Shown here piece by piece: positions 1-64,000 of a DNA stretch of 64,000 nt. Source of the stretch: Actinomadura rubteroloni (GTDB lineage Bacteria > Actinomycetota > Actinomycetes > Streptosporangiales > Streptosporangiaceae); NCBI RefSeq assembly GCF_002911665.1, contig NZ_MTBP01000002.1, positions 434,001 to 498,000 of the forward strand, read 5' to 3'. Position numbers and translations under genes: made by a program. Positions within the stretch are counted from its first letter, which is position 1. Every line of letters starts with the position of its first letter. Below the pieces are notes generated by a model. The model was not told the DNA's origin, did no database searches, and saw nothing but the letters and a program-made list of their open reading frames with translations.

Positions 1-1849
<1,849 letters not shown>

Positions 1850-1850
<1 letters not shown>

Positions 1851-2968
1851 CACTCCGCTCCCTTCGTCATCAGGTCGCAGAAGCGGTCGAACAGGCCGGT
1901 GGCGTCGTGCGGGCCCGCCGCCGCCTCCGGGTGGTACTGGACGGAGAACGCGGGCCGCTCCAGCAGCCGCAGGCCCTCCACGCAGCCGTCGTTGAGGTTG
2001 ACGTGGCTCACCTCGGCGCGGCCGTAGGGCGTGTCGAACGGGCCGTCGGTCGGCGCGTCCACCGCGAAGCCGTGGTTGTGCGCCGACACCGCGACGCGTC
2101 CGGTCGCGCGGTCCTGCACGGGCTGGTTGACGCCCCGGTGCCCGAACCGCAGCTTGTACGTCCCGAGGCCGAGCGCGCGGCCGAAGATCTGGTTCCCGAA
2201 GCAGATCCCGAAGAACGGGACCTCGGCCGTCAGGACGCCGCGCAGCGCGGCCACCGCGCCGTCGGCGGTCGCCGGGTCGCCGGGGCCGTTGGAGAAGAAC
2301 ACGCCGTCGGGGCGCAGCGCGAGGATGTCGGCGGCGGTGACGTCGGCGGGCAGCACGTGGACCTCGCAGCCCCGCTCGGCCAGCCGGTGCGGCGTCATCG
2401 CCTTGATGCCGAGGTCCACGGCGGCGACGGTGAACCGCTTCGCCCCGATCGCCGGGACGACGTACGGCTCCAGCGTCGAGACCTCCTTGGCCAGGTCCGC
2501 GCCCTCCATGCCGGGGGCCGCCTGGACGCGCGCGACGAGTTCGCGCTCGTCCGCGACCGCCGGGCCGCTGAAGATCCCGGCGCGCATCGCGCCCCGGTCC
2601 CGCAGGTGGCGGGTCAGCGCGCGGGTGCCGGGGATCGCGATCCCGACGACGCCCTGGTCGCGCAGCGCCGACCCGAGCGACCCGGTGGCCCGCCAGTTCG
2701 ACGCGACCCGCGCGGGCTCGCGCACGACGTACCCGGCGACCTGGATGCGGGACGACTCGGGGTCCTCCTCGTTCACGCCCGTGTTGCCGACGTGCGGGGC
2801 GGTCATCGCGACGATCTGCCGCGCGTACGACGGGTCGGTCAGCGTCTCCTGGTAGCCGGTCATGCCGGTGTTGAAGACGATCTCGCCGAGCGTCTCCCCC
2901 ACGGCCCCGTACGGCGTCCCCCGGAAGACGCGCCCGTCCTCCAGCACAAGGATTGCGGTCTCGGTCAC
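1850..2968 (-). CDS. carA: Carbamoyl-phosphate synthase small subunit (glutamine amidotransferase)
   Basis: Hydrolyses glutamine and channels ammonia to CarB. The 372-residue product has the CarA N-terminal domain ([29 protein letters not shown]) and a C-terminal class I amidotransferase domain. The nucleophile Cys lies in [12 protein letters not shown] and the His/Glu pair in FSVQYHPEA. The start is the GTG at 2966-2968, which overlaps the pyrC stop by four bases. It encodes [12 protein letters not shown], the usual CarA beginning. The open frame continues upstream but that part overlaps pyrC. Confidence 0.97.
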
Positions 2969-4247
2969 TGCAGCTTTCCTTCCAGCACGGTGGGGCGGCC
3001 CCGCAGGAACGTGGCGACGACCCGGCCGGGGAGGGTGAGCCCGGCGTAGGGGGTGTTGCGGCTCTTGGACGTCATCGCGGCCGGGTCCACGGCGCGGCGC
3101 GGCGCGGTGTCGTACACGGTCAGGTTCGCGGGGGCGCCCGGCTCGATCGGCCGGCCCTGCCCGTCCAGCCGCCCGATCCGCGCGGGCGCGAACGACATGC
3201 GGTCGGCGACGCCGGCCCAGTCCAGCAGGCCGGTCTCGATCATCGCCTCCTGGACGACCGGCAGCGCCGTCTCCAGCCCGATCATCCCCATCGCCGCCTC
3301 GGCCCACTCGGTCTCCTTGGCCTCGACCGGGTGCGGGGCGTGGTCGGTGGCGACGCAGTCGACGGTGCCGTCGGCGAGGGCGTGCCGCAGCGCGGTGACG
3401 TCGTCGGCGGTGCGCAGCGGCGGGTTCACCTTGAAGATCGGGTCGTAGCCGCAGGCGCGGGTGTCGTCCAGCAGCAGGTGGTGCGGCGTCACCTCGGCGG
3501 TGACCTGGCAGCCCCGGCTCTTGGCCCACCGGATGATCTCGACGGACCCGGCGGTCGACACGTGGCAGACGTGCAGCCGGGACCCGACGTGCTCGGCGAG
3601 CAGCACGTCCCGCGCGATGATCGCCTCCTCGGCGACCGCAGGCCAGCCGCGCAGCCCGAGCGCCGCCGACATCTCGCCCTCGTTGAGCTGGGCGCCCTCG
3701 GTCAGCCTCGGCTCCTGCGCGTGCTGCGCGACGACGCCGTCGAACGCCTTCACGTACTCCAGCGCCCGCCGCATGATCACCGCGTCGGACACGCAGTGCC
3801 CGTCGTCGGAGAACACCCGGACGCGGGCGGCCGAGTCGGCCATCGCGCCCAGCTCGGCGAGCTGCTCGCCGCGGATGCCGTTGGTGACCGCGCCGACCGG
3901 GTGGACGTCGCAGTACGCCGCCTCGCGGCCGAGCCGCCAGACCTGCTCCACGACGCCGGCCGTGTCGGCCACCGGGTCGGTGTTGGCCATCGCGTGGACG
4001 GCCGTGAACCCGCCCATCGCGGCGGCCTTCGTCCCGGACTCGACGGTCTCGGCGTCCTCGCGGCCGGGCTCGCGCAGGTGGGTGTGCAGGTCTACCAGGC
4101 CGGGCAGCACGATGAGGCCGGTGGCGTCCACGACCTCGGCGCCGTCGGCGTCCAGGCCGCGGCCGACCGCCGCGATCACGCCGTCGCGGACGAGGACGTC
4201 CGCCGTCTCGCCGCCGAGGATCCGGCCGTTCCTGATCAGGTACGCGG

Positions 4248-4251
<4 letters not shown>
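2965..4251 (-). CDS. pyrC: Dihydroorotase
   Basis: Cyclises N-carbamoyl-L-aspartate to dihydroorotate, the third step of pyrimidine synthesis. The 428-residue product is an amidohydrolase of the PyrC class I type. It has the metal-binding [10 protein letters not shown] motif near residue 58, further histidines in VCHVSTAG and VTPHHLLL, and the ATDHAPH motif. The GTG start at 4249-4251 overlaps the pyrB stop by four bases and its own stop overlaps the carA start, which supports coupled translation along the operon. Confidence 0.97.
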
Positions 4252-5833
<1,582 letters not shown>

Positions 5834-6074
5834 ACGCCTTGTCCCGTTCACGGTAGCAGGGGCCCCGGACCGCCCCGCACCCGGCGTCCGACCGTCTTGC
5901 CTGGTGAGAGGCGTCACACGTGGGTATACAGAGCGGACACGGGCCGGCGTGCGGGCGGGCCGCCGGGACGGTGCGCACGGGCGCCCGGCGCCCTACCGCA
6001 TGACCCCGGGAAGAGCAGCGGATTCGACCGCTTTTTTCCAATCGGCTTGACCTTCGGCCGTCCCCGTTTTACCG

Positions 6075-6087
6075 TCACTGTCCGTAA
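6075..6087 (+). promoter_or_regulatory. BldD operator upstream of bldD
   Basis: TCACTGTCCGTAA fits the published BldD consensus TNAC-N5-GTNA at every fixed position. It lies about 125 bases upstream of the bldD start in the pyrR-bldD divergent region, so it probably mediates bldD autorepression by BldD bound to cyclic di-GMP. Confidence 0.7.
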
Positions 6088-6211
6088 CCATCCCTGGAGG
6101 CAGTCTCTAGAGGCCCGAACCGGCCCCCTGACCTGTCTCCCCCCGGGACGATCCGCCGCGATCAACCGGGGCCGTTGAACGACGATGAAAGTGAGCCTGG
6201 GGGGCCGCGAA

Positions 6212-6706
6212 ATGCCGTCTGAATACGCTAAGGCTCTCGGTGCGCGCCTGCGCGCCATCCGCACCCAGCAGGGCCTGTCCCTGCACGGAGTGGAGGAGAA
6301 GTCGCGAGGGCGCTGGAAGGCCGTCGTCGTGGGTTCGTACGAGCGGGGCGACCGAGCCGTCACCGTGCAGAAACTGGCCGAGCTCGCCGATTTCTACGGC
6401 GTGCCGGTCTCGGAGCTGCTGCCCGGCGGCGCCGCGCCGAGCCCGCTCGGGCCGACGCCCAAGCTCGTGATCGACCTTGAGCGCCTGCAGCAGCTCCCGA
6501 AGGACAAGGCCGGGCCCCTCGCCCGCTACGCCCAGACGATCCAGAGCCAGCGGGGCGACTACAACGGGAAGGTCCTCTCGATCCGTCAGGAGGACCTGCG
6601 CTCCCTCGCCGTGATCTACGACAAGTCCCCGACCGAGCTCACCGAGGAGCTGATCGGCTGGGGCGTCCTGGACCCGGAGGCCCGCCGGGCCGTCGAGTCC
6701 TTCTAG
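6212..6706 (+). CDS. bldD: Developmental master regulator BldD
   Basis: DNA-binding repressor of sporulation genes in filamentous actinomycetes; it dimerises on tetrameric cyclic di-GMP. The 164-residue product has an XRE-type helix-turn-helix at the N terminus (LGARLRAIRTQQGLSLHGVEEKS, VVVGSYERGDRAVTVQKLAELADFYGVPVSELLPG). Its C-terminal domain carries the RGDYNGKVLSIRQEDLR segment around the cyclic di-GMP RxD-x8-RxxD motif. The start at MPSEYAK is chosen because family members begin there and a run of six G precedes it at good spacing. An in-frame ATG at 6185 would add nine residues. bldD next to the pyr operon is a known actinomycete arrangement. Confidence 0.95.
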   Translation: MPSEYAKALGARLRAIRTQQGLSLHGVEEKSRGRWKAVVVGSYERGDRAVTVQKLAELADFYGVPVSELLPGGAAPSPLGPTPKLVIDLERLQQLPKDKAGPLARYAQTIQSQRGDYNGKVLSIRQEDLRSLAVIYDKSPTELTEELIGWGVLDPEARRAVESF

Positions 6707-6712
6707 CGCGTT

Positions 6713-6755
6713 CGCCGGGGGCGGGGACGGATCCGATCCGTCCCCGCCCCCGGCG
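6713..6755 (+). terminator. Terminator after bldD
   Basis: Perfect inverted repeat with two 21-base arms and a single central base, six bases after the bldD stop. There is no T tract, as is common for GC-rich actinomycete terminators. It separates bldD from the accessory region to its right. Confidence 0.8.
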
Positions 6756-7093
6756 TTCGCGGGGACCGGAGGCGCGGGCCAAGGGGCGAACCCGCGCCCC
6801 CGGCCGGAATGACGACCGGTCCGGGGGGATGAACCGGCCGCCGGGCCACGAACCGACGACCTCGGCCACCACGCGAGCCGTCCCGCCACACGACGACCAG
6901 GCCCGCCGGGGCCACCTCAGCCGCCGCGCGGCAGAGCGTCCGCCGCGATGGCGCCGGGGCCGGGCGACCGCGTGCGCTGAACGACGGGGCGAGCGTGTGC
7001 TCGCCCCGGCCGAACTCCCAGGCCGAAGATCGCGAAGCGATGCCGTGGTCGCGCGTCCGTCCGGCGCGGGGACGAGCCGCCGCGCCGGGAGAT
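6756..7093. other. 338-base gap between bldD and the HEPN gene
   Basis: No convincing gene. The short open frames here have GC-driven composition with no family resemblance or ribosome-binding site. The only clear structure is the hairpin at 6986-7007. This is the left boundary of the accessory region. Confidence 0.5.
6986..7007 (-). terminator. Hairpin, probable terminator after the HEPN gene
   Basis: GGGGCGAGC and GCTCGCCCC form a perfect nine-pair stem around GTGT, about 90 bases beyond the stop of the leftward HEPN gene. It could act in either direction. Confidence 0.5.
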
Positions 7094-7621
7094 TTACAAC
7101 ATCGCCTGGCCCGGGACGCCGAGCGTGTCCTCGACCAGGGAGACGAACACGTCGGCGTCCTGGACGAGTTCGTCGGCCTCGCGCGGCGTCACCGCGCGCG
7201 GCAGGCCGGCCTCGGCGGCGGCGCGCTTGTCCGCGCCCGCCGCGAAGAACGCGGCCCATTCGCGCAGCGCCGGGTCGGCCTCGGGCAGCAGCACCCACAC
7301 GCTGCGCGGCCGTCCGCGCCGATGGGTCTCCAGGGGCTCGGACGCGGCGAGCACGGCCGCCGCCGCGCGCAGCGCCGCCATGTGGGCGTGGACGTACCGG
7401 AGCGCGGGCGAGGTCGCCTCGGCGGCCTCGGCGAGGCTCCGCCGCGCGGCGTGCAACTGGCCGACGGCCGTGTGCGCCGGACGGGGGGCCGGGACGGGAC
7501 GGGGGCGTGGACTCGGCGTGGGACTCGGCGCGGGGCTCGGCGTCGCACTCGGCGCCGGTCCGGGCCGCGCGGGCGCGTGGGCGCCTCGGGTCACGGTCGT
7601 GTCGTGTGTCGTTCCGGACAT
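7094..7621 (-). CDS. SAV_6107-type HEPN domain protein
   Basis: The 175-residue product has a Pro/Ala/Ser-rich disordered N terminus (about residues 10-45). A helical domain follows that resembles the actinobacterial SAV_6107 HEPN family: helix HTAVGQLHAARRSLAEAAE, then RGRPRSVWVLLPEADPALREWAAFFAAGADKR cut by a turn, then AVTPREADELVQDA. The ATG at 7621 has a clear GGAGG site; the open frame upstream has none. HEPN folds often act in RNA cleavage or nucleic-acid conflict systems, but this family's role is not established. A perfect SOS-type box 138 bases upstream suggests DNA-damage control. Confidence 0.75.
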   Translation of the reverse strand: MSGTTHDTTVTRGAHAPARPGPAPSATPSPAPSPTPSPRPRPVPAPRPAHTAVGQLHAARRSLAEAAEATSPALRYVHAHMAALRAAAAVLAASEPLETHRRGRPRSVWVLLPEADPALREWAAFFAAGADKRAAAEAGLPRAVTPREADELVQDADVFVSLVEDTLGVPGQAML

Positions 7622-7759
7622 GGTGCCTCCTTCCGGGCGCGGGCGCCCGGCCGGGCAGGAAGCTTCCCCTCTCCCTGCCCGGCCGGCCGGGTCCACCGCC
7701 GTCGCGCATACGGCGGCGGACCCGCTGGCCCTGGCGCGATCCGCGAGTATCGCGCCACA

Positions 7760-7775
7760 TCGAACAAAAGTTCGA
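7760..7775. promoter_or_regulatory. SOS (LexA) box
   Basis: TCGAAC-AAAA-GTTCGA is a perfect match to the actinobacterial LexA consensus TCGAAC-N4-GTTCGA, extended by one more symmetric base on each side. It lies between the left end of the tail module and the HEPN gene and is best placed to control the latter. Only sequence evidence is available. Confidence 0.75.
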
Positions 7776-7814
7776 TGCCACACCAGTTAACCGCCCCCGC
7801 GACGATTCGTCAAT

Positions 7815-7899
7815 ATGTTCGAACGGACACCGCGTCCCATCGCCACCGACTCCCCCGAGGACCCCTTCTGACCAGGCAATACACCTGTTCGATCGAACA
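7815..7899. promoter_or_regulatory. Two further GTTCGA-based palindromes
   Basis: GTTCGAAC at 7817-7824 and TGTTCGATCGAACA at 7886-7899 are perfect palindromes built from the same half-site as the SOS box, but with the halves in the opposite order. The second touches the stop codon of the holin-like gene. They may be additional operator sites or a weak hairpin; function unknown. Confidence 0.45.
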
Positions 7900-8130
7900 T
7901 CACTCGTACCGCGGAACCCGCCGCACGACACCCGCACCGAGCAGCACACGCCCCGCAACCGCCCACCGCCGCTCCAGCGCTCGCGCGACGACGTAGTACA
8001 CGGCCCCGAACACCCCGGTCAGCACCTCGCCCACCGGCCCGGCGGGCAGATCCAACCCCGCTCGGGCCGCCAGCGAGATCAGCACCCCGGCCAGGAACGG
8101 CACGACCGTGCGAACGACACTGTCCAACAT
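7900..8130 (-). CDS. Small two-helix membrane protein, holin-like
   Basis: A 76-residue protein with two predicted membrane segments (TVVPFLAGVLISLAARAGL and VGEVLTGVFGAVYYVVARAL) and a basic C terminus. Small proteins of this build are common at the end of actinophage tail modules and are often called holins, though no assay-based family assignment can be made from sequence alone. ATG at 8130 has a GGAGG site nine bases upstream. It is the last tail-module gene in the direction of transcription. Confidence 0.65.
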   Translation of the reverse strand: MLDSVVRTVVPFLAGVLISLAARAGLDLPAGPVGEVLTGVFGAVYYVVARALERRWAVAGRVLLGAGVVRRVPRYE

Positions 8131-8188
8131 CAGAACCTCCGAAAAGAGGCCGCCGCCGCGCCCCTGGCGAGGCGCGGCGGCGGCCCGG

Positions 8189-8437
8189 TCAGGACCCGGC
8201 GAGACCCGCGACGATGGACGCCACCGCCGACAGCAGCCCGAGCACGACCGACAGCGGCAGCGCGTACCGCCACCGCTCGCTCGCGCGCAGCCGCTGCTCA
8301 TGGTCGGCGAGCTGGGCGCGGATCTGCTCGAAGGTGGTGAGCATCCCGTCCACCTTGCCGCCCAGGGCGACGAGCTTGTCGTAGATGTCCCGGGCCGTGA
8401 TGATCACGCCGGGCGGCGGCGTCATCGGCTCATTCAT
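8189..8437 (-). CDS. Small coiled-coil plus membrane-anchor protein (XhlA/holin-accessory-like)
   Basis: An 82-residue protein with an N-terminal soluble helix (ITARDIYDKLVALGGKVDGMLTT), a charged coiled coil (FEQIRAQLADHEQRLRASERWR), and one C-terminal membrane segment (LPLSVVLGLLSAVASIVAGLAG). This order resembles phage haemolysin XhlA-type proteins that work with holins. Its start lies inside the last codons of the tiny upstream frame at 8430-8492, so translation may be coupled. The family call is tentative. Confidence 0.6.
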   Translation of the reverse strand: MNEPMTPPPGVIITARDIYDKLVALGGKVDGMLTTFEQIRAQLADHEQRLRASERWRYALPLSVVLGLLSAVASIVAGLAGS

Positions 8438-8492
8438 CGGCTTCCGTCTCCGGGACGTCCGGCTCGGACGTCCTCATGATCACTAGGGGCAC
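8430..8492 (-). CDS. Tiny 20-residue ORF coupled to the XhlA-like gene
   Basis: GTG at 8490-8492 is preceded by a strong GGAGGAAG site seven bases away. The frame encodes an acidic peptide ending PDVPETEADE and stops within the next gene's first codons. The ribosome site and overlap suggest real translation, perhaps to couple expression of the next gene. No family was recognised. Confidence 0.45.
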   Translation of the reverse strand: MPLVIMRTSEPDVPETEADE

Positions 8493-8514
8493 GGCGCTTC
8501 CTCCTCTCCGCCGG

Positions 8515-9828
8515 TCAGGTCCACGTGTCGCCCTGCCAGACGCGGACGTCGGCCTGCGCGGACGCTCCCACGCGCACGGTCGGCCGCGCCCACACGTCGT
8601 CGTCCGTCCACACCTTGGTGGTGGTGTCCGGTTCGGGGCGGAAGCCGGTCGCGTCGAACGTCTTCGCCAGTTGGGCGAGCACCTGTCCCGTGTGGTCGCG
8701 GCCGGTGAACTCGACCTTGATCGTGTCCCCGGCGTCCGTGACCTGGACATGGCCGAACTGCCCGGTGCCGGCCGGCGCGACGATCGGCCCGATCTGCCAC
8801 GTCCCCGACCCGCTGGACGTCTGGTCGAGCGGCGCGGCCACGAGTTCGACCGCGCCGATCCGCGAGTTGCGGCCATCGTCGGCGGCGATGGCGTGCATGT
8901 CCGCGCTGAGCACGACCATCTTGGCGCCCAGCCCGTAGGCGTTGATGAACGCGTTGATCTCGGCGAACTCGGTCTGGTAGTCGCCCCACCGGTCGCCGCC
9001 GGCCGCCGACATCCGGTGCGGGATGGACTCGCAGAGGAACACGACGGGCTCGGCGCACGTCTGCAGCAGGTCCAGGAACCACCGCTTCTGCTCGGTGCCG
9101 AGCATGGTCTTGCTCGCGCCCTCCGCATCCGTCGTGTTCGAACGGAACGTCCGGGTGTCGAGCAGGATGAACCGGCACCGTCCGACCACCCAGGTGCAGT
9201 ACAGGCCCGAGGCGGGCAGCGGGTAGAACGTCCCGTGCGCCCGCATCGACTCCTGCGCCGCCGCCGCGCCGACCGATCCCGACCAGCCGAACCGTCCGGT
9301 GAAATCGTGGTTGTCCCAGGTGGCGACCGTCGGCACCTCGCGGAGGAGCCGGCTGTACCGAGCGGTCGAGTACGCGTCCTCGAACGCCGCGTCGTACTGC
9401 GTCCGGTCCGCGGAGTCGATGTCCGAGTAGTGGATGTCGCCCATGAACAGGAACTGCAGCGGATTCATGGAGCGGATCTGGTCGTAGACGACGTGATTGG
9501 ACGACCTGATGCGGTCCCCGGCGAAGCAGAACCCGAAGTCCGCCTGCGCGCCCGGCACCGGCAGCGTCCGCAGCCGGCCCTGGTCGGCGAGGACGGCGCC
9601 GTCCGCCTCGACGGCCCAGTAGTACGCGGTCGCCGCGGCCAGGCCCGACACCTCGTGCTTGCTGAGCCCGCGCCCGTCGGGGGCCTGCGCGGACGACGCC
9701 ACCGGGTTCGCGAGGTCCGCGCTCGCCGAGACGAGCACGCGAACGCTCGCCGCGCCGGTCGTCCGGACGGTGAAGCGGGCCGCGGACTCGGTCGTCGCCC
9801 CGACCCAGCCGTAGGAGAGCCCGGCCAT
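8515..9828 (-). CDS. PhoD-like metallophosphoesterase in the tail module
   Basis: A 437-residue protein. Residues about 1-90 form a fibronectin-III-like N-terminal domain typical of PhoD phosphatases. Residues about 95-330 carry the metallophosphatase motifs: FAGDRI, MGDIHYSDID, TWDNHDF and the late LSADMHAI. The C-terminal 100 residues look like a beta-rich appendage ending VWQGDTWT. There is no signal peptide or Tat motif, unlike secreted PhoD enzymes, and the ATG directly follows the stop of the preceding tail gene (TAGATG). This points to a virion-borne phosphatase or phosphodiesterase, perhaps acting on teichoic acid or nucleic acid at the cell surface. The substrate is inferred. Confidence 0.75.
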   Translation of the reverse strand: MAGLSYGWVGATTESAARFTVRTTGAASVRVLVSASADLANPVASSAQAPDGRGLSKHEVSGLAAATAYYWAVEADGAVLADQGRLRTLPVPGAQADFGFCFAGDRIRSSNHVVYDQIRSMNPLQFLFMGDIHYSDIDSADRTQYDAAFEDAYSTARYSRLLREVPTVATWDNHDFTGRFGWSGSVGAAAAQESMRAHGTFYPLPASGLYCTWVVGRCRFILLDTRTFRSNTTDAEGASKTMLGTEQKRWFLDLLQTCAEPVVFLCESIPHRMSAAGGDRWGDYQTEFAEINAFINAYGLGAKMVVLSADMHAIAADDGRNSRIGAVELVAAPLDQTSSGSGTWQIGPIVAPAGTGQFGHVQVTDAGDTIKVEFTGRDHTGQVLAQLAKTFDATGFRPEPDTTTKVWTDDDVWARPTVRVGASAQADVRVWQGDTWT

Positions 9829-10932
9829 CTAGTTCTGCCTCCGCGTCAGGCCGATCTGGATGCCGAAGCCGTTGTCCGAACCGGGCTGGAACGACGCCGT
9901 CTTGACCCCGGACGGCCCGGCGACCGGCTGCGCGAAGTCGCAGACCAGCACCGAGGGGACCTGACTGGAGCCCGTCCCGGTCTGGTAGAGCCGCCGCGTG
10001 GTGCCCGCCGGGTCGGTGACGGCCGTCGGGACGCCGGGCGACTTCTCCCCGAAGACCGACAGGACGAGCACGTCCGGGACCGCCGTGTTGATCGACGGCG
10101 CGTCGCTGTTGTTGCCCGTGCCCGAGCGGATCGCGAACGCGCCCACCTGCGGCGTGCTCGCCGCGTTCGCGTACGCCACGATTCCCGCCGACACGCGGGC
10201 CGCGAAGGACGTCTGGGTCGCCGTCGCGAAGCCCCACGACGGCGCCGTGTCGCCCGCCGCGTAGACCTTGCCGTAGATCGCGATGCGCGTGTCCCCGCCG
10301 AACTGCTGGGACGTCTGCAGGACCGTCCAGCCGTCCGGCTGCGCGGACAGCAGTTCGCCGCTGCCGGACGCGAACACGACGGCGGCCACGAGGTAGTCCC
10401 CCGGCACCAGGCCGTTGGGCAGCGCGCAGGTCACCGTGGACGCCACGGTGAACACGCCGTTGGCCGCGCGGAACGCGATCGGGTTCCCGCCTGTCGGGGC
10501 GGACGTGTCGAACCAGACGTCGCCCGTGCCGGGGTTGCCGGGGGCCGTCGGGGACGCCGTGAGCCGTCCGACGCCCGACAGCCTGTCCTCCAGGGCGGCC
10601 AGCCGCGTCGCGACCTCGCCCACTTCGGCGCCGAGGTCGGTCGCGGTGATGAGCCGCCGCGCGCCCGAGCCGTCCAGCGACGCCGAGGCCCACATCGCGC
10701 GGACGCCGTCGGGCGCGGTGCCGAACGCGGGGATGGCGCCGGACGCGTCCGAGGTGACCGCGTCGTTCGGGATCGCGGTGCCCGTCGTGTCGAGGAGCCC
10801 GGTGATCTGCACGCCGCCGGTCGCCGCCGACCAGAACGTCACCGCGACGTTCGGCGCGAGCCGCAGTTCACCCGATTCTCCTTGCGTCACCACATAGTCG
10901 GCGATGCCTCCGCCGAACGAATGCCTCGCCAT
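9829..10932 (-). CDS. Minor tail / tail-fibre-like protein
   Basis: A 367-residue protein. The N-terminal segment (VAVTFWSAATGGVQITGLLDTTGTAI) resembles attachment regions of phage tail fibres. A short coiled coil follows (EVATRLAALEDRLSG, about residues 105-120), then a linker with NPGTGDVWFDT and a beta-rich C-terminal domain. Such a build is typical of a trimeric fibre. It lies between a terminator on its upstream side and the PhoD-like gene. No receptor can be inferred. Confidence 0.6.
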   Translation of the reverse strand: MARHSFGGGIADYVVTQGESGELRLAPNVAVTFWSAATGGVQITGLLDTTGTAIPNDAVTSDASGAIPAFGTAPDGVRAMWASASLDGSGARRLITATDLGAEVGEVATRLAALEDRLSGVGRLTASPTAPGNPGTGDVWFDTSAPTGGNPIAFRAANGVFTVASTVTCALPNGLVPGDYLVAAVVFASGSGELLSAQPDGWTVLQTSQQFGGDTRIAIYGKVYAAGDTAPSWGFATATQTSFAARVSAGIVAYANAASTPQVGAFAIRSGTGNNSDAPSINTAVPDVLVLSVFGEKSPGVPTAVTDPAGTTRRLYQTGTGSSQVPSVLVCDFAQPVAGPSGVKTASFQPGSDNGFGIQIGLTRRQN

Positions 10933-10988
10933 TCAAACCACCCCTGCCTTGCACAACTGGTTGTTCATTCGATGTCTCCCGGGCATGC

Positions 10989-11014
10989 AAAAAGCCCCGG
11001 CGAAGCGGGGCTTT
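10989..11014 (-). terminator. Terminator inside the tail module
   Basis: On the minus strand AAAGCCCCG and CGGGGCTTT pair over nine bases around a six-base loop and end in five T. It follows the tip-protein gene at 11030 and precedes the fibre and phosphatase genes, so the distal genes may be set to a lower level or have their own promoter. Confidence 0.75.
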
Positions 11015-11029
11015 GAAGAAGCGGTTCGG

Positions 11030-11977
11030 TCAGGCGCCGAGCCAGGTGTTCGACAGGTAGACGTGGTGGCCGATCGGAATGTCGGCGGCGACGTGCTGGA
11101 GCAGGACTTCGCCTGTGCTCGGGTCCACGTAAAGGCGTCCCGGCACCACGTAACCGCCCTTGGTGCCGTTGTCGCAGACCACCGCCGGCGAATGCCGGAA
11201 GGCGGGCATGAATTCTCGCCGGGGAAGCACGGCGAGAAGCGTGCCGTCCGCGTCGGATTTGCCGTAGACGCTGTTGACGCGCCGCATCGCGCCCGCCAGG
11301 TAGACGACGCCGTTGACCCGGCGGACCTTCACCTGCCAGCTCGTCTCCCAGACGGTCGGCCACGCGGGCTGGAGGTCGACCCAGCCGGTGTCCTCGGCGA
11401 CGACGCGCCAGTTCGTCCCGCCCGTGTTCCCGACCCAGCGCGCGGTGTCGCTCTCGTAGACGAGCTGTCCCATCGCGGGCTTGTCGGGACGGTTTCCGGA
11501 GAAACTCGGGGCCACACCGGCGCCGGCGAACTCGCGGGCGTCCGTCACGTCGGCGGTCCCGATCGTCGTGGCGTTCGCGCCGACGCGGATCGTGGCGAGC
11601 GGCAGCTCCCACACACCGCCCGGCGTCCGGACGGGGTCGGGCGCCTTCAGCGTGCCGGGCGTGCCCTGCCGGACCTGGAACGTCACGGCGTCGGCCGCCG
11701 GATCGGCGTGCAGCACCGCCAGGTCCGTGCGCTGCTGCGCGGACGCGGCGGCGACCGTCGCCGTCTCCCCCGTGCCCGACGACTCGTACCAGTAGCCGCC
11801 GACGTGGGCGAACCCGGGCGACATCTTCACCGTCATGCCGCCGGCCGGCGCGACCTTGCACGCCGTGTCGGACGGGTTGCCGCGGACGCCGTCGAGCTGG
11901 AACCCCTGGAACAGGCGGGCCAGCTCGATCTCCGTCGCGATCGGCTTGGTCTCGAACACTCCAGACTTCTCGGTCAT
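11030..11977 (-). CDS. Tail tip / baseplate-like protein
   Basis: A 315-residue protein with the N-terminal pattern of actinophage tip proteins (VFETKPIATEIELARLFQGFQLDGV, then MTVKMSPGFAHVGGYWYESSG). A middle region follows with repeated short beta segments, including VYESDTARWVGNTGGTNWRVV, which resembles a tail-fibre repeat. The C terminus is a beta-rich domain. It starts one base after the Gp37-like gene stop (TGAGATG). The role in host contact is inferred from position and build. Confidence 0.65.
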   Translation of the reverse strand: MTEKSGVFETKPIATEIELARLFQGFQLDGVRGNPSDTACKVAPAGGMTVKMSPGFAHVGGYWYESSGTGETATVAAASAQQRTDLAVLHADPAADAVTFQVRQGTPGTLKAPDPVRTPGGVWELPLATIRVGANATTIGTADVTDAREFAGAGVAPSFSGNRPDKPAMGQLVYESDTARWVGNTGGTNWRVVAEDTGWVDLQPAWPTVWETSWQVKVRRVNGVVYLAGAMRRVNSVYGKSDADGTLLAVLPRREFMPAFRHSPAVVCDNGTKGGYVVPGRLYVDPSTGEVLLQHVAADIPIGHHVYLSNTWLGA

Positions 11978-11978
11978 C

Positions 11979-13133
11979 TCATCTCCTCGTCTGCATGGTG
12001 TGGACCTTGCGGCGCAGCTCGGCGAACCGCCGGTAGATGCGCGGCGACTCCTCGTCGTCGCCGATGACGGGCGTGACGATCTCTCCGTCGTCGGAGTTGC
12101 GCGTGTAGCGGACCTCGCGGACGACGTCGCTCCACGGGATCCCGTCGATCTCGATCGTGACCGTGTCGCCCTTGCGGTAGTCGCGGCCGAGGACGACGGC
12201 GTCGGTGTCGATCGGCTCGAAGGTGATGCTGGCCTTGCCGCGCGCCTCCTCGAACCGTCCTGCCGCCATCTGCGCGGGGGTCAGCGAGTCCTGGCCGTCG
12301 CCGGAGTCGGTGCCGTCGAGGAACTCCTCGATCCGCAGGCCGGGCCAGGCGGCGTCGCTCTCCTCGATGCCGTAGAACTTGCGCTGCGTGTCGCCCTCCT
12401 TGTCGCCGATGACGAGGAAGGTGGCCTCGGGCGGGTTCAGCGTGTACTGGTACGAGCGCAGGTTCCCGAGGTCGATGGAGAACCGCGCCGCCGCGGACTG
12501 GTCGCGCGGCTGGTAGACGCCGAACTCCAACGCGCCGTCCCAGGTCTGGACGACGTCGAAGCCGACGGCGCCGCGCGTGGCGACGTCGACCATCTCGTCC
12601 CAGAGCACGCCGAACCTGGACTTGACGCCCGTGTTGGCGCCGCGTCCGCCGTCCGTGCCGAGCCGCAGCCCGGGGACCTGGCGCGACGGCCGTGCGTTCG
12701 GGCCGGCATGGTCGGTCACGAGCTTGCGCAGGACGGTCTCGGCCTTCGCCGGCTGCGCGACGACGTAGTTCGCCGTGCTGTAGAGGGTGCCGGACGCGAC
12801 ACAGTCCACCGCCGGGTTGGGATAGACCAGCCGCGTCAGCCAGCCCTTGTCGCAAGGGCCGGACACGGTGAGAGTGCCGTGGCCGCCGTCGTCCACGTTG
12901 TGCTCGCGCTCGACCAGGCGAGTCGGACCCGAGAAGGCGATCTGGCCGTTCCGGACGAACACGATCCCGGCGTTGTCGCGCAGCAGCGCGGCGTCGTGGG
13001 ACGCGGCGTCCACAGTGATCGTCCACGAGCCGAGCGCGAGGTGCCGGTCGATGATCTCCATCGTCGCCTCGCCCGCGACCTCGCCGACGATTCTGCGCTG
13101 CGCGTCGCGTACGAGGATCTGCCAGCCGCTCAC
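11979..13133 (-). CDS. Siphovirus Gp37-like tail protein
   Basis: A 384-residue protein resembling the ReqiPepy6 Gp37-like family of siphovirus tail proteins. Typical features are the opening GWQILVRDAQRRIVGEV, the FSGPTRLVEREHN segment, and a C-terminal region with LGRDYRKGDTVTIEIDGIPWSDVVREVRYT. The GTG at 13131-13133 starts just before the stop of the distal-tail gene (four-base overlap). The in-frame extension upstream overlaps that gene and is not real. It probably forms part of the tail tip. Confidence 0.8.
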   Translation of the reverse strand: MSGWQILVRDAQRRIVGEVAGEATMEIIDRHLALGSWTITVDAASHDAALLRDNAGIVFVRNGQIAFSGPTRLVEREHNVDDGGHGTLTVSGPCDKGWLTRLVYPNPAVDCVASGTLYSTANYVVAQPAKAETVLRKLVTDHAGPNARPSRQVPGLRLGTDGGRGANTGVKSRFGVLWDEMVDVATRGAVGFDVVQTWDGALEFGVYQPRDQSAAARFSIDLGNLRSYQYTLNPPEATFLVIGDKEGDTQRKFYGIEESDAAWPGLRIEEFLDGTDSGDGQDSLTPAQMAAGRFEEARGKASITFEPIDTDAVVLGRDYRKGDTVTIEIDGIPWSDVVREVRYTRNSDDGEIVTPVIGDDEESPRIYRRFAELRRKVHTMQTRR

Positions 13134-14125
13134 GCCGTCCTCGCCGCGAGCGTCTGCGGTGCGGCGGTCGGGTACGCCGTCTTGTAAAGCGGGACGAACG
13201 TCAGTTGGACGCTCGTCGTATCGCCCGCACCGCCGAGATTCATGTCCACGACATTCGCGCCCGGCGCGAGCGGCCACAGATCGGACGCGGGTTCCAGGGA
13301 CGGCCACAGATTGTCCGTGCCGTTCAGGACGATCGTCCGGCGGCGCGGACGCGTGTCCACCACGACGACATCGGTGGCGGAAAGCGCGCGGTTGAGCTTC
13401 CACGTCAGCCCGAGCGTGCGGTTCACGAAACTCGCGCCCGCCGCGACGGGGCCGTGGATCGTCCAACGCGGATACGACCGGGTGTCACCGGGGCAGTCGA
13501 CGGGCACGGCCGTCCCGATGACCTGCGCCGTCCGGACCTTCAGGTACTTCGGCGGGCCGATCGGCAGGAACGTCTCCGTGGTCTGTCCGATACTCCATAG
13601 CCGCGACGTTTCGACGCCCTGCCAGTAAGGTTCGGAGGCGTGGAGCGTGATGCCGAACTTCGCCCAGTTGAGGCCCGCCTCCTCCTTTCCCTCGGCGCCT
13701 TCCATGCCCTCGGTGTAGTACGCGCGGATGGACCGCGGCTCCGCACCGGGCTCGGCGACCGTCAGCACCCCTTCGCCGCCGCCGTTCACCGCCAGCGGGT
13801 CGAAGACGGACGCGAGCATCGCGCGCTTGGCGAGCGCGTCCGCCCGGTCGTTCCCGTAGATGGCGATGGGCAGGAAGATCTCGCGCGGCTTGGCGCGGAC
13901 GCCGGTGACGACGTCGCCGTCCAGCGCCCCCGATTCCCGCAGGTAGAGCTGGTACTGCGGCATTCCGAGGCCCTTGGACCCGGCCGTGAGCAAGAACCCG
14001 CTCCGCCAGTTCGACAGAATGGTCTCGACGCCCGAACGGGACGTCCAGGTGACGGTCGCGACCTCGCGTTCCGCCGAGACCGGAGGGCCGGTGGGAGCAT
14101 GTGGCTCCGTGTACAGAATCGGCAC
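13130..14125 (-). CDS. Distal tail (Dit-like) protein
   Basis: A 331-residue protein with the layout of phage distal tail proteins, which link the tail tube to the tip: VTWTSRSGVETILSNW at the N terminus, a middle domain with HASEPYWQG, and a C-terminal galectin-like region (PRWTIHGPVAAGASFVNRTLG, then IVLNGTDNLWPSLEPASDLWPL). It lies between the tape measure gene and the Gp37-like gene, the standard siphovirus order. Confidence 0.75.
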   Translation of the reverse strand: MPILYTEPHAPTGPPVSAEREVATVTWTSRSGVETILSNWRSGFLLTAGSKGLGMPQYQLYLRESGALDGDVVTGVRAKPREIFLPIAIYGNDRADALAKRAMLASVFDPLAVNGGGEGVLTVAEPGAEPRSIRAYYTEGMEGAEGKEEAGLNWAKFGITLHASEPYWQGVETSRLWSIGQTTETFLPIGPPKYLKVRTAQVIGTAVPVDCPGDTRSYPRWTIHGPVAAGASFVNRTLGLTWKLNRALSATDVVVVDTRPRRRTIVLNGTDNLWPSLEPASDLWPLAPGANVVDMNLGGAGDTTSVQLTFVPLYKTAYPTAAPQTLAARTA

Positions 14126-14128
14126 GAT

Positions 14129-15397
14129 CTACCTCACAGAGTTGAGGATTTCCCAGCTCCGCAGCCGGGACGCGAACTGTCGGCTGGTCTCCTTGGGATC
14201 CTTGACGGCCCCGTGGAAGTGGAATTCATAGGCGCCGGCACTCTTACCGCGCCCGGCGGACGCCGCCGACCCGGCCACGGCCTTGCCGAGCACAGACCCC
14301 TGAGCGCGCACCGCCTGCGTCTTCGGGACGTCGACGAGCTTGCCGAGCGACTTGTCGACGTGCTTCTTGCTGCCGTCGATCCCGAGCGCCATACCCTCGC
14401 CGACGCCCTCACCCAGCGACATCATGACCAGCGACGGCGAGTTGATCCCGAGCGCCTTCTTGACGAACCCTGGAATCTTGTCGGTGACGGTGTTCTTGAT
14501 GACGTCGATGATGTGGCCCGCCATCGACTTTATGCCGTTGACGAACCCCATGATGAGGTCCTTGCCCTTGTTGTAGAGCGTCTTGCCGACGTTCCCGAGC
14601 CCACTGAGGATCTTGCCGGGCAGCCCCCGAAAGAACCCGACGAGCGCCTGGAACTTGTCGACGACGTAATCCTTGGCCTTGATCGCGCCGTCTTTGATGT
14701 TCTTCCAGTACTTCGTGATCACATAGACGGCGATACCGAACGGCCCGGTGATGATCGCGAGCAGCAGCGGCCAGTTTTTTTTGATCCAGTCCCAGACGAA
14801 CTTGGCCGCATCCTTCACCCACTTGATCGAGTTCGACACGATCTTCATGGCCTGCGACACGATCTTCTGGAACGTCTTCGACTTCATGACGCTCTCGACC
14901 AGCTTCTCCAAGAACGGCTGGAGCAGCATCAAGATGAGCCCGGCCGGTCCGAGCGCCGCTTTAAACCCCGCGCCAAGCCCCTTGAGCCCCGTCCCGGCGA
15001 TCTTCCCCGCCGGACCGATCTTCTTCGCTCCCGTCGCGGCTTTTTCCAGGTTCTTCCCGCTCTTGGTCGCCTCCGTCCCTGCTTTCGTCACGTCCCGTTG
15101 GAAGCCGGCCATGGCCATGCCGCCCTGTGCGATATTCCGCGCGAAGGACGTCAGACCAGTGCCAGCACTTCTCACGCGCGCCCCGAGCGTCCCCACAGCG
15201 GTCCCAGCCGAGGTCGCCTGCGTTCGCACCCGGGTCGCCCCGGCTGCGGCCTGACTGGCCTTCGCCTGCATCCCTGCCAGTCCGGAGCCCGCGCGCCCGG
15301 TAGCGCCTTGAAGACGCCCGAAGGAGCCGGCCGCACCGTTCGCAGCAGCACCAGCCCGACCAAGCGCCAGCGTAACTTTATTCAGAATTTGTGCCAT
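14129..15397 (-). CDS. Tail tape measure protein, short
   Basis: Sets tail length and helps DNA or effector passage in siphoviruses. The 422-residue product has an Ala/Gly/Thr-rich helical N terminus (about residues 1-110), two hydrophobic segments (AALGPAGLILMLLQPFLEKLV and WPLLLAIITGPFGIAVYVI) and a C-terminal part with the tape-measure-like NSPSLVMMSLGEGVGEGMALGI motif. With about 0.15 nm per residue the tail would be near 60 nm, short for a siphovirus. Its chaperone genes are 3.6 kb away instead of adjacent. Confidence 0.85.
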   Translation of the reverse strand: MAQILNKVTLALGRAGAAANGAAGSFGRLQGATGRAGSGLAGMQAKASQAAAGATRVRTQATSAGTAVGTLGARVRSAGTGLTSFARNIAQGGMAMAGFQRDVTKAGTEATKSGKNLEKAATGAKKIGPAGKIAGTGLKGLGAGFKAALGPAGLILMLLQPFLEKLVESVMKSKTFQKIVSQAMKIVSNSIKWVKDAAKFVWDWIKKNWPLLLAIITGPFGIAVYVITKYWKNIKDGAIKAKDYVVDKFQALVGFFRGLPGKILSGLGNVGKTLYNKGKDLIMGFVNGIKSMAGHIIDVIKNTVTDKIPGFVKKALGINSPSLVMMSLGEGVGEGMALGIDGSKKHVDKSLGKLVDVPKTQAVRAQGSVLGKAVAGSAASAGRGKSAGAYEFHFHGAVKDPKETSRQFASRLRSWEILNSVR

Positions 15398-15446
15398 CGA
15401 GAATCAAGCCTTTTCCTGAAAGGAGCAACCTATTCGGCGAACCGGA

Positions 15447-16055
15447 TCAGACAAGCGCCTGGAAGTCTCTGATGAGATATGAAAGCTCAACCTGCAGGCG
15501 CCTGACGTCCGTCTCCGCCCTTCGGATCTGACCTACCATTCCTTCATCCCGGGCACCCCGGCCGCCATTCCCCCCGGAGTTACGACCCAGCAATCTCTCA
15601 TTTATCCGACCGACATTCCTTTCAAGAACCCCGACCTTCTCCTCCAGCCTGTCTTCGTCTGTCTTGAAAAAGTCGACCCGCTTCCTGAGCCAGCCGAACG
15701 CGTCAATCTCAAAGCTTTTTATTGGCTTGATAACGGTTTCAAATGCACTGAATTCGGATTTGAGGCCGGTGATCTCGCCCTTGATCCCCGTAATTTCGCC
15801 TTTGATTCCCGTAGTTTCTACCGGTTTGGACAGTTCGGGCTTGGCGAGAATCTGTTCGATCAAAGATTTTTGTGCCTGATTTTGGCTATTTTGCTGCTGA
15901 TTGCGCGTCTGCTGGGCCTGGTTGTGAGCCCACTGCTGCTGGTTGCGCGTCTGCTGGGCAAGGTTATCCGCCCATTGCTGCGAATTTCTGACTTGTTGCT
16001 GTCGATTATCCAACCATTGCCGCTGATTGTCCTTTTTCTGTTCGTCATTTTTCAT
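15447..16055 (-). CDS. Gln/Asn-rich coiled-coil protein of unknown function
   Basis: A 202-residue protein not assigned to a family. Residues about 10-62 are a Gln/Asn-rich tract built from a repeated unit (QQWADNLAQQTRNQ, QQWAHNQAQQTRNQ). Residues about 80-100 repeat GIKGEIT and GLKSEF. The C-terminal half is charged and coiled-coil-like (EDRLEEKVGVLERNVGRINERL). Its codon use is more AT-rich than its neighbours, suggesting a later arrival. It lies just upstream of the tape measure gene on the same strand and could be a virion component, scaffold, or surface protein. Confidence 0.55.
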   Translation of the reverse strand: MKNDEQKKDNQRQWLDNRQQQVRNSQQWADNLAQQTRNQQQWAHNQAQQTRNQQQNSQNQAQKSLIEQILAKPELSKPVETTGIKGEITGIKGEITGLKSEFSAFETVIKPIKSFEIDAFGWLRKRVDFFKTDEDRLEEKVGVLERNVGRINERLLGRNSGGNGGRGARDEGMVGQIRRAETDVRRLQVELSYLIRDFQALV

Positions 16056-16192
16056 ATTTTTCCCACAAAAGTTCTTCGAATCCGGCTAAGACTTTTCCTT
16101 CAAACGCGGCCTTACACCGACGGGCCCCATCAATACCCCAGAGGAGCGGGCTCACACTCTTGGCGATAAGAGCGCCACAAACCGCCGCTGCG

Positions 16193-16201
16193 TGCTATAA
16201 T
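16193..16201 (+). promoter_or_regulatory. Extended -10 promoter
   Basis: TGC-TATAAT is a perfect -10 hexamer with an extended TGN element, rare in this GC-rich DNA. No good -35 is visible. It points at the small secreted-protein gene starting at 16265. Confidence 0.55.
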
Positions 16202-16264
16202 GACCCTTACCACACAAATAGAACCAGTACGCCTGAATATAAATTCGACTCAGCGGATAAAGGT

Positions 16265-16678
16265 ATGCGTAAAGCAATATTCGGAACGGCCCTCTTCGCC
16301 CTACCGTGGGTCCTCCTAGTGATTGTTCTCCTTGTTGAGGATCATAGATTCACTGGCGGATATGAAACAGCCGCAACATACTTTCGATCAGTTGGGGCAG
16401 GCGACGGCCCCACCGCATGCTCGGTATTAACTCTCAGCATGAGAAGTACCATTGGCGGCCAGAACGGATTCGACGGCTGCGTCAGCGCGGTTGTACGCCA
16501 GTACACGGAACTGGGAGAACGGGAGCGCGCCCAACTGGTGCGTACGTCAGCGGCCGTAGCGCGAAGGAAGTCTGGCTCCAACCCGCTCATCGTCGACATC
16601 GATGCCAACCCCCTCGGGATAACCCGGATGTCTTTGACGAAGCTGTCGGGAAAGTGGCTCATTGCCGATATTAGTTAG
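16265..16678 (+). CDS. Small membrane-anchored protein with NTF2-like build
   Basis: A 137-residue protein with one N-terminal membrane segment (FGTALFALPWVLLVIVLLV). An extracellular domain follows, of the type seen in actinobacterial NTF2-like or DUF4878-like secreted proteins: AATYFRSVGAGDGPTACSVL, two Cys, and a final strand KLSGKWLIADIS. ATG at 16265 is chosen because the membrane helix follows it and a perfect -10 lies 64 bases upstream. An in-frame ATG at 16160 precedes that promoter. Opposite in strand to the tail genes and AT-richer; possibly an inserted gene. Confidence 0.55.
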   Translation: MRKAIFGTALFALPWVLLVIVLLVEDHRFTGGYETAATYFRSVGAGDGPTACSVLTLSMRSTIGGQNGFDGCVSAVVRQYTELGERERAQLVRTSAAVARRKSGSNPLIVDIDANPLGITRMSLTKLSGKWLIADIS

Positions 16679-16756
16679 ACAGCCGGATTGCCAAAGATCC
16701 CCTTGCGGACCACATCGCAGCCGACGCGTCGCTCGGCAGAGAATGCTGCCGTGCTG

Positions 16757-16790
16757 ATGCCCGGCACGGCCTGGGGGTCGTGCCGGGCAT
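16757..16790. terminator. Terminator between convergent genes
   Basis: ATGCCCGGCACG and CGTGCCGGGCAT form a perfect 12-pair stem with a ten-base loop, followed on the plus strand by TTT. It can serve both the plus-strand gene ending at 16678 and the minus-strand HTH gene ending at 16795. Confidence 0.75.
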
Positions 16791-16794
16791 TTGG

Positions 16795-16992
16795 TCACTG
16801 GCGGGTGGCGCCTCTTTGGCGGGTTGCGCGTTCTGCTTTGAGGAGGGCGAGCTCGGTTACGAAGATTCGGCGGTTGATGCGGAGGGCGGGGAGGTGGCCT
16901 CGGTGGATCCACTGGCGGATTGTTGCGGGGGCCACGCCTACTCGGGTTGCTGCCTGGGTCACCGTCAGGTAGGTGCGTGCCAGGTCTGTCAT
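16795..16992 (-). CDS. Excisionase-family helix-turn-helix protein
   Basis: A 65-residue protein that is almost entirely one MerR/excisionase-type winged helix (LTVTQAATRVGVAPATIRQWIHRGHL, then PALRINRRIFVTELALL). The ATG at 16990-16992 overlaps the stop of the zinc-ribbon gene by four bases, so the two are co-translated. It may be a small regulator or a recombination directionality factor, but no integrase is present in the window. Confidence 0.75.
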   Translation of the reverse strand: MTDLARTYLTVTQAATRVGVAPATIRQWIHRGHLPALRINRRIFVTELALLKAERATRQRGATRQ

Positions 16993-17618
16993 GACGCGCT
17001 CCGGAGGGAGTGGCCTTGTTGTGCGGGTGTGGCGGGGGCTCTCCAGCCGCAGGCTTGGCAGTGGATCTCGTCGGCGGTCGGGTCGTGTTTCAGGGTGAGG
17101 AGGTCGCACTCGGGGCACGGGTGGGTGAGTTTGCGTGGGGGGCCGTCCAGGGAGGCTCGGGCTCTTAGGCGGCGGTGCAGGGAGAGGATCTCTCGGCCGA
17201 AGTCTTTTGCGCCGTCGAACGTTAGGAGGCCGTCCAGGTGGGTGGTCAGCCAGGCGACGCAGGCGGAGAGGGTGGGGGCGTAGCGGCCTCGGCGGGGGCG
17301 AAGGGCGAAGTTCTGGGATTCGCGGTAGGCGTCTTCCCAGGTCAGGAGCGTTTGGAGGAGTTCGTCCAGGTCGTCTACCGCGGGGGACGGGGACGGGCGG
17401 CCGGGGGTGCCGGAGACGCGTTCGGACAGGCCGGTCGCTCGGCGGTTCAAGGACGTGCCGACACAGGCAGCCAGGTCGTCCAGTTCGGTGAGCCGGGCGC
17501 GCAGCAGGGAGCTACAGGCCGTGCACCAGATGGGGTCGCCGGCGGCGGGCGGCGGGGTCGTGGGACGGCGGCGCGAGGCGCGGTGTGGAGCGTTGCACGG
17601 ACCCGGACATACGGACAT
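16989..17618 (-). CDS. Zinc-ribbon protein of unknown function
   Basis: A 209-residue protein with four Cys pairs: CPGPC and CTAC in the first 35 residues, CPEC and CQAC in the last 45. The middle is helical and carries no recognised enzyme motif. The C-terminal pair order (CPECDLLTLKHDPTADEIHCQAC) is a classic zinc ribbon. It has a GAGGAG site before the ATG at 17618. Position between WhiB and an HTH protein suggests a nucleic-acid-related role. Confidence 0.65.
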   Translation of the reverse strand: MSVCPGPCNAPHRASRRRPTTPPPAAGDPIWCTACSSLLRARLTELDDLAACVGTSLNRRATGLSERVSGTPGRPSPSPAVDDLDELLQTLLTWEDAYRESQNFALRPRRGRYAPTLSACVAWLTTHLDGLLTFDGAKDFGREILSLHRRLRARASLDGPPRKLTHPCPECDLLTLKHDPTADEIHCQACGWRAPATPAQQGHSLRSAS

Positions 17619-17687
17619 GGAACTCCTCAGGTGACGGTGGAATGAGGAAGTGCGGTGCGGGTCCGCACGGCGGGAACGCGGGGCGGG

Positions 17688-17978
17688 TCAGGCGGGGACG
17701 TCGTAGCGGCGGGCGGCGATGCGGGCGCGGACGCGGACGGCCATCCGTTCGCGTTCGGTCGTCCCGCCCCAGACGCCTTCGAGGGACTCGTCGGCGAGGG
17801 CCTGGTCGAGGCAGGCGGCGCGCACGGGGCACGCGGCGCAGATCTGCTTCGCCTCGGCGATGGCGGTGCGCTGGCCCGCCAGGGCGAAGAACAGGTCGGG
17901 ATCGGCGTCTCGGCACCGGGCGCGTTCGTGCCAGGGCACGGCGGTCTCGAACATCACCGGTCTCCCTGCAAGAGGCAT
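17688..17978 (-). CDS. WhiB-family iron-sulfur regulator
   Basis: WhiB proteins bind a [4Fe-4S] cluster and contact the principal sigma factor. The 96-residue product has the four conserved Cys (RCRDADPDLFF, then ICAACPVRAAC), the G-V-W-G-G turn (LEGVWGGTTERER) and a basic C terminus for DNA contact. An internal ATG at 17954 also has a good ribosome site and would give 88 residues. It lies in a leftward regulator group inside the tail module; actinophage-borne WhiB proteins are known, so it could regulate the element or the host. Confidence 0.9.
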   Translation of the reverse strand: MPLAGRPVMFETAVPWHERARCRDADPDLFFALAGQRTAIAEAKQICAACPVRAACLDQALADESLEGVWGGTTERERMAVRVRARIAARRYDVPA

Positions 17979-18019
17979 GGCGATCTCCCCCAGGACGGTT
18001 CGGGTACGAAAAGCTGTTG

Positions 18020-18238
18020 TTAACTGACGGTTATTGACGCCGGGTCGACCGCCAGGGCGCGGGCCAGGCCGGCGGCGACCCCGGCGGAGGCGCGCGGCCG
18101 CCGTCCCGTCTCCAACATCGACAGGTACGACGTGTCGATCCCGGCGAGGACCGCGAGATCGGCTTGGCGGAGCCCCATCCCCAGCCGAAGCGCGCGCAGC
18201 TCGGCTCCGTTCACCCGGACAAGATCATGACGTTTCAT
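18020..18238 (-). CDS. XRE-family helix-turn-helix regulator (small)
   Basis: A 72-residue protein that is a single XRE helix-turn-helix (LRALRLGMGLRQADLAVLAGIDTSYLSMLETGRR). ATG at 18238 is used; an in-frame TTG six codons earlier is less likely. It is divergent from a second XRE gene at 18445 across a 206-base region with a CRP-like palindrome. The arrangement resembles a phage repressor pair. Confidence 0.8.
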   Translation of the reverse strand: MKRHDLVRVNGAELRALRLGMGLRQADLAVLAGIDTSYLSMLETGRRPRASAGVAAGLARALAVDPASITVS

Positions 18239-18295
18239 GGCGGCAAATATAGGCAACTTTCCGCGTCAAATACCGGTAGGTTTCTGACGCTTCAC

Positions 18296-18311
18296 TGTGA
18301 TAGTCATCACA
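18296..18311. promoter_or_regulatory. CRP/FNR-type palindrome between divergent XRE genes
   Basis: TGTGATAGTCATCACA fits the CRP consensus TGTGA-N6-TCACA perfectly. It is flanked by an AGGTTT (18278) and AAACCT (18333) inverted pair, so the region may hold two operators. It lies in the 206-base divergent region between 18238 and 18445. Confidence 0.6.
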
Positions 18312-18444
18312 TGTCAATCGGACAAACCCGGTAAACCTGAACCGCCCACCCCCGTTCACATGCGGCGATGTTGGGACGAGACGGACATCACCTTTGACGG
18401 CGAACCGGCACCGATGCGTCACCCTCCTGCGACAGAATGACGCG

Positions 18445-18945
18445 ATGTCCCTGCAGAGACACGCGGCCATCGGAAACGCGGTGGCGACCCGCCGCGTTCG
18501 CCTCGGTCTGCGTCAGAGCGATCTGGCACGCGAAGCCGGCGTGTCCGAGACCACGATCCGGAACATCGAGGCCGGCCGCATCGGCGGCCGGCCCACCAAG
18601 TGGCCCCTGGTCGAACGCGCGCTCGGCTGGCCGCCCGGCTCGTTCGAGACGCTGAGCGCGGGCGGCCAGCCGCCCGAGAGCCTGCCGCCCGTATCCCCCG
18701 GGACGCCCGGCGGCGACTGGACGGACCGCCTGCCGCGCCGGATCCGGGACGAACTGGCCGAGCACGATCTCTTCGACTCCGACGTGGTGGAGCTCGGCGA
18801 GGGGTTGCGCGTGGTCGTGCTCGCGCTGGAGACCGCGCCGCCCGCCACCGACGGGACCGGGCGGCGCCGCCGGGCCGTGCGCTGGGAGAGCGTCCGGCAC
18901 CGGCTGCGCGCCGCGGCGGAGGAGGAGGAGAACCTCACGCAATAG
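18445..18945 (+). CDS. XRE-family helix-turn-helix regulator
   Basis: A 166-residue protein with an N-terminal XRE domain (VATRRVRLGLRQSDLAREAGVSETTIRNIEAGRI, about residues 10-45). The C-terminal part is acidic and of unknown fold (RRIRDELAEHDLFDSDVVELGEGLRVVVLALE). The start at 18445 is chosen because the domain follows at once; the open frame begins 51 bases earlier. It is the only plus-strand regulator of the island and a candidate repressor of the tail genes or of its divergent partner. Confidence 0.75.
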   Translation: MSLQRHAAIGNAVATRRVRLGLRQSDLAREAGVSETTIRNIEAGRIGGRPTKWPLVERALGWPPGSFETLSAGGQPPESLPPVSPGTPGGDWTDRLPRRIRDELAEHDLFDSDVVELGEGLRVVVLALETAPPATDGTGRRRRAVRWESVRHRLRAAAEEEENLTQ

Positions 18946-18958
18946 AACATATGTTCGA
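18943..18958. promoter_or_regulatory. SOS-like box
   Basis: TAGAAC-ATAT-GTTCGA differs from the LexA consensus TCGAAC-N4-GTTCGA at one position. It overlaps the stop codon of the XRE gene and precedes no same-strand gene, so its target is unclear. Confidence 0.5.
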
Positions 18959-19019
18959 CATTAGACCCGTCGCGAGGTCCGTGTCACGTGACTGAACCGC
19001 CCTGACCAGGCGCGACCCC

Positions 19020-19427
19020 CTAAAGGTCGGCGAAGAACCAGGCGAGTTCCTGCTCTTCGGCCGACGCCCCGGGGGTCTCGTCCTCCTCGTCCGCCACACC
19101 GGGCCGGGGCACCGGGACGGGCGGATCCGGCGGGCTCTCCCCCTCGGCCGTGTGCGCGGACGTGAACAGCCAGTTGCCGATCGCCAGGTGGTCGATCACC
19201 GACGCGAGCAGGTGCTCGCCGAGGCCCCACGCCGACTCCTCGCCGTGGAGCTCCCGCGCGAAGGCGCTGTCGCGCGGCAGGTGCCGGAGGAGCACCCACA
19301 CCCGCCGCGCCGACAGCGTCCCGCGGTGGTGATCGAGCAGGTCGACCCCGTAGTACCGGAGCAGATCGGCCTCGATCGCCTCGGCGTGCTCGGTCAGGAG
19401 CTCGTCGAGGCCGAGTCTTCCCCCGGG
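19020..19427 (-). CDS. Tail assembly chaperone, frameshift-extension (T-like) part
   Basis: About 133 residues (GLDELLTEHAEAIEADLLRYYG, later VIDHLAIGNWLFTSAH, ending EEQELAWFFADL), lying in the -1 frame relative to the short chaperone gene at 19394-19705. No start codon or ribosome site opens this part independently. In siphoviruses such a region is made as a C-terminal extension of the short chaperone by programmed -1 frameshifting. The fusion (GT-like) protein guides tail assembly on the tape measure protein. Confidence 0.75.
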   Translation of the reverse strand, partial: PGGRLGLDELLTEHAEAIEADLLRYYGVDLLDHHRGTLSARRVWVLLRHLPRDSAFARELHGEESAWGLGEHLLASVIDHLAIGNWLFTSAHTAEGESPPDPPVPVPRPGVADEEDETPGASAEEQELAWFFADL

Positions 19428-19705
19428 AACATGCCCGACTCCTGGCCGTACGCCTCGACCAGCGCCTGGACGTCCTGGACGCTGACGCGGTGCCGCTGGA
19501 ACCGCTCGTACTGCTCGGGCCCGAGCAGCAGCCGCAGCATGCCCGCGACGTCGGACGCGTCGAGGTCGCCCAGCTCGCGCACGACCTCGTGGGGCAGCTC
19601 GATCGGCAGCGCGTACGCCTCGCCGTCGATCTCGAACTCCCACTCCCGGCCGAGCGCCTCGAGCCGCTGGGCGCGGGCCGCGTTGACGCTGTACCGGCCG
19701 CTCAC
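19394..19705 (-). CDS. Tail assembly chaperone, short (G-like) form
   Basis: A 103-residue protein (EFEIDGEAYALPIELPHEVVRELGDL, LGPEQYERFQRHRVSVQDVQALVEAYG) with the build of actinophage tail assembly chaperones. It starts at a GTG that overlaps the tail tube stop by three bases. The frame closes shortly after a CCCGGGG heptamer, where a -1 slip joins it to the downstream frame. It acts during tail assembly and is not expected in the mature tail. Confidence 0.8.
   Translation of the reverse strand: MSGRYSVNAARAQRLEALGREWEFEIDGEAYALPIELPHEVVRELGDLDASDVAGMLRLLLGPEQYERFQRHRVSVQDVQALVEAYGQESGMFPGEDSASTSS
19421..19427 (-). other. Programmed -1 frameshift site
   Basis: On the minus strand the codons CCG GGG form the canonical slippery heptamer C-CCG-GGG. 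After slipping they read CCC GGG, with both tRNAs still paired, and continue as GGA AGA CTC into the T-like frame. The run GGGGGAA at 19418-19424 overlaps it and is an alternative slip site. Confidence 0.7.
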
Positions 19706-20253
19706 TTGGCCATCCAGCTCGCGAGCGGCAGCGACGGGACGGCGTCGGACGCGATGGCGTTGATCGTGACGCCGAGCTTCACCGGCGCCGTCTTGGCGAA
19801 CTGCACCTCGTCGGTCTCGGTGACGACGGCGCGCGGGATGTAGAAGCGGTTGACGCTCGCGCCGTCGGTGAACTGCACGGCGAGCGCGAACTCGACCGGC
19901 GTCGGGCTCGCGGAGATGTCGTAGCGCAGGACGCCGTCGGTGGGGGTCAGCGGGTGCTGGCCGTCGCCCATGAAGAACGGGAGGGTGTCGGCGTTGATCT
20001 GCATGAGCTGGAACTTGACGGTCAGGTCCCGGTCGCTCTGCAGGAACCGGACCGCCGCCGAGGACTGCCACACGTCGACGGGGTCGAGCTTGTCCTTCTT
20101 CGTGAACTTGATGCCGTCGTTGGTGGTGTAGCCGAGGTCCTTCCAGTCCGCCGCGAGAGGGGCGTCCGGAACGGCGAGGTCGGTGTTCTTCGGCGCGATG
20201 AAGACATGGCCGGTCCCGGCCACGCGGATCTCGGTCGCGTTCCATCCAGACAT
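19702..20253 (-). CDS. Major tail (tail tube) protein
   Basis: A 183-residue protein with the signature of siphovirus tail tube proteins: an early GTGHVFIAPKNTDLA turn, WKDLGYTTNDGIKFTKKDK, a VRFLQSDRDLTVKFQLMQIN beta segment, and the C-terminal EVQFAKTAPVKLGVTINAI. Hexamer rings of this protein would form a non-contractile tube. It sits between the tail-end protein gene and the chaperones, the usual order. No sheath protein was found, so the tail is of the flexible siphovirus type. Confidence 0.85.
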   Translation of the reverse strand: MSGWNATEIRVAGTGHVFIAPKNTDLAVPDAPLAADWKDLGYTTNDGIKFTKKDKLDPVDVWQSSAAVRFLQSDRDLTVKFQLMQINADTLPFFMGDGQHPLTPTDGVLRYDISASPTPVEFALAVQFTDGASVNRFYIPRAVVTETDEVQFAKTAPVKLGVTINAIASDAVPSLPLASWMAK

Positions 20254-20267
20254 GTTTACTCCTCTGA

Positions 20268-20699
20268 TTACTGCAAATGGATGAGCAGTCGGACGTTCAG
20301 GCAGTAGCGGGTGAACTCCGGGTGATTGCGGTCGGTCAGCCGACGCAGGCCGCGGAGCCCTTCGTCCTCGGACACGTCGGCCACGGTGAATCCGGAGAAT
20401 GGCGTCCTGGTCAGTCCCGGAAGCAGGGCGCGGACGGTGCGCATCACCGTGTGCGCGGCCGTGACCGACGGCCCGTAGGTCTCGATCCGGAGCCAGCCCT
20501 CGTCGAGGACCTCGTCCTCCCGGTAGCCGCCGCCGTCCCTGATCAGCACGACGAGCGAGGTCGTCCCGTCGAACGCGGCCGGGCGCGCCGGCTCGACCGG
20601 GACGCCGGCCAGCTCGGGCCGCGCGGCCAGGTATCCGCCGACGGCCGCCTCGATGTCGGGGAAGACCGCCGCCACGGGGACCTCCGTCGATTCGGTCAC
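20268..20699 (-). CDS. Tail terminator / tail-completion-like protein
   Basis: A 143-residue protein resembling head-tail joining or tail-terminator proteins (VFPDIEAAVGGYLAARPELAG, VLIRDGGGYREDEVLDEGWLRIETYG, ending YCLNVRLLIHL). The GTG at 20697-20699 has a perfect AAAGGAGGT site seven bases away. It is the first tail gene in the direction of transcription; all genes that would lie before it in a phage (terminase, portal, capsid, adaptors) are missing. The open frame extends upstream past a terminator hairpin and is not coding there. Confidence 0.75.
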   Translation of the reverse strand: MTESTEVPVAAVFPDIEAAVGGYLAARPELAGVPVEPARPAAFDGTTSLVVLIRDGGGYREDEVLDEGWLRIETYGPSVTAAHTVMRTVRALLPGLTRTPFSGFTVADVSEDEGLRGLRRLTDRNHPEFTRYCLNVRLLIHLQ

Positions 20700-20724
20700 C
20701 GCACCTCCTTTCCTGGTGAAAGAG

Positions 20725-20755
20725 AAGGCCCCCGCCGTAACACGGCGGGGGCCTT
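20725..20755. terminator. Strong hairpin directly upstream of the tail operon
   Basis: AAGGCCCCCGCCG and CGGCGGGGGCCTT make a perfect 13-pair stem with loop TAACA, with T tracts possible on both strands. It ends only 25 bases before the first tail gene start. There is no room for a promoter between hairpin and gene, so transcripts must either start within it or read through it. Confidence 0.8.
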
Positions 20756-20787
20756 TCGGTCGCCGACGGCGGCCGGACAACGGAGCG

Positions 20788-20945
20788 CCACCATCGGAGT
20801 CAAGCGTGACAGGATCCCGTACGCCGGGCAATTGACTGGCACAACGCCATTCCGTCGCCCGGAATCGGCGGCGGGCCGCTTCAATAAGAGGTCCACCGTC
20901 GCCGTCCAGCGTGACGGCCGGGCGGCCCCGGCTCAATTGACCGGC
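20788..20945. repeat. Pair of direct repeats upstream of the tail operon
   Basis: Two copies of about 53 bases at 20788-20840 and 20893-20945, offset by exactly 105 bases. Both keep AGCGTGAC, a 20-base spacer, and CAATTGACYGGC at fixed spacing. The conserved edges and the spacing of about ten helical turns suggest paired protein sites or a duplicated small element. The minus-strand frame is open through both copies and gives similar peptides (AVTLDGDGGPL and PVTLDSDGGAPL), so a decayed coding repeat is also possible. Confidence 0.55.
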
Positions 20946-20981
20946 GCGCCGGACGGTGGCGCGCGGCTCTACAGTGCTGGG

Positions 20982-21446
20982 GTGCATGCGAATGTGGAGC
21001 GGGTCGCGGCGGCGCTGCGGGAGCACGGCGCGACCGGCGAGATCCTGGAGCTCGACGCGGCGGTGCCGACCGCGCAGGCGGCGGCGGACGCGATCGGCTG
21101 CCCGGTCGGCGCCATCGCCAACAGCCTGGTCTTCGACGCGGACGGGACGCCGCTGCTCGTCCTGACGAGCGGGGCGCACCGCGTCGACACGAAGAAGGTC
21201 GCGGCGTTCGTCGGGGCGGCGAAGGTGCGCCGGGCGACGCCGGAGTTCGTGCGGGCGGCCACCGGCCAGGCGATCGGCGGCGTCGCGCCGCTCGGGCACC
21301 CCGCGCCGGTCCGCACGCTCGTGGACGTCTGGCTGGAGAAGTACGACCAGGTGTGGGCGTCGGGCGGCGTCCCGCACACCATGTTCCCGACGACCTTCGC
21401 CGAGCTGGTGCGCGTCACCGGCGGCGACCCCGTGGAGGTGGAGTGA
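20982..21446 (+). CDS. YbaK/ProX-type aminoacyl-tRNA deacylase
   Basis: The 154-residue product belongs to the YbaK/EbsC family, which removes wrongly attached amino acids from tRNA. Features are ILELDAAVPTAQAAADAIGC, the conserved IANSLVFDADGTPLLVLTSGAHRVDTKK region with its catalytic Lys, and the G-G-V-x-P-x-G-H turn (IGGVAPLGHPAPVRTLVD). The GTG at 20982 follows a TACAGT -10 by six bases, suggesting a leaderless transcript. Two bases separate its stop region from the ArsC-like gene. Confidence 0.85.
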   Translation: MHANVERVAAALREHGATGEILELDAAVPTAQAAADAIGCPVGAIANSLVFDADGTPLLVLTSGAHRVDTKKVAAFVGAAKVRRATPEFVRAATGQAIGGVAPLGHPAPVRTLVDVWLEKYDQVWASGGVPHTMFPTTFAELVRVTGGDPVEVE

Positions 21447-21447
21447 C

Positions 21448-21804
21448 ATGAGCACCGAGATCTGGCACAACCCGCGCTGCTCCAAGAGCCGCGCCGCGAA
21501 GGCCGCGCTGGACGAGGCGGGCGTCGCCTACACCGAGCGCCGCTACCTGGACGCGCCGCCGACGGCCGACGAGCTGGACCGGGTGCTGACGGCCGCCGGG
21601 CTGGAGCCGTGGGACGCCGCCCGGCTGGGCGAGCCCGTCGCGAAGGAACTGGGCCTGAAGGACCTCGAACACGACCGCGCGCAGTGGATCGCGGTGATGG
21701 TGGAGCACCCCGTCCTGATCCAGCGGCCGATCGTCGTGACGGACGTGGCCGCCGTGGTCGCGCGGGATCCCGAATCGGTCCGCAAGGCCCTCGACAGTGC
21801 GTGA
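21448..21804 (+). CDS. ArsC/Spx-family arsenate-reductase-like protein
   Basis: A 118-residue thioredoxin-fold protein of the ArsC (glutaredoxin-type) family: IWHNPRCSKSRAA with the single active-site Cys at residue 10, YTERRYLDAPPTADEL, and LIQRPIVVTD with the conserved Arg that binds arsenate. It follows the YbaK gene by one base with a GGAGG site. Lack of other ars genes leaves the true substrate open; many relatives are housekeeping YfgD-like proteins. Confidence 0.8.
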   Translation: MSTEIWHNPRCSKSRAAKAALDEAGVAYTERRYLDAPPTADELDRVLTAAGLEPWDAARLGEPVAKELGLKDLEHDRAQWIAVMVEHPVLIQRPIVVTDVAAVVARDPESVRKALDSA

Positions 21805-21851
21805 GACGCGTGTGATTCTGGGGAGTTGACCGAGGCTGCACGGAGGGCGCG

Positions 21852-22682
21852 ATGACGGACATGCGGGCCGCGGCCCGGCGCGATCCGGACTTCCGGGCCA
21901 TCGACCCGCCCGCGCTGGACCATCTCGTCCGCCAGGTGCAGGACGCGCGGTCGGCGATCGCCGGGTGGCTCGCGGGGCACCGGCCGCCGCCGGGCGGCGC
22001 GGCGACGGGCTACCGGGAGGCCGAGGAGGTCGCGGTCTGGCTGACCGCCCAGTTCGGGATGCTGTCGCGCCGCTACAGCTTCGCGATCACCCATCCGGAC
22101 CCGGCCGGCGGGATCGGGACGCCGCCCGCCGCGCCCGCGCCGAGGTCCGGCGGCGGCAGCGGCGGGTCGGGCGGCGGCGCTCACACCCCGGCGCCGGACG
22201 TCCCGCGTCTGTCCCCCGTCCACGCCGTCACTCCGCACGGCGCGGGCGACCTCGGCGACTTCCCGACGCGCGCGGACGCCCTCAAGGCGGCGCGCGGCGA
22301 CGCCGGGGCGCTGCGCACGGCGCTGGAGCGGGGCGAGGGCGTCCCGGCCGACGTCTGGACGCACCTGAAGGCCAACGCCGGCGACCCCGACTACGCCGAG
22401 GGCCTGTACGAGCGGCTGGGGCCGTCCGGCGTCGCGGCGCTCGTGGCGGGCGCGGGCGGCGACCAGGGGAGGCTCGCGGCGATCCGCGAGTCGCTGGGCG
22501 TCGCCAGCCACCACACGACGATCGACGCCGCCTGGATGCGGGCGTTCCTCGCCGACGCCCGCCGCGACGGCGCCGGGTCCGCCGCCGTCGCCGTCCTGAC
22601 CGGGGCGCCGCTGAGCGCGAAGTCGCAGGCCGCGCTCGCCAAACTCGATCTCTCCGGCACGCCCGCCGGGACGGCGCGATGA
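21852..22682 (+). CDS. Helical actinobacterial protein with Gly-rich linker (possible type VII partner)
   Basis: A 276-residue protein of no firmly recognised family. Residues 1-80 are helical (IDPPALDHLVRQVQDARSAIAGWL, then EAEEVAVWLTAQFGMLSRRY), a Pro/Gly-rich linker follows (about residues 85-125), and the C-terminal half is helical (ARGDAGALRTALERGEGVPADVW). Its stop overlaps the start of a small WXG100-like gene (ATGA), so the two probably form a pair like those exported by type VII secretion systems. No ESX machinery gene is in the window. Confidence 0.5.
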   Translation: MTDMRAAARRDPDFRAIDPPALDHLVRQVQDARSAIAGWLAGHRPPPGGAATGYREAEEVAVWLTAQFGMLSRRYSFAITHPDPAGGIGTPPAAPAPRSGGGSGGSGGGAHTPAPDVPRLSPVHAVTPHGAGDLGDFPTRADALKAARGDAGALRTALERGEGVPADVWTHLKANAGDPDYAEGLYERLGPSGVAALVAGAGGDQGRLAAIRESLGVASHHTTIDAAWMRAFLADARRDGAGSAAVAVLTGAPLSAKSQAALAKLDLSGTPAGTAR

Positions 22683-23011
22683 GCGTCCCGCCGCCGCCCG
22701 GCAGCCTGCCGCCGCCGCTGGACGCGATCGCCGCCGCCGAGCTGCCGCCCGGCGAGCGCCCGAACCCCGAGTACCGGACGCTCTACCAGGCCTACGTGGA
22801 CGCCTACGGCAGCGTGGACCGCGTCCGGACGGCCCTGGACCCGGCCGTCCGGACGTTCGGGAGCACCGACGCCTGGCTCGGCCCCGAGGCGCGCACGTGG
22901 GGCGCCGAGCTGGAGGCGCGGCAGGCCGCGCTGCGCCGTGCGGCCGACCACATCCTCTGGGACGTCTACGACCGCCTCGTCGCGACCGCGCGGACCGTCC
23001 CGTCCGTCTAG
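22679..23011 (+). CDS. WXG100-like small helical protein
   Basis: A 110-residue protein with a Pro-rich start (PPPPGSLPPPLDAIAAAEL) and two helices joined by a turn (YRTLYQAYVDAYGSVDRVRTALD, then TWGAELEARQAALRRAADHIL). The turn carries AWLGPEARTWG, reminiscent of the W-x-G turn of type VII secreted proteins. It is translationally coupled to the gene before it. The assignment rests on size, helix pattern and pairing only. Confidence 0.5.
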   Translation: MSVPPPPGSLPPPLDAIAAAELPPGERPNPEYRTLYQAYVDAYGSVDRVRTALDPAVRTFGSTDAWLGPEARTWGAELEARQAALRRAADHILWDVYDRLVATARTVPSV

Positions 23012-23021
23012 GCTCGGACGG

Positions 23022-23624
23022 GTGAAGGACCCGAAGCTCCGCGAGCTGGACGAGCGGGCGTTCCAGCGGCGGCTGAACCCGATTCTGCGCGTGTACGCCG
23101 CCGCGATGCGCCCGCCCGACGACCAGCTCCCCGGCCGTAACACGATCATGGCGCGGCACGCGCGGTACCCGCGGTTCCGGGCGCTCGTCGCCGAGGACCC
23201 GGTGCGGTTCCCGGTGCTCGGCGGGCGGATCGCCGGGTTCACCTACGGCTTCCACGGCGGCGGCGGGCAGTGGTGGCACGACGTCGTGCACCGGGAGCTG
23301 GAGCGGCGCGGCGGCCCGGAGCTGGCCGACCGGTGGATGGCGGACTCGTTCGAGGTGGCGGAGCTGCACGTCCGTCCGGAGGCGCAGGGCAGGGGCCTCG
23401 GGCGCAAGCTGCTGACGACGCTGTGCGAGGGACGAGAGGAGGCCACGGTGGTGCTGTCCACCCTGGACCTCGACCCGGACTCGCCCGCGCGTAATTTGTA
23501 CCGTTCCGTCGGCCTGACGGATCTGCTGACCGGGTTCGCGTTCCCCGGCGGCGGCCCGCCCTACGCGGTGATGGGCGGGGCGCTGCCGCTGGCCGCGTAC
23601 CGGTCGGCCTCCAGCAGCTCGTAG
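23022..23624 (+). CDS. GNAT-family N-acetyltransferase
   Basis: A 200-residue protein with the acetyl-CoA binding motif [14 protein letters not shown] preceded by the strand FEVAELHV, and a late [10 protein letters not shown] motif typical of GNAT enzymes. The start is the GTG at 23022. Its 3' end overlaps the 3' end of metF on the other strand by 64 bases, a convergent overlap. The acceptor substrate is unknown. Confidence 0.8.
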
Positions 23625-24496
23625 ACCTCGCGGGTCGCCGTCGAGCGGTTGAACGTGACGAAGTGGATGCCGGGCGCTTCCTGGTCGAGCAGCGTCCGGC
23701 ACATCTCGGCGGCGTGCTCCACGCCGAGCCGGCGGACGGCCTCCGGGTCGTGCGCGACGGCCTCGAACCGCGCGCGCAGCTCGGGCGGGAACGGCGCCCC
23801 GGAGAGCTGCTCGGACCGCTCGATCGTGCTGAGCTGCGTGACCGGCATGACGCACGGGATGATCGGCACGTCGCCGCCCGCCGCCGCGACGCGGTCGCGC
23901 AGCGCGAAGTAGTCGTCGGCGCGGAAGAACATCTGGGTGATGGCGTAGTCGGCCCCGGCCCGGCACTTCTGGACGAAGTACCGCGTGTCGCTCTCGATGT
24001 CGGGCGAGCGCGGGTGCTTGTACGGGAACGCCGCGACGCCGACGCAGAAGTCGCCGTAGGAGCGGATCAGCCGGACCAGCTCGCCCGCGTACTCCAGGCC
24101 CTCCGGGTGCTTGACCCACGGGCCGAGCGGGTCGCCGGGCGGGTCGCCGCGCAGGGCGAGGACGTTGCGGACGCCCGCGTCGGCGAGCCGTCCGACGAGG
24201 TGCCGCAGCTCGGCGAGCGTGTGGTTGACGGCGGTGAAGTGCGCGACGGGCGTGAGCGTCGTCTCGGTCGCGATGCGCTCCACGATGTCGACGGTGGTGT
24301 CGCGGGTGCCGCCGCCCGCGCCGTAGGTCACCGACACGAACGACGGGCCGAGAGACTCCAGGTCGCGGATGGCGCGCCACAGGTTGCGCATGCCCGGCTC
24401 GGTCTTCGGCGGGAAGAACTCGAACGAGAACGTCCGGCCGCCGGCGGCGAGGAGTTCACGGATCGTGGGGGCTCGGTCGGTGCGCGCGGAGGGCAT
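23561..24496 (-). CDS. metF: Methylenetetrahydrofolate reductase
   Basis: Reduces 5,10-methylene-THF to 5-methyl-THF with FAD, feeding methionine synthesis. The 311-residue TIM-barrel protein has [13 protein letters not shown] at the N terminus with the catalytic Glu, [28 protein letters not shown] for FAD binding, and [13 protein letters not shown]. The C terminus ([18 protein letters not shown]) is complete. It is divergent from the polyprenyl synthase gene. Confidence 0.95.
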
Positions 24497-24559
24497 GGCT
24501 TCAGACTACCGCGAGCGCCCGCCGGAGCGGGGGCGGCGTCCCGTCCCGGCAAAACCACC

Positions 24560-24580
24560 ATTAGCCTTATTATCGCTAAT
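24560..24580. promoter_or_regulatory. Inverted repeat in the metF / polyprenyl synthase divergent region
   Basis: ATTAGC and GCTAAT with a nine-base AT-rich spacer sit in the middle of a 138-base, unusually AT-rich divergent intergenic region. Position and symmetry suggest an operator for one or both genes. Confidence 0.4.
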
Positions 24581-24634
24581 CTCACGACTTACCCCTCTAT
24601 GTACTAAGAGCCCATTCTGTATACGATTCCCGGC

Positions 24635-25687
24635 ATGCCCCTCAGCCGCGTCCGCAAGGAGATCGACGACGCGCTCGCGGCCTTCGTCGACCGGCAGCGA
24701 CCCGGCCTGCTCGCGATCGGCGCGGAGCTGACCGGCCTGCTGGACGCCCTGGACGCCCTGCTCGCCGGCGGCAAGCGCCTGCGTCCGGCGTTCTGCTACT
24801 GGGGCTGGCGCGCGGCGGGCGGCGACGGCGCCCAGCCCGGCCTGCTCGACGCCGCCGCGTCCCTGGAACTGCTCCAGGCGAGCGCGCTGATCCACGACGA
24901 CGTCATGGACTCCAGCGACACCCGGCGCGGCCAGCCGTCCGCGCACCGCCGGTTCGAGGCGCTCGCCGCCCGGGGCGGCTGGTCCGGCGCCGCCGCGTTC
25001 GGGGAGGGCGCGGCGATCGTCCTCGGCGACCTGTGCCTGGCGTGGTCCGGCGAGATGTTCGAGACCAGCGGCCTCGCCGACGACCGCCTCGCGCGCGGGC
25101 GCCGTGTCTACGACCTCATGCGCACCGAGGTCATGTGCGGCCAGTATTTGGACCTCATGGTCGGGGCGCGCGGACGGGCGTCCGTCGCCGAGGCGCTGCG
25201 CGTCGTCGAGTTCAAGAGCGCCAAGTACACGATCGAGCGCCCGCTGCACCTCGGCGCGGCGCTGGCCGGGGGCGAGGACGACGTCCGCGACGCGCTCACC
25301 GGCTACGGGATGCCCGTCGGCATCGCGTTCCAGCTCCGCGACGACGTCCTCGGCGTGTTCGGCGACCCGGCCGAGACGGGCAAGCCCGCGGGCGACGACC
25401 TGCGCGAGGGCAAGCGGACGGTCCTGGTCGCGCTCACGCTGGAGCGGGCGACCCCGGCGCAGGCCGCGACGGTCGGGCGGCTGCTCGGCGACCCGGCGCT
25501 GGACGTCTCCGGGGTGGACGCCCTGCGCACGATCATCACCGAGACCGGCGGGCTGGCCGCCTGCGAGGCGCTGATCGACCGGTACGCGGGCGAGGCGGCG
25601 GCGGTCCTGGTGGACGCGCCGATCGCGGCGGACGCGCAGGCGGCGCTGTCGGAGCTGGCGGTGGCGGCGATCGCCCGCAACGCCTGA
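24635..25687 (+). CDS. Polyprenyl (isoprenyl) diphosphate synthase
   Basis: Condenses isopentenyl diphosphate with allylic diphosphates. The 350-residue product has the first Asp-rich motif ALIHDDVMDSSDTRRG, LAGGKRLRPAF upstream for substrate binding, the FKSAKYTIERPLHLG segment and the second Asp-rich motif FQLRDDVLGVFGD. Chain length cannot be read with confidence; the class is that of GGPP or farnesyl-type synthases. The neighbouring genes give no terpene cluster, so a role in quinone or lipid-carrier supply is likely. Confidence 0.9.
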   Translation: MPLSRVRKEIDDALAAFVDRQRPGLLAIGAELTGLLDALDALLAGGKRLRPAFCYWGWRAAGGDGAQPGLLDAAASLELLQASALIHDDVMDSSDTRRGQPSAHRRFEALAARGGWSGAAAFGEGAAIVLGDLCLAWSGEMFETSGLADDRLARGRRVYDLMRTEVMCGQYLDLMVGARGRASVAEALRVVEFKSAKYTIERPLHLGAALAGGEDDVRDALTGYGMPVGIAFQLRDDVLGVFGDPAETGKPAGDDLREGKRTVLVALTLERATPAQAATVGRLLGDPALDVSGVDALRTIITETGGLAACEALIDRYAGEAAAVLVDAPIAADAQAALSELAVAAIARNA

Positions 25688-25730
25688 AATGGCACGATCC
25701 GGCCACAATTCCCCGGTGGGCTAGCATCGC

Positions 25731-25746
25731 GCCACCGATCGGTGGC
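25731..25746. promoter_or_regulatory. 16-base palindromic operator
   Basis: GCCACCGATCGGTGGC is a perfect palindrome four bases downstream of a TAGCAT -10-like hexamer (25722) and just before the ATG at 25758. A repressor bound here would block transcription of the decarboxylase-like and GH3 genes. The regulator is unknown. Confidence 0.55.
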
Positions 25747-25757
25747 AAAAATGGGAC

Positions 25758-26273
25758 ATGCCCCGCATCCCCCCGCTCCCCGAAGAGGCGTGGAACGACG
25801 AGCTGCGGGCCGTCGTGTCCGCGACCGGACCGCTCCACGTCTTCACCACGCTCGCCCGCCACCCCGAGCTGTTCCGCGCCTGGCTCGGCCTCGGCACCAA
25901 GCTGCTGACCGACGGGCTGCTGGACGGCCGCGTCCGCGAGATGGCCATCCTGCGCGTCGCCCACCACCGGCGGAGCGAGTACGAGTGGGTCCACCACAGC
26001 GCCCTCGGCCGCCGGGAGGGCCTGACCGAGGACGAGATCGCCGCGCTGCGCCTCGACCTGGACGCGCACCCGTGGGACGAGCGCGACCGGGCCGTCGTGG
26101 CGGCGGTCGACGAGCTGCACGCCGACGGGACGGTCGGCGACGCCACCTGGGCCGCCCTCGCCGCGCGCTTCGACGAGCGGGAGCTGATCGAGCTGGTGCT
26201 GCTCGTCGGGTTCTACCAGCTCACGGCGTTCGCGCTGAACTCGCTCGGCGTCGAGGTCGAGGACCGGCCGTGA
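25758..26273 (+). CDS. Carboxymuconolactone decarboxylase family protein
   Basis: A 171-residue all-helical protein of the CMD/AhpD fold: FTTLARHPELFRAWLGLGTKLL, REMAILRVAHHRRSEYEW, HHSALGRREGLTEDEI, and LIELVLLVGFYQLTAF. The CxxC of peroxidase-type AhpD is absent, so this is the decarboxylase-like branch with unknown substrate. Its stop overlaps the GTG start of the GH3 gene by four bases. Confidence 0.85.
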   Translation: MPRIPPLPEEAWNDELRAVVSATGPLHVFTTLARHPELFRAWLGLGTKLLTDGLLDGRVREMAILRVAHHRRSEYEWVHHSALGRREGLTEDEIAALRLDLDAHPWDERDRAVVAAVDELHADGTVGDATWAALAARFDERELIELVLLVGFYQLTAFALNSLGVEVEDRP

Positions 26274-28399
26274 GAATCCGCCGCGTCCCGGCCGGCGGGC
26301 TCGTCGCCGCGCTGGCCGGGGGCGCGCTGGCGTTCGGTGCCGTCCCGTCGGCTGCGCGCACGGACACGCGCTGCGGGAACGTCGCCGAGCGCCCGTGGTG
26401 CGACCGGTCGCTGGCGCCCGACCGGCGGGCCGGGCTCGTCCTCGCGAAGATGACCGACGACGAGAAGATCGCGCTGTTGTCGTCCGACGACCCGCTGGGC
26501 GGCCCGCTCGGCGGGTTCTGGGACGGCGCGCACGCCGACACCAACGCGGGGATCGCGCGGCTCGGCGTCCCGCCGCTCTACATAGCGGACGGCCCGGCGG
26601 GCGTCCGGCAGGGCAACGCCACCGCGCTGCCCGCCCCGATCGCGCTGGCCGCCGGCTTCGACCCGTCCGGCGCCGCCCGCTACGGCGCGACGGTGGCGTG
26701 GGAGGCGCGGCACCGGGGCAACGACGTGATCTTCGGGCCGACCGTGGACGTCCTGCGCACGCCGCGCGACGGCCGGTCCTTCGAGGGCTTCGGCGAGGAC
26801 CCGTACCTGTCGGCGAGCCTGTCCGCGCCGTGGGTGGAGGGCGCGCAGCGGCAGGGCGTGATGACGTCGGTGAAGCACCTCGCCGTCTACACGCAGGAGA
26901 CCGACCGGCTGTCCCTGGACATGACGGTGGACGAGCGCACGATCCGCGAGATCTACCTGCCCCCGTTCGAGGCGGCCGTCCGCGACGGCGGTGCGGCGAC
27001 CGTCATGTGCGGGTTCGGGAAGGTGAACGGGCGCTGGGCGTGCGAGGACGGCGGCGTCCTCAACGGGATCCTGCGCGGCGAGTGGGGCTTCACCGGGTTC
27101 ACCGCGTCCGACCACACGGCCGTGCAGAGCGAGGTCGGCTCGGCGAACAACGGCCTGGACATGGAGCTGCCGATCGGCGCGAAGTACAACGCGTGGCTGC
27201 TCAAGCGGGCCGTGTCGCAGGGCAAGGTGGAGCAGGCGGCGATCGACGGCCACACCCGCGCGATCCTGCGGACGATGTTCGCGTTCGGCGTCTTCGACCG
27301 CGACGCCCACCCCAACGACCTGGCCCGCGTCGACCGGACGGCGAGCGAGACCGCCGCCCGGGAGATCGAGGAGGCCGGGATCACGCTGCTGCGCAACTCC
27401 GGCGGCGTCCTGCCGCTGCGCGCCGGGGACCCGGTCGCGCTGATCGGCCACGGCGCGCGCGACACGATCAGCGGGGCGGGGTCGGCGCGCGTGCAGCCGT
27501 TCTCGTCCGTCTCGCCGGAGCGGGGCATCACCGCGCGGGCCGGCGCGTCCGTGACCTACGCCGACGGCCGGGACACGCGCGCCGCCGCCGAGGCGGCGCG
27601 AAAGGCGAAGGTCGCGATCGTGTTCGCCACCGACAGCGAGGGCGAGTTCATCGACCGGTCCTGCCTGACGCTGCGCTGCGGCGACGCGTTGCGCGGCGAC
27701 CAGGACGCGCTGATCTCCGCCGTCGCCGCCGCCAACCCGAACACGATCGTCGTGCTGGAGACCGGCGGGCCGGTGCTCATGCCGTGGGCGGACCGGGTCC
27801 GGGGCATCGTCGCGGCCTGGTACCCGGGGCAGCAGGCGGGGACGGCGCTGGCGCGCGTCCTCTACGGCGACGTGGACGCGTCCGGACGCCTCCCGCTGAC
27901 GTTCCCGGTGGACGAGAAGGACGCGCCCGCCGTCCCCGGCACCGGCAAGAAGGCCGTCTTCAGCGAGGGCGTGAACGTCGGGTACCGGCACTACGACGCC
28001 CAGGGCATAACGCCGCGCTACCCGTTCGGGCACGGCCTGTCGTACACCACCTTCCGTTACGGAGACCTGAAGGTGTCACCGAGCGGCGTGCAGGTCACGG
28101 TGACCAACACCGGCGCCCGCGCGGGGACGGCTGTGCCTCAGCTCTACCTCGGGCTGCCGTCGCGGGCGTCCGTCCCGCAGCCGCCGCGCCAGCTCAAGGG
28201 CTACAAGAAGGTGGCGCTGGCGCCGGGGCGGAGCGCGACCGTCACGTTCCCGCTGAACGACCGGTCGCTGGCGTACTGGGACACCGGCGCGGACGCGTGG
28301 AAGGTCGCGCCCGGCTGCTACCGGGTCGCGGTCGGCGCGTCGTCCCGGGACCTGCCGCTGACCGGGGCGTTCGGCCGGGGCGGCGCGTCCTGCCGATGA
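26270..28399 (+). CDS. Secreted glycoside hydrolase family 3 protein (beta-glucosidase-like)
   Basis: A 709-residue enzyme. It has a signal peptide (VPAGGLVAALAGGALAFG), a GH3 N-terminal barrel with IADGPAGVRQG and GRSFEGFGEDPYLSA, and the nucleophile Asp in TGFTASDHTAV. The GH3 C-terminal domain follows (LLRNSGGVLPLRAGDPVALIGHGA, WYPGQQAGTALARVLYGD), then a fibronectin-III-like tail (FGHGLSYTTFRYGDLKV). GH3 enzymes remove terminal beta-linked sugars; the actual sugar is unknown. The GTG start overlaps the preceding stop, so the gene is translationally coupled. Confidence 0.9.
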   Translation: MRIRRVPAGGLVAALAGGALAFGAVPSAARTDTRCGNVAERPWCDRSLAPDRRAGLVLAKMTDDEKIALLSSDDPLGGPLGGFWDGAHADTNAGIARLGVPPLYIADGPAGVRQGNATALPAPIALAAGFDPSGAARYGATVAWEARHRGNDVIFGPTVDVLRTPRDGRSFEGFGEDPYLSASLSAPWVEGAQRQGVMTSVKHLAVYTQETDRLSLDMTVDERTIREIYLPPFEAAVRDGGAATVMCGFGKVNGRWACEDGGVLNGILRGEWGFTGFTASDHTAVQSEVGSANNGLDMELPIGAKYNAWLLKRAVSQGKVEQAAIDGHTRAILRTMFAFGVFDRDAHPNDLARVDRTASETAAREIEEAGITLLRNSGGVLPLRAGDPVALIGHGARDTISGAGSARVQPFSSVSPERGITARAGASVTYADGRDTRAAAEAARKAKVAIVFATDSEGEFIDRSCLTLRCGDALRGDQDALISAVAAANPNTIVVLETGGPVLMPWADRVRGIVAAWYPGQQAGTALARVLYGDVDASGRLPLTFPVDEKDAPAVPGTGKKAVFSEGVNVGYRHYDAQGITPRYPFGHGLSYTTFRYGDLKVSPSGVQVTVTNTGARAGTAVPQLYLGLPSRASVPQPPRQLKGYKKVALAPGRSATVTFPLNDRSLAYWDTGADAWKVAPGCYRVAVGASSRDLPLTGAFGRGGASCR

Positions 28400-28482
28400 T
28401 CATCGGGGTTCGGCTGCCGGGGCGCGGCCGGGCACGGTACAAATAAGCCCGATCTCCCGTCCCCCCGCAGCCGGAGTGTCCT

Positions 28483-29406
28483 GTGCCGCACGATTCCTCC
28501 CGGCGGTCGGCCCCCCGCCGCCTGCACGCGGTGCCGCGCCCCGAGCGCGGGCCGCGCGAGCGGGGCGTTCCGCTCGGCCCGGACGACCCGCGCCGCATCG
28601 GGCGCTACCGCCTGTCGGGACGGCTGGACGACCAGACGTTCCTCGGCCGCTCCCCCGAGGGCGCCGCGGTCGCCGTCCGGCGGCTGCGGGGCGAGGGACG
28701 CGCGGCCGGACGGGCGCGCAACCGGGCCGCCGCGTTCCAGGACGTCACCGGACGCCACGTCGCGCACGTCCTGCACGCCGGCGTCAGCGAGGGCCGCGCG
28801 TTCGTCGTGACGGAGTTCGTGGACGGCCCGTCGCTCGCGGCGTCCGTCGCCGCCGGTGGGCCGCTGGCCGGGGCGGCGCTGCGCGACCTCGCGCTGCGCA
28901 CGGCGGCGGGCCTGGCGTCGGTGCACCGGGCGGGGCTCGTCCACGGCGGGTGCGGGCCGCGCGCGGTGCTGCTCGGCCCGGACGGGACCAGGCTCGCGGG
29001 CCTCGGCGTCCCGCCGCCCGGCGACCCCGCCTACCTGGCGCCCGAGCAGATCGAGGACGAGCCGGTCGGCGCCCCCGCCGACGTGTTCGCCTGGGCCGCG
29101 ACGCTCGTGTTCGCCGCGACCGGACGGCCGCCGTTCGGCACCGGGCCGGGCGCCGCGCGCCGCATCGCCGCCCGCCGCCCCGACCTCGGGACCCTGGACG
29201 GCCCGCTGCGCGACCTGGCGCTGCGCTGCCTGGACAAGAACCCGGCGGCGCGGCCGAGCGCGGCGGCGCTGGCACGGGCGCTGCGCGACGACCGGGCGCC
29301 CGAGCCGAGGCCGCGCCCGACCCGCATCCCCCGCTACCGGTGGCGGATGATGGTGGCGCTCGCGACGGTCGTCGCGCTCGGGTTCGTGATCGGGATCCTG
29401 GTCTGA
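28483..29406 (+). CDS. Membrane-anchored serine/threonine pseudokinase
   Basis: A 307-residue protein with a protein-kinase-like fold from about residue 40: IGRYRLSGRLDDQTFLGRSPEGAAVAVRRL, then AGLASVHRAGLVHGGCGPRAVLLG, LAPEQIEDEPVGAPADVFAWAATL, and LRCLDKNPAARPSAAAL. The catalytic HRD becomes H-G-G and the DFG motif is lost (LAGLGVPPPG), so catalysis is unlikely. A C-terminal membrane segment (VALATVVALGFVIGILV) anchors it. The GTG start has GGAG upstream. It is probably a scaffold or sensor; the partner is unknown. Confidence 0.8.
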   Translation: MPHDSSRRSAPRRLHAVPRPERGPRERGVPLGPDDPRRIGRYRLSGRLDDQTFLGRSPEGAAVAVRRLRGEGRAAGRARNRAAAFQDVTGRHVAHVLHAGVSEGRAFVVTEFVDGPSLAASVAAGGPLAGAALRDLALRTAAGLASVHRAGLVHGGCGPRAVLLGPDGTRLAGLGVPPPGDPAYLAPEQIEDEPVGAPADVFAWAATLVFAATGRPPFGTGPGAARRIAARRPDLGTLDGPLRDLALRCLDKNPAARPSAAALARALRDDRAPEPRPRPTRIPRYRWRMMVALATVVALGFVIGILV

Positions 29407-29416
29407 CCCGTCCGGC

Positions 29417-29605
29417 CTACCAGTGCGGGGGCCGGTCCGCGAGCAGCCGGTCGTCGTCGGAGGCGTCGCCGCGCCATTCGCCCCAGCCGACGTCGGTCTC
29501 GTCGGACGTGACGTCGGGAAGGATCACGAGTTCGTCGTCCTGCTCGACGGTGCGGTCGTCGTCGGGGACCTCGGGTCCACTGCTCATGGCTCCATTGTCG
29601 GTCAT
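29417..29605 (-). CDS. Small acidic conserved actinobacterial protein
   Basis: A 62-residue, strongly acidic protein ending DETDVGWGEWRGDASDDDRLLADRPPHW. The DVGWGE and R-PPHW pieces recur at the C terminus of short actinobacterial hypothetical proteins. An internal ATG would give 56 residues (from 29587); neither start has a good ribosome site. Its end is 10 bases from that of the pseudokinase gene on the other strand. Confidence 0.55.
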   Translation of the reverse strand: MTDNGAMSSGPEVPDDDRTVEQDDELVILPDVTSDETDVGWGEWRGDASDDDRLLADRPPHW

Positions 29606-29671
29606 CGCGGAGCGCGGCGTGCGCGGGTGGGGCAGATGTTCACGCGGCCTTCGTCACGTCGGCACTTGTGA

Positions 29672-30343
29672 TCACGCCGGAGGCAGTGCGGCGGCCAGCT
29701 CCGCCGCGGCCTTGCCGGGGTCGGCGGCCTCGGTGAGCGCGCGGACGACCACGATCCGCCGCGCCCCCGCCGCCAGCACCGCGCCGAGCCGGTCGCCGTC
29801 GATGCCGCCGATCGCGAACCACGGGCGGGCCGGGTTCCGGGCCGCCGCGTGCTCGACCAGCCCGAGGCCGGGCGCGGCGCGGCCGGGCTTGGTGGGCGTG
29901 GGCCAGACGGGGCCGGTGCAGAAGTAGTCGACGCCGGTTTCGGCGGCCGCCGCGTCGGCCTCGGCGGGCGCGTGCGTGGAGCGCCCGACCAGGATGTCGG
30001 CGCCGACGATCGCGCGGGCGGCGGCGACGGGCAGGTCGTCCTGGCCGAGGTGCAGGACGTCCGCGCCGACGGCGTGGGCGATATCGGCGCGGTCGTTGAC
30101 GGCCAGCAGCGCGCCGTGCCGGTCGCACGCCGCCCGGAAGACCTCCAGGTGGGCGATCTCCCGCCGCGCCTCCAGGCCCTTCTGCCGAAGCTGCACGACG
30201 TCCACGCCGCCCGCGAGGACGGCGTCCAGGAACGCGGGCAGGTCGCCCCGGCCCTCCCGGGCGTCGGTGCAGAGGTAGAGGCGGGCGCGGTCGAGCCGGG
30301 CCCGCAGCGCGACGGCGCGCTCGGAGGGCAGGTGCCTGGACAC
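29672..30343 (-). CDS. thiE: Thiamine-phosphate synthase
   Basis: Joins the pyrimidine and thiazole halves of thiamine. The 223-residue TIM barrel has [73 protein letters not shown] and [12 protein letters not shown], all ThiE landmarks. GTG at 30343 is used; an ATG at 30397 adds a low-complexity 18 residues but has its ribosome site directly against it. The rest of the thiamine set (thiO, thiS, thiG) lies 2 kb to the right on the other strand. Confidence 0.92.
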
Positions 30344-30421
30344 GGGAGCGGGGGTTTCCTTTCCTGCGGACGGCGCGGGCCGGCCGGCCCGCGCCATCCT
30401 CTCAGGCTCGGCGCGCCCCGC

Positions 30422-30805
30422 TCAGAAGGCCATGGCCTGGGCGCGGCGGCGGACCTCCGTCCCGCGGTTCTCGGCGAGCGCCTGGACGGGCGTGCCGGGG
30501 AGCGTGTCGTCGGCGGTGAACAGCCAGCGCAGCGTCTCCTCGTCGTCGAACCCCGCGTCGGCCAGCAGCGTGAGCGTGCCGGAGAGGCCCTTGACGACCT
30601 GGCCGTCGCGGAGGAAGGCGGCGGGCACCACGGGCCCGCCGTCCCGCCGGACGGCGAGGAGCTTGCGCTCGCTGAGGAGCTGGCGGACGCGGTTCGGCCG
30701 GATGCCGAGGCTCTCGGCGGTCTGTTGGAGGGAGAGCCACTCTCCGACCAGGGCGTCGGTGCGGGGGTCGATGACCTTGTCAACGGTAGCGTGCGTCTGC
30801 GTCAC
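30422..30805 (-). CDS. Rv2175c-like DNA-binding protein
   Basis: A 127-residue winged-helix protein resembling mycobacterial Rv2175c, a substrate of the kinase PknL. Features are a short Thr-rich N terminus (TQTHATVDK), the HTH (GEWLSLQQTAESLGIRPNRVRQLLSERKL), and the C-terminal FLRDGQVVKGLSGTLTLLADAGFDDEETLRWLFT. In mycobacteria the Thr near the start is the phosphorylated residue. Here a PASTA kinase gene lies 3.6 kb away (34406), so the kinase-substrate link may be kept. Confidence 0.85.
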   Translation of the reverse strand: MTQTHATVDKVIDPRTDALVGEWLSLQQTAESLGIRPNRVRQLLSERKLLAVRRDGGPVVPAAFLRDGQVVKGLSGTLTLLADAGFDDEETLRWLFTADDTLPGTPVQALAENRGTEVRRRAQAMAF

Positions 30806-30846
30806 GCCCCCTTGCTACCACGTCCGAAGAGCGCTCAAACCCGGCG

Positions 30847-32058
30847 TCACGACGGTCGGACCCGGACGGCCTGCCGGAGCGGAATGTCCGGATCGGCGGC
30901 GATGACCGGGTCCACGGGCGTCCCGGCGGCCATGAGGCGCCGCGCCTGCACGAGATCGCGCGGCCGGTCGACCGCGAGGACGGCGTCGACCCGGTCCCCG
31001 GTGAGCCAGACCGTCGACCAGGACGGGCCCGCCGGGTCGCCCCGGTCGATCCGGCGCTCGGCGTCCTCGTGCCGTCCGAGGTACTGGACCATGTGCCCGA
31101 ACTGCTCGGACCAGAAGTACGGGATCGCGTCGTAGACCGCGTCCGCGCCGAGCAGGGTCGCGGCGGCGACCTCGGGGGCGTTGAGCGCGGCGTCCCAGTG
31201 CTCGGCGAGCACGCGGCGGCCGTGGCGGTTGGACCACCAGGCCGCGCAGTCCCCGACGGCCACGATGTCGGGCCGGGGCACGCCGCCGATCGAGGCGCGC
31301 AGGGACGGGTCGGCGAGGACGCCGAGTTCGACGTCGAGTCCGGATCCGTCGAGCCAGCCGACCTCGGGCCGGACGCCGATCCCGGTGACCACGGCGTCGG
31401 CGGCGAGACGCTCCCCGCCGGCGAGCAGCAGGCCGTCGTCCTCGACGGACGCGACGCGCACACCCGTCCGCAGCTCCACGCCCGCCGCCGCGTACCAGGG
31501 GGCGGTGCGGGCGCCGAGGTCCGCGCCGAGCGCCTGGACGAGCGGCGCCTCCCCCGCCTCGGCCACCGTCACCCGGCAGCCCTTCTTCGCGGCGGCCGTC
31601 GCGACCTCCGCGCCGATCCAGCCCGCTCCGACGATCACGATCCGCGCGCCGGGGCGGAGGTGGCCGCGCAGCTCGTGGGCGTCCTCATGGGTGCGCAGGA
31701 CGTGCTGGCGGCCGGGTCCGGGCAGCAGGACGGGCACCGCGCCGGTCGCGATCACGAGCCCGTCGAACGGGAGGTCCCCGGCCGTCGTCGCGAGGGTGCC
31801 GCCGCGTCCGGGGGCGGGACGCAGGCCGGTGGCGCGTTCGCCGAGCAGCAGGTCGCAGCGCAGCGCGTCCCAGTCGGCCGTCAGCTCGCTGGTGTCGGCG
31901 TCCCCGGCGAGGACGGCCTTGGACAGCGGCGGCCGGTCGTAGGGACGCCGCGCCTCGGCCCCGACGAGCGTCAGCGCGCCCGCGAATCCCCGGGCGCGCA
32001 GGGCCTCCGCCGCGCGCGTCCCGGCCAGCCCGCCGCCCACGATGATCACTCGGTCCAT
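30847..32058 (-). CDS. FAD-dependent ferredoxin-reductase-like oxidoreductase
   Basis: A 403-residue class I pyridine nucleotide-disulfide-fold protein. It has an FAD site at the N terminus (RVIIVGGGLAGTRAAEALR), PYDRPPLSKAVLAG typical of putidaredoxin or rubredoxin reductases, a second dinucleotide fold (IVIVGAGWIGAEVATAA), DIVAVGDCAAW, and a C-terminal reductase domain (PYFWSEQFGHMVQYLG). There is no redox Cys pair. It would pass electrons from NAD(P)H to a ferredoxin, but no ferredoxin or P450 gene is adjacent. It is divergent from thiO. Confidence 0.85.
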   Translation of the reverse strand: MDRVIIVGGGLAGTRAAEALRARGFAGALTLVGAEARRPYDRPPLSKAVLAGDADTSELTADWDALRCDLLLGERATGLRPAPGRGGTLATTAGDLPFDGLVIATGAVPVLLPGPGRQHVLRTHEDAHELRGHLRPGARIVIVGAGWIGAEVATAAAKKGCRVTVAEAGEAPLVQALGADLGARTAPWYAAAGVELRTGVRVASVEDDGLLLAGGERLAADAVVTGIGVRPEVGWLDGSGLDVELGVLADPSLRASIGGVPRPDIVAVGDCAAWWSNRHGRRVLAEHWDAALNAPEVAAATLLGADAVYDAIPYFWSEQFGHMVQYLGRHEDAERRIDRGDPAGPSWSTVWLTGDRVDAVLAVDRPRDLVQARRLMAAGTPVDPVIAADPDIPLRQAVRVRPS

Positions 32059-32124
32059 GCCCGGCACCCTAACCGCGCCGGTCCCGGCGGCCCGCACCCC
32101 GCCGTACAGTAAAACTGGACAAAG

Positions 32125-32230
32125 CACGGGAGTCCGGCACGACCGGGCTGAGAGGGCGGCTGGGACGCGCTGCGGGCGCGGGGCCGCCGACCGTCGGGAC
32201 CTGATCCGGATCATGCCGGCGAAGGGAGCG
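32125..32230 (+). ncRNA. TPP riboswitch (THI element)
   Basis: The conserved pieces are present in order: CGGGAGTCC, GGGCTGAGAGGGCGGC, the paired GCCGCC, then GGGACCTGATCCGGATCATGCC and GCGAAGGGAG. It ends four bases before the thiO ATG, so the final purine stretch is probably the ribosome site hidden upon TPP binding. It controls thiO-thiS-thiG. Confidence 0.93.
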
Positions 32231-32233
32231 CGC

Positions 32234-34328
<2,095 letters not shown>

Positions 34329-34405
34329 GTCGTACGCGGCGGCCCGCGCGGACTCATCCTCTGGGGTGATGAGAGGTTTTCGGGATCCCGCATAAACTCG
34401 ATCCG

Positions 34406-36319
34406 ATGGACACCTCGACCGCGGACCCCCTCGTCGGGACGGTGCTCGACGGGCGGTACCGCATCGAGTCGCGGATCGCCCGCGGCGGCATGGCGACCGT
34501 CTACGTCGCGCGCGACCTCCGGCTCGACCGGACGGTCGCGATCAAGGTCATGCACGCGCACCTGGCCGCCGACGAGGAGTTCGTCCGCCGCTTCATCGGC
34601 GAGGCCAAGGCCGCCGCCGCGCTGTCGCACCCGAACGTCGTCGCCGTCTACGACCAGCGGACCGACGGCGAGCACGTCTTCCTCGTCATGGAACTCGTCC
34701 ACGGCCGCACCCTGCGCGACCTGCTCACCGAGCGGACGCGGCTCGGGCCGCGCGCGGCGCTGGAGATCATGCAGCCGGTGCTGGCCGCGCTCGGCGCCGC
34801 GCACCGGGCCGGGCTCGTCCACCGGGACGTCAAGCCGGAGAACGTCCTGATCGCCGCCGACGGGCAGGTCAAGGTCGCCGACTTCGGGCTGGCCCGCGCC
34901 GAGACGGCCGGCCGGATGACCCGCACCGGGCTGATCATCGGGACGGTCGGGTACCTCGCGCCCGAGCAGGTCCTGACCGGGCACGCCGACGTCCGCAGCG
35001 ACGTGTACGCGGCGGGCGTCCTGCTGTTCGAGCTGCTCACCGGGCGGCTCCCCTACGAGGGCGACACGCCGCTCGCGGTCGCCTACCAGCACGCGAACGG
35101 GACCGTCCCGGCGCCGTCGGAGCTCGTCCCCGGGCTGCCCGCGCCGGTCGACGCGCTCGTCGCCCGCGCCACCGCCCGCGACGCCGCCGACCGCCCGCAG
35201 GACGCCAACGCCTTCCTCGCGACCGTCGCCGAGGTCCACGGCGGGCTCGCGCCCGACTTCGACGCGCGGCTGGCGGCGTCCGAGCCCGGCGCGACGGCCG
35301 TCCTGCAGACTCCCGCGCCGCCTCCTGGCGACGGGCGCACCGCCGTCCTGGACCCGGCCGACGGCGCCCCGGCCGGCCCCCCGCCGCGCGGCGGGGCGTT
35401 CGGCGGGTCCGGCCGCCGCTGGGCGATCGTCGCGGTGGCCGCCGTCGCCGCGATCGTGCTCGGCTGGGCCGTCTGGTACCAGTTCTCGGGGCAGTACGAC
35501 CACGTCCCCGAAGAGATCATCGGGATGAAGCCGGCCGCCGCGACCAAGGAGCTGCGCGGCCACGGCCTCGCGGTGCGGCAGGGCGACACCGTCTACAGCG
35601 ACCGCGTGGACAGGGGCGAGGTCGCCGCGACCGACCCCGCGCCCGGCGCCCGCGTGTCCCAGGGCATGACGATCACCCTGCACGTCTCCAAGGGCCACGT
35701 GCCGCGCGAGGTCCCCGACGTCAAGGGCCGCACCGAGTCCGACGCCCGCGACCTGCTGGAGAGCAAGGGCTTCCGCGTCGGCGGGGTCAGCTCATTGCCG
35801 TCGGAGACGATCGCGAAGGGCCGCGCGATCCGCACCAGGCCGACCGCCGGGACGAAGGTCTCCACCGACCAGCCGGTCGCGCTCGTCATGAGCAGCGGGA
35901 TGACCGTGCCCGACCTCACCGGCTGGTCCACCGGCGACGCGAAGAACGCGCTGACGGCGATGGGCCTGGACGTGAAGACGCAGGACCGCAAGCAGGACGG
36001 CAAGCCCGGCGGGACCGTCGTCGGCCAGGACCCGGCGCCCGGCTCGGGCGTCTCGCGCGGCGACCGGGTCACCCTGTACGTGACGCCGCGCGACTGCCTG
36101 ATCGGCAACTGGTTCTGCAACGACGGGAAGGGGGACGAGGGCAACAAGGTCCCCGTCCCGTCGGTGATCGGCAAGTCGTTCGACGACGCCCGCCGCGCCA
36201 TCGAGAGCTCCGGCTTCCGGATGCGCATCGGCACCCGCGTCGGCGACCGCGTCATCGGCCAGACGCCGATCCCCGACTCCCGGGCCGCGCGCGGCGGTGT
36301 GATCACCGTCTACGGCTGA
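34406..36319 (+). CDS. PASTA-domain serine/threonine protein kinase
   Basis: A 637-residue receptor kinase. The kinase domain (about residues 15-275) has the Gly loop RIARGGMATVYVA, catalytic Lys in VAIKVM, HRDVKPENVLI, DFGLAR and APEQVLTGHADVRSDVYAAG, so it is active by motif. A Pro/Gly-rich linker, one membrane helix (WAIVAVAAVAAIVLGWAVWY, near residue 340) and four extracellular PASTA repeats follow. The last repeat is preceded by a Cys pair (RDCLIGNWFCND). PASTA repeats sense peptidoglycan fragments. It is a PknL-like kinase by its nearby Rv2175c-like gene. A TAAACT -10 seven bases before the ATG suggests a leaderless transcript. Confidence 0.92.
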   Translation: MDTSTADPLVGTVLDGRYRIESRIARGGMATVYVARDLRLDRTVAIKVMHAHLAADEEFVRRFIGEAKAAAALSHPNVVAVYDQRTDGEHVFLVMELVHGRTLRDLLTERTRLGPRAALEIMQPVLAALGAAHRAGLVHRDVKPENVLIAADGQVKVADFGLARAETAGRMTRTGLIIGTVGYLAPEQVLTGHADVRSDVYAAGVLLFELLTGRLPYEGDTPLAVAYQHANGTVPAPSELVPGLPAPVDALVARATARDAADRPQDANAFLATVAEVHGGLAPDFDARLAASEPGATAVLQTPAPPPGDGRTAVLDPADGAPAGPPPRGGAFGGSGRRWAIVAVAAVAAIVLGWAVWYQFSGQYDHVPEEIIGMKPAAATKELRGHGLAVRQGDTVYSDRVDRGEVAATDPAPGARVSQGMTITLHVSKGHVPREVPDVKGRTESDARDLLESKGFRVGGVSSLPSETIAKGRAIRTRPTAGTKVSTDQPVALVMSSGMTVPDLTGWSTGDAKNALTAMGLDVKTQDRKQDGKPGGTVVGQDPAPGSGVSRGDRVTLYVTPRDCLIGNWFCNDGKGDEGNKVPVPSVIGKSFDDARRAIESSGFRMRIGTRVGDRVIGQTPIPDSRAARGGVITVYG

Positions 36320-36348
36320 CCAGGTGAGCGGCTAAGCTCGCCGACGCT

Positions 36349-37197
36349 ATGACCTCTCCTTTCAGCCCCATCGGGGGGCATGTTCCGGTGGCGGGCGGGC
36401 TCGCGTCCGGCGGGCTGAAGTACGCCGCCGAGATCGGCGCGGAGGCCGTCCAGGTGTTCGTGGCGAACCCGCGCGGGTGGGCGCTGCCGGCCGGGAAGCC
36501 CGCCGAGGACGCCCGGCTGCGGGAGGAGGGCCTGCCGGTCTTCGTCCACGCGCCCTATCTGGTGAACTTCGGGTCGCCGAGCGCCGAGACGCTCGCCAAG
36601 TCCATCGCGACCGTCCGGCACTCGCTGGAGCGGGGCCGGGCGATCGGGGCGCGCGGCGTCGTCGTCCACACCGGCTCGGCGGTCAGCCAGAGCTACGAGG
36701 CCGCGATGGACCAGGTCCGCGCGCACGTGCTGCCGCTGCTGGACGAGATCCCGGGCGACGGCCCGGACCTGCTGCTGGAGCCGATGGCCGGGCAGGGCGC
36801 GATGCTGTGCGCCCGTGTCGAGGACCTCGGCCCGTTCTTCGAGCGGCTGGACCGGCATCCGAGGCTCGGCGTGTGCCTGGACACCTGCCACGCCTTCGCG
36901 GCGGGCCACGACCTGGCCGCGCCGGGCGGCGTCGCGGCGACCCTGGACGCGCTCGTCGCGACGGTCGGGACGGGACGGCTCAAGCTCGTCCACGCCAACG
37001 ACTCCAAGGACGCCTGCGGTTCGGCCAAGGACCGGCACGAGAACATCGGCGCCGGTCAGATCGGCGCGGAGCCGTTCGGCGAGCTGCTGCGGCACCCGGA
37101 GGCCGCGGGCGTGCCGTTCGTCATCGAGACGCCGGGCCGCGGGGCCGAGCCGCACCGCGCCGACATCGACGTCCTCAAGCGCCTGCGCGACGCCTGA
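36349..37197 (+). CDS. nfo: Endonuclease IV (AP endonuclease family 2)
   Basis: Cleaves DNA at abasic sites in base-excision repair. The 282-residue TIM barrel has GLKYAAEIGAEAVQVFVANPRGW, the metal ligands in FVHAPYLVNFGS, VVVHTGSAVSQSYE, LLLEPMAGQG, LGVCLDTCHAFAAGHDL, LVHANDSKDACGSAKDRHENIGAGQIG and FVIETPG. All are standard for the family. It stands alone on the plus strand and is followed by a structured intergenic region with a 6C-type RNA. Confidence 0.93.
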   Translation: MTSPFSPIGGHVPVAGGLASGGLKYAAEIGAEAVQVFVANPRGWALPAGKPAEDARLREEGLPVFVHAPYLVNFGSPSAETLAKSIATVRHSLERGRAIGARGVVVHTGSAVSQSYEAAMDQVRAHVLPLLDEIPGDGPDLLLEPMAGQGAMLCARVEDLGPFFERLDRHPRLGVCLDTCHAFAAGHDLAAPGGVAATLDALVATVGTGRLKLVHANDSKDACGSAKDRHENIGAGQIGAEPFGELLRHPEAAGVPFVIETPGRGAEPHRADIDVLKRLRDA

Positions 37198-37238
37198 CCC
37201 GGGGCGGCCCGACGCGGCGCGGCCGGGCGCAAGAAGAA

Positions 37239-37329
37239 GGCCCAGGCGCCGCTGAACAACCCCCCGACTGTTCAGCGGCGGCCTGGGCCGCGAGGTCACC
37301 GCATCCCACCCCCCCGGTACGGAATGCGG
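37239..37329 (+). ncRNA. 6C-type small RNA
   Basis: Two consecutive hairpins each carry a C-run in the loop, the hallmark of the actinobacterial 6C RNA. The first pairs 37239-37258 with 37269-37289 over about 20 pairs with one bulged G, and its loop holds six C. The second pairs CCGCAT (37299) with ATGCGG (37324), and its loop holds seven C. 6C RNAs base-pair through these C loops to G-rich target messages. The first stem could also act as terminator for nfo. Exact ends and promoter are not resolved. Confidence 0.65.
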
Positions 37330-37367
37330 CGACTGACCCGGCGTGATCGCTCACGGCGCGGATCTCC

Positions 37368-37438
37368 AGTGTTGTCCTGTGTGGGGCGCCGCTGCACCGG
37401 AGTGACCTCCCGTGGCGACTGCCGCCACTGAGAACACT
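37368..37438. other. Compact structured element of unknown type
   Basis: AGTGTT at 37368 pairs with AACACT at 37433 as a closing stem. Inside lie a GTGGCG/CGCCAC hairpin, a GGAG/CTCC hairpin and a GTG..CAC hairpin, giving a multi-branch junction. It lies between the 6C RNA and the end of the symporter gene and could be transcribed from either strand. It is not a tRNA (no T-loop motif). Confidence 0.4.
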
Positions 37439-37572
37439 AGAGGGAGACGGATACCGATCGGGACCCTTGCACCACAAGGCTCGGTAAACGGTGGGTAGTC
37501 ATCGCCATACGTTCCGTAGCCACACGACGAGCGGTCGGTTTCACGCGACGAACGGTCACCCGAACGGACCGT

Positions 37573-39213
37573 TCAGCGCACGACGATGTCGTCGGGCAGA
37601 TGCAGCCGTGCCAGCGCATGGTCGGCACGCGCCGGGACGGCCCGCCGATCCAGCAGCGACACGACGACCATGACCCCGGCGGCCAGCGGCACCAGCACCA
37701 GCGCGGGCTGCTCCACCACCGCGCCGAGCGGCCCCGGCAGCGGGACGCCCGCCAGCGCGACCGTCCCCGCCGCCACCGCCGACCCGCCCCCGACGGCCAG
37801 GCCCGCGCACGCCCCGGCGGACGTGAGGCCCCGCCACCAGATGCCGAGGACGAGCAGCGGGCACAGCGAGCACGCCGACACCGTCAGCGCGACCGTGACC
37901 AGGCTCGCGGTGCCGTGCGGGGCGCCGCGCGCCGTGACGGCGAGCGGCACGGCGAGCGCGGCGACGGCCCCGCCGCGGAACACGAGCGTCCGGCGGGCGG
38001 CGCGGGCCGTCCCGGCGACGGCCGCGACGAGGCCGCACGACGTCGACAGGAACGCCGCGAACGCCCCCGCCGCGACGCAGCCGGTCAGCACCGCGCCCGC
38101 CGCGCCCGGCGCGACCCGGGCGGGCAGCGTGAGGATCACCGCGTCGGTGTCGCCCGACAGCAGGAGTTCAGGCGTGTAGACGCGGCCGAGCACCCCGTAC
38201 AGGGCGGGGAACAGGGAGAACAGCGCGAGCAGGCCGGGCACGAGCGCGGCCGTGCGGCGGGCGGCGCGGCCCCCGGCGTCGGTGTAGAAGCGCATGAGGA
38301 TGTGCGGCAGGCCGACGGTGCCGAGCAGGACGCCGAGCAGCGCCGAGTACGCCGTGTAGAGCGGGTGCGGCGCGCACCGGGCCCGGCCCGCCGGACGCGG
38401 CACCGGGGCGCCCGCCGGGAAGTCCAGCCGCGTCCCGTCGGCGACGGTGTGGGCGCCCGCGCGCAGGACGATCCGGCCGTCCCGGCGGCGCACGCCGTCC
38501 ACGGTTCCGGTCGCGACGACCCGGACGTCGGCCGGGACGAGCACCCGCGCGCCCGTCCTGACGTGCACGGACGTCGCGTGCTCGAAACGCGGCGCGGCGG
38601 GCCGTCCGTCGGCGGCCAGGCGCGGCCCGAGCGCGGCGAACGCGGCGACCGGCAGCGCGACCGCGCCGAACTTCACCCAGAACTGGACGGCCTGGACGGA
38701 CGTGGCCCCCCGCACCGTCCGCGTCAGGGCGAGCCCCAGCGACGTCGCCGCCACGAGCGCCCAGCCCGTCCACTCCGGCGCGCCGGTCAGCACCCGCAGC
38801 GTCAGCCCGGCGCCCTGGAACTGCGGCAGCAGGTAGAACCACCCGACGCAGCACACGCACGCCGACACGAGCCGCCGCACGGCGGGCGACCCGAACCGCC
38901 ACTCGGCGAAGTCGGCCAGCGTGAACGCCCCGGACCGGCGCAGCGGGCCGGCGACGAACGTCAGCAGCAGCACGTACCCGGCGGTGGCCCCCGCGGGAAG
39001 CCACAGCAGGTCGGGGCCGTGCGCGAGGACGAGCCCGGCCGTCCCGAGGAACGCCGCCGCCGACACGTACTCCCCGCTGATCGCCGCCGCGTTCCACAGC
39101 GGCCGGACGGGCCGGGCCGCCAGCCGCACGTCGGCGGTCGGGCGCGGGCCGCCGAGCAGCACCGCCAGGGCGAGCACCGCGACCGGCACCGCGAACGCGG
39201 CGACCGCGATCAC
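37573..39213 (-). CDS. Sodium:solute symporter (acetate/pyruvate-type)
   Basis: A 546-residue SSS-family membrane protein with about 13 membrane segments. Family pieces include the early ISGEYVSAAAFLGTAGLV, GAFTLADFAEWRFGSPAVR, VQAVQFWVKFGAVALPVAAF, GLPHILMRFYTDAGGRAARRT and GAFAAFLSTSCGLVAAVAG. These fit the cation/acetate symporter (ActP/MctC) group. A soluble loop of about 80 residues (near residues 200-285) is longer than usual. It starts with GTG at 39213, ten bases after a DUF485-type gene, a common partner of ActP. A LytS/LytTR pair upstream probably regulates it. Confidence 0.88.
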   Translation of the reverse strand: MIAVAAFAVPVAVLALAVLLGGPRPTADVRLAARPVRPLWNAAAISGEYVSAAAFLGTAGLVLAHGPDLLWLPAGATAGYVLLLTFVAGPLRRSGAFTLADFAEWRFGSPAVRRLVSACVCCVGWFYLLPQFQGAGLTLRVLTGAPEWTGWALVAATSLGLALTRTVRGATSVQAVQFWVKFGAVALPVAAFAALGPRLAADGRPAAPRFEHATSVHVRTGARVLVPADVRVVATGTVDGVRRRDGRIVLRAGAHTVADGTRLDFPAGAPVPRPAGRARCAPHPLYTAYSALLGVLLGTVGLPHILMRFYTDAGGRAARRTAALVPGLLALFSLFPALYGVLGRVYTPELLLSGDTDAVILTLPARVAPGAAGAVLTGCVAAGAFAAFLSTSCGLVAAVAGTARAARRTLVFRGGAVAALAVPLAVTARGAPHGTASLVTVALTVSACSLCPLLVLGIWWRGLTSAGACAGLAVGGGSAVAAGTVALAGVPLPGPLGAVVEQPALVLVPLAAGVMVVVSLLDRRAVPARADHALARLHLPDDIVVR

Positions 39214-39223
39214 GCGCGGCCCG

Positions 39224-39514
39224 TCACCGGCGCGGCGGACGCGGGAACGCGCGCTCGATCCGCTCGGCCCGCCGGAGCTGCCGCGCCGCCGCGAGGATCC
39301 ACACCGGCTGCGCGCCGAGCGCGAGCGGCGCCCACGCCGGGACGGCCCCGCTCCCGAGCGTCCGGACGACCGGCAGCGCCGCCAGCACCGCGACCACCAG
39401 CGCGGCCGTGCCGAGCGCGGACCGGAGCTGCGCGCGGATCAGCGGCCGGGCCAGCGCCGCCGCGTCCGGCCGCGCCGCCGGACGCGCCCGGACCGCCGTC
39501 CGCCGCTCAGCCAT
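39224..39514 (-). CDS. Small membrane protein, DUF485-like symporter partner
   Basis: A 96-residue protein with two predicted membrane helices (LGTAALVVAVLAALPVVRTL and WAPLALGAQPVWILAAARQL) and basic ends. Position directly before an ActP-like symporter and size match the DUF485 (YjcH-like) partner proteins, though sequence identity is low. The ATG at 39514 overlaps the end of the LytTR gene by eight bases. Confidence 0.7.
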   Translation of the reverse strand: MAERRTAVRARPAARPDAAALARPLIRAQLRSALGTAALVVAVLAALPVVRTLGSGAVPAWAPLALGAQPVWILAAARQLRRAERIERAFPRPPRR

Positions 39515-40274
39515 CCAGATCACCGGCGGGCTCGGCGGTGCGGAACCCGCGCACGAGCAGGTCGCGGACCTGGCGGGTGTGGCGGCGGCTGACCGGCAGC
39601 AGTTCGTCCCCGACCTGCACGAGCGCCCGGCCGCCGTCGAACCGCAGCTCGGTGATGTGCGCGGACGACACCAGCGTGCTGCGGTGGATGCGCACGAACC
39701 CGGCCTCCTCCCAGCGGCGCTCCAGCGACGCCAGCGGCATCCGCACGAGGTAGTGCGCCCCGGCGGTGTGAAGGCGCACGTAGTCGCCGTGCGCGACGAC
39801 GTGCGTGACGGTCTTGCGGGGCACCAGGCGCGTCCGGCCGCCGAGGTCGACCGGGATCAGCTCGTCGTCGTCCTCGCCCGGCGGCCCGTCCGCGGCGCCG
39901 ACCGCGTCGGCGACCCGCCGCACCGCCTCGGCCAGCCGCTCCGGCCGGACGGGCTTGAGCAGGTAGTCCACCGCGCCGAGTTCGTAGGCGGTGACGGCGA
40001 AGTCGTCGTGCGCGGTCACGAACACGACCTTCGGCGGGTCGGCGAACCCGGTGAGCAGGCGGCTGAAGTCCAGCCCGTCCAGGCCCGGCATCCGGACGTC
40101 GAGGAACACCGCGTCCAGCCGCTCCCCCGCCGCGAGCATCCGGCTGAGCCCGCGCAGCGCCGCCGCCGCCTCGCTCGCCCCGGTGACGTCGCCGACGCGC
40201 GGGTCGTCGCGGAGCAGGTACGTCAGCTCCTCCAGAGCGGGGACCTCGTCGTCGACGGCCAGGACGCGCAGCAT
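39507..40274 (-). CDS. LytTR-family response regulator
   Basis: A 255-residue protein with a receiver domain (RVLAVDDEVPALEELTYLL, phospho-acceptor Asp in DAVFLDVRMPGLDG, VVFVTAHDDFAVTAYELGAVDYLLKPV). A C-terminal LytTR DNA-binding domain follows (VVAHGDYVRLHTAGAHYLVRMPLASLERRW, FVRIHRSTLVSSAHI, LPVSRRH). The ATG at 40274 is used rather than one five codons earlier. It follows its sensor kinase gene and precedes the transporter genes, matching LytS/LytTR pairs that induce carboxylate (pyruvate-type) uptake. Confidence 0.92.
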   Translation of the reverse strand: MLRVLAVDDEVPALEELTYLLRDDPRVGDVTGASEAAAALRGLSRMLAAGERLDAVFLDVRMPGLDGLDFSRLLTGFADPPKVVFVTAHDDFAVTAYELGAVDYLLKPVRPERLAEAVRRVADAVGAADGPPGEDDDELIPVDLGGRTRLVPRKTVTHVVAHGDYVRLHTAGAHYLVRMPLASLERRWEEAGFVRIHRSTLVSSAHITELRFDGGRALVQVGDELLPVSRRHTRQVRDLLVRGFRTAEPAGDLDG

Positions 40275-40340
40275 GGGAAGAGATTGCACCGATCACGTTC
40301 CGTTCGCAATCGGTTCCACCACGTAAGCGGTCGGATCGCC

Positions 40341-41603
40341 TCAGCCGGGAAAGATCGCCGGGCGGAACTTCGGCACGCGCAGCCGCACCCGCGTGCCCGC
40401 GCCCCGGGCCGTCTCGACGACGAGACCGTACTCGTCGCCGTAGACCTGGCGGAGCCGCTCGTCCACGTTCGCGAGGCCGATGCCGCCCCCGCCGCCGCGC
40501 TCGCGCGTCCCGCCGGCGAGGATCTCGCGAAGCCGTCCCGGCTCCATGCCGACGCCGTCGTCCTCGACCGTGATCGCGGCCTCCGACCCGGCGTCGCGGG
40601 CGACGATCTCGATGTGGACGGCCCCGGACGCCCCGTGCATCCCGTGCCGGATCGCGTTCTCCACCAGCGGTTGCAGCGACAGGAACGGCACCTCCACCGG
40701 CAGCACCTCCGGCGCGACCTCGACCGTGAAGTGCAGCCGCTCCCCGAACCGCGCCCGCTCCAGCAGCAGGTACCGGTCGATGGAGCGCAGTTCGTCGGCC
40801 AGCGTCGTGAAGTCGCGCGGGTTGCGGAACGAGTAGCGGGCGAAGTCGGCGAAGTCCACCAGCAGCTCGCGCGCCCGCTCGGGATCGGTCCGGACGAACG
40901 AGGCGATCGTCGTCAGCGAGTTGTAGACGAAGTGCGGCGAGATCTGCGCCCGCAGCGCCCGCATCTCGGCCTCGGCGGCGCGCGTCCGCGCGAGGTCGAG
41001 GTCGGCGAGTTCGAGCTGGTTGCCGAGCCAGCGCGCGACCTCGCCGACGGCCCGCACCCGGCCGGGCGCCGCCGTCCGGCCGTAGACGGCGAGCGCGCCC
41101 GCGACCCGGCCGTCCACCGCGATCGGGGCGATGACGCCGACGCGGATCCGGCAGAGCGGGACGTCGCAGTCCAGCGCCTCGGGCGGCAGGACGCGCGGCC
41201 GGCCCGACCCGAGCACCGGCAGCGCGTCCGCCAAGGCCTCGCCCGCGTGCAGGTGGGCGCCCGTGCCGTCCCAGACCAGCAGCCGTCCGCCGTCCGGGCC
41301 GCCGCCGTCGCCGTCGTCGGGCTCGGCGTCGCCGTCGGGCCGCGCGCCGACGATCGCGACGGCTTCTGCGCCGAGCAGGTGCCGCAGCGGCCGGGCGGCC
41401 CGCCGCGCCGACGCCCGGGTCAGCCCGGCGCGCAGCGGCGGCGCGGCGCGCAGCAGCGTGTGCAGCGCGGCGGCGGTGGCGTCGTCGGGCGCCGGGACGG
41501 GGGGCCTGCGGGCGGTCCGGCGCAGCGCGCACCGGCCGAGCGCGCCGCCGCCGAGCAGCGCGGCGCCGTACCCGGCGAAGTCGAGGACGGACGGTGCGAC
41601 CAT
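40341..41603 (-). CDS. LytS-type sensor histidine kinase
   Basis: A 420-residue kinase with one N-terminal hydrophobic segment (FAGYGAALLGGGALG), a GAF-like sensing region (about residues 45-205), the LytS phospho-acceptor box RAQISPHFVYNSLTTIASFV, and a C-terminal ATPase domain (VENAIRHGMHG, VEDDGVGMEPGRL, GIGLANVDERLRQVYG). The start is uncertain: GTG at 41624 adds seven residues. It is paired with the LytTR regulator 66 bases downstream. Confidence 0.9.
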   Translation of the reverse strand: MVAPSVLDFAGYGAALLGGGALGRCALRRTARRPPVPAPDDATAAALHTLLRAAPPLRAGLTRASARRAARPLRHLLGAEAVAIVGARPDGDAEPDDGDGGGPDGGRLLVWDGTGAHLHAGEALADALPVLGSGRPRVLPPEALDCDVPLCRIRVGVIAPIAVDGRVAGALAVYGRTAAPGRVRAVGEVARWLGNQLELADLDLARTRAAEAEMRALRAQISPHFVYNSLTTIASFVRTDPERARELLVDFADFARYSFRNPRDFTTLADELRSIDRYLLLERARFGERLHFTVEVAPEVLPVEVPFLSLQPLVENAIRHGMHGASGAVHIEIVARDAGSEAAITVEDDGVGMEPGRLREILAGGTRERGGGGGIGLANVDERLRQVYGDEYGLVVETARGAGTRVRLRVPKFRPAIFPG

Positions 41604-41663
41604 GAGGACCGACCGTAACCCCACCGGACCCGGCTTCGCAGGCGATCTCGCCGCGCACCGGGC

Positions 41664-42353
41664 TCAGGGCGGCGGAGAGTCGCCCGGATCCTCCTGGTAG
41701 GAGTAGCGCTGCTCAGCCCACGGGTCGCCGACGTTGTGGTACCCGCGCTCCTCCCAGAAGCCGCGCCGGTCCCCGATCATGTACTCGACGGCGCGCACCC
41801 ACTTGACGCTCTTCCACGCGTACAGGCGCGGCACGACGAGCCGGACCGGGAAGCCGTGGTCGGCGGTCAGCCGCTCCCCGTCGCGGTGGGTGGCGAGCAG
41901 CGTGCCCGCGTCGAGGAAGTCGCTCATGCGGACGTTGGCGCTGTAGCCGTACTCCGCCCACACCATGACGTGCGTGACGTCCGGGTGCGGGGGCGCCATC
42001 TCGGCGAGCGCGGTGCCCGGGATCCCGTCCCAGCGGTTGTCGGGGATCGTGAACTTGGTGACGCAGTGGAAGTCGGCGACGACGGTCGTGCGCGGCAGGG
42101 CGTCGAACTGCTCCCACGTCCAGGCGTACTGCCCGCCGGTCGCGGTGGCGCCGAAGACCCGCAGGTCCCAGACGTCCGGCCGGAACTTCGGCACCGGGCC
42201 GTAGTGCAGGACGGGAAAGCCGCGCGGGACGTACTGGCCGGGCGGAAGCCGTTCGGGCTCGCCGCCGGACCCGTCGCTCGGTCCGTCGCTGGAGGGCTCA
42301 TCGGAGGGCGCCATGTCGCGCGCCATCCTGCCATCCGGGGTGAGCTGAGCCAT
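41664..42353 (-). CDS. Molybdopterin sulfite-oxidase-like oxidoreductase (YedY/MsrP-type)
   Basis: A 229-residue protein with the sulfite oxidase catalytic core: WTWEQFDALPRTTVVADFHCVTKFT carries the Cys that binds molybdenum, followed by WAEYGYSANVRMSDF and TADHGFPVRLVVPRLYAWKSVKWVRAVEYM. There is no Tat signal, so it is likely cytoplasmic, unlike periplasmic MsrP. The physiological substrate is unknown. The ATG at 42353 gives an acidic N-terminal tail; internal ATGs at 42326 and 42314 are possible starts. Confidence 0.88.
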   Translation of the reverse strand: MAQLTPDGRMARDMAPSDEPSSDGPSDGSGGEPERLPPGQYVPRGFPVLHYGPVPKFRPDVWDLRVFGATATGGQYAWTWEQFDALPRTTVVADFHCVTKFTIPDNRWDGIPGTALAEMAPPHPDVTHVMVWAEYGYSANVRMSDFLDAGTLLATHRDGERLTADHGFPVRLVVPRLYAWKSVKWVRAVEYMIGDRRGFWEERGYHNVGDPWAEQRYSYQEDPGDSPPP

Positions 42354-42403
42354 ATTCGGCCCCCGGTCCCCCGGTCCCTTCGTGATCGGCTACGCTGAGC
42401 CGC

Positions 42404-42472
42404 ATGCGCGACGTGAGCTATTTCTTTTGGTACGACCGGTCCGGAGGGCTGGTCTGCCAGACGTCGCGCTGA
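42404..42472 (+). CDS. Aromatic leader peptide of aroF attenuator
   Basis: A 22-codon frame whose codons 6-10 read Tyr-Phe-Phe-Trp-Tyr, all aromatic amino acids made by the pathway that aroF begins. A TACGCT -10 ends seven bases before the ATG, so the transcript is probably leaderless. Bases 42450-42456 pair with 42473-42479 right after the stop, and a strong terminator follows. Stalling of ribosomes at the aromatic codons would switch the fold and allow read-through to aroF. Confidence 0.85.
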   Translation: MRDVSYFFWYDRSGGLVCQTSR

Positions 42473-42484
42473 CAGACCACCAGG

Positions 42485-42518
42485 CGAGAGCCCCGGGCCA
42501 CGCGGCCCGGGGCTCTCG
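42485..42518 (+). terminator. Attenuator hairpin before aroF
   Basis: Perfect 15-pair stem (CGAGAGCCCCGGGCC with its complement) around ACGC, 12 bases after the leader peptide stop. It lies 72 bases before aroF and is the expected terminator arm of the attenuator. Confidence 0.85.
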
Positions 42519-42590
42519 TCGTTCCGGGACCGCCCCCCGGCACCCACCCCGCGCCCGCCGCACCGGCGTGCGCAGAGAAGAGGAACCAGC

Positions 42591-43631
42591 ATGGTCGTCG
42601 TCATGGCCCCGGGGGCCACCGAGGCAGACATCCAGGGCGTCGTCGCGCTCGTCGAGCGGGCGGGCGGGGACGCCTTCGTCAGCCGGGGCGTGGAACGCAC
42701 CATCGTCGGGCTGGTCGGTGACGTGACCCGGTTCGGCACGCTCAACCTGCGCGGCCAGCGCGGCGTCGCCGACGTCGTCCGGATCTCCGCGCCGTACAAG
42801 CTGGTCAGCCGCGAGCACCACGCCGAGCGGACGGTCGTGCGGGTGGGCGGCGTCCCGATCGGCCCCGGCACGATGACGCTGATCGCCGGCCCGTGCGCGG
42901 TCGAGACGCCCGAGCAGACCCTGGCCGCCGCGCAGATGGCGCAGGCGGCGGGCGCGACGCTGCTGCGCGGCGGCGCGTTCAAGCCCCGGACGTCGCCGTA
43001 CGCGTTCCAGGGCCTCGGCGCGGCCGGGCTGAAGATCCTCGCCGACGTCCGCGCCGAGACCGGGATGCCGGTGGTGACCGAGGTCGTGGACGCCGCGGAC
43101 GTCGAACTCGTCGCGTCCTACGCCGACATGCTCCAGATCGGCACCCGCAACGCGCAGAACTTCGCGCTGCTCCAGGCGGCGGGCGAGTCCGGCAAGCCGG
43201 TCATGCTGAAGCGCGGGATGAACGGCACGATCGAGGAGTGGCTGATGGCCGCCGAGTACGTCGCGCAGCGCGGCAACCTCGACATCGTCCTGTGCGAGCG
43301 CGGCATCCGGACGTTCGAGAAGGCCACCCGCAACACCCTCGACATCTCCGCCGTCCCGGTCGCGCAGCGGCTCGGGCACCTGCCGGTGATCGTGGACCCG
43401 TCGCACTCGGGCGGCAGCCGCGACCTCGTGCTCCCGCTGACCCGGGCGGCCATCGCGGTCGGCGCGGACGGCGTGATCATCGACGTCCACCCGCACCCGG
43501 AGACCGCGCTGTGCGACGGCCCGCAGGCCCTCGTGAACGGCGACCTGCGCGAGCTGGCCAAGCTCGTGCGGACGCTGCCGCCCGTCGTCGGCCGCACGCT
43601 GACGACCGCCCCGGACGCCGTCCCGGCCTGA
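42591..43631 (+). CDS. aroF: 3-deoxy-7-phosphoheptulonate (DAHP) synthase, KdsA-like type I
   Basis: First step of aromatic amino acid synthesis. The 346-residue product has a ferredoxin-like N-terminal domain (about residues 1-75, VVVMAPGATEADIQGVV) and a TIM barrel with LIAGPCAVETPEQTL, LLRGGAFKPRTSPYAFQG, MLQIGTRNAQNFALL, VMLKRGMNGTIEEWLMAAEY and VIVDPSHSGGSRDLV. The N-terminal domain usually carries feedback inhibition. Expression is likely governed by the leader peptide attenuator just upstream. Confidence 0.94.
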   Translation: MVVVMAPGATEADIQGVVALVERAGGDAFVSRGVERTIVGLVGDVTRFGTLNLRGQRGVADVVRISAPYKLVSREHHAERTVVRVGGVPIGPGTMTLIAGPCAVETPEQTLAAAQMAQAAGATLLRGGAFKPRTSPYAFQGLGAAGLKILADVRAETGMPVVTEVVDAADVELVASYADMLQIGTRNAQNFALLQAAGESGKPVMLKRGMNGTIEEWLMAAEYVAQRGNLDIVLCERGIRTFEKATRNTLDISAVPVAQRLGHLPVIVDPSHSGGSRDLVLPLTRAAIAVGADGVIIDVHPHPETALCDGPQALVNGDLRELAKLVRTLPPVVGRTLTTAPDAVPA

Positions 43632-43638
43632 CGCGCCG

Positions 43639-43669
43639 CCGCGCCGCGCCGACCACCGGCGCGGCGCGG
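43639..43669 (+). terminator. Terminator after aroF
   Basis: CCGCGCCGCGCCG and its complement form a perfect 13-pair stem around ACCAC, seven bases after the aroF stop. The next promoter -10 (TATCGT at 43671) begins right after it, isolating aroF from the exporter unit. Confidence 0.75.
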
Positions 43670-43682
43670 GTATCGTCGGGGC

Positions 43683-43724
43683 ATGGCCTACTGGACTCCG
43701 AACTGCGGACCGCCGGACTCCTGA
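43683..43724 (+). CDS. Putative 13-residue leader peptide before the EamA exporter
   Basis: An open frame MAYWTPNCGPPDS with Tyr-Trp at positions 3-4 starts six bases after a TATCGT -10, the same leaderless layout as the aroF leader. Bases GGACCGC and GCGGTCC further on can pair. The downstream gene is a DMT exporter, so this may be a sensing leader. The regulatory logic is inferred; direct evidence is only the layout. Confidence 0.5.
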   Translation: MAYWTPNCGPPDS

Positions 43725-43846
43725 TCCGGGGTGCGGTCCCCTCGGCCTCGCGCGGTCCCGCGCCGACGGCCCTTCGAGTCCTGCTCTGAGACCCGCCCCG
43801 GACACGGATCACCCTTCCGATTCGAGTCCAGGAGTCAGGTCTCCAC

Positions 43847-44770
43847 ATGTCCCAAAGCACGTCCGCGCTGCCCCGAGGCACCGCCGAAATCCTGCTCGCC
43901 GCCTGCCTGTGGGGCACGGCCGGGCCGGTGTCCACGCTCGCGCCCGCCGCCACCTCGCCGGTCGCGGTGTCGTCCCTGCGGGTCGCGCTCGGCGGGCTGG
44001 TGCTGCTCGCCGTCGCCGCCACCGGCTCGCGCCGCGCCGCGCTCGGCGCCCTGCTGCGCCGGGGCGGGCGGACCCGGGCGACGCTCGTCCTCGGCGTCCT
44101 GTGCACCGCCGGGTACCAGACCGCCTACTACACCGCCGTCGGACGGACCGGCGTCGCCGTCGCGACCGTCGTCGCGGTCGGCAGCGCCCCCGCGTTCGCG
44201 GGCCTGTTCCAGCGGCACGGGCTGACGGGCCGCTGGTACGCGTCCACGGCGGGCGCCGTCGCGGGCTGCGCGCTGCTCGTCGGCGCGGGCGCCGGGGCGG
44301 GCGCCGAGCCGGGCGGAGTCGCGCTCGCGCTGCTGTGCGGGCTCGTCTACGCCGGCTACACGACGATCATCAGCCGCCTGGTCGGGGCGGGCGCCGACGG
44401 CCGGTCGGTGACCGGCGTGCTGTTCGGCGGCGCGGCGCTCGTCCTGCTGCCCGCGCTCGCCGTGCAGCGCCCGGCGTGGCTGTTGTCGGGGACGGGCCTG
44501 GCGATCACCGCGTACCTGTCGCTGATCACGATCGCCGTCGCGTACACGCTGTTCGCGCGGGGCCTGCGCGGCACCCCGGCCGCCGCGGCGACGACGCTGA
44601 CGCTCGCCGAGCCGGCCGTCGCGGCGCTGCTCGGCGTCGCCGTCCTCGGCGAACGGCTCGGCGGGCTCGCGCTCGCCGGGCTGGCGCTGCTCGCAGCGGG
44701 CCTGGTTGTGCTGGTGGTACCCGTCCGGCGCCGGCGCGACGATGGCCGAATCCGCCCGGAATTGGTCTGA
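43847..44770 (+). CDS. EamA (DMT) family exporter
   Basis: A 307-residue membrane protein with about ten helices in two EamA repeats (ILLAACLWGTAGPVSTLAPAATSP at the N terminus, VALALLCGLVYAGYTTIISRLV in the second half). The second repeat ends GLALAGLALLAAGLVVLVVPV. The family exports amino acids and other metabolites. Its place after a Tyr/Trp-coding leader peptide and aroF suggests an aromatic or related amino acid, but no substrate can be proved from the sequence. Confidence 0.88.
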   Translation: MSQSTSALPRGTAEILLAACLWGTAGPVSTLAPAATSPVAVSSLRVALGGLVLLAVAATGSRRAALGALLRRGGRTRATLVLGVLCTAGYQTAYYTAVGRTGVAVATVVAVGSAPAFAGLFQRHGLTGRWYASTAGAVAGCALLVGAGAGAGAEPGGVALALLCGLVYAGYTTIISRLVGAGADGRSVTGVLFGGAALVLLPALAVQRPAWLLSGTGLAITAYLSLITIAVAYTLFARGLRGTPAAAATTLTLAEPAVAALLGVAVLGERLGGLALAGLALLAAGLVVLVVPVRRRRDDGRIRPELV

Positions 44771-44811
44771 ACCACTCGCCAAACCCGCGCCCGGCGGGGA
44801 TGATGCTCGGC

Positions 44812-45705
44812 ATGACCACAGGCGACGGCGACGCCGGCGGCAGGCTGTTCCCCGACGACCTCGACCGCCTCGATCCCGTCGCGGCGGTGCGGTTCGCCGA
44901 CGCGTGCCGGGCCGCCGTCGCCTACCCGGACCTGGTCGCCGTCGGGCCGCTGTTCGCGCCCGCCGAGCGGACCGGGGACGGGTGGCGCGTCGTCGGCGCG
45001 TGCGACCCGCTGCCCGGCGGCGCCCGCGAACTGCTCGCCGACGTCCTCGCCGACCGCGCCGCGCTCCTCGGGCTCAGCTACGAGGAGGCGACCGCGTACC
45101 TGGCGGCGGCCCGCCACCTGCGCACGGCGCCGGACGACGAGATCGGCGCGGCGGGGTCGCGGTTCCGGGTCGTCCGGGTGGAGCAGTTCGTCCGGACCGG
45201 CCCGGACGGCCCCGAACCGCCCCGGCCGAGCGACCCCGACCCGCGTCCGGAGGTGTTCCCGGTGCCGCCCGCGCGGCCGTGGGACGTGCTGCGCGACGAC
45301 CCCGGCGCCGACGACCTGCGCGGCCCGCTGCTCGCCGCGCTGACGCGGGCGGGCCGCGAGCCGTCCCGGGCGTACCGGACGCCGGTCGCGCTGGGCCCGA
45401 TGTTCACCGTCGCCGAGCGCCGCGCGGACCGCTGGCACCCGAGCGGACGCCTGCACGACCTGCCCGGCCGGGCGCGGGCGGCCCTCGCGACGTACTTCCG
45501 GCACGTCGTCCCGGCGATTGAGGCGCCCGACCCGACCGCGCGCGCCGAGTACGCCTACGCCGCCGCGCTGCTGGACGACGGCAGCCGCCGCAACGGCATC
45601 GAGGCCGCCGGGCGGCGGTTCCGGATCGTCCGGATCGAACGGGTCGCGCTGGCGGGGCCCGACGGCCCCGAACCGCCGCGACCGGCCGACTCCCGGATGC
45701 GCTAG
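44812..45705 (+). CDS. DUF5954-like protein with an internal duplication
   Basis: A 297-residue acidic protein resembling actinobacterial DUF5954. The two halves repeat: VAVGPLFAPAERTGDGWRVVG with FRVVRVEQFVRTGPDGPEPPRPSDPD in the first, and VALGPMFTVAERRADRWHPSG with FRIVRIERVALAGPDGPEPPRPADS in the second. No catalytic motif is evident. The ATG at 44812 is chosen; ATGs at 44800 and 44803 are alternatives. Its stop overlaps the thiI stop region on the opposite strand by four bases. Confidence 0.7.
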   Translation: MTTGDGDAGGRLFPDDLDRLDPVAAVRFADACRAAVAYPDLVAVGPLFAPAERTGDGWRVVGACDPLPGGARELLADVLADRAALLGLSYEEATAYLAAARHLRTAPDDEIGAAGSRFRVVRVEQFVRTGPDGPEPPRPSDPDPRPEVFPVPPARPWDVLRDDPGADDLRGPLLAALTRAGREPSRAYRTPVALGPMFTVAERRADRWHPSGRLHDLPGRARAALATYFRHVVPAIEAPDPTARAEYAYAAALLDDGSRRNGIEAAGRRFRIVRIERVALAGPDGPEPPRPADSRMR

Positions 45706-46940
45706 GCCGTGCCCGCGTCGCCGTAGACGGGCCGGTGCTCCTGCACCGACGCGGCGAGCTGCTCAGCGAGTTCGCCCACGTCCAGGCGCTTCTCGATCTG
45801 CCGCAGGTCGTCGATCTTGGCGCGGGTCTCGGCGCGGCGCGGCGCGAGCATCGTGCAGCAGTCCTCGTCGGGCAGCTCGGAGATCTCCAGGGTGCGGACC
45901 CGCCGCGCCTGCTCGATGATCTCGATCTTGTCCATGCCGACGAGCGGGCGCAGGATCGGCAGCTCCACGGCGTCGTCCAGCGCGGTGATGTTGGCGAGCG
46001 TCTGGCTGGACACCTGGCCGAGCGCGTCCCCGGTGATCAGCGCGCCGCCGCCGAGCCGCCGCGCGAGCAGCTCGCCGGTGCGCAGCATCAGCCGCCGCTG
46101 CGCGATGACCGCGAGCCGGTCCGCGCCGGACGACTTGATCTGCTGCTGCGCCTTGCCGAACGGCACGACGAACAGCCGCGAGCCGCCCTGGAACTTGTCC
46201 AGCTCGCGGACCAGCGCGTACGCCTTGTAGATCGACTCGGGCCCGGTGAACGGCATCCCGGAGAAGTGCAGGTAGTCGACCCGCAGGCCGCGCCGCATCA
46301 TCCGGTACGCGGCGACCGGCGAGTCGATGCCGCCCGACATCAGGACGAGCGCGCGCCCGCTCATGCCCACCGGGAGCCCGCCCTGGCCGGGCAGCCCGCC
46401 GGAGAAGACGAACACCTCGTCCCGGTCGACCTCGATGGACAGCGTGTGGTCGGGGTTCTTGAGCCGGACCGGCTGGCCGTAGGCGTCGGCGAGCTGCCCG
46501 CCGACGTGGCGGTCCAGCTCGGTGGACGTCATCGGGAACCGCTTGTCGCGCCGCCGCGAGCGGACGGCGAACGAGCCGGTCAGGCCGTCCATCAGCTCCA
46601 GCGCGGCGCGCTCGACGCTCGCGACGTCCTTGCCGACGCGCCAGGCGCGGTGCGCCCAGACGATGCCCATCACGTCGCCGATCCGGGCGGCGAGCCGGTC
46701 GACGGTGGCGACGTCGGCGTCCTTGGTGCGGACGATGAACACGCCGTGCCTGCGGATCACGTCCACCCGGGCGATCGGCCGGACGGCCGCGCGGATGTTG
46801 TCGGCGAGGCGCCGCTCGAACAGCTCGCGGTTCTTGCCCTTGAGGACGACCTCGCCGAGCTTGATCAGGACGCACGGCTCACCGTCGACCGGCGCGTTCT
46901 CCCGCACCGCGTCGGCGGGCGCCGTGTCGAGCGTCGTCAT
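45702..46940 (-). CDS. thiI: tRNA 4-thiouridine synthase ThiI (no rhodanese domain)
   Basis: Thiolates uridine 8 of tRNA and, in some bacteria, transfers sulfur to ThiS. The 412-residue product has the NFLD/THUMP region (VLIKLGEVVLKGKNRELFERRL, about residues 25-165), a PP-loop (LVLMSGGIDSPVAAYRMMRRG near residue 200) and GDALGQVSSQTLANI. The C-terminal rhodanese domain of Escherichia coli ThiI is missing, so sulfur delivery may differ, as in other Gram-positive ThiI proteins. Confidence 0.93.
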   Translation of the reverse strand: MTTLDTAPADAVRENAPVDGEPCVLIKLGEVVLKGKNRELFERRLADNIRAAVRPIARVDVIRRHGVFIVRTKDADVATVDRLAARIGDVMGIVWAHRAWRVGKDVASVERAALELMDGLTGSFAVRSRRRDKRFPMTSTELDRHVGGQLADAYGQPVRLKNPDHTLSIEVDRDEVFVFSGGLPGQGGLPVGMSGRALVLMSGGIDSPVAAYRMMRRGLRVDYLHFSGMPFTGPESIYKAYALVRELDKFQGGSRLFVVPFGKAQQQIKSSGADRLAVIAQRRLMLRTGELLARRLGGGALITGDALGQVSSQTLANITALDDAVELPILRPLVGMDKIEIIEQARRVRTLEISELPDEDCCTMLAPRRAETRAKIDDLRQIEKRLDVGELAEQLAASVQEHRPVYGDAGTA

Positions 46941-47058
46941 GGGGGAATCCTCCAGCGCGAACCGAAAAGGGGGCGGGGTCCAGTGTGGCCCACTTCCCCC
47001 AATGCCGCGACCGGCGCGGATGTTCCCCGCCGGGCGTGTCCCGGCGGGGACCCGCCGC

Positions 47059-48099
47059 TCAGCCGAAGAACACCTCGGACTCGGCGTACCGCTCCGGCGG
47101 GACGGTCTTCAGCTCCTTCACCGCCTCCTCCAGCCCCACCCGGACGATGTCGGTGCCGCGCAGCGCGACCATCGTCCCGAACGCGCCCTCCCGGACGGCG
47201 TCGATCGCCGACAGCCCGAACCGGGTGGCGAGGACGCGGTCGAACGCGCTCGGCGTCCCGCCGCGCTGGATGTGCCCGAGCACGGTCGCGCGGGCCTCCT
47301 TGCCGGTGCGCTTCTCGATCTCGTCGGCGAGGCGCTGCCCGATCCCGCCGAGCCGGACGTGCCCGAACGCGTCCAGCTCGCCGGTCTGGAGTTGCATCTG
47401 CCCGTCGATCGGGTGCGCGCCCTCGGACACGACGATGATCGGCGCGTACCGGGTGCGGAACCGGCTCTCGACGTACTCGACGACCTGCTCGATGTCGAAC
47501 GGCCGCTCGGGGATGAGGATGACGTTCGCGCCCGCCGCCATCCCGGCGTGCAGCGCGATCCAGCCCGCGTGCCGGCCCATGACCTCGCAGATCAGCGCGC
47601 GGTGGTGGCTCTCGGCAGTGGTGTGGAGCCGGTCGATGGCCTCCATGGCGACGTTGACGGCCGTGTCGAAGCCGAACGTGTAGTCGGTGGCGTTGAGGTC
47701 GTTGTCGATGGTCTTCGGGACGCCCACGACGTGGACGCCGTTCTCGTGCAGGTGCTGGGCGACGCCGAGCGTGTCCTCGCCGCCGATCGCGATCAGGGCG
47801 TCCACGCCGAGCCCGGCGAGATTGTCCTTGATCCGCTCGATGCCGCCGTCCACCTTGACCGGGTTGGTACGGGACGAGCCGAGGATCGTTCCACCGCGCG
47901 GCAGGATCCCGCGCACGGCCGGCACGTCGAGCGCGACCGTGTCGCCCTCCAGCGGGCCGCGCCAGCCGGACCGGAAGCCGACGAACTCGTATCCGAAGAC
48001 CTGGACGCCCTTGCGCACGACGGCGCGGATGACGGCGTTCAGGCCGGGGCAGTCCCCGCCTCCCGTCAGCACTCCGACGCGCATTCCCTCTTCAGCCAC
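47059..48099 (-). CDS. 6-phosphofructokinase with PPi-type active-site residues
   Basis: A 346-residue PFK: GVLTGGGDCPGLNAVIR at the N terminus, then IAIGGEDTLGVAQ, PKTIDNDLNATDYTFGFDTA, EVMGRHAGWIALHAGMAAGAN and GHIQRGGTPSAFDRVLATRFG. In the Escherichia coli enzyme the matching residues are Gly104 and Gly124; here they are Asp (GGED) and Lys (PKT). This pair is linked to pyrophosphate instead of ATP as phosphate donor, as in Amycolatopsis. The start is GTG at 48099 with GGAGGGAG upstream. Confidence 0.92.
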   Translation of the reverse strand: MAEEGMRVGVLTGGGDCPGLNAVIRAVVRKGVQVFGYEFVGFRSGWRGPLEGDTVALDVPAVRGILPRGGTILGSSRTNPVKVDGGIERIKDNLAGLGVDALIAIGGEDTLGVAQHLHENGVHVVGVPKTIDNDLNATDYTFGFDTAVNVAMEAIDRLHTTAESHHRALICEVMGRHAGWIALHAGMAAGANVILIPERPFDIEQVVEYVESRFRTRYAPIIVVSEGAHPIDGQMQLQTGELDAFGHVRLGGIGQRLADEIEKRTGKEARATVLGHIQRGGTPSAFDRVLATRFGLSAIDAVREGAFGTMVALRGTDIVRVGLEEAVKELKTVPPERYAESEVFFG

Positions 48100-48214
48100 C
48101 GTGCTCCCTCCTACGCATCGCGGTGCGAAGTGGTCCGCGTCACACCGCCCCTCACCTGGACGATAGTGCGTGGACGGGTGAAGGGAAGGGAGTACGAGCC
48201 GGTAGGGAGCCGGT

Positions 48215-48886
48215 TCAGCCGTCCTGGTCCAGGCCGCGTTCGATGGCGTACCGCACCAGCTCGACGCGGTTGTGGAGCTGCAGCTTGCGCAGCGTGTTCT
48301 GGACGTGGTTCTGGACGGTCCGGTGCGACAGGACGAGCCGCGCCGCGATCTGCTTGTAGCTCAGCCCCTTGGCGACGAGCCGCAGCACCTCGGTCTCGCG
48401 GTCGGTGAGGCGCGGCGTGTCGGCGTCGGGCCCGGCGGGGGCGGCGGCCAGGCGGCGGTACTCGCCGAGGACGAGCCCGGCGAGCCCGGGGGTGAAGACG
48501 GCGTCGCCGGCGGCGGTGCGGCGGACGGCGTCGAGGAACTCCTCGCGTCCCGCCGACTTCAGCAGGTAGCCGGTGGCGCCGGCCTTGACGGCGTCCAGGA
48601 CGTCCTGCTGCTCGCCGCTCGCCGACAGCACGAGCACCCGGACGGGCGGGTCGGCGGCGACCAGGTGGCGCGTCACCTCGACGCCGCTGATGTCGGGGAG
48701 CTGGAGGTCCACGACGGCGACGTCGGGACGGGCGGCGGCGGCGATCCGGACGGCCGCGCGGCCCTCCCCGGCCGTCGCGGCGATCTCGTGCCCGGCCTCG
48801 GCGAGGTCGCGGGCGACGGCGTCGCGCCACATCGGGTGGTCGTCCACGACCATGACGCGCAGCGGGCCGGGGGGCAGATCGGTCAC
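48215..48886 (-). CDS. NarL/LuxR-family response regulator (MacR-like)
   Basis: A 223-residue regulator with a receiver domain (VMVVDDHPMWRDAVARDLAEAG, phospho-acceptor Asp in VAVVDLQLPDISG, LVLSASGEQQDVLDAVKAGATGYLLKS). A C-terminal LuxR helix-turn-helix follows (LTDRETEVLRLVAKGLSYKQIAARLVLSHRTVQNHVQNTLRKL). The GTG at 48886 overlaps the end of its sensor gene by four bases. The pair with a lysophospholipid acyltransferase upstream resembles the MacRS system of actinomycetes. Confidence 0.93.
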   Translation of the reverse strand: MTDLPPGPLRVMVVDDHPMWRDAVARDLAEAGHEIAATAGEGRAAVRIAAAARPDVAVVDLQLPDISGVEVTRHLVAADPPVRVLVLSASGEQQDVLDAVKAGATGYLLKSAGREEFLDAVRRTAAGDAVFTPGLAGLVLGEYRRLAAAPAGPDADTPRLTDRETEVLRLVAKGLSYKQIAARLVLSHRTVQNHVQNTLRKLQLHNRVELVRYAIERGLDQDG

Positions 48887-50061
48887 GGCCCCACCTTACG
48901 GGCGCGAGCGCGGGCGTGCCGGGGCACGCTGATCTCGATCTCCGTCCCGGCGCCGGGCGCCGACGCGATCTCGACCGTCCCGCCGAGGTCCCGGACGCGG
49001 CCGACGATCGACTGGGCGACGCCGAGCCGTCCGGCCTCCTGCGCCGCGTCCAGGCGGCCGGGCTCGATGCCGGGGCCGTCGTCGCGGACGCTGACGACGA
49101 CGGCGTCCGGGTCGTCCTCCAGCAGCACCCACGCGGGCGCGGACGGCCCGCAGTGCCGGGCGACGTTGTCGAGCGCGGCGGCGACGGCCGCGTCGATCTC
49201 GCGGGCGACGGCGGCGGGCAGCGGCACCGGCGTGGCGGGCGCCGCGACGGACACGGTCGTGGAGCCGTGCGCGGCGAGCAGCGCGCCGAGGTCGGCGGTC
49301 CCGGCGGGCGGGGCGGGCGCGGCGGCGCCGATGAGGGCGCGCAGCGCGGCCTCCTGCTCCCCGGCGAGGCGGCCGAGCCCGGCGGCCTCCCCGCCGAGTT
49401 CGGCGCCCCGGCGGCGGACCATCGCGAGGACCTGGAGCACCGAGTCGTGGATGCCGCGCGCGAGCCGTTCCCGCTCGCGGGTGGCCGCCTCCAGCTCGAC
49501 CGCGCGGGCCAGACGCGCCTCGGCCTCGCGGGCGAGCCGGACGACGTGCCCGACGACCAGCCCGGCGAGGAACAGCAGCACGATCCCGTTGAACATCGCG
49601 GTGCCGTGCGGGCCCTCGGACCCGGCGAGGACGTGCAGCAGCGCGTTCCCGGCCGCGAGGATCCCGGCGCCCGCGACGCCCCAGCGCCGTCCGCCCTGCA
49701 CGGCCCACGCCAGCACGGCGGCGGCGACCCAGGAGACCGGCAGGGTGGGGCGTCCGGCGGCGATCCCGGCGGACGTCTCGACGTAGGCGGTGGCGAGCAG
49801 GCAGCCGAGCGCGACGGCCATGTCGGCGGCGAGCAGCGCCGGGCCGCGCCGCCGTCCGTCGGCGAACAGGGCGGTCGCGGCGGCCGTCCAGACGACCATG
49901 ACCGCGAGCACCGCCCAGCCGCCCGCCGGACGCGCGTACTCGCCCTGGTTCCGGACGATCATCGCGGCCGCGTACGCCAGCGCCAGCCACCGGTACACCG
50001 CCACGGCCCGCCACAGGGCCGACTCCAGCCCGCCCGGGGCGCGGGCGTCAGTCGTCGTCAT
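48883..50061 (-). CDS. MacS-like sensor histidine kinase
   Basis: A 392-residue kinase with five to six N-terminal membrane helices (YRWLALAYAAAMIV, LAVMVVWTAAATALF, WVAAAVLAWAVQGG, FNGIVLLFLAGLVVGHVVRL). A HisKA_3 region follows with the phospho-acceptor His in RERLARGIHDSVLQVLAMV, then a C-terminal ATPase domain (ALDNVARHCGP, VRDDGPGIEPGRLDAAQEAGRLGVAQSI). It overlaps plsC by 14 bases. No ligand-binding domain is evident, so it may sense the membrane itself. Confidence 0.9.
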   Translation of the reverse strand: MTTTDARAPGGLESALWRAVAVYRWLALAYAAAMIVRNQGEYARPAGGWAVLAVMVVWTAAATALFADGRRRGPALLAADMAVALGCLLATAYVETSAGIAAGRPTLPVSWVAAAVLAWAVQGGRRWGVAGAGILAAGNALLHVLAGSEGPHGTAMFNGIVLLFLAGLVVGHVVRLAREAEARLARAVELEAATRERERLARGIHDSVLQVLAMVRRRGAELGGEAAGLGRLAGEQEAALRALIGAAAPAPPAGTADLGALLAAHGSTTVSVAAPATPVPLPAAVAREIDAAVAAALDNVARHCGPSAPAWVLLEDDPDAVVVSVRDDGPGIEPGRLDAAQEAGRLGVAQSIVGRVRDLGGTVEIASAPGAGTEIEISVPRHARARARKVGP

Positions 50062-50764
50062 CGGAGGGGCGCGGCGTCCGGCCCTCCAGCTCCGCCTTGA
50101 CCTCCGCCGCGTACCGGTCGACGTACTCCTGGCCCGACAGCGCGCGGATCGCCTGCATGATCTCGTCGGTGATCTTGCGCAGGACCTCGCGGTCGTCCTC
50201 CTGGCCGTAGTACCGCGAGAAGTCGAGCGGCTTCCCGAACCGGACGCCCGGCCGCACGCCGACCTTGGGCGCCCGGCTGCCGGGCGGCATCAGCTCGAAC
50301 GTGTTGATCATCGCCATCGGGACGACCGGGACCCGCGACTTCAGCGCCAGCCGCGCCACGCCCGTCTTGCCCCGGTACAGCCGGTTGTCGGGGGCGCGGG
50401 TGCCCTCGGGGTAGATGCCGAGCAGCTTGCCCTCGCGCAGGATCCGCAGGCCCGTGTCCAGCGCGGCCTCGGCGGCGCTCCCGCCCGTCCGGTCGACCGG
50501 GACGACGCCGACGGCGGTGAAGAACGCCTTGCTGAGCAGGCCCTTCACGCCCGCGCCGGTGAAGTAGTCCGCCTTGCCGATGAAGAAGATCCGGCGCATC
50601 ACCGGGAGCGGGCCGAAGAAGTGGTCGGCGAACGACAGGTGGTTGCTCACCAGCAGCGCCGGGCCGCGCTTCGGAACGTTGCGGACCCCGGCGTTCCTCG
50701 GCCGCCACACGACGTACAGGATCGGCGACAGGACGATCCTCAGCAGGATCCAGAACCACAGCAT
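50048..50764 (-). CDS. plsC: 1-acyl-sn-glycerol-3-phosphate acyltransferase-like protein
   Basis: A 238-residue phospholipid acyltransferase with a hydrophobic N terminus (WFWILLRIVLSPILYVVWRP), the catalytic HX4D motif in LLVSNHLSFADHFFGP, and the substrate motif GIYPEGTRAPDNRLYRGKTG. The acidic tail (PSDDDD) is unusual. The ATG at 50764 with GGAGGAAGGT upstream is chosen over the open frame beginning at 50851. It is the first gene of an operon with a MacRS-like pair. Confidence 0.9.
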   Translation of the reverse strand: MLWFWILLRIVLSPILYVVWRPRNAGVRNVPKRGPALLVSNHLSFADHFFGPLPVMRRIFFIGKADYFTGAGVKGLLSKAFFTAVGVVPVDRTGGSAAEAALDTGLRILREGKLLGIYPEGTRAPDNRLYRGKTGVARLALKSRVPVVPMAMINTFELMPPGSRAPKVGVRPGVRFGKPLDFSRYYGQEDDREVLRKITDEIMQAIRALSGQEYVDRYAAEVKAELEGRTPRPSDDDD

Positions 50765-51035
50765 TCCGACACCTTCCTCCGCCCGCCCGGGGTCGCGGCG
50801 CACACCGTCACGGCCCCCTCGCGCCAGGGGGTTGAGGGGACATCTTCCCATCCCCGTCCCGGCGCTCCCAACGGCCTCCGCCCGAGCGCGCGGCGTTCGC
50901 CGTCCCGGCGGCCCGCGCGGGAACGTAGGCTCGGAAAGGACGCGGCTATGGGTTCGTCGCCCCGGGGGGTTGTCCCGGGCGGCTCAGCGCATACCGTGGG
51001 ACACATCTTTTCTGTGCGGAGCGGAGGGCCGAACC

Positions 51036-51086
51036 ATGCCGGTGCTGGCGGTCGCCGCGGAATCGACGGAGGAACCGGCCCCGTGA
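51036..51086 (+). CDS. Short upstream ORF coupled to the next gene
   Basis: Sixteen codons (MPVLAVAAESTEEPAP) starting at 51036 with GGAGGGCC at good spacing. The stop overlaps the next gene's GTG by GTGA, so translational coupling is likely. It may be a leader peptide or an artefact of a good ribosome site; no aromatic or other codon bias is seen. Confidence 0.4.
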   Translation: MPVLAVAAESTEEPAP

Positions 51087-51898
51087 ATCGCCGAGGCAAC
51101 GGACTTACCGCGGACGCCTACGCGCCGCTCGTCGATCTCGCGCCGCACCTGGCCGACGCGATGCTGGCGGCGCTGCGCGACGCGGGCGTGGCGGCGTACG
51201 CGACGGGCGGCGGCGCGGGCGACGCCGGCCCGGTCCTGCCGGACGTCGCAACCGACGCCCCCCAGCCCGGCGACGGCGAACCGCTGGACCGGCTGTTCGT
51301 GGACGTCGCGATGAAACCGACCGCCGAGGGCGTCCTGCGCGTCCATCTGACCCGGCTGCGCGACGCGGGCGGCGCCGAGCCGCCCGAGCCCGCCGGGGCG
51401 CTGCCCGCCGCGCCCGACCCCGAGCCCGACCCCGAGGTCGGCGGCGCGGCCGTCCGCGACGAGGACGCCATCTGGGCCGAGATCGTCGCGGGCTTCGACG
51501 CCGAGGTGCCCGAGGGCGAGCGGGTGCCCTGGCCGGACGAGGAGGACCTGCGCGAGCCGTCCGGCCCGCCCGGCGACGACCGCGCGGGCCGCCTCCCGCG
51601 CGCCCGCGTGCTCGGTCCCGCCGACGAGGACGAGGAGGAGTTCCCGCCCGCCGACGACGACGGCCACTTCGTCCCGCCGCATCCGGGGCCGCTGCCGCAG
51701 GCCGACCCGGTGACCAAGGGCGCGTGGATCGCGCTGGTCGGCGGCCCGCTGTACCTGCTGGTCACCGTCCTGCTGGACTGGGAGGTCCCCGGCTGGGCGG
51801 CGTTCCTCGCGGTGGCCGCGTTCATCGGCGGGTTCGTGACGCTCGTGCTGCGGATGGGCGACGAGCCGCGCGACCCCGACGGCGGCGCGGTCGTCTAA
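51083..51898 (+). CDS. Acidic membrane-anchored protein, conserved in actinobacteria
   Basis: A 271-residue protein. The N-terminal part (ADAYAPLVDLAPHLADAMLAALRDAGVAAYATG) resembles a small globular domain, residues about 65-210 are acidic and Pro-rich (DEEDLREPSGPPGDDR, ADEDEEEFPPADDDG), and two membrane helices end the chain (WIALVGGPLYLLVTVLLDW and WAAFLAVAAFIGGFVTLVLRM). The function is unknown. It faces the endonuclease-like gene, with overlapping stops. Confidence 0.7.
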   Translation: MNRRGNGLTADAYAPLVDLAPHLADAMLAALRDAGVAAYATGGGAGDAGPVLPDVATDAPQPGDGEPLDRLFVDVAMKPTAEGVLRVHLTRLRDAGGAEPPEPAGALPAAPDPEPDPEVGGAAVRDEDAIWAEIVAGFDAEVPEGERVPWPDEEDLREPSGPPGDDRAGRLPRARVLGPADEDEEEFPPADDDGHFVPPHPGPLPQADPVTKGAWIALVGGPLYLLVTVLLDWEVPGWAAFLAVAAFIGGFVTLVLRMGDEPRDPDGGAVV

Positions 51899-52614
51899 CC
51901 GGGCGGCGTCTCACCGGGCAGCGTGAGGTCGGCCAGAACCGGACGGTGGTCGGTCGCGAGCGGGTAGTCGCGCGCGAGCGCCGGGTCGCCGGGGACGCCG
52001 CAGCCGGTGATCCCGAACGGCGCGGCGGCGAAGATCCCGTCGATGCGCCGGTGCGGGTCGCGCGCCGGGAACGTCGCGCCCTCCCCCGCCGGGGCGACGG
52101 CGTGGGCGTCGCGCAGGTCCGCGCTCAGCAGCGTCCAGGACGGCCCGCCGGGCTCCTCGTTGACGTCCCCGGACAGCACGACGGGCGCGTGGTGGACGTC
52201 CGCCGCCCGGTCCAGCAGCCGCAGGACCTCCCGGACGTGCGCGAGACGCGGTTCGGGCCGCAGGTCGAGGTGGGTGCTCGCGGCGGCGAACCGCGCGCCG
52301 CCGGCCTCCAGCACCGCGACGGCCAGCCCGCGCCGGTGCAGGCCGGGGACGCGCGTCAGCAGATGGAACTCGCGGGCGACGCGGCGGACGCGCGGCGCCG
52401 CCAGCACCGCGAGCCCGCAGGCCCGGCGCCCGGCGGCGACCCGCATCCCGCAGGCCCGCGCCAGCCACCGCCGCCGGAGCCACCAGTCGCCGAAGCGCGG
52501 GACCTCCTGCAGGCATGCCACGTCCGGGTCCAGGGCGCGGATCACCCGCGCGACGGCCTCGGGGTCGTCGCGCAGGGACCGCACGTTGTAGCCGAGGACC
52601 CGGACGGACGGCAC
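51895..52614 (-). CDS. Endonuclease/exonuclease/phosphatase-family protein
   Basis: A 239-residue EEP-fold hydrolase: VRVLGYNVRSLRDD with the first metal ligand, DVACLQEVPRFGDWW with the Glu ligand, ASTHLDLRPEPRL, VVLSGDVNEEPGG, and the C-terminal LATDHRPVLADL with the catalytic His. The GTG at 52614 lies near the ROK glucokinase stop; the longer open frame upstream overlaps that gene. The substrate may be a sphingolipid, phosphoinositide or nucleic acid; it cannot be told apart here. No signal peptide is seen. Confidence 0.85.
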   Translation of the reverse strand: MPSVRVLGYNVRSLRDDPEAVARVIRALDPDVACLQEVPRFGDWWLRRRWLARACGMRVAAGRRACGLAVLAAPRVRRVAREFHLLTRVPGLHRRGLAVAVLEAGGARFAAASTHLDLRPEPRLAHVREVLRLLDRAADVHHAPVVLSGDVNEEPGGPSWTLLSADLRDAHAVAPAGEGATFPARDPHRRIDGIFAAAPFGITGCGVPGDPALARDYPLATDHRPVLADLTLPGETPPG

Positions 52615-52619
52615 GCCGG

Positions 52620-53564
52620 TCAGATGCGGGCCAGGTCCGCCGCGCCGACGATCCCGGCGGCGGGCCCGAGTTCGGCGATGCGGATGTCGGGCAGCGGCCG
52701 GTGCCCGCGTCCGGTGAGCGCCGCGCCGAACGCGTCCCGGACGGGGTCGAGCAGCAGGTCCCCCGCCTCCGACAGCCCGCCGCCGATGACGAACGCGCCC
52801 GGGTCCAGGATGGCGCTGAGGTCGGCGAGGCCCTGCCCGGTCCACTGCGCGACGGTCTTGAAGCACTCCAGCGCGGCGGCGTCGCCCTCCCGCGCCGCCT
52901 GGGTGATCTGCGGACCGTGGATGCGCTCGGGGCTCCCCTCGCCGAGTTCCAGCAGCCGGCCGGCCATCGCGGGCGCGACCCGTGCCAGGTCGCGGGCCTC
53001 GTGGACGAGCGCGTTCCCGCTCGCGTACTGCTCCCAGCAGCCCCGGTTGCCGCAGCCGCAGCGGCGCCCGTCGGGCACGACGCGGAAGTGGCCGAACTCC
53101 GCGCCGATGCCGAACCGGCCCCGGTTCAGCTCGCCGTCCACGATGATGCCGCCGCCGATGCCGGTGCCGAGCGTGATGCAGACCATGAAGTCCTGGCCGC
53201 GTCCGGCGCCGTAGCGGGACTCGCCCCAGGCGGTGGCGTTGCCGTCGTTCTCCACGACGACCGGGAGCCCGACCAGGCCCTCGACCTTCTTCTTGATCGG
53301 CTCGTCGCGCCAGGCGAGGTTCGGCGCGAACAGCACCGTGGAACGGTCCTCGTCGACGAACCCCGCGGTCCCGAGCCCGACCGCCGACACGTCCGGGTAC
53401 TTGCCCGCGAGGAGGTCCACCACCTCGGCGATGACGTGCGCGGTCTCCTCGGGGTCGGTGGAGGGGGTCGGACGCCGCACCTTCTCCACAATCGCGCCGT
53501 CGTCGTCGACCACTCCCGCGGCCACCTTCGTTCCGCCGACATCGACACCGATCGTCAGGCCCAT
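52620..53564 (-). CDS. ROK-family glucokinase
   Basis: Phosphorylates glucose with ATP. The 314-residue product has the ATP-binding motif LTIGVDVGGTKVAAGVVD at the N terminus, VVVENDGNATAWGESRYGAG with the catalytic Asp, ITLGTGIGGGIIVDGEL, EFGHFRVVPDG, and the zinc-binding CGCGNRGCWEQYASG signature. It is a GlkA-like actinobacterial enzyme. The ATG at 53564 has GGAGGAGG upstream. Confidence 0.92.
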   Translation of the reverse strand: MGLTIGVDVGGTKVAAGVVDDDGAIVEKVRRPTPSTDPEETAHVIAEVVDLLAGKYPDVSAVGLGTAGFVDEDRSTVLFAPNLAWRDEPIKKKVEGLVGLPVVVENDGNATAWGESRYGAGRGQDFMVCITLGTGIGGGIIVDGELNRGRFGIGAEFGHFRVVPDGRRCGCGNRGCWEQYASGNALVHEARDLARVAPAMAGRLLELGEGSPERIHGPQITQAAREGDAAALECFKTVAQWTGQGLADLSAILDPGAFVIGGGLSEAGDLLLDPVRDAFGAALTGRGHRPLPDIRIAELGPAAGIVGAADLARI

Positions 53565-54053
53565 GGACGCTCCTCCTCCACTGTCTTCTCCCCAGCGGAT
53601 CGGCGCACTACCCGATCGGGGAGCCGTCGCGGGGCGCGGCGGCACGCGGGCCGCCCCGTCCGGTCCGCGAGGAAGGCTCCGCCGGACCGGGCGCCCGACC
53701 GCCCGGGGTCCGCTCGAACGCGGTGGCGACGCCCGGCGCCGCCACCGGCCGCGACCGGCCCGCCGCACGGACGGTCCGCCGCGCGGCACCGCGCGCCACG
53801 GGGCAGTATCGGCATGCGGACGCCCCTGTCGCGATGCGCGGCGCCCCGGCGGCGGCCGGGCTCCGCACGTCACCGGCGACGGGCGGGCCGGCTCGCGCCG
53901 CCCGCGCACCGCCGCCGCAGGACGTGGAGGGGCCGCACCGCCGCTCCGGGGACGTCGCCTGGCTGCTGCTCGGTCACCAGAACATTTTCCACGTGTCGAC
54001 GCCGCGAAACGGTATCGCCCCGTGCCGGTAACGAAGCTCTTACTCGCGGCGGT
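53565..54053. other. 489-base intergenic region upstream of the ROK gene
   Basis: No gene could be supported here; the short open frames have biased composition and no family match. An inverted repeat CCGGTCCG/CGGACCGG lies near 53660-53690. The region should hold the promoter of the ROK gene; no clear -10 was picked out. Confidence 0.5.
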
Positions 54054-54491
54054 CTATGCGCTCTCGATGTGCCGCTTCAGCCCCTTCAGCGCCGAGTCGA
54101 TGATCCGCTTCTCGCCCTTGCGCTTCACCATCCCGATCATCGGCACCCGGACGTCCACCGCCAGCTCGTAGGTGACCTCGGTGCCGCCGCCCGCCGGGGC
54201 GAGCGTGTAGGAGCCGTGCAGGCCCGTCACGACCGTGCCCGAGTCCACGAGCCGCCAGGTCACCGACCGGTCGCCGTCCCAGGTGTACTCCAGCCCGACC
54301 GTGTCGCTGAACGGGCCGCCGTCGAAGGTGAGCCGGGCGCGCTCGGCCCGCCCGTCCGCACCGGTGGCGTCGATCTCGACGCTCCGGATCCCGCTCGCCC
54401 ACGCCGGGTAGTCGCCGAGATCGGCGATCACCGCCATGATCGTCTCGGGCGCCGCGTCGATCAGGGTCGTGGACTTCGTCCGCTCCGCCAT
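54054..54491 (-). CDS. SRPBCC-family (polyketide cyclase-like) protein
   Basis: A 145-residue START/Bet v1-fold protein with TLIDAAPETIMAVIADLGDYPAWASG, TWDGDRSVTWRLVDSG, and TYELAVDVRVPMIGMVKRKGE, ending LKGLKRHIESA. The fold holds hydrophobic ligands. The ATG at 54491 with GGAGGGACGG upstream is chosen over one 24 bases earlier. It lies between ROK glucokinase and a phosphoesterase; the ligand is unknown. Confidence 0.85.
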   Translation of the reverse strand: MAERTKSTTLIDAAPETIMAVIADLGDYPAWASGIRSVEIDATGADGRAERARLTFDGGPFSDTVGLEYTWDGDRSVTWRLVDSGTVVTGLHGSYTLAPAGGGTEVTYELAVDVRVPMIGMVKRKGEKRIIDSALKGLKRHIESA

Positions 54492-54537
54492 TGCCTGCCG
54501 TCCCTCCGGCCTCATCGCCTGTCCGGGGTCCTATCTT

Positions 54538-55305
54538 TCACACCGAGAGCGCGAACGGCATCCCGCGGGCGCGGAAATGCCCGACGTTGACGCACTCGGT
54601 CCGCCCGATCCGCCGCCGCCGGGCCAGCGGCTGGTGGACGTGCCCGAACAGCGCGTACCTCGGCTGCGTCCGCTCGATGAAGTCCAGCAGCGCCCGGCTG
54701 CCGCGCTCGAACCGCCGCGCGACGGTGTCGTACAGCAGGTCCGGGACGTCCGGCGGTATGTGGGTGCAGAGGACGTCCACCGCGCCGAGCGCCTCGACCT
54801 TGGCCGCGTAGGCGTCGTCGTCCAGCTCGTAGGGGGTGCGGTACTCGGTGCGCAGCCCGCCGCCGACGAACCCGAACCGCAGCCCGCCGATCTCGGCGAC
54901 CTGCCCGTCCAGGACGTGGTGGCCGGGCCGCAGGTGCTCGGCCCACAGACCGGGGACGTCCACGTTCCCGTACGTCAGGTAGGCGGGCTCGGGCATGGCC
55001 TCGAACAGCCGCTTGTACTGCTCGCGGACGGCTCGTTCGATGTGCGGCCAGGCGTCCCCGCCGAGCGACTCCCACAGCGCGCGGGAGAAGTCGCGGGCCT
55101 CGGCGAACCGCCTGCCGGTGCGCAGCTCGATGAGCCGGTCGGCGTTGTCCTGGCCGAACAGCTCGGCGAAGATCCCCTGGGCGTGGTCGTCGTAGTCGAT
55201 GAACAGGATGAGGTCGCCGAGGCAGATGAGCGCGTCGGCCCCGTCGGCGGCGCGCGCGAGCGCGTCGGCCCGCCCGTGGACGTCGCTCACCACATGGATC
55301 CGCAT
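54538..55305 (-). CDS. Calcineurin-like metallophosphoesterase
   Basis: A 255-residue protein with the phosphoesterase motif order: VVSDVHGRADAL, ICLGDLILFIDYDDHA, YLTYGNVDVPGL, VDVLCTHIPPDV, ALFGHVHQPLA. The family includes phosphodiesterases for small molecules and nucleic acids; the substrate is not known. It is followed by the SRPBCC gene on the same strand. Confidence 0.88.
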   Translation of the reverse strand: MRIHVVSDVHGRADALARAADGADALICLGDLILFIDYDDHAQGIFAELFGQDNADRLIELRTGRRFAEARDFSRALWESLGGDAWPHIERAVREQYKRLFEAMPEPAYLTYGNVDVPGLWAEHLRPGHHVLDGQVAEIGGLRFGFVGGGLRTEYRTPYELDDDAYAAKVEALGAVDVLCTHIPPDVPDLLYDTVARRFERGSRALLDFIERTQPRYALFGHVHQPLARRRRIGRTECVNVGHFRARGMPFALSV

Positions 55306-55338
55306 GAATCGAATGTAGTGCGCGTCCGGGCGTCCGGT

Positions 55339-56037
55339 TCACCCGCCGGTCGCCGCGCGGACCAGCGCCCGCCACTCGGCGACCAGCGCGGCGTCGGCCG
55401 GGGCGTCCAGGGAGCCGTCGCGGCGGACGGCCGTCCCGGCGTGGAACGCGGCGACCCCGGCGGCGGCCAGCGCCGCGACGTGCCGCCGCCGCAGCCCGCC
55501 GCCCGCGAGGACCGGCACCGCCGGGCGCTCGGCGGCGCGGCGGGCGAGGACTGGCAGGCCCGCGTCCACGCCGCGCGGCGAGCCCGCCGTGCGGACGGCG
55601 TCCGGCGCGGTCCCCGGCAGGCGGGCGAGCGCGCACGCCTGCTCCCAGGCGCGGGCCGGGTCGGCGGCGTGGTCGACGACGCGGTGGAACGTCCACGGCC
55701 GGGGCGCGACGGCGGCGGCCAGGGCGGTGACGGCGGGGACGTCCACCAGGCCGTCCGCGCCGAGGAAGCCGAACGCGAACCCGTCCGCCCCGGCGGCGGC
55801 CAGGGACGCGGCGGCGCGGCGCAGCCGGTCCAGCTCGGCCGGGCTCGTGCGCAGGCCCGCGTTGGCGCGGAGCACGGCGCGGATCGGGAGCGCGGTGGCG
55901 TCCCGGATGCGCGCGACGACGTCGGGGTCGGGGGTCAGGCCCCCGGTGACCAGGTCGGCCGCGACCTCGATCCGGTCCGCGCCGCCGTCCTGCGCGGCCC
56001 GCGCGTCGTCCGGTGTGAGGGCGAGCACTTCCAGCAC
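55339..56037 (-). CDS. CutC-family protein
   Basis: A 232-residue TIM-barrel protein of the CutC family: LEVLALTPDDARAAQDGGADRIEVAADLVTGGLTPD, ADGFAFGFLGADGLVD, TFHRVVDHAADP, VLAGGGLRRRHVAAL. It was once linked to copper homeostasis; more recent structural work suggests an enzymatic role, so the name is not a firm function. The GTG at 56037 begins the frame. Confidence 0.85.
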   Translation of the reverse strand: MLEVLALTPDDARAAQDGGADRIEVAADLVTGGLTPDPDVVARIRDATALPIRAVLRANAGLRTSPAELDRLRRAAASLAAAGADGFAFGFLGADGLVDVPAVTALAAAVAPRPWTFHRVVDHAADPARAWEQACALARLPGTAPDAVRTAGSPRGVDAGLPVLARRAAERPAVPVLAGGGLRRRHVAALAAAGVAAFHAGTAVRRDGSLDAPADAALVAEWRALVRAATGG

Positions 56038-56230
56038 GGCCCCTCCCCGGCGTCCGGCTCCACCGGGACGAGGGTAGGCGAGCCGATCTTCCGGACCGGG
56101 GAGGCCGGACGTGACTTTGCCGCTCCGTTAAGCGCCGCGCGGACTGCTTGCTACTCGCGGGTACCATCGGCGAGTGAGGAACCGGTACCGTCTTCCCCGC
56201 CCCGCAGTGACAAATCCTTGAGGAGTGGCC

Positions 56231-58018
56231 GTGCGCGAGTTCAGCGTCCCCGCCCTGGCGGAGGTGCCCGGCACCACCAACCTGACCGACTCGCCGTTCG
56301 CGCGGGCCGCCGCGACACCCGGCGCGATCGTGCTGCGCCGCCGGACCGCGACCGGCTGGAGCGCCGTCACCGCGCGCGAGTTCGCCGCCGAGATCACCGG
56401 TGTGGCCAAGGGCCTGATCGCGGCCGGGATCGAGCCCGGCGACCGGGTCGGCCTGATGTCGCGCACCCGCTACGAGTGGACGGTCCTGGACTACGCGATC
56501 TGGACGGCCGGCGCGGTCGTCGTCCCGATCTACGAGACGTCCTCGGCCGAGCAGGTCGAGTGGATCCTCGGCGACTCCGGCGCCCGCGCGGTGTTCACCG
56601 AGACCGAGCAGCACCGCGCGACCGTCGCGCAGGCCAGTGACCGGCTGCCGGGCCTGGAGCACGTCTGGACGATCGACGCGGGCGACCTCGCCGACGTGAC
56701 GACGTCCGGGGCGGACGTCGCCGACGCGGCCGTCGAGGAGCGCCGCCGCGTTCCCGCCTACGACGACGTGGCCACGCTCGTCTACACCTCGGGCACCACG
56801 GGCCGTCCCAAGGGCTGTGAGCTGACGCACGGCAACCTGGTCGCGACGTCCCGGAACGCCATCCAGGGCGCGATGGCCGAGGTCGCCGTCGCGGGCAGCT
56901 CGACGCTGCTGTTCCTGCCGCTCGCGCACGTGTTCGCGCGGCTGATCGAGGTCGCGACGATCGAGGCGGGGATCGTCCTCGCCCACAGCGACATCCCGAG
57001 CCTGCTGCCCGACCTCGCGTCCTTCCGGCCGACGTTCCTGCTCGCCGTCCCCCGCGTGTTCGAGAAGGTCTACAACGGCGCCGAGCAGAAGGCCGCCGCC
57101 GACGGCAAGGGCAAGATCTTCCACGCCGCCGCCGAGACCGCGATCGCCTACAGCCGGGCGCTCCAGGACGGCCGTCCGGGGCTCGCGCTGCGCGCCAGGC
57201 ACAAGGTGTTCGACGTGCTCGTCTACGGCAAGCTGCGCGCGGCCGTCGGCGGGCGCGTCCAGTACGCGGTGTCGGGCGGCGCGGCGCTCGGCGAGCGGCT
57301 CGGGCACTTCTTCCGGGGCGTCGGCATCACGATCCTGGAGGGCTACGGCCTCACCGAGACGACCGCGCCCGCGACGGTGAACCGTCCGAGCGCGCTGCGG
57401 ATCGGGACCGTCGGCCAGGCCATCCCCGGCGTGACGATCCGGATCGCCGACGACGGCGAGGTCCTGGTCCGGGGCGTCAACACGCTCAAGGGCTACTGGA
57501 ACAACGAGACCGCGACCAAGGAGGCCGTCGAGGACGGCTGGTTCCGCACCGGCGACCTCGGCGCCCTCGACGACGACGGCTACCTGCGGATCACCGGCCG
57601 CAAGAAGGAGATCCTCGTCACGGCGGCGGGCAAGAACGTCGCGCCCGCGCCCCTGGAGGACCGCCTGCGCGCCCACCCGCTGATCAGCCAGTGCCTCGTC
57701 GTCGGCGACGGCCGCAAGTTCATCAGCGCGCTGATCACGCTGGACGAGGAGGCGCTCGGCCCGTGGAAGGAGCGCCACGGCAAGCCCGCCGCGATGACCG
57801 TCGCCGAACTGCGCGCCGACCCGGACGTCGTCGCCGCGATCGACGCCGCCGTCGCCGACGCCAACAAGTCCGTCTCGCACGCCGAGGCGATCAAGAAGTA
57901 CCGGATCCTCGGCGTCGACTTCAGCGAGGAGGCGGGCCACATGACCCCGAGCCTCAAGGTCCGCCGCCACGCCGTCATGAAGGACTTCGCCGACGAGATC
58001 GAGTCGATCTACGGCTAG
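56231..58018 (+). CDS. Long-chain fatty-acid-CoA ligase (FadD15-like)
   Basis: Activates fatty acids to acyl-CoA with ATP. The 595-residue product has the AMP-binding motif LVYTSGTTGRPKGCELTHGN, ILEGYGLTETTAPATVN, LVRGVNTLKGYWNNETATKEA, WFRTGDLGALDDDGYLRITGRKKEILVTAAGKNVAP, and C-terminal VSHAEAIKKYRIL. The GTG at 56231 has AGGAG five bases upstream; a GTG at 56225 adds two residues. It is read away from CutC. Confidence 0.92.
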   Translation: MREFSVPALAEVPGTTNLTDSPFARAAATPGAIVLRRRTATGWSAVTAREFAAEITGVAKGLIAAGIEPGDRVGLMSRTRYEWTVLDYAIWTAGAVVVPIYETSSAEQVEWILGDSGARAVFTETEQHRATVAQASDRLPGLEHVWTIDAGDLADVTTSGADVADAAVEERRRVPAYDDVATLVYTSGTTGRPKGCELTHGNLVATSRNAIQGAMAEVAVAGSSTLLFLPLAHVFARLIEVATIEAGIVLAHSDIPSLLPDLASFRPTFLLAVPRVFEKVYNGAEQKAAADGKGKIFHAAAETAIAYSRALQDGRPGLALRARHKVFDVLVYGKLRAAVGGRVQYAVSGGAALGERLGHFFRGVGITILEGYGLTETTAPATVNRPSALRIGTVGQAIPGVTIRIADDGEVLVRGVNTLKGYWNNETATKEAVEDGWFRTGDLGALDDDGYLRITGRKKEILVTAAGKNVAPAPLEDRLRAHPLISQCLVVGDGRKFISALITLDEEALGPWKERHGKPAAMTVAELRADPDVVAAIDAAVADANKSVSHAEAIKKYRILGVDFSEEAGHMTPSLKVRRHAVMKDFADEIESIYG

Positions 58019-58668
58019 CCCAGGGCCGACACGGCTTCCTCGATCGAGGTCTCGCCGCCGAGCAGGTCAAGCGTGCGGTGGCGGACGGGTGACGGGAGCA
58101 GCGCGGCGACGACGGCGGCCACGTCGTCGCGCGTCACGTCACCGCGTCCCGCGTCCGGGTCGGCGAGCGTGACGCGGCCGGTGCCGGGGTCGTCGGTGAG
58201 CCGGCCCGGACGGACGATCACCCAGTCCAGGTCGCGGGAGCGCAGGTCCACCTCGGCGGCGTGCTTGGCGGCGACGTAGGCGGCCCACTGGTCGCCCGCG
58301 GACGGGGACGGCGCCCGGTCCACGCCCATGGCGGAGATCTGGACGAGCCGCGGCACCCCGGCGCTCTCGGCCGCCTCGGCGAGCAGGACGGCGGCGCCCC
58401 GGTCCACGGTGTCCTTGCGCGCGACTCCGCTGCCCGGACCGCCCCCGGCGGCGAAGACGGCGGCGTCGGCGCCCGCGATGCGCTCTGCCAGCTCGTCGGC
58501 CGGAGTCGTCTCCAGGTCCGCGACGACGGCCTCGGCGCCGGTCGCGGCGACGTCCTCGGCGTGGTCGGGGTTGCGGATCAGGCTGCGCACGGCGTCGCCC
58601 CGGGCGGTCAGCAGCCGCGCCAGCCGCAGCGCGATCTTCCCGTGCCCGCCCGCGATCACGATGTCCAT
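58015..58668 (-). CDS. NAD(P)-binding SDR-like protein
   Basis: A 217-residue Rossmann protein of the atypical SDR (NAD(P)H-binding) group: MDIVIAGGHGKIALRLARLL with the dinucleotide loop, DAAVFAAGGGPGSG, VQISAMGVDR, YVAAKHAAEVDLRSRDLDWVIVRPGRLTDD. The catalytic Tyr-x3-Lys is present in shape as YVAAK. ATG at 58668 is used; the GTG at 58674 overlaps the TetR stop. It follows the TetR gene in the same direction. Confidence 0.85.
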   Translation of the reverse strand: MDIVIAGGHGKIALRLARLLTARGDAVRSLIRNPDHAEDVAATGAEAVVADLETTPADELAERIAGADAAVFAAGGGPGSGVARKDTVDRGAAVLLAEAAESAGVPRLVQISAMGVDRAPSPSAGDQWAAYVAAKHAAEVDLRSRDLDWVIVRPGRLTDDPGTGRVTLADPDAGRGDVTRDDVAAVVAALLPSPVRHRTLDLLGGETSIEEAVSALG

Positions 58669-58670
58669 GG

Positions 58671-59306
58671 TCACGATCCTACGGACCCGCCCGCGGCGTC
58701 CCCGGAGGCGGGCGGGGCGGCGAGGGCCGCGCGGGCGAACGCGGTGACGTGGTCGCGCATCGCGGCCAGCTCTTCGGGGTCGTCCAGGCCGAGGCCCATC
58801 AGCTCGGCGAGCCGGGGCAGGGCGAGCGGCAGCAGCGCGAGGCCCTTCAGCGTCAGGAGCAGCCGCGCGTCCGCCCGGGACGGCTCCCGGCCGAGCCGCG
58901 CGGCGATCTCGTCGGCCTTGACGCGGCAGCGCTCCTCGCGCCAGCGCTGCTCGGGCAGCGACCCGTCGCGGTGGTGCAGCGACTCCCACATCAGCAGCCG
59001 GACGAGGTCGGGACGCCGCAGGTACACGTCGAACATGCCGCCGACGTACTCGACGGGGTCGTCGCCGGGCGAGGCCACGACCTCGGCGACCTCGTCCAGC
59101 GCGATCTCCATGACGGCGTCGAACAGCTTCTCCTTGTTGCCGAAGTAGCCGTAGATCCGCTCCTTGTTGACGCCCGCGCGGGCGGCGATCCGGTCGACGC
59201 GGGCGCCGGCGACGCCGTGCTCGGCGAACTCCGCGCGGGCGGCGGCGAGCAGCGCGGCGCGGGTGGCGGCGGCTCCGGTGAGCGGCGGATCGGTCTGCTT
59301 CGGCAT
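58671..59306 (-). CDS. TetR-family regulator
   Basis: A 211-residue repressor with the N-terminal TetR helix-turn-helix (RAALLAAARAEFAEHGVAGARVDRIAARAGVNKERIYGYFGNKEKLFDAVM) and a helical ligand domain (FDVYLRRPDLVRLLMWESLHHRDGSLP). ATG at 59306 starts the natural frame. It is divergent from an MFS transporter gene, separated by a duplicated palindrome that it is expected to bind. Confidence 0.92.
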   Translation of the reverse strand: MPKQTDPPLTGAAATRAALLAAARAEFAEHGVAGARVDRIAARAGVNKERIYGYFGNKEKLFDAVMEIALDEVAEVVASPGDDPVEYVGGMFDVYLRRPDLVRLLMWESLHHRDGSLPEQRWREERCRVKADEIAARLGREPSRADARLLLTLKGLALLPLALPRLAELMGLGLDDPEELAAMRDHVTAFARAALAAPPASGDAAGGSVGS

Positions 59307-59322
59307 GCGGCCGAGTGTAGCG

Positions 59323-59359
59323 CTTCCAACCGGTTGGTTGACTTCCAACCGGTTGGTTG
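59323..59359. promoter_or_regulatory. Duplicated TetR operator
   Basis: Two copies of CTTCCAACCGGTTGGTTG separated by one base; each holds the palindrome CCAACCGGTTGG (59326 and 59345). The 19-base pitch would place two dimers on nearly the same helix face. The MFS gene's -10-like TAGCGT starts three bases after it. Confidence 0.8.
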
Positions 59360-59374
59360 GCTAGCGTTCCCGCC

Positions 59375-60559
59375 ATGACCACCACCGCGCCCCCCAGGCC
59401 CGCCTCCCGCCCGGCGGCCGTCGCGCCGTTCGGACGCACCGCCGCCGTCCTGTCCGCCACCGCCCTGCTCGCCACGTCCCAGCTCTACGGCGCGATCCCG
59501 CTGTTCGGCGCCGCCGCCGACGACTGGGGCACCCGGCCCGGCCCGCTCACCTGGCTCGTCACCGCGTTCGGCCTCGGCTACGCGGCCGGGTTCCTGCTGT
59601 TCGGCCCGCTCTCGGACCGCCTCGGCCAGCGCCGCGTCATGGTCGCGGGCGTCGCCGCCACGGCCGTCACCACCGCGCTCGTCGCGCTGGCGCCGGGGCT
59701 CGCCGCCGCGCTCGTCCTGCGGGTCCTCCAGGGCGTCACGATCGGCGCGTTCCCGCCCGTCGCGATGGCCTACGTCGGCGAGCGCGTCGCCCCGCACCGC
59801 CGCCTGCTGACGGTCACCGCGATGACCACCGGGTTCCTGTCGTCCGCCGTCATCGGGCAGCTCACGGCGCAGGGAATGCTCGCGCTGCTCGGCTGGCGCT
59901 CGTTCTTCGGCCTCGGCACCGCGCTGTTCGCGGTCGCCGCGCTGGCCCTGCGGGCGGTCCTGCTCCCGGACGTCCCGCGTCCCGGCGCCTCCCCCGCCGC
60001 CGCGTACCGGGCGATGCCGCGCCTGCTCGCCGCGCCCGGCCTGCGGATGCTCTACCTCGCCGTGCCGGTCGTGCTCGGCTCGTTCGTCGCGATCTACACC
60101 GCGCTCCAGCTCACCGGCACCGACGGGCTGCTCGGCCTGCGCGCCAGCGCGCTGCCGGTGATCCTCGCGGTTCCGCTCGCGACGCCCCGGCTCGCCCGGC
60201 TCGACCCGGTCGCCCGCACGGCCGGCGCGCTGCTCCTGGCCGCCGCCGGGACGGCCCTGATCGGCCTGCTCGCCCCCGGCACGGCCGTGCTCGCGCTGCT
60301 GCTCATGGCCGTCACCGCCGGGATCGGCGTCACCGCGCCCGGGATGATCGACCTCATCGGGTCCCGGGCGGGCGCGCACCGGGCGCCGGCCATCTCCCTG
60401 TTCACCGCGCTGATGTTCGTCGGCGCCAGCGCGGGGCCGCAGCTCGCCGCCGCGCTCGCCGGCCGCGGCCTCGCCGTCATCGCGCTCGCGCTCGCCGCGC
60501 TGCTCGCCGTCGCGGCCGGGCTCGTGCGCGCCGCACGGCGGGGGCTCAACAGCGCCTGA
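59375..60559 (+). CDS. MFS (DHA1-like) multidrug-type exporter
   Basis: A 394-residue transporter with 12 predicted helices and the MFS loop motif GPLSDRLGQRRVMVAG after helix 2. Other landmarks are LQGVTIGAFPPVAMAYVGE and the helix-5 motif region FLSSAVIGQLTAQGML. The ATG at 59375 follows a TAGCGT -10-like hexamer by seven bases, implying a leaderless transcript. Divergent TetR control suggests drug-type export; the substrate is unknown. Confidence 0.9.
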   Translation: MTTTAPPRPASRPAAVAPFGRTAAVLSATALLATSQLYGAIPLFGAAADDWGTRPGPLTWLVTAFGLGYAAGFLLFGPLSDRLGQRRVMVAGVAATAVTTALVALAPGLAAALVLRVLQGVTIGAFPPVAMAYVGERVAPHRRLLTVTAMTTGFLSSAVIGQLTAQGMLALLGWRSFFGLGTALFAVAALALRAVLLPDVPRPGASPAAAYRAMPRLLAAPGLRMLYLAVPVVLGSFVAIYTALQLTGTDGLLGLRASALPVILAVPLATPRLARLDPVARTAGALLLAAAGTALIGLLAPGTAVLALLLMAVTAGIGVTAPGMIDLIGSRAGAHRAPAISLFTALMFVGASAGPQLAAALAGRGLAVIALALAALLAVAAGLVRAARRGLNSA

Positions 60560-60728
60560 TGATGTCCTTAACGGGGCCTTAAGAGCGCCGGAGTCCGCGC
60601 GGACCGGGCCTAGCGTCGGAACCGGACCGGCCGACGGAGCCGGGCTCCCCGGCCGCCCGAACGACGGTCACGGGCCGGCCCGATCCGGCTCCCCGCAGAC
60701 CCCGCCCTGCGCCGGACCGGTCCGCGGA

Positions 60729-60763
60729 AGCCGTGTCCGGCGTCTCGGACGCCGGACACGGCT
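60729..60763. terminator. Bidirectional terminator between convergent genes
   Basis: AGCCGTGTCCGGCGTC and its complement form a perfect 16-pair stem around TCG. It lies six bases beyond the stop of the minus-strand gene at 60770 and after the MFS gene. Confidence 0.8.
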
Positions 60764-60769
60764 CGGCCG

Positions 60770-61561
60770 TCAGACCGTCCAGGGCAGGCGCAGCGCCTCC
60801 AGCTCGGGATCGGCGAGCAGGTCCTCGATGAGCGCGCGAGGGCCGACGATCTTCGTGCCCCACAGGTCCCAGTCGCAGTAGACGACCCAGGAGCGGTCCG
60901 CCGCCCACAGGTTGGACGGGCAGCTCGTCATCGCCGGATGGTCGTACAGGTCCGCCGCGTCGGCGACCCGTCCGGCGTACACGGTCTCCCGGTCCCAGTC
61001 GGCGGTGACGAGCGGGCAGTAGTAGGCCAGGCAGCGTGTGTCGGGGCCGTCCGGGCTGTGCCGGGCGAGGACGCCGGTCAGCCGCCGCCAGCCCTCCCGG
61101 TCCAGGCAGCCCTCGGCGGGCGGTTCCACGGCCGCCGACCAGCTCCCGGTCGGGTGCGCCTGGCGCAGGCAGCGGTGGCCCGGGTACTCGCCGTCCGGGA
61201 CGACCGGGCCGCCGAACCCCGCCGCCAGCTCCGACCAGCGCAGCCGCCGCCAGCCCGGCCCGGGGTGCCCGCTGCGGCCGAGCCTGCTGCCGGTGACGAC
61301 GGCGTCCTCCAGCAGCTCGCCGACCTCGGCCTCGGCGCCGTCGGCTCCGGCCAGGCCCGCCGCGCGGACCGAGCGGTAGACGTCGTCGTGGGTCGTCGTC
61401 ACCAGGCCGTCGCGCCACACGTACATCGCGTGCAGCAGCCAGACGGAATCGGGCCGTCCCGGGGGCTCGAACCCCGAGTAGCAGTGCTCCGGATCCATCT
61501 CCGCGAGCCAGCCGACCGCCTCGCCGGCGACCGGCCGCCACATGTCCTCGACGTCCGCCAT
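60770..61561 (-). CDS. Conserved actinobacterial protein, function unknown
   Basis: A 263-residue, Trp-rich protein (DMWRPVAGEAVGWLAEMDPEH, RSWVVYCDWDLWGTKIVGPRALIEDLL) with no recognised enzymatic motif. The start is uncertain: ATGs at 61561, 61570 and 61645 are in frame. A TATATG -10 seven bases before the 61645 ATG suggests either a leaderless 291-residue form or a 5' untranslated stretch. Confidence 0.65.
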   Translation of the reverse strand: MADVEDMWRPVAGEAVGWLAEMDPEHCYSGFEPPGRPDSVWLLHAMYVWRDGLVTTTHDDVYRSVRAAGLAGADGAEAEVGELLEDAVVTGSRLGRSGHPGPGWRRLRWSELAAGFGGPVVPDGEYPGHRCLRQAHPTGSWSAAVEPPAEGCLDREGWRRLTGVLARHSPDGPDTRCLAYYCPLVTADWDRETVYAGRVADAADLYDHPAMTSCPSNLWAADRSWVVYCDWDLWGTKIVGPRALIEDLLADPELEALRLPWTV

Positions 61562-61675
61562 GCCTCGCATCCTGCCACCCGTGCGGCACCGATCCGGCGA
61601 CGGGAGCGCCCATCGGCGCGCTCCGGTCGGGGCCGCGAAGAACATAACGTTACATATAGCCCAAACGGGGTGAAG

Positions 61676-62803
61676 TCAGTCGGCGAGGAGTGCGCCGAGG
61701 CGTGCGGCCTGCACGTCCCAGCGCCATTCGCGCTCCACCCACGCCCGGCCCGCCGCCCCCAGCGCACGCGCCCGGACGGGGTCGGCGAGCAGCCCCGCCA
61801 CCGCGTCCCCGACGGCCTCCGACGAGCGGCCCGGCACCACCACGCCCGTCGTGCCGTCCAGCACCGCGTCCGGTGCGCCGCCCGAGTCGCCCGCGACCAC
61901 CGGCAGGCCCGTCGCGGCCGCCTCCAGGTACACGATGCCGAGGCCCTCCACGTCCAGGCCCCGGCGGCGCGTCCGGCACGGCATCGCGAAGACGTCGCCC
62001 GCGTCGTAGTGCGCCGGCAGTTCCTCCCACGGGACGGACCCGGTGAACACGACCGACGACCGGACGCCCGCCGCGTCCGCCAGCCGCTCCAGGTCGCGCC
62101 GGTACGGGCCGCCGCCGACCAGCAGCAGCGCCGCGTCCGGCACCGCGCGGCGGACGCGCGGCCACGCCCGGATCAGCGTGTCCTGGCCCTTGCGCGGCAC
62201 CAGCCGGGACACGCACACCGCCACCGGGCGGCCCGCCAGCCCATGCCGCTTGCGGATCTCCGCGCCGCCCGCGCCCGGCGCGAACAGCGTCTCGTCCACG
62301 CCCGGGGCCAGGCGCGCCAGCCGCGCGGCGGCCCCGGCCGACAGCGCCCGCGCCAGCCGCGACCGCGTGTACTCGCCGAGGTAGGTCAGCGCGTCCGTCC
62401 CGTCGCCGATCCGGCGCAGCAGCCGCCGCGCGACCGGAAGCGCCGCCCAGCCCGCCTCGTGCCCGTGCGTCAGCCCGACGAGCCGCCGCGCGCCCCGCGC
62501 CCGCAGCGCCGGGGCCAGCAGCCCGAGCGGCGCCGCCGCCCCGAACAGCACCGAGTCGCAGCCCTCCGCCCGCAAAATCTGCGCCGCGCGCCGCAGCACG
62601 CCCGGCTCGGGCAGCATCAGCGACGTCGGATGGCGCACCACCGGGAACGGCTGCGCCGCGTCGAACGCCGCCGCGCCCTCCCACGCCGGCGCGTACACGA
62701 CCACCGAACCCGCCGGACGGCGGACTGCGAGGTTGTGGACGAACGCCTGGATGCCCCCCGGACGCGGCGGGAAGTCGTTCGTCACGACGAGAGTCCTGGT
62801 CAT
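61676..62803 (-). CDS. Glycosyltransferase family 4, PimB'-like mannosyltransferase
   Basis: A 375-residue GT-B enzyme related to PimB' of phosphatidylinositol mannoside synthesis. The N-terminal fold has TRTLVVTNDFPPRPGGIQAFVHNLA and VGLTHGHEAGWAALPVARRLL. The donor domain has VAVCVSRLVPRKGQDTLIRAWP, VVFTGSVPWEELPAHYDAGDVFAMPC and the Glu-x7-Glu in GLDVEGLGIVYLEAAATGLPVVAGDSGG. GDP-mannose is the likely donor. Synteny near qcrB agrees with other actinobacteria. Confidence 0.87.
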   Translation of the reverse strand: MTRTLVVTNDFPPRPGGIQAFVHNLAVRRPAGSVVVYAPAWEGAAAFDAAQPFPVVRHPTSLMLPEPGVLRRAAQILRAEGCDSVLFGAAAPLGLLAPALRARGARRLVGLTHGHEAGWAALPVARRLLRRIGDGTDALTYLGEYTRSRLARALSAGAAARLARLAPGVDETLFAPGAGGAEIRKRHGLAGRPVAVCVSRLVPRKGQDTLIRAWPRVRRAVPDAALLLVGGGPYRRDLERLADAAGVRSSVVFTGSVPWEELPAHYDAGDVFAMPCRTRRRGLDVEGLGIVYLEAAATGLPVVAGDSGGAPDAVLDGTTGVVVPGRSSEAVGDAVAGLLADPVRARALGAAGRAWVEREWRWDVQAARLGALLAD

Positions 62804-62820
62804 CGGCCCTCAGAATACGG

Positions 62821-62855
62821 CGCGGCCCGCCACCGGAGTCCGGTGGCGGGCCGCG
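62821..62855. terminator. Terminator after qcrB
   Basis: Perfect inverted repeat of 17 pairs around one base, CGCGGCCCGCCACCGGA and its complement, 15 bases past the qcrB stop and 17 bases before the PimB'-like start. Confidence 0.8.
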
Positions 62856-62870
62856 CCCGCGACGAAGGCG

Positions 62871-64000
62871 TCAGTGCTCGATCTGCTCGGGCCTGCGCCC
62901 GCCCTCGACCTCGTGGCCGTGCTCGTGCTCCTCGACCGGGATGTCGTCGAACGTCCAGGCGCGCTGGAGCCGCGACCGCAGGTGCCCGACCGGGCCCTTG
63001 GTGCTCGGCGCCGGGACGCCGTTGGCGTCCACCGCCGGGGCCTCGGGACGCGCGGTCTCCTTCGACAGCAGCACCGCGCGCTGCTCGTCCCGCGCCGGCT
63101 CGTGCCGCTCGGAGAACTTGCCGTCCGGCGACATGAGGATCGTGCCGCTCTCCACCCCGTGCGCGACGGTCTCGGCGTCCTTGCGCTGGAGGCCGAGGCA
63201 GAAGCGCTTGGTGATGACGTACGCGATGACCGGTCCGATGAAGAACGTGACCCGGAAGAACCAGGTGGTCGCGTACAGGGACACGTGGAACTTGTCGGCG
63301 ACGACGTCGTTGGCGCCCGCGACCCACAGCAGGCCGTAGAACGTCACGGCCGCCATGCCGACCGCCGTGCGGACCGGCGCGTTGCGCGGACGGTCGTTGA
63401 CGTGGTGCGGACGCTTGTCGCCCGTCACCCACGCCTCGATGAACGGCCACAGCGCCGCGCCGGTGAAGATGATCCCGAGCGGGACCAGCGCCGGGATCAG
63501 CACGTTGAGGCTCAGCGTGTGGCCCCAGGCCGTGATCTCCCAGTTCGGCATGATGCGCAGCGCGCCTTCGAGGACGCCCATGTACCAGTCCGGCTGGGAG
63601 CCCGCGGAGATCGCGCCCGGGTCGTACGGGCCGAACAGCCAGATCGGGTTGATCTGCGCGAACGTGCCGAGCAGCGCCAGGACGCCGAAGGTGAACAGGA
63701 AGTACGCGCCCGTCTTGGCCATGAAGACCGGGTAGAACGGGTAGCCGTACACCTGCTCCTCGGTCTGGTTCTTGACCGGCATCGCGGTGTGCTTCTGGTG
63801 CCACATGATCATCATGTGCGCCGTCACCAGGCCGAGGATCAGGCCCGGGATCAGCAGGATGTGCAGCGTGAACAGCCGGGGCACGATGTCCTGGCCGGGG
63901 AACTCCCCGCCGAACAGGAACATGTACCCGTACGTCCCGACGACCGGGATCGACTCCAGCACGCCCTGCGTGATCCGCAGGCCCGTGCCCGACAGCAGGT
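62871..64000 (-). CDS. qcrB: Cytochrome bc1 complex cytochrome b subunit QcrB (3' part, cut by window edge)
   Basis: Membrane quinol-oxidising core of the actinobacterial bc1-aa3 supercomplex. About 376 C-terminal residues are visible: VVGTYGYMFLFGGEFPGQD, LFTLHILLIPGLILGLVTAHMMIMWHQKHT with a heme-ligand-type His, YFLFTFGVLALLGTFAQINPIWLFGPYDPGAISAGSQPDWYMGVLEGALRIMP with the PEW-like PDW region, and a charged tail ending VEGGRRPEQIEH. The N-terminal helices are beyond the edge. The tail is longer than in mitochondrial cytochrome b, as is usual in actinobacteria. Confidence 0.95.
   Translation of the reverse strand, partial: LLSGTGLRITQGVLESIPVVGTYGYMFLFGGEFPGQDIVPRLFTLHILLIPGLILGLVTAHMMIMWHQKHTAMPVKNQTEEQVYGYPFYPVFMAKTGAYFLFTFGVLALLGTFAQINPIWLFGPYDPGAISAGSQPDWYMGVLEGALRIMPNWEITAWGHTLSLNVLIPALVPLGIIFTGAALWPFIEAWVTGDKRPHHVNDRPRNAPVRTAVGMAAVTFYGLLWVAGANDVVADKFHVSLYATTWFFRVTFFIGPVIAYVITKRFCLGLQRKDAETVAHGVESGTILMSPDGKFSERHEPARDEQRAVLLSKETARPEAPAVDANGVPAPSTKGPVGHLRSRLQRAWTFDDIPVEEHEHGHEVEGGRRPEQIEH

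Follow-up and report, generated by a model that had tools for sequence, protein, structure and literature searches.

What does a PhoD-like phosphatase do when its gene directly follows a fibre gene in a bacterial chromosome, and does its product belong to a phage tail? The question is raised by a stretch of 64,000 nucleotides from Actinomadura rubteroloni (contig NZ_MTBP01000002.1, positions 434,001 to 498,000), here termed the window and numbered from its first letter. A sequence-only reading of this DNA had placed a full metallophosphatase at 8515-9828, its strand not given, and had suggested that on a tail tip it could open or bind the target cell wall. The gene itself proved to be real:

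8515-9828, minus strand: PhoD-like metallophosphatase, 437 aa (Pfam PF09423; PHROG 13624; AlphaFold2 pLDDT 91; best PDB match 2yeq)

The open reading frame begins with an ATG that abuts the stop codon of the fibre gene at 9829-10932 (minus strand), giving the TAGATG spacing that had been described. The three motifs named in the reading are all present (GDIHYSDID from residue 130, NHDF at 173-176 and SADMHA at 308-313), and it was also right that there is no signal peptide: the chain begins MAGLSYGWVGATTES, and residues 3-10 form a beta strand of the N-terminal domain (pLDDT 97-99). The frame matches Pfam PhoD (PF09423, E=1.3e-14, 54.5 bits against a curated cut-off of 27) and PHROG 13624 'hydrolase' (228 bits); its PHROG matches are phage 'hydrolase' and 'phosphodiesterase' families of 651-1066 positions, of which PhoD is one part. 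An AlphaFold2 model, for which 60 sequences served as input, reached a pLDDT of 91 and a pTM of 0.89, and in a Foldseek search its top PDB match was PhoD of Bacillus subtilis (2yeq, E=3e-26), with purple acid phosphatases next. The protein is made up of a PhoD_N/FNIII-like domain (residues 1-90), a metallophosphatase core (about 95-400) and a W-rich C-terminus of 37 residues (401-437) that AlphaFold2 predicts to be disordered. Orthologues are 94, 72 and 62-64% identical, with dN/dS values of 0.18-0.43. The profile matches, the quality of the model, the 2yeq match and these slowly changing orthologues together show that the frame is not a chance one.

PhoD is the last tail gene of a cassette that occupies about 7.9-20.7 kb of the window, almost entirely on the minus strand. 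The other members, in the order of minus-strand reading, are:

20268-20699, minus strand: tail terminator (phrog_123)
19702-20253, minus strand: major tail tube protein (PF25681 Phage_TTP_17, E=1e-47; phrog_117)
19394-19705, minus strand: tail assembly chaperone G (phrog_10551)
19020-19643, minus strand: tail assembly chaperone extension GT, reached by a -1 frameshift from G (phrog_3656, phrog_5813, phrog_393)
18445-18945, plus strand, opposite to the rest: HTH regulator (PF13560)
18020-18214, minus strand: HTH regulator (HTH_31, profile match)
17688-17954, minus strand: WhiB-family regulator (PF02467, E=5e-24)
16989-17618, minus strand: zinc-ribbon-like protein of DNA-binding type, kept in all five cassettes (phrog_1467/1568)
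16795-17118, minus strand: HTH regulator of MerR/excisionase type (PF12728, phrog_2474)
15447-16055, minus strand: Q/N-rich coiled-coil-like protein in a low-GC variable segment, not conserved between species
14129-15397, minus strand: tape measure protein, short at 422 aa (phrog_5448, 58 and 305, tail length tape measure protein)
13130-14125, minus strand: distal tail protein Dit (PF22768 SPP1_Dit, phrog_106/33)
11979-13133, minus strand: Tal-like tail-tip protein, Sipho_Gp37 (PF14594, E=2e-44; phrog_538 minor tail protein)
11030-11977, minus strand: tail-tip or fibre-like structural protein (phrog_17342; phrog_6779 tail protein)
9829-10932, minus strand: fibre or receptor-binding-type protein with an N-terminal anchor (phrog_27064), a short helix and a C-terminal domain found fused with PhoD in phage homologues
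8189-8437, minus strand: small protein whose C-terminal part has a single hydrophobic segment, the next gene after PhoD (phrog_5225; 64-99% identity in five species)
7900-8130, minus strand: small membrane protein, resembling holins only in length and hydrophobicity (phrog_10742, unknown function)

By Pfam and PHROG the set for a non-contractile tail is complete (terminator, tube, G/GT, tape measure, Dit, Tal and fibres), and no contractile-tail protein was found among the tail proteins identified in the cassette. At the usual 0.15 nm per residue, the 422-aa tape measure would predict a tail about 60 nm long. Chromosomal genes lie on both sides. A BldD-like gene marks one flank; the remaining neighbours we take, from our own assignment by sequence, to be pyrimidine genes on the BldD-like side and ybaK/arsC/metF on the other.

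The head, by contrast with the tail, appears to be missing, a point that the sequence-only reading had overlooked. Searches of the whole genome for portal (PF04860, PF05133), HK97 capsid (PF05065) and TerL_ATPase (PF03354) returned no match, and this absence is strong but not complete, as four families do not cover all head proteins. Head proteins of phages P1312 and Rowlf likewise found no match in the five cassettes (see below), whilst the same queries recovered portals in the related prophages G026, G205, G241 and G320. The cassette contains no integrase, replication or packaging genes, and no convincing tRNA attachment sites or junction repeats were seen at its sites. Judged by its genes, the locus is a headless, non-contractile tail cassette and not an ordinary phage, and it looks like a domesticated headless tail rather than the tail of an active phage. 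Neither an endolysin nor a recognisable lysis cassette was found at the window's locus or at those of G016 and G003, which counts against reading it as a tailocin; the only lysis-type candidates of the window's locus are its two small membrane proteins. A PG_binding_1 protein, a candidate endolysin, follows the holin-like gene in G074 (L035:3552-4310) and G028 (L032:8289-9047), and is absent from the cassettes of the window, G016 and G003.

The cassette was found in 5 of the 65 genomes searched in the genus, representing five Actinomadura species; relatives of the window's genome include A. rayongensis and A. pelletieri. It occupies two sites. In three species it lies between a SAV_6107-like HEPN gene (7094-7783, minus strand) and ybaK, genes that are adjacent in nine relatives lacking the cassette; the HEPN gene is core, being present in 62 of the 65 genomes. 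At the second site, in G028 and G074, it lies next to an SbcCD-type pair, and three genomes checked that lack the cassette retain the genes of that side. Synonymous divergence between the window and G074 is 0.4-1.2 within the cassette and 0.36-0.69 in flanking core genes; being similar to or somewhat above that of its neighbours, it argues that the cassette is old and not a recent arrival. Against A. rayongensis (DSM 102126, an environmental type strain), whose PhoD is 94% identical to the window's, dN/dS is 0.175 for PhoD, 0.056 for Dit, 0.114 for Tal and 0.031 for G, and 0.03-0.42 for most other cassette genes, the exception being the small merR-like gene (0.85). The tail frames are open in all five species. 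On these comparisons, the cassette is old, conserved and under purifying selection. The slippery GGGGGAAG of the G/GT pair is invariant in the five species, and the dual-coding stretch that follows is nearly unchanged, whilst third positions ahead of GGGGGAAG vary; this pattern would be hard to explain otherwise, and tails are therefore presumably still assembled. A low-GC variable segment lies between the regulators and the tape measure gene (15400-16700 in the window; L034:8949-15244; an equivalent in L032/L033); DUF4429-SHOCT paralogues form an array within it, on the opposite strand, in G028 and G074.

From the position of the genes, we infer that the cassette is controlled by its own WhiB and HTH proteins. 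A perfect palindrome of the actinobacterial LexA/SOS-box form, TCGAACAAAAGTTCGA, is found at 7760-7775, before the HEPN gene. It was considered as a sign of possible SOS control of the cassette, but the box belongs to the HEPN gene and is found there genus-wide, even in genomes that lack the cassette. A weaker LexA-box-like palindrome, TAGAACATATGTTCGA, lies at 18943-18958, at the stop of the plus-strand HTH gene and between convergent genes; its arms are kept with an altered spacer in G016 and G003, and it is missing in G028 and G074.

Whether PhoD belongs to the tail tip was approached through its viral relatives. A scan of viral contigs with the single PhoD protein as query gave no matches; with an alignment of 13 sequences, 99 relatives were found. 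In phages and prophages alike, homologues come after Dit, Tal and fibre genes. The order Dit-Tal-fibre-fibre-PhoD of the window recurs in five IMG/VR contigs (L081, L083, L085, L092 and L119), and three others (L111, L113 and L134) have the same order but at most one recognised fibre gene. In the Thermobifida phage P1312 a tape measure gene is followed by a tail protein gene and then by PhoD, and in the Actinomadura prophages G011, G026 and G084 PhoD comes after a fibre gene. At least 29 of 80 PhoD-bearing IMG/VR contigs carry a tail gene recognised by sequence on the same strand within the flank, rising to 45 of 80 when long tape-measure-like frames are counted by a weaker composition test. 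The sequence-only reading had named homologues lying always outside tail operons as evidence against its proposal; the IMG/VR contigs and P1312 show that they do not. PHROG assignments of the genes directly upstream of the homologues are scattered and give no single figure.

There is also a tie to the fibre. The C-terminal domain of the fibre encoded at 9829-10932 is found within the PhoD polypeptide in 17 of 80 viral loci, N-terminal to PhoD in nearly all of them. Elsewhere it was found in 7 of about 2,600 other frames, and four of these seven are PhoD's immediate upstream neighbour (Fisher p ~1e-21 for enrichment in PhoD frames, a value that ignores the kinship of the relatives). On the strength of these fusions, the cassette keeps as two coupled genes what many phages have as one fibre-PhoD protein. 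An AlphaFold2 model of the fibre was too poor for use (pLDDT 41). In G003, a second copy of the fibre gene, 57% identical, lies downstream of PhoD (L030:6586-7668). Two points count against the tail reading: some phage homologues, that of Streptomyces phage Daubenski for one, lie outside the classic tail block, and the P1312 homologue has no virion mass-spectrometry coverage value in part of the published table (PMC4569894). Taken as a whole, gene order and fusion make it very probable that the PhoD-like protein is part of the tail particle.

The state of the metal site bears on what such a protein could do. The metal complement of B. subtilis PhoD is one Fe3+ and two Ca2+; its C180, D265, N271, N272 and D436 mutants are inactive, its D207 and D266 mutants nearly so, and a single alanine mutation of either Asn271 or Asn272 abolishes pNPP activity (PMC4223295). 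In the alignment with that enzyme (in which the numbering of Y210 and H438 is itself inferred), D207, Y210, D265, D436 and H438 are kept as D131, Y134, D172, D310 and H312, the Fe3+ ligand Cys180 is replaced by Asp105, and Asp266 is Asn (Asn173 in the window) in all five cassette proteins. The second-calcium-site pair Asn271/Asn272 is absent (Gly178/Arg179), and the alignment has no Asn or Asp nearby save Asn179 in G028. The 'full metallophosphatase' of the sequence-only reading therefore stands as to fold and the five shared ligands, and fails as to the substituted ones; a fully intact classical PhoD site is ruled out by the alignment. Loss of metal ligands, which had been named beforehand as a sign against the reading, has thus partly occurred, yet the Asp replacement is recurrent and coordinated. 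At the position of C180 and the one before D436, 51 of 71 relatives have Cys/Gly and 19 have Asp/Ala, Asp being always paired with Ala. On the tree of loci L080-L159 the Cys-Asp and Gly-Ala switches (residues 105 and 309) each changed eight times, all coincident, with four independent pairs on strongly supported branches. Asp is the usual iron ligand at the Cys180-equivalent position in purple acid phosphatases. We read the Asp/Ala form, in view of this coupled recurrence and of the purple acid phosphatases, as a maintained alternative iron site, whilst, with the Asn pair gone, activity is doubtful. The prospect that the protein is catalytically active is rated slightly better than even; that its substrate is a wall phosphodiester polymer is plausible, at somewhat below even confidence.

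That doubt gives rise to an alternative in which PhoD, though part of the tail, only binds phosphodiester polymers, as a lectin-like pseudo-enzyme. The loss of the Asn pair together with Asp266->Asn in all five cassette proteins speaks for it and counts against an active enzyme, and there is a phage relative (L120) that has lost several ligands and still sits beside fibre genes. The iron-site residues D105, D131, Y134 and H312, with D172 and D310, are however present in all five species, and the change of Cys to Asp recurs with Gly to Ala in other phages in which the remainder of the site is retained; eight coincident changes are unlike random decay and argue for a maintained site. A pure binding module is accordingly considered rather unlikely. 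The L120 relative (L120:7218-9290), which lacks the Cys180, Tyr210, Asp436 and His438 equivalents, is a likely pseudo-enzyme.

Other explanations concern the locus as a whole. It could be a defective prophage in neutral decay with PhoD as a relic, as the missing head, packaging, replication and integration genes, the short tape measure and the variable low-GC segment splitting the tail block might suggest; against this, the tail frames are all open in five species, dN/dS for the closest species is mostly 0.03-0.4, the frameshift signal is kept, and the same loss of head genes with the same regulators is seen at two sites, which makes neutral decay improbable. An excisionase-type HTH protein and two insertion sites would also fit a locus that lives off phages as a satellite or parasite, supplying tails or diverting them, and is no weapon, an idea made highly improbable by the lack of integrase, replication and packaging genes, by the lack of a tRNA at the sites and by a location that is fixed in three species. 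The PhoD family consists usually of secreted scavengers (PMC4223295), so PhoD might be a host-derived phosphate scavenger that lies beside tail genes by chance. This we regard as scarcely credible: the protein lacks a signal peptide and is translationally coupled to the fibre, outside the cassette it is closest to viral or prophage proteins, whilst other Actinomadura PhoDs match only at E ~1e-4 to 1e-7, and in phages PhoD is fused with the fibre domain.

Set beside known proteins, the Actinomadura PhoD shares with B. subtilis PhoD (2yeq; PMC4223295) the fold (E=3e-26, TM 0.71 on query), the PhoD_N domain and metallophosphatase core, and the ligands D207, Y210, D265, D436 and H438. It differs in its 20% identity by structural alignment, in Cys180->Asp, Asp266->Asn and the loss of Asn271/272, in lacking a signal peptide and, in the model, the covering C-terminal helix. 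Phage PhoD-type 'hydrolases' (phrog_13624, phrog_24476; P1312 ORF22; Streptomyces phages such as Daubenski) are 28-38% identical over the whole domain; many lie in tail modules, and P1312 also has the Asp/Ala form. They usually carry fibre or carbohydrate-binding regions, N- or C-terminal, in the same polypeptide, whereas the cassette has PhoD as a separate, fibre-coupled gene in a headless locus. The authors of the P1312 study suggest DNA degradation as the role of its homologue (PMC4569894). Tail-borne teichoic-acid phosphodiesterases are already known with a different fold: the baseplate glycerophosphodiesterase of Lactobacillus delbrueckii phage Ld17 and the GDPD tail lysins of enterococcal phages (PMC10194240) share the notion of a phosphodiesterase carried on the tail and directed at wall teichoic acid, but differ in fold (GDPD) and genes, so that they compare in working only. 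In the open-access full text searched, phage PhoD-type proteins are annotated, and none was found to have been studied experimentally as a tail component; nor was such a locus reported under PhoD on tails, Actinomadura prophages or tailocins, or actinomycete non-contractile tailocins.

F-type tailocins, to judge by excerpts of PMC10811719, are rare (F-pyocin, monocin and rhizoviticin), and the same excerpts list few Gram-positive tailocins, all from Bacillota (diffocin, monocin, Brevibacillus). The cassette resembles the F-type described there in its headless non-contractile tail gene set with regulators and in its prophage derivation, and differs in that three of the five loci have no recognised lysis enzyme, in its WhiB regulator and in PhoD at the tip. 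No F-type example from Actinomycetota was found in the open-access full text searched. The contractile injection systems of Streptomyces (PMC10066040, PMC8505568) are likewise domesticated phage-tail loci in an actinomycete, but they are contractile, and none of the tail proteins identified in the cassette is of contractile type.

The interpretation that we favour, with moderate confidence, is that the frame encodes the enzyme or the binding module that sits on the tip of a headless, non-contractile tail, domesticated and of F-type-tailocin-like kind, in a group of Actinomadura species. That the locus makes a headless tail particle is, from its gene content, likely. PhoD would dock on the C-terminal domain of the fibre at the distal tail end; on contact it would bind, and probably hydrolyse, teichoic-acid-type phosphodiester polymers of the target wall; and the tip would then reach the membrane, where the tail would depolarise the target cell. 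F-type tailocins are thought to depolarise the target cell. More tentatively, the cassette might be an Actinomycetota non-contractile tailocin under WhiB and host regulation, its tip a re-modelled PhoD (with an Asp-type iron site and without the second calcium site) that cleaves or holds phosphodiester polymers of the wall, and it might serve to kill close relatives or have a developmental role like the contractile systems of Streptomyces.

What the cell may make, then, is a tail particle lacking a head, with which it attacks neighbouring cells at their phosphate-containing walls. With a conserved headless tail of non-contractile type in actinomycetes, the range of tailocins would grow to include a major group of soil bacteria and antibiotic producers, and the enzyme at its tip would explain, concretely and in a way open to testing, how such a tail can get through a thick wall with abundant phosphodiester polymers. 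The coupled Cys-Asp/Gly-Ala switch offers, on a smaller scale, a testable point in the evolution of the metal site between PhoD and the purple acid phosphatases.
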